Source: Deltaproteobacteria bacterium (GTDB lineage Bacteria; JAUYMQ01). From it: DNA of 7,850 nucleotides. Position 1 is the stretch's first letter, and each line of letters opens with the position of its first letter. The notes under the pieces were generated by a model, which was given only the letters and a program-made list of their open reading frames with translations, searched no databases and was not told the origin of the DNA. Made by a program: the position numbers and the translations under genes. Positions 1-7,850 of the stretch are shown here, piece by piece. The stretch is taken from contig JAUYMQ010000013.1 in the NCBI GenBank assembly GCA_030698575.1, positions 1-7,850 of the forward strand, written 5' to 3'.

Positions 1-296
1 GCCTCCATCATCGCGCGACCCCCGGCTGCATGAACGTCCAGGAGCGAGACGCCGAGCTTCACCGCCTCCCGGGTCGCCCCGGCGACGGTCGCGGGGATGT
101 CGTGGAATTTCAGATCGAGAAATACCTTCAGCTTGCCGGCCACGAGGCGGCGCACGAAGTCCGGCCCGCCGGCGACGAAGAGCTGCTTGCCGACCTTGAC
201 GATCCGAACCGTCCCGGCAAGCCTGGCAAGCAACGCCTCCGCCCTGGAGACTTGATCGACGTCCAGAGCAACAATGAGACGCTCGCGCGCCTCCAT
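1..296 (-). CDS. pyrF: Orotidine 5'-phosphate decarboxylase, 5' part (98 codons, runs off window)
   Basis: Decarboxylates orotidine 5'-monophosphate to UMP, the last step of de novo pyrimidine synthesis, in the cytosol. The visible N-terminal part has the family signatures in order: IVALDVD near residues 8-14, VKVGKQLF at 33-40, DLKFHDIP at 61-68 and DVHAAGG at 87-93. Asp12, Lys34, Asp61, Lys63 and Asp66 fall where the substrate-binding Asp and the catalytic Lys-Asp-Lys-Asp set of the family lie. The ATG at 296-294 shares its A with the TGA stop of proS (TGATG), so translation is probably coupled and the gene is the third of an ispG-proS-pyrF operon. About the last 60% of a usual 230-240 aa protein is outside the window. 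The reading frame shows no damage. Confidence 0.96.
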   Translation of the reverse strand, partial: MEARERLIVALDVDQVSRAEALLARLAGTVRIVKVGKQLFVAGGPDFVRRLVAGKLKVFLDLKFHDIPATVAGATREAVKLGVSLLDVHAAGGRAMME

Positions 297-2029
297 CAAG
301 CGCCCTCCCCGGCAAGCGCCGCGCGCAGGGCATCGAGGGCCCTCTCGGCGGCGTCACCGAGCGCCACCTGGGTCTTCTCCGCGCTCTGCCGCGACCCGAT
401 CTCCACCATGCCGCCCGCGAGGCTCTTCTTCCCAACGATGATCCGCACGGGGCAACCAATCAGATCGGCGTCCGCAAACTTGACTCCGGCGCGCTCGTCA
501 CGGTCATCCAGCAGGACTTCCGCGCCGGCGGATTCCAGGTGCTCGGTAATCTGCGCGGCGGCCTCGACCACTTCCTGATCGGGCTGCAACGGCAGGACGG
601 TGACGCCGAAGGGCGCGATGGCGGCGGGCCAGATGATCCCGTTCTTGTCATGGTTCTGCTCGATTGCGGCCGCGGCCGTGCGCCCAATGCCGATGCCGTA
701 GGTACCCATCACTATCACCTGCTCCGCCCCCTCCTCGTCGAGATAGGTGGCGCGCATCGCCTCGCTATATTTCGTGCCGAGCTTGAAGATGTGCCCTACC
801 TCGATCCCCCGCCGGAACTCGAGCGCCGCTCCGCAGCGGGCGCAGGCGTCGCCGGGGCTGGCCATGCGCAGATCGGCGAAGTCATCCGGGGTGAAGTCTC
901 GCCCCGGTTCCACGTGCAGGAGGTGCGCGTCGGGCTCGTTCGCGCCGGTGACGCCATCACCCACCGAGCGGATCGACGTGTCGGCCAGCACGGTTCCCTT
1001 GAAACCCTTCTGGCGAGCCGGCCCCACGAAACCGACCGGGGCGCCCAGCGCCGCCTCGATCTCCGAGTCCGAAGCCATCTCCAGCACCTCGGCGCCGAGA
1101 TGCCGCCTGAGCTTCAGGTCGTTCACCTGAAGATCACCCCGGATGAGAACCATGGCAAGCCCGGCGTCGCTCCTGTAGATGAGCGTCTTGATGAAGCGTG
1201 AGGGCGGGATGCGCAGAAACGCGGAAACTTCCTCGATGGTCCGCTTCCCGGGGGTCGCGACTTTCTCGAGCGGCGGCACGGCGCCCTCCCCGACGCGCTC
1301 CAGGGCCGCAGCCTTCACTTCGGCCTTCTCCACGTTCGCCGCGTAACCGCAGCCGGGGCAGCTCGCGATGGCGTCCTCACCCGAGTCGGCGAGAACCATG
1401 AACTCGTGGGAGTCCTTCCCCCCGATGGCCCCGGTGTCCGCCTCGACGACGGCGTGGCTGAGTCCGCAACGCCTGAAGATTCGTTCGTAGGCGCCGCGCA
1501 TAACCTCGTACTCGCGATCGAGATCGGCCCCGTCGGCGTGGAAGGAGTAGGCGTCCATCATGGTGAATTCCCTCCCGCGCATGAGGCCAAAGCGGGGGCG
1601 GATTTCGTCGCGGAACTTTGTATGAATCTGGAAGAGGTTCATCGGAAGCTGCCGATAGCTTCGAACCTCGCGGCGGATGATGTCCGTGATGACTTCCTCA
1701 TGGGTCGGCCCGAGGCAAAACTCCCGCTCGTGCCGATCGCGGAGCCGGAGCAGCTCCTTGCCGTAAACCTCCCAGCGGCCGCTCTCCTGCCAGAGTTCCG
1801 CCGGAACAACCACCGGCAGCTCGACTTCCTGCGCCCCGGCCCTGGCAAGTTCCTCCCGGACAATGCCCTCGACTTTCCGGATGACCCGGAGGCCGAGCGG
1901 GAGGAGGGAATAGATCCCCGCGGCAAGCTTCCGGATGAGCCCGGCGCGCACCATCAACTGGTGGCTGACGATCTCCGCCTCTGCGGGGTTCTCCTTGAGG
2001 GTGGGGATCAGGAGCTGTGAGAAACGCAA
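296..2029 (-). CDS. proS: Prolyl-tRNA synthetase, bacterial type with editing domain
   Basis: Charges tRNA-Pro with proline (class II synthetase) and can clear mischarged Ala-tRNA-Pro. At 577 aa it matches the usual 570-580 aa bacterial form. The N-terminus MRFSQLLIPTLKE is typical. Class II motif 1 lies around residues 45-75, PTHEE is at 108-112, motif 2 (FRDEIRPRFG) at 139-148 and motif 3 (GIGIGR) at 445-450. The inserted YbaK-like editing domain spans roughly 240-385, with a conserved-looking Lys281 in RFIKTL. The anticodon-binding domain begins near 467. Two CxxC pairs, 224-227 and 396-399, bracket the editing domain and might hold a metal. The start is TTG, supported by GAGGTG at 2040-2035 and by N-terminal similarity; no ATG gives a full protein. 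It lies 69 nt downstream of ispG and overlaps pyrF by one base. Confidence 0.98.
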   Translation of the reverse strand: MRFSQLLIPTLKENPAEAEIVSHQLMVRAGLIRKLAAGIYSLLPLGLRVIRKVEGIVREELARAGAQEVELPVVVPAELWQESGRWEVYGKELLRLRDRHEREFCLGPTHEEVITDIIRREVRSYRQLPMNLFQIHTKFRDEIRPRFGLMRGREFTMMDAYSFHADGADLDREYEVMRGAYERIFRRCGLSHAVVEADTGAIGGKDSHEFMVLADSGEDAIASCPGCGYAANVEKAEVKAAALERVGEGAVPPLEKVATPGKRTIEEVSAFLRIPPSRFIKTLIYRSDAGLAMVLIRGDLQVNDLKLRRHLGAEVLEMASDSEIEAALGAPVGFVGPARQKGFKGTVLADTSIRSVGDGVTGANEPDAHLLHVEPGRDFTPDDFADLRMASPGDACARCGAALEFRRGIEVGHIFKLGTKYSEAMRATYLDEEGAEQVIVMGTYGIGIGRTAAAAIEQNHDKNGIIWPAAIAPFGVTVLPLQPDQEVVEAAAQITEHLESAGAEVLLDDRDERAGVKFADADLIGCPVRIIVGKKSLAGGMVEIGSRQSAEKTQVALGDAAERALDALRAALAGEGA

Positions 2030-2034
2030 GCAAG

Positions 2035-2040
2035 CACCTC
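2035..2040 (-). promoter_or_regulatory. Ribosome binding site fixing the TTG start of proS
   Basis: GAGGTG on the minus strand; the GAGG core lies 7 nt before the TTG at 2029-2027. A second TTG at 2033-2031 is in another frame and overlaps this site's spacer. The N-terminal homology MRFSQLL agrees with the TTG at 2029. Confidence 0.75.
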
Positions 2041-2098
2041 TGGAAGAGCGGTTTCGGGTCGGGCGCCGGGGCGGCGCGTTGCGTGCGAGGCTGGTTCC

Positions 2099-3205
2099 CT
2101 AGGCGACGATCTCATGTTCGTCGGACATCTTTTTCACTTCTTCGATGATCGCGGCGAGAAGCTGCGAGCGGTCCGTCACCCGGCGGATCATCTTGCCCTT
2201 CCGGTAGAGCATGCTCACCCCACGCCCGCCTCCGGCGACACCCAGGTCGGCCTGTTCGGCCTCGCCCGGGCCGTTCACGACACACCCCATGACCGCAATC
2301 TTGATCGGCGCCTTGACCCCCCCGATCGCGGCCTCGACCTCTTTCGCGAGGGAGATCACATCGAGCTCGTCCCGCCCGCAGGTCGGGCAGGCAATCAGCG
2401 TTGGGCCGTGGCGGCGAAGATTGAGCGCTTTCAAAATTTCGAATGCGGCCCGAACTTCCTCGACGGGATCGTCCGTCAGCGAGACCCGGATCGTGTCGCC
2501 GATCCCCTCAGCGAGCAGGATGCCGAGCCCGACGGCCGACTTGATGCTCCCGCCGAACCGCGTGCCGGCCTCCGTGATTCCTATGTGGAAGGGGTAGTCG
2601 ACCTTCGGCGCCAGCAGACGGTAGGCGGCCACCGTGGTGGGAACGTCCGTGGCCTTGAGCGAGATCTTGATGTCCCGGAAGCCCACCGACTCCAGGATCG
2701 CCACGTGCCGGAGCGCGCTCTCGACCATCGCCTCGGCAGAGGGCCGCCCCCCGTAGCGCGCCAGCAGGTCCTTTTCCAGCGAGCCGCCGTTCACGCCGAT
2801 GCGGATCGGCACTCCCCGTTCCGAGGCCGCCTCGACCACCTCCTTCACCCGCGCCGCGCCGCCGATGTTCCCGGGGTTGAGGCGCAATCCGTCCACCCCG
2901 GCGCGAAGCGCCTCGAGCGCGAGGACGTGATTGAAGTGGATGTCGGCGATGAGCGGCGCGTAGGTGCGCTCCCGGATGCCGTGAAGCGCCCGGGCGGACT
3001 CCATGTCGGGGACCGCCAGCCGGATTACCTCGCAGCCCGCCGTGAGAAGAGCCTCGATCTGGTGGACCGTCGCCTCCACGTCCCGCGTGTCGGTGTTGGT
3101 CATCGACTGCACGGCGATGGGCGCGCTACCGCCGATCGCCACCCGGCCGACCCGGATCGCCCGGGTCGAACGACGGTTGGTGATCGCGTGCAGGGTGTCG
3201 CTCAA
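2099..3205 (-). CDS. ispG: 4-hydroxy-3-methylbut-2-enyl diphosphate synthase (GcpE/IspG), single-domain bacterial form
   Basis: Converts 2-C-methyl-D-erythritol 2,4-cyclodiphosphate to HMBPP in the MEP isoprenoid pathway, using a [4Fe-4S] cluster and reduced flavodoxin or ferredoxin. The protein is 368 aa, close to the 372 aa of the E. coli enzyme. The N-terminal TIM-barrel part shows RRSTRAIRVG, PIAVQSMTNTDT, LIADIHF, GLRLNPGNIG and IRIGVNGGSLEKDL. The C-terminal part carries the cluster ligands: Cys273 and Cys276 in CPTC, Cys308 in GCVVNGPGE, and Glu315 in the same motif. These match E. coli Cys270, Cys273, Cys305 and Glu312. The frame stays open far upstream, but that extension lacks family similarity. 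The TTG at 3205-3203 has GGAGG six bases before it and begins just ahead of the conserved N-terminus. It is first in the ispG-proS-pyrF operon; ispG next to proS is a common arrangement. Confidence 0.97.
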   Translation of the reverse strand: MSDTLHAITNRRSTRAIRVGRVAIGGSAPIAVQSMTNTDTRDVEATVHQIEALLTAGCEVIRLAVPDMESARALHGIRERTYAPLIADIHFNHVLALEALRAGVDGLRLNPGNIGGAARVKEVVEAASERGVPIRIGVNGGSLEKDLLARYGGRPSAEAMVESALRHVAILESVGFRDIKISLKATDVPTTVAAYRLLAPKVDYPFHIGITEAGTRFGGSIKSAVGLGILLAEGIGDTIRVSLTDDPVEEVRAAFEILKALNLRRHGPTLIACPTCGRDELDVISLAKEVEAAIGGVKAPIKIAVMGCVVNGPGEAEQADLGVAGGGRGVSMLYRKGKMIRRVTDRSQLLAAIIEEVKKMSDEHEIVA

Positions 3206-3211
3206 GGCGGG

Positions 3212-3216
3212 CCTCC
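3212..3216 (-). promoter_or_regulatory. Ribosome binding site fixing the TTG start of ispG
   Basis: GGAGG on the minus strand followed by a 6-nt spacer and TTG at 3205-3203. This decides the start against the long open extension upstream, which also covers the divergent promoter region. Confidence 0.8.
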
Positions 3217-3293
3217 ATGTGATGCAGGGGCTTTCTGGGTGCGGCGGGGGCGGGCTCGATTCAGGCTGCCCGAATCTGGCTTCCGGTGCCGGG

Positions 3294-3322
3294 AGGGTAG
3301 TGAGAAAGCCCTTTATCGTCAA
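3294..3322 (-). promoter_or_regulatory. Candidate sigma-70 promoter for the ispG-proS-pyrF operon
   Basis: On the minus strand, TTGACG (3322-3317) is followed after 17 nt by TACCCT (3299-3294). The -35 matches five of six positions and the -10 only three of six. The predicted transcript start near 3287 would give a leader of about 80 nt. A perfect TATAAT also lies on the minus strand at 3331-3326, but no good -35 stands 16-18 nt upstream of it. Because pabB is divergent, an operon promoter must lie in this gap. Which box is used is uncertain. Confidence 0.4.
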
Positions 3323-3340
3323 GGCATTATAACCTATCTT
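3312..3340 (+). promoter_or_regulatory. Weak candidate promoter for pabB, overlapping the ispG promoter region
   Basis: TTTATC (3312-3317), 17 nt, TATCTT (3335-3340) would start transcription at or very near the GTG at 3347. TATAAC at 3328-3333 is an alternative -10 giving a leader of about 7 nt. Both overlap the minus-strand boxes of ispG. Neither has a good -35, so this is only a proposal; it fits the absence of an SD before the GTG. Confidence 0.25.
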
Positions 3341-3346
3341 CCGGAC

Positions 3347-4762
3347 GTGAATGGCGCGCGCGCGAAGGATGACTCCGGCTCCTTGCTCGAGATCCCCTGG
3401 GTGGAACCCGGGCGCGCCTTTCTCGCGCTCGGCGCGGGCGATCGGGCGCTTCCGGGCGTGGCCTTTCTCGACAGCGCTGGTCCCCTCCGAGACGTTTCCC
3501 GCTGGTCCGTGCTTGCTGCCGAGCCCTTCGACACCATCTCGCTGCGCGCGCCGGGTGCTGACCCCTTTGCCGCGATTGCGGATGCGCTGGCGCTCCATCG
3601 GCGCCCCGCCGGAGCCATGCCGTTCGCCGAGGGTGCGCTCCTCGGCTATCTCGGCTACGGGGCGCGGCACTCTACCGAGCGCCTTCCGCGCCGGCTTTCC
3701 GACGCTTCGGAGCCCGACCTCTGGTTCGGCTGCTATGACGCGCTGATCATCTTCGACAGAGAACACCGAAGGGCCTGGGTGGCCTCGTCGGGGCTGCCGG
3801 AGCGCGGCGAACGCGCGGCGGCGCAGAGGCGGCGCGAGCGGGCCAGCCGCCTCGCCCTCCGCCTGGCGAGCCTTCCTCCCGAACCGTCGGCTGCCGCCGG
3901 CCCGGCCCGGCTCACCCCGCTCGAGTCCGGAACCGCCTATTCCCCGGCGCTCTCACCCGCGATGGGGTCCCGGCGTTTCGGCGAAACCGTCGAGCAGGCC
4001 AGCGCCTTCATCCGCGCTGGGGACATCTACCAGGTCAATCTCTCCTACCCCGTCGATGCTCCCTGCGATCTCGCCCCCTCGCAACTCTATGACCGCCTTC
4101 GCCGCCTTTCACCGGCCCCCTTCGGGGCCTACCTCGACACGGGCGCCTTTCAGGTTCTTTGCAACTCGCCAGAGCGGTTCCTGCTGCTGGAGGACGGGCG
4201 TATCGAGACACGACCCATCAAGGGGACGCGCCCGCGGAGCCTCGACGGCGTCGAAGACGCCCGGCAGGCCGCCGAGCTGCTCGCCTCGCCCAAGGATCGC
4301 GCCGAACATGTGATGATCGTGGATCTCGAACGGAACGATCTGGGGCGCGTGGCGATCCCGGGCAGCGTTCGTGTCGAGCGCATGGCCGGCCTGGAGAGTT
4401 ACGCGAGTGTCCATCACCTGGTCTCGGTGGTTTCCGCATCCGCGCGGCCCGGGGCCGGGCCATCCGACGTCCTGCGCGCCTGCTTCCCAGGCGGTTCCAT
4501 CACGGGCGCGCCCAAGATCAGGGCGATGGAGATCATCGAAGCGCTCGAGGTCGCGCCCCGCGGGATCTACACCGGCGCCATCGGCGGGATCGGATTCTCG
4601 GGGCGGATGGATCTCGCCATCGCCATCCGGACGGCCGTCCTGCGGGAAGGGCGAGCGCGTTTCCACGTGGGCGGCGGCATCGTCGCGGACTCGAAGCCCG
4701 CTGAGGAGTACCGCGAGACCCTGACGAAGGCCGAGGCTTTCGCCCGTTTGCTGGCCTCTTGA
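3347..4762 (+). CDS. pabB: Aminodeoxychorismate synthase component I
   Basis: Aminates chorismate to 4-amino-4-deoxychorismate with ammonia from a glutaminase subunit, for folate synthesis. The 471-aa protein is similar in length to E. coli PabB (453 aa). The N-terminal half has FLDSA at 40-44, the usual place of the tryptophan-pocket region of this family. The chorismate-binding C-terminal half shows GDIYQVNLS (225-233), DLERNDLGR (326-334), GGSITGAPKIRAMEIIE (382-398) and HVGGGIVADS (440-449). PIKGT at 290-294 contains Lys292, the lysine that separates aminodeoxychorismate synthase from anthranilate synthase (PIAGT in TrpE), and corresponds to E. coli Lys274. I chose the GTG at 3347, about a dozen residues before the first family-like segment (EIPW). 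It has no clear SD; TTG at 3383 is a weaker alternative. No PabA is fused or adjacent, so a shared TrpG/PabA elsewhere is likely. Confidence 0.93.
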   Translation: MNGARAKDDSGSLLEIPWVEPGRAFLALGAGDRALPGVAFLDSAGPLRDVSRWSVLAAEPFDTISLRAPGADPFAAIADALALHRRPAGAMPFAEGALLGYLGYGARHSTERLPRRLSDASEPDLWFGCYDALIIFDREHRRAWVASSGLPERGERAAAQRRRERASRLALRLASLPPEPSAAAGPARLTPLESGTAYSPALSPAMGSRRFGETVEQASAFIRAGDIYQVNLSYPVDAPCDLAPSQLYDRLRRLSPAPFGAYLDTGAFQVLCNSPERFLLLEDGRIETRPIKGTRPRSLDGVEDARQAAELLASPKDRAEHVMIVDLERNDLGRVAIPGSVRVERMAGLESYASVHHLVSVVSASARPGAGPSDVLRACFPGGSITGAPKIRAMEIIEALEVAPRGIYTGAIGGIGFSGRMDLAIAIRTAVLREGRARFHVGGGIVADSKPAEEYRETLTKAEAFARLLAS

Positions 4763-4865
4763 GAATCGCGGTTATTTGGTCCATCGTGGTGATGAACCCA
4801 CCGCTTCCGGCCCACGGTCAAAGACGCCCGCCCTCGTGGGGCGCTCCTAACAGACGGCTTCATTC
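4763..4865 (+). other. pabB-pabC intergenic spacer
   Basis: This 103-nt spacer shows no credible promoter, strong terminator or small gene. CGCCC/GGGCG (within about 4826-4845) could form a 5-bp hairpin with a 9-nt loop, but no T-run follows. The gap is long for a coupled pair, yet cotranscription of pabB and pabC remains the simplest reading. Confidence 0.4.
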
Positions 4866-5717
4866 ATGCTGCGTGTCGTTTCCATCAACGGCCGCCTTCT
4901 TCCCATGCGCGAAGCGCGCGTGAGCGTGGCAGAGGGGGCCTTTCTGTACGGCGAGGGGATCTTCGAAACCGTTCGCCTGTATGACGGCAGGCCGCTCCTG
5001 CTCCAGAGCCACCTCGAGCGCGCCTCTGCCGGAGCGAAGCTCCTGGGGCTCAAGCTCCCGCCGGGCCGGACGCTCGAGCGCGAGATCGCCCGCCTCGTCG
5101 CCGCTAACCGGGTCCGGGGAGATGCAGTCGGCCGCATTACGCTCTCGCGCGCACCTTCGAGCCGTCGCGTCGCCGCCGCGCGGGCCACGCGGGTGCTGAT
5201 CCTGCGATCGCTGCCGGATGATCTCGCGCGCCAGTACGAGCGCGGGATCCGGGTTCGTACCCTTCCCTTCGAGCGAGCGGTCGGCCCGGCCGCGGCCATC
5301 AAGCACCTCTCCTATCTGCCAAGCATCCTTGCCCTTCGCGCAGCGGATCTCGCGGGCGCCGCCGAGGCGCTCTTCCTCTCGCCGGGGGGCCAGGTGCTCG
5401 AGGGCGCCACCACGAACCTCTACGCCTGCATCGACAACACCCTGCTCACGCCTCCCGCCGACGGAAGGATCCTCCCGGGCGTCGTGCGCCGGCACCTCTT
5501 CTCACTCGGCGGGGAGGGACTTCCGCCCATCAAGGAAGCGCCTATCAGCCGGGCCGATCTTGATCGGGCTTCAGAGGTCTTTCTGACGAACGCGGTCCGG
5601 GAGATTGTGCCGGTCGTCCGCATCGACGCCCGCCCCGTGGGCGGCGGGCTTCCGGGGCCCGCGACGCGGGCGGCGCAGATGGCGTGGCGGGCCTTCGTGG
5701 CCGGGCTGGCCGGGTAG
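4866..5717 (+). CDS. pabC: Aminodeoxychorismate lyase (class IV PLP aminotransferase fold)
   Basis: Most likely cleaves 4-amino-4-deoxychorismate to 4-aminobenzoate and pyruvate, the step after PabB. The 283-aa protein is a complete class IV PLP enzyme: YGEGIFETVR at 28-37, the Schiff-base lysine Lys146 in IKHLSYLPSILA, the cofactor-phosphate region EGATTNLYA at 179-187, LPGVVRR at 203-209 and the C-terminal EVFLTNAVREIVPV at 237-250. D-amino acid and branched-chain aminotransferases share this fold, so sequence alone does not settle the substrate; its place directly after pabB favours aminodeoxychorismate lyase. The ATG at 4866 has no good SD, but it opens directly into the conserved N-terminus and no better start is seen. 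The stop at 5715-5717 is followed by the non-coding block that holds the small RNA candidate. Confidence 0.85.
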   Translation: MLRVVSINGRLLPMREARVSVAEGAFLYGEGIFETVRLYDGRPLLLQSHLERASAGAKLLGLKLPPGRTLEREIARLVAANRVRGDAVGRITLSRAPSSRRVAAARATRVLILRSLPDDLARQYERGIRVRTLPFERAVGPAAAIKHLSYLPSILALRAADLAGAAEALFLSPGGQVLEGATTNLYACIDNTLLTPPADGRILPGVVRRHLFSLGGEGLPPIKEAPISRADLDRASEVFLTNAVREIVPVVRIDARPVGGGLPGPATRAAQMAWRAFVAGLAG

Positions 5718-5803
5718 CGGGCGGCGGAGCGGCTGGTCCCGGCGCGCCCCCGAAACTGGCCAATTTTGTGCGATCGGTGCCCAAACGCGTCACACCTCGG
5801 GGG

Positions 5804-5820
5804 GGGTCCCGGATCCTTTT
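5804..5820 (+). terminator. Weak terminator-like hairpin after pabC
   Basis: GGGTC (5804-5808) and GATCC (5812-5816) can pair with one G-U, with a 3-nt loop and TTTT immediately after. The 5-bp stem is short, and it lies 87 nt after the pabC stop. It would insulate the small-RNA promoter from pabC read-through if it works. Confidence 0.3.
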
Positions 5821-5838
5821 GACACAATTCTGAGACAG
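5821..5838 (-). promoter_or_regulatory. Candidate enhancer-binding-protein site, tandem (C/G)TGTC half-sites
   Basis: On the minus strand CTGTC (5838-5834) and GTGTC (5825-5821) form a direct repeat 13 nt apart. They lie about -109 to -92 from the predicted sigma-54 start, a usual place for bacterial enhancer-binding proteins. (C/G)TGTC half-sites recall those described for PilR-type activators; that link is inference. Short repeats like this can also occur by chance. Confidence 0.3.
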
Positions 5839-5849
5839 CCTACCTCGCT

Positions 5850-5868
5850 CAAGCCTTTGAATTCAAAG
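5850..5868. promoter_or_regulatory. IHF-like core overlapping a 14-bp palindrome
   Basis: CTTTGAATTCAAAG (5855-5868) is a perfect palindrome. On the minus strand, ATTCAAAGGCTTG (5862-5850) matches the IHF core WATCAANNNNTTR at all defined positions but one. It stands between the half-sites and the sigma-54 promoter, about -80 to -62 from the predicted start, where a DNA-bending site is often found at such promoters. It could instead be an operator for a dimeric regulator. AT-rich sequence follows to 5886. Confidence 0.3.
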
Positions 5869-5902
5869 CAATATTCCATATTTTGGCTTGTGCTTACCGA
5901 TT

Positions 5903-5921
5903 CTGGCACGCTTCCTGCTTT
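5903..5921 (+). promoter_or_regulatory. Sigma-54 (RpoN) promoter, -24/-12 type
   Basis: The sequence reads C-TGGCACG-CTTC-CTGC-TTT. It matches the consensus YTGGCACGNNNNTTGCW with one difference (C for the first T of TTGC) and exact spacing between the GG at 5905-5906 and the GC at 5917-5918. The predicted start of transcription is near 5930. Such promoters need RpoN and an AAA+ enhancer-binding activator. No protein gene on this strand follows before the terminators. Confidence 0.8.
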
Positions 5922-5929
5922 AGTCATGA

Positions 5930-6019
5930 ACCAGAGTGAGTGTTTTACCTTCCAAACTTCTTTCTGCGGAAGGGGCCGATGGTGGTATCCGTGGCTGGCC
6001 ACCATCGGCTTTCTTTTTT
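5930..6019 (+). ncRNA. Candidate sigma-54-dependent small RNA, about 90 nt
   Basis: The unit runs from the predicted sigma-54 start to the end of a T-run. The first about 18 nt look unpaired. CCTTCC (5948-5953) pairs perfectly with GGAAGG (5968-5973), enclosing a 14-nt pyrimidine-rich loop containing CTTCTTTCT. One base later an 11-bp perfect stem begins and ends in a T-rich tail, as in an intrinsic terminator and a possible Hfq-binding 3' end. An ATG at 5926 lies upstream of the predicted start and has no SD, so a peptide is unlikely. The exposed loop or the 5' tail could pair with target mRNAs, but no target is visible here. Sigma-54-dependent small RNAs are known, for example Pxr of Myxococcus xanthus; I cannot say whether this is a relative. 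A long untranslated remnant or attenuator is the alternative, made less likely by the second terminator and the oppositely oriented next gene. Confidence 0.62.
5975..6019 (+). terminator. Intrinsic terminator forming the 3' end of the small RNA
   Basis: GCCGATGGTGG (5975-5985) pairs without mismatch with CCACCATCGGC (5999-6009) around a 13-nt loop. TTTCTTTTTT follows directly (6010-6019). The T-run is on the plus strand only, so it is directional. Confidence 0.9.
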
Positions 6020-6021
6020 GG

Positions 6022-6048
6022 GGCCCGGGGCTGTTCCCCGGGCCTTTT
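6022..6048 (+). terminator. Second plus-strand terminator directly after the first
   Basis: GGCCCGGGG (6022-6030) and CCCCGGGCC (6036-6044) form a perfect 9-bp stem with a 5-nt loop CTGTT, followed by TTTT. It starts 3 nt after the T-run of the first terminator, a backup against read-through into the convergent gene. Confidence 0.75.
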
Positions 6049-6070
6049 CACGCTCGGGGATCGCCCCAAC

Positions 6071-6097
6071 AGGAAAGGGAGCCCATCGGGCTCCCTT
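6071..6097 (-). terminator. Terminator of the zinc-knuckle gene
   Basis: A perfect 10-bp stem (6075-6084 with 6088-6097) with a 3-nt loop lies 25 nt after the stop codon of the minus-strand gene. On the minus strand the stem is followed by the moderately T-rich TCCTGTT; the plus-strand side is less T-rich, though some bidirectional action is possible. Confidence 0.7.
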
Positions 6098-6122
6098 CTG
6101 ATTCGCGATCATGCGAGCTGGC

Positions 6123-6497
6123 TCACCCTTCAGGCTTCGCCTCCTCATCGCCCCCTGCCGGCTCGGCGGGCGCTTCTTTCACGGCTTCGGTGGAGGCTTC
6201 AGCCGGGGCTGCCGGCGCTACCACAGCCTCCGCTGCGGCGGGAGGAGCAGCCGCCTCGGCAGCCTCCGAACCCTTTCCGCGTGCCGAGCGCCACTCGTTC
6301 AAATGAGTCTCGCACAGGCCCATGGCGTCCCGCTTGCCCAGGCATTCCTCCTTGGAGCAGATCTTGAAGCGGGCCTTGCCGTACTTTCCCTGGCGCCACT
6401 CGCGGTAGTGGACATTGCAGTAGGACTTGGCCCGGTAGGGGCGCTTGCACCCCTCGATGCGGCAGCGCTTTTCCACCTGGGTCACTTGCGCGGTCAA
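6123..6497 (-). CDS. Small protein with two CCCH zinc-knuckle repeats and an acidic Ala/Pro tail
   Basis: Function unknown; the 124-aa protein is probably cytosolic. It holds two copies of C-x4-C-x9-C-x2-H: Cys12, Cys17, Cys27, His30 and Cys47, Cys52, Cys62, His65. The copies are offset by exactly 35 residues and each is followed by x3-WR or a close match (YREWR, LNEWR), so they look like an internal duplication. Each copy could bind one zinc. Similar CxxxxC...CxxH units occur in phage and HNH-type proteins and in small basic proteins of deltaproteobacteria (from memory). The knuckle part is basic; from about residue 71 the tail is low-complexity Ala, Glu and Pro. A nucleic-acid- or ribosome-binding role is only inference. 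The TTG start at 6497-6495 is fixed by GGAGGTGA (6509-6502) four bases before it; the longer open frame upstream covers the promoter. The next gene upstream is divergent. Confidence 0.85.
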   Translation of the reverse strand: MTAQVTQVEKRCRIEGCKRPYRAKSYCNVHYREWRQGKYGKARFKICSKEECLGKRDAMGLCETHLNEWRSARGKGSEAAEAAAPPAAAEAVVAPAAPAEASTEAVKEAPAEPAGGDEEAKPEG

Positions 6498-6501
6498 GGA
6501 C

Positions 6502-6509
6502 TCACCTCC
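6502..6509 (-). promoter_or_regulatory. Strong ribosome binding site fixing the TTG start of the zinc-knuckle gene
   Basis: GGAGGTGA is an exact eight-base match to the anti-SD complement, 4 nt before TTG (7 nt from the GGAGG core). Confidence 0.85.
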
Positions 6510-6512
6510 ACG

Positions 6513-6527
6513 GCGCCCGCCGGGCGC
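6513..6527 (-). promoter_or_regulatory. GC-rich hairpin just upstream of the SD
   Basis: GCGCCC (6513-6518) and GGGCGC (6522-6527) make a perfect 6-bp stem with a 3-nt loop, 3 nt from the SD in the leader. A second small hairpin, CCCTC/GAGGG at 6561-6573, is also in the leader. They might stabilise the leader or affect translation; in such GC-rich DNA they may be incidental. Confidence 0.3.
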
Positions 6528-6579
6528 GATCGTCATAGGTTCGGGACAGCTCTCCAAAGGCCCTCTGCGAGGGGGGCTG

Positions 6580-6608
6580 AAGTTATCGCCGGGGGCGCGT
6601 CCTGTCAA
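6580..6608 (-). promoter_or_regulatory. Candidate sigma-70 promoter for the zinc-knuckle gene
   Basis: A perfect TTGACA (6608-6603) is followed after 17 nt by TAACTT (6585-6580); GATAAC at 15 nt spacing is an alternative -10. Transcription would start near 6573, giving a leader of about 75 nt. Confidence 0.5.
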
Positions 6609-6618
6609 CGCGCCACGT

Positions 6619-6647
6619 TTGACACGTCCGGCGCCCCCGCCTAGGCT
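6619..6647 (+). promoter_or_regulatory. Sigma-70 promoter for a probably leaderless mRNA
   Basis: A perfect TTGACA (6619-6624), 17-nt spacer and TAGGCT (6642-6647) stand immediately before the ATG at 6657. The predicted start at about 6654 leaves a leader of roughly 0-4 nt, and no SD is present. Its -35 box is back to back with that of the minus-strand gene, the two forming an inverted repeat TGTCAA-N10-TTGACA (6603-6624). Confidence 0.65.
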
Positions 6648-6656
6648 ACCGATCCC

Positions 6657-6971
6657 ATGTCAACGCTTCCGTCAAGAAACCGCCGCTTCGATCTTTACCA
6701 GGATTCGAAGCTCCGCCGGGCGCTCGACGCCCAGCGGCTCCTCGAGGCCATCCGGCGCGACATGCAAGATCCCGTCCCACGTGGCACCCTCTCCGTGCGC
6801 CCTGTTCGCATCGGGAAACGTCTCCGATACCGGCTCGAATACGCCAATCCCGCCATGAGCTGCAGCCGCATCACCTTCCTGACACCCGGAGAACTCGAAC
6901 GCCTCCACAGCATCGTCGGAGAAGCAGGGGACCGCCCGCTCCTCGACGAGCGGCAGGATGAGGCGAGCTGA
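6657..6971 (+). CDS. Hypothetical protein, 104 aa, probably translated from a leaderless mRNA
   Basis: I do not recognise this protein. It is 104 aa, soluble, without signal peptide or membrane segment, and rich in Arg and Leu. The first half (residues about 8-37) looks like an amphipathic charged helix; the middle (about 44-63) reads as beta-strand (TLSVRPVRIG, RLRYRLEYA), and TFLTPGELERLHSIV at 73-87 as a turn and helix. It has one cysteine, Cys69. Support for a real gene is the good promoter ending at the ATG, third positions rich in G and C, and a stop that fits exactly between neighbours: the convergent minus-strand gene ends 4 nt away. It is not related in any way I can see to the zinc-knuckle protein with which it shares a divergent promoter region. 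Confidence 0.7.
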   Translation: MSTLPSRNRRFDLYQDSKLRRALDAQRLLEAIRRDMQDPVPRGTLSVRPVRIGKRLRYRLEYANPAMSCSRITFLTPGELERLHSIVGEAGDRPLLDERQDEAS

Positions 6972-6975
6972 GCGC

Positions 6976-7461
6976 CTAGGGTCGCGACACAGCGCCCAGG
7001 CATCTCGGTGACGGCACGAATCCGGTGATCGGATCCCACTGAAGCTTTGCGCACGCCGCCCGCGCTTGAGGGCCGTCGATGCGCGCGTTTCCTTCGAGGA
7101 TCCACGCCCGGCGAAACGCGTCGACCTTCGCGCGCTCGGCCCGGACCCGCGTCGGGCGCCCGGCGTCGTCGACAAGGGTCGCGTCGATGTCGCGCAGGCG
7201 CGCCTGCCGCAACACCGGGAGGGTGAAGAACCCTGCCCGGGCGGATCCGATCTCGAGCGAGGACGCCCGCGCATCCACGGTTCGCCGATCGCCCTCATAG
7301 ACGCGGTAATGGACGTTCTCCAGATGCCAGCGGGCGGGGATGCCTCGCGGGGCCTGGGGGATCTTCGCGCGACCCGGGAGGAAGTCCCCGACCGCGAGAA
7401 TCCCGTAGGAGCCGAGCAGCGCCACGAAGAGCGTGATCACCGGCAGAAGCAGGCGGTTCAC
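6976..7461 (-). CDS. Membrane-anchored LptC-like protein
   Basis: A 161-aa protein with one N-terminal membrane segment (about residues 4-24) and no cleavage or lipoprotein site, so probably anchored with its bulk in the periplasm. The soluble part has the beta-repeat flavour of LptC/LptA-type lipopolysaccharide transport proteins: NVHYRVYEGD near 49-58, then VDARASSLEI, RVRAERAKVD and WILEGNARIDG near 120-130. If this is right it would bridge LPS from the LptBFG transporter to LptA, but the match is by pattern only and no other lpt gene is in view. Cys137 and Cys154 could form a disulfide. The GTG at 7461-7459 overlaps the upstream stop (GTGA), with GGAG 5 nt before it, so translation is coupled to the secreted-protein gene. 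A general accessory protein of that neighbour is the alternative. Confidence 0.6.
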   Translation of the reverse strand: MNRLLLPVITLFVALLGSYGILAVGDFLPGRAKIPQAPRGIPARWHLENVHYRVYEGDRRTVDARASSLEIGSARAGFFTLPVLRQARLRDIDATLVDDAGRPTRVRAERAKVDAFRRAWILEGNARIDGPQARAACAKLQWDPITGFVPSPRCLGAVSRP

Positions 7462-7850
7462 TGAAACTCCACCTGCGTGGCGTTGGCGCCCGGCAGGTAC
7501 ACCTGCACGTCGTCCACGGCCCACATCCCCGGCGTCGCGGGTGTGAAGGGCTCGTAGGAGAACCGGAGGTGGAAGGTCACGTTCGCAGCGGACGTGAGCG
7601 ACGAGAGCTGCGTGACCTGCGAAACGTACGCGCCCGTGGAGCTGCTCCAGTTCACCGCGGTAACGATGTCTCCCGAGGGCTCGAGACGCGTCTGCACCCT
7701 TCCGCGCGCGCAGCAGCCCGGCCGGTCCAGGAAGTGGTTGTAGCGGACCCGCACGCCGCTCGAAGTGGCTGCCCCGGGGGTAACGAGGGGGCCGGTCTCG
7801 ATGGTGTTGGGGGTGGTGTACAAGCCTCCGGGGTCGGTCCACCAGGCGTT
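7458..7850 (-). CDS. C-terminal part of a probable secreted beta-sandwich protein (5' end off window)
   Basis: The last 130 residues of a larger protein. The sequence is rich in Thr, Ser, Val and aromatic residues with alternating strands, and ends with NVTFHLRFSYEP and WAVDDVQVYLPG. That ending resembles the jelly-roll (MAM, LamG-like) domains found at the C-termini of secreted bacterial peptidases and adhesins, where W-x-(V/I)-D-D-V closes the fold. TGPLVTP, VRVRYNHFLD and VNWSSSTG fit the earlier strands. A Cys-Cys pair occurs in PGCCARG. I cannot name the catalytic part because it lies outside the window. The stop overlaps the start of the LptC-like gene by 4 nt, so the two are cotranscribed. 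A sortase or type IX/PEP-CTERM tail is not present. Confidence 0.75.
   Translation of the reverse strand, partial: NAWWTDPGGLYTTPNTIETGPLVTPGAATSSGVRVRYNHFLDRPGCCARGRVQTRLEPSGDIVTAVNWSSSTGAYVSQVTQLSSLTSAANVTFHLRFSYEPFTPATPGMWAVDDVQVYLPGANATQVEFQ

Follow-up and report, generated by a model that had tools for sequence, protein, structure and literature searches.

A candidate sigma-54-dependent antisense small RNA gene between a pabC-like gene and a zinc-knuckle gene in a deltaproteobacterial genome

What does a sigma-54 promoter produce when no gene follows it on its own strand? The question is raised by a stretch of 7,850 nt (the window; contig C188 of the assembled genome of an uncultured bacterium), in which such a promoter lies between a pabC-like gene and a zinc-knuckle gene that runs toward it. 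A preliminary description had interpreted this gap as a complete sigma-54-dependent small RNA (sRNA) unit. This is still the best reading, as the promoter, the terminator and the lack of a downstream gene all stand. Judged from the sequence, a sigma-54-switched small RNA gene between two ordinary genes is very likely.

The sigma-54 promoter and its genomic background

The promoter and the genes that border it are:

4866-5717, plus strand: pabC-like gene (Aminotran_4, PF01063, E 1.5e-49), upstream of the sRNA
5904-5920, plus strand: sigma-54 (-24/-12) promoter, TGGCACGCTTCCTGCTT, predicted from sequence, matrix score 17.0
6077-6099, minus strand: hairpin AAGGGAGCCC..GGGCTCCCTT, probable terminator of the zinc-knuckle gene, separating that gene from the sRNA
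6123-6608, minus strand: zinc-knuckle gene, convergent with the sRNA, no Pfam family

The GG (5905-5906) and GC (5917-5918) of the promoter are separated by exactly 10 nt (GG-N10-GC), a spacing that would put +1 at about 5930, 12 nt past the -12 element. A matrix written from the published consensus was used to scan a 1.04 Mb sample of the same genome (4.13 Mb on 653 contigs; about 4% of the sample reads N), with the reversed matrix as a control. Twenty-four sites reach the score of the window's site or surpass it. All 24 are intergenic, though coding sequence makes up about 85% of the sample according to rough gene calls, made with a crude caller that missed, e.g., pabB. Nearly all 24 are found 40-500 nt upstream of a same-strand gene. 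The reversed matrix gave no site at the window's score, and at a threshold of 16 it gave 3 sites vs. 30 with the real matrix. The site set includes sites preceding an ammonium-transporter-like gene, pilin-like genes and a PEP-CTERM gene. Since the top-scoring sites are all intergenic and the reversed matrix yields none, the window's site is very unlikely to be a chance match. The near-consensus sequence with exact spacing noted in the preliminary description is borne out by the matrix score and the empty control, and 5904-5920 is very probably a working sigma-54 promoter.

The genome encodes RpoN and, across its whole length, about 19 long matches to NtrC-type sigma-54 activators. No activator site was identified with confidence upstream of the sRNA promoter. 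One weak candidate lies in the window:

5855-5868, no strand: perfect 14 bp palindrome, CTTTGAATTCAAAG, upstream of the promoter, possibly an activator site

Over the 220 nt upstream regions of 31 sigma-54 sites, GAATTC was seen 6 times vs. about 1.4 times expected from the intergenic rate, which is a modest enrichment. Palindromes centered on this hexamer are found upstream of the sigma-54 promoters of both the sRNA and its candidate target on contig C25, discussed below. Those observed near sigma-54 sites are the one at 5855-5868 of the window and others at loci L124 (minus strand, upstream of 3846), L191 (~2974) and L236 (~8207). A different palindrome, GGGAAAA-(G/C)-TTTTTCCC, recurs 100-160 nt upstream of sigma-54 sites at loci L125 (~3478), L126 (~2375 and 10745) and L192 (~2246), and several of its copies are near PEP-CTERM genes. 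This palindrome is likely to be an activator-binding site and differs from TTTACA, the motif known for the PrsR system.

The predicted RNA and its ends

Transcription from this promoter would yield a short RNA with the following elements:

5930-6019, plus strand: predicted small RNA of about 90 nt, based on promoter spacing, fold and lack of a complete ORF; its start is the one predicted from the promoter
5948-5973, plus strand: alternative 6 bp hairpin, CCTTCC (5948-5953) with GGAAGG (5968-5973), and a 14 nt pyrimidine-rich loop, AAACTTCTTTCTGC
5975-6019, plus strand: intrinsic terminator (z -4.4), a perfect 11 bp stem of GCCGATGGTGG (5975-5985) and CCACCATCGGC (5999-6009) with a 13 nt loop and the T-rich tail TTTCTTTTTT (6010-6019)
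6020-6046, plus strand: second, backup terminator-like hairpin, GGGGCCCGGGG..TCCCCGGGCCTTTTC, with a TTTT tail (-23 kcal/mol, z = -3.4)

The 90 nt RNA folds with an MFE of -34.0 (z = -2.75 vs. shuffles), mostly because of the terminator. A terminator as strong within 130 nt is found at only 16 of 4000 random intergenic positions (0.4%). Set against this background, the original account of a unit of about 90 nt, ending in a perfect 11 bp stem and a T-rich tail, holds. The 6020-6046 hairpin, directly downstream of the terminator, was missing from that account. The 6 bp hairpin was part of it and was placed beside the terminator. It does exist and is preferred when the 5′ half of the RNA folds alone (-8.2 kcal/mol), but it is a minority fold. 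At full length, the RNA adopts it with a probability of about 2%, and GGAAGG becomes part of the terminator's base.

Two other products of the promoter were rejected. There is no complete reading frame within 5930-6019, which excludes a small ORF inside the RNA. The leader of a downstream plus-strand gene is ruled out by the terminators and the opposing gene; as had been described, no same-strand gene comes directly after the promoter, and the next candidate ORF on this strand (6657-6971) is located beyond three hairpins and the opposing gene. The ORF at 6657-6971 encodes 104 aa with a codon usage typical of the genome, runs opposite to the neighboring genes and is possibly an unannotated gene.

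It could be argued that there is no dedicated sRNA at all, that the terminator belongs to the pabC operon and that the sigma-54 site yields a short transcript that is functionless or unstable. pabC is indeed upstream on the same strand and is without a convincing terminator of its own before 5975. However, the distance from pabC to the terminator is 260 nt, whereas a high-confidence promoter lies just 60 nt before it, and at this score there are essentially no spurious sigma-54 sites. The presence of two tandem terminators suggests that stopping of the transcript matters. We therefore think this explanation unlikely. We give still less credence to a role in cis, in which antisense read-through or polymerase collision would affect the convergent zinc-knuckle gene. 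The end of that gene is only about 100 nt beyond the end of the RNA, but two strong plus-strand hairpins and the gene's own terminator lie in between, and an effect of this kind is very improbable.

Candidate targets of the RNA

Returning to an independent sRNA gene as the preferred reading, we compared the region with its own genome by BLAST and obtained two further hits, on contigs C25 and C634, each of them antisense to a gene. The contigs C188, C25 and C634 all have the composition of the bin. The two segments of the RNA concerned are:

5932-5948, plus strand: 17 nt stretch complementary (one G-U pair) to the stop-codon region of a PEP-CTERM gene, C634 6060-6076
5950-5971, plus strand: 22 nt antisense stretch complementary (two G-U pairs) to the ribosome-binding region of a zinc-ribbon gene on C25

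The sequence points to the C25 zinc-ribbon gene as the target and more weakly to the PEP-CTERM surface protein. The C25 gene encodes a 167 aa zinc-ribbon protein without a Pfam family and is preceded, at 245 nt, by a sigma-54 site of its own. Its leader and the RNA segment can form 22 contiguous pairs, including the two G-U pairs, between positions -25 and -4 relative to the first ATG. The duplex energy of -35.8 kcal/mol compares with opening costs of about 9.0 and 6.8 kcal/mol. Targets were scored by contiguous-helix energy across starts because global duplex folding against the starts gave unrealistic long interior-loop duplexes. The C25 duplex is the best among 900 starts, with a dinucleotide-shuffle p of about 1e-3 in the 1-Mb sample and thus about 4e-3 genome-wide. 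When the comparison is with the 26 sigma-54-driven starts, none of 2000 shuffled RNAs does as well (best -27.7; Gumbel p about 1.6e-5), a figure that has to be discounted somewhat because the sigma-54 link was spotted only after the match. When all positions of the sample are considered rather than starts, a duplex as stable as this has a p of about 0.03 per Mb sample and is no more than moderately rare.

We consider it moderately probable that the locus encodes a sigma-54-dependent, trans-acting antisense sRNA that masks the start of the C25 gene and perhaps touches a PEP-CTERM mRNA. The stretch would be an independent small RNA gene at which RpoN-polymerase binds the -24/-12 site. Once an NtrC-type activator has been turned on, the polymerase would make an RNA of about 90 nt, stopping at the T tract of 6010-6019. 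The RNA would work in trans by base pairing, with 5950-5971 pairing over 22 nt with the zinc-ribbon mRNA and covering the ribosome-binding region to 4 nt before the ATG. Since the 22-base pairing lies on the ribosome-binding site, the RNA probably blocks ribosome binding, and with it translation of the C25 gene. As this gene has a sigma-54 promoter of its own, the pair would amount to a loop of the feed-forward or timing type within the sigma-54 network. With RNA and target both needing sigma-54, the target would be delayed or capped, not simply switched off. The link to a nitrogen, surface or developmental signal suggested in the preliminary description is a guess.

hfq was not found in the genome, which is 91.6% complete, and this speaks against an Hfq-dependent sRNA. 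The long duplex would thus probably form without Hfq or with another chaperone; a duplex of 22 bp may need no chaperone.

The sRNA could also be real and sigma-54-dependent while its complementarity to C25 is accidental, in which case it would have other targets or bind a protein. The evidence from the promoter and terminator is independent of any target, and for shuffled RNAs, too, a long G-U-rich duplex can quite often be found at some place in the genome. The segment 5950-5971 is also partly paired in the full-length fold, i.e., the best fold of the RNA partly hides it. Against an accident, the match falls exactly on the ribosome-binding region of a sigma-54-driven gene in the sense orientation, and none of the 2000 shuffles does so. 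We regard an accidental match as a serious alternative, if a rather unlikely one.

For the antisense sRNA that we prefer, the match to C634 is suggestive of a second contact, in which the segment 5932-5948 may touch the 3′ end of the PEP-CTERM mRNA. The 17 nt pairing is part of a 41 nt match of 80% (genome-wide E 9e-4), and pairing at the stop codon would be without clear consequence. Alternatively, the match may be due to descent: at about 5945-5972 the minus strand reads ...FRRKKFGR-stop, which resembles a PEP-CTERM protein tail and aligns in frame and at the stop with ...FGRKKLRK-stop of C634. The locus would then be a relic of the 3′ end of a minus-strand PEP-CTERM gene, and its similarity to C634 would be due to common descent and not to RNA pairing. 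This we find barely plausible. There is no PEP motif or membrane segment upstream of FRRKKFGR-stop on the minus strand, conservation in the match is best at the stop codon and over the next 12 nt rather than in the coding part, and a relic leaves the promoter, the terminator and the match to C25 unexplained.

Other candidate units, relatives and known systems

Two further sigma-54 units without a gene were found among the high-scoring sites of the 1.04 Mb sample. At C304:6615 (L229:6614-6836), a sigma-54 site with a score of 20.0 precedes an RNA of ~194 nt (z -4.3) with a 15 bp terminator and opposite-strand genes on either side. At C403:581 (L234:580-865), a site with a score of 20.7 precedes a structured RNA of 259 nt (z -4.3) with a 13 bp terminator, and there is no same-strand gene for 527 nt. 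These are candidates for a second and third sigma-54 sRNA, and they support the idea of several sigma-54-driven RNAs in this lineage. A broader and more speculative proposal is that an Hfq-free RNA layer exists in the sigma-54 network. The gene-less units (in the window, on C304 and on C403) would make structured RNAs, and the RNA of the window would shut a co-regulated sigma-54 mRNA via the 22 bp duplex and touch the mRNA of a PEP-CTERM surface protein, so that one sigma factor would provide both messages and antisense brakes. Taken as a whole, we think this proposal improbable, though not negligibly so. If the antisense sRNA itself holds true, a deep-branching lineage would have a first antisense RNA under sigma-54 control, one whose target is concrete and testable, and this would suggest that regulation by sigma-54 sRNAs reaches well past the gamma-proteobacterial and myxobacterial cases.

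The comparison with Rfam called for in the preliminary description was run, and the RNA matches no family; the only match in the window is an unrelated, sub-threshold one elsewhere (isrG, E 0.67). A search of ten sigma-54 loci against Rfam gave nothing credible. Among the genomes searched, the window's own is the only one of its phylum. Matches to the prolyl-tRNA synthetase (ProS) are at most about 60% identical and come from deltaproteobacterial MAGs, where the gene order is absent. No related loci were found via the zinc-knuckle protein among the genome contigs searched; its homologs elsewhere are about 40% identical and have no sRNA or sigma-54 unit beside them. A search of the sRNA DNA against 395 genomes of the nearest reachable phylum gave matches in 3 genomes at E <= 1e-3 vs. 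about 0.4 expected. The three are in unrelated contexts, one being merely another sigma-54-like promoter, and we judged them to be at chance level. Thus, no homolog of the sRNA was found in the 395 genomes, nor was one of the C25 target protein. If the RNA is real, it would also show that a clean set of sigma-54 sites combined with a terminator filter can find such RNAs where comparative methods fail.

Sigma-54-driven sRNAs had been called rare, which is not borne out, as Qrr, GlmY/GlmZ, CrcZ/CrcY/CrcX, NrsZ and Pxr are all documented. Qrr, GlmY/GlmZ and NrsZ have sigma-54 promoters under two-component NtrC-type activators (LuxO, GlrR and NtrC) and act by base pairing or via a partner RNA. They are conserved in their clades, their activators are known and several use Hfq. 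The locus in the window shares with them a sigma-54 promoter, here ahead of a predicted RNA, but Hfq was not found and the candidate pairing is long (22 bp). CrcZ/CrcY/CrcX are RpoN-dependent sRNAs that are activated by CbrB and titrate the Hfq-Crc complex (PMC8657755). An RpoN-type promoter ahead of a known or predicted sRNA is common to both, whereas neither their repeated binding motif nor Hfq was seen here.

The promoter itself resembles those of RpoN-dependent PEP-CTERM genes of the PrsK/PrsR type. In Aquincola, the RpoN promoter of the PEP-CTERM gene pepA has been mapped experimentally and has the hexamers TGGCAC/CTGCTT (PMC9850573), the same as the site in the window, and PEP-CTERM genes with sigma-54 sites are present in this genome, which has 14 PEP-CTERM sites above cut-off. 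In contrast to the PrsK/PrsR systems, the product here would be an RNA. No PrsR was found in the genome above the NCBIfam cut-off (best 437.8 bits vs. 502.6), and membership in a PrsR regulon (PEP-CTERM box) was rejected on this ground. The TTTACA enhancer motif of the PrsR system (PMC1569441) was not seen in the 100 nt upstream of the window's site.

Pxr of Myxococcus xanthus is a short intergenic RNA with three stem-loops and a sigma-54 promoter; it is flanked by the sigma-54 regulator nla19 and an NADH dehydrogenase gene, and Hfq was not found in the genome (PMC5568312). The predicted RNA is like Pxr in its sigma-54 promoter, in being short and intergenic with stem-loops, and in that no Hfq was found in either genome. 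It differs in having one terminator hairpin and an alternative 5′ hairpin in place of a triple stem-loop, and in its pabC-like and zinc-knuckle neighbors; Pxr is set apart here by neighbors and fold, not by a direct sequence comparison. The sigma-54-dependent sRNA is an established kind of regulator, of which the RNA predicted at 5930-6019 is itself a new candidate.
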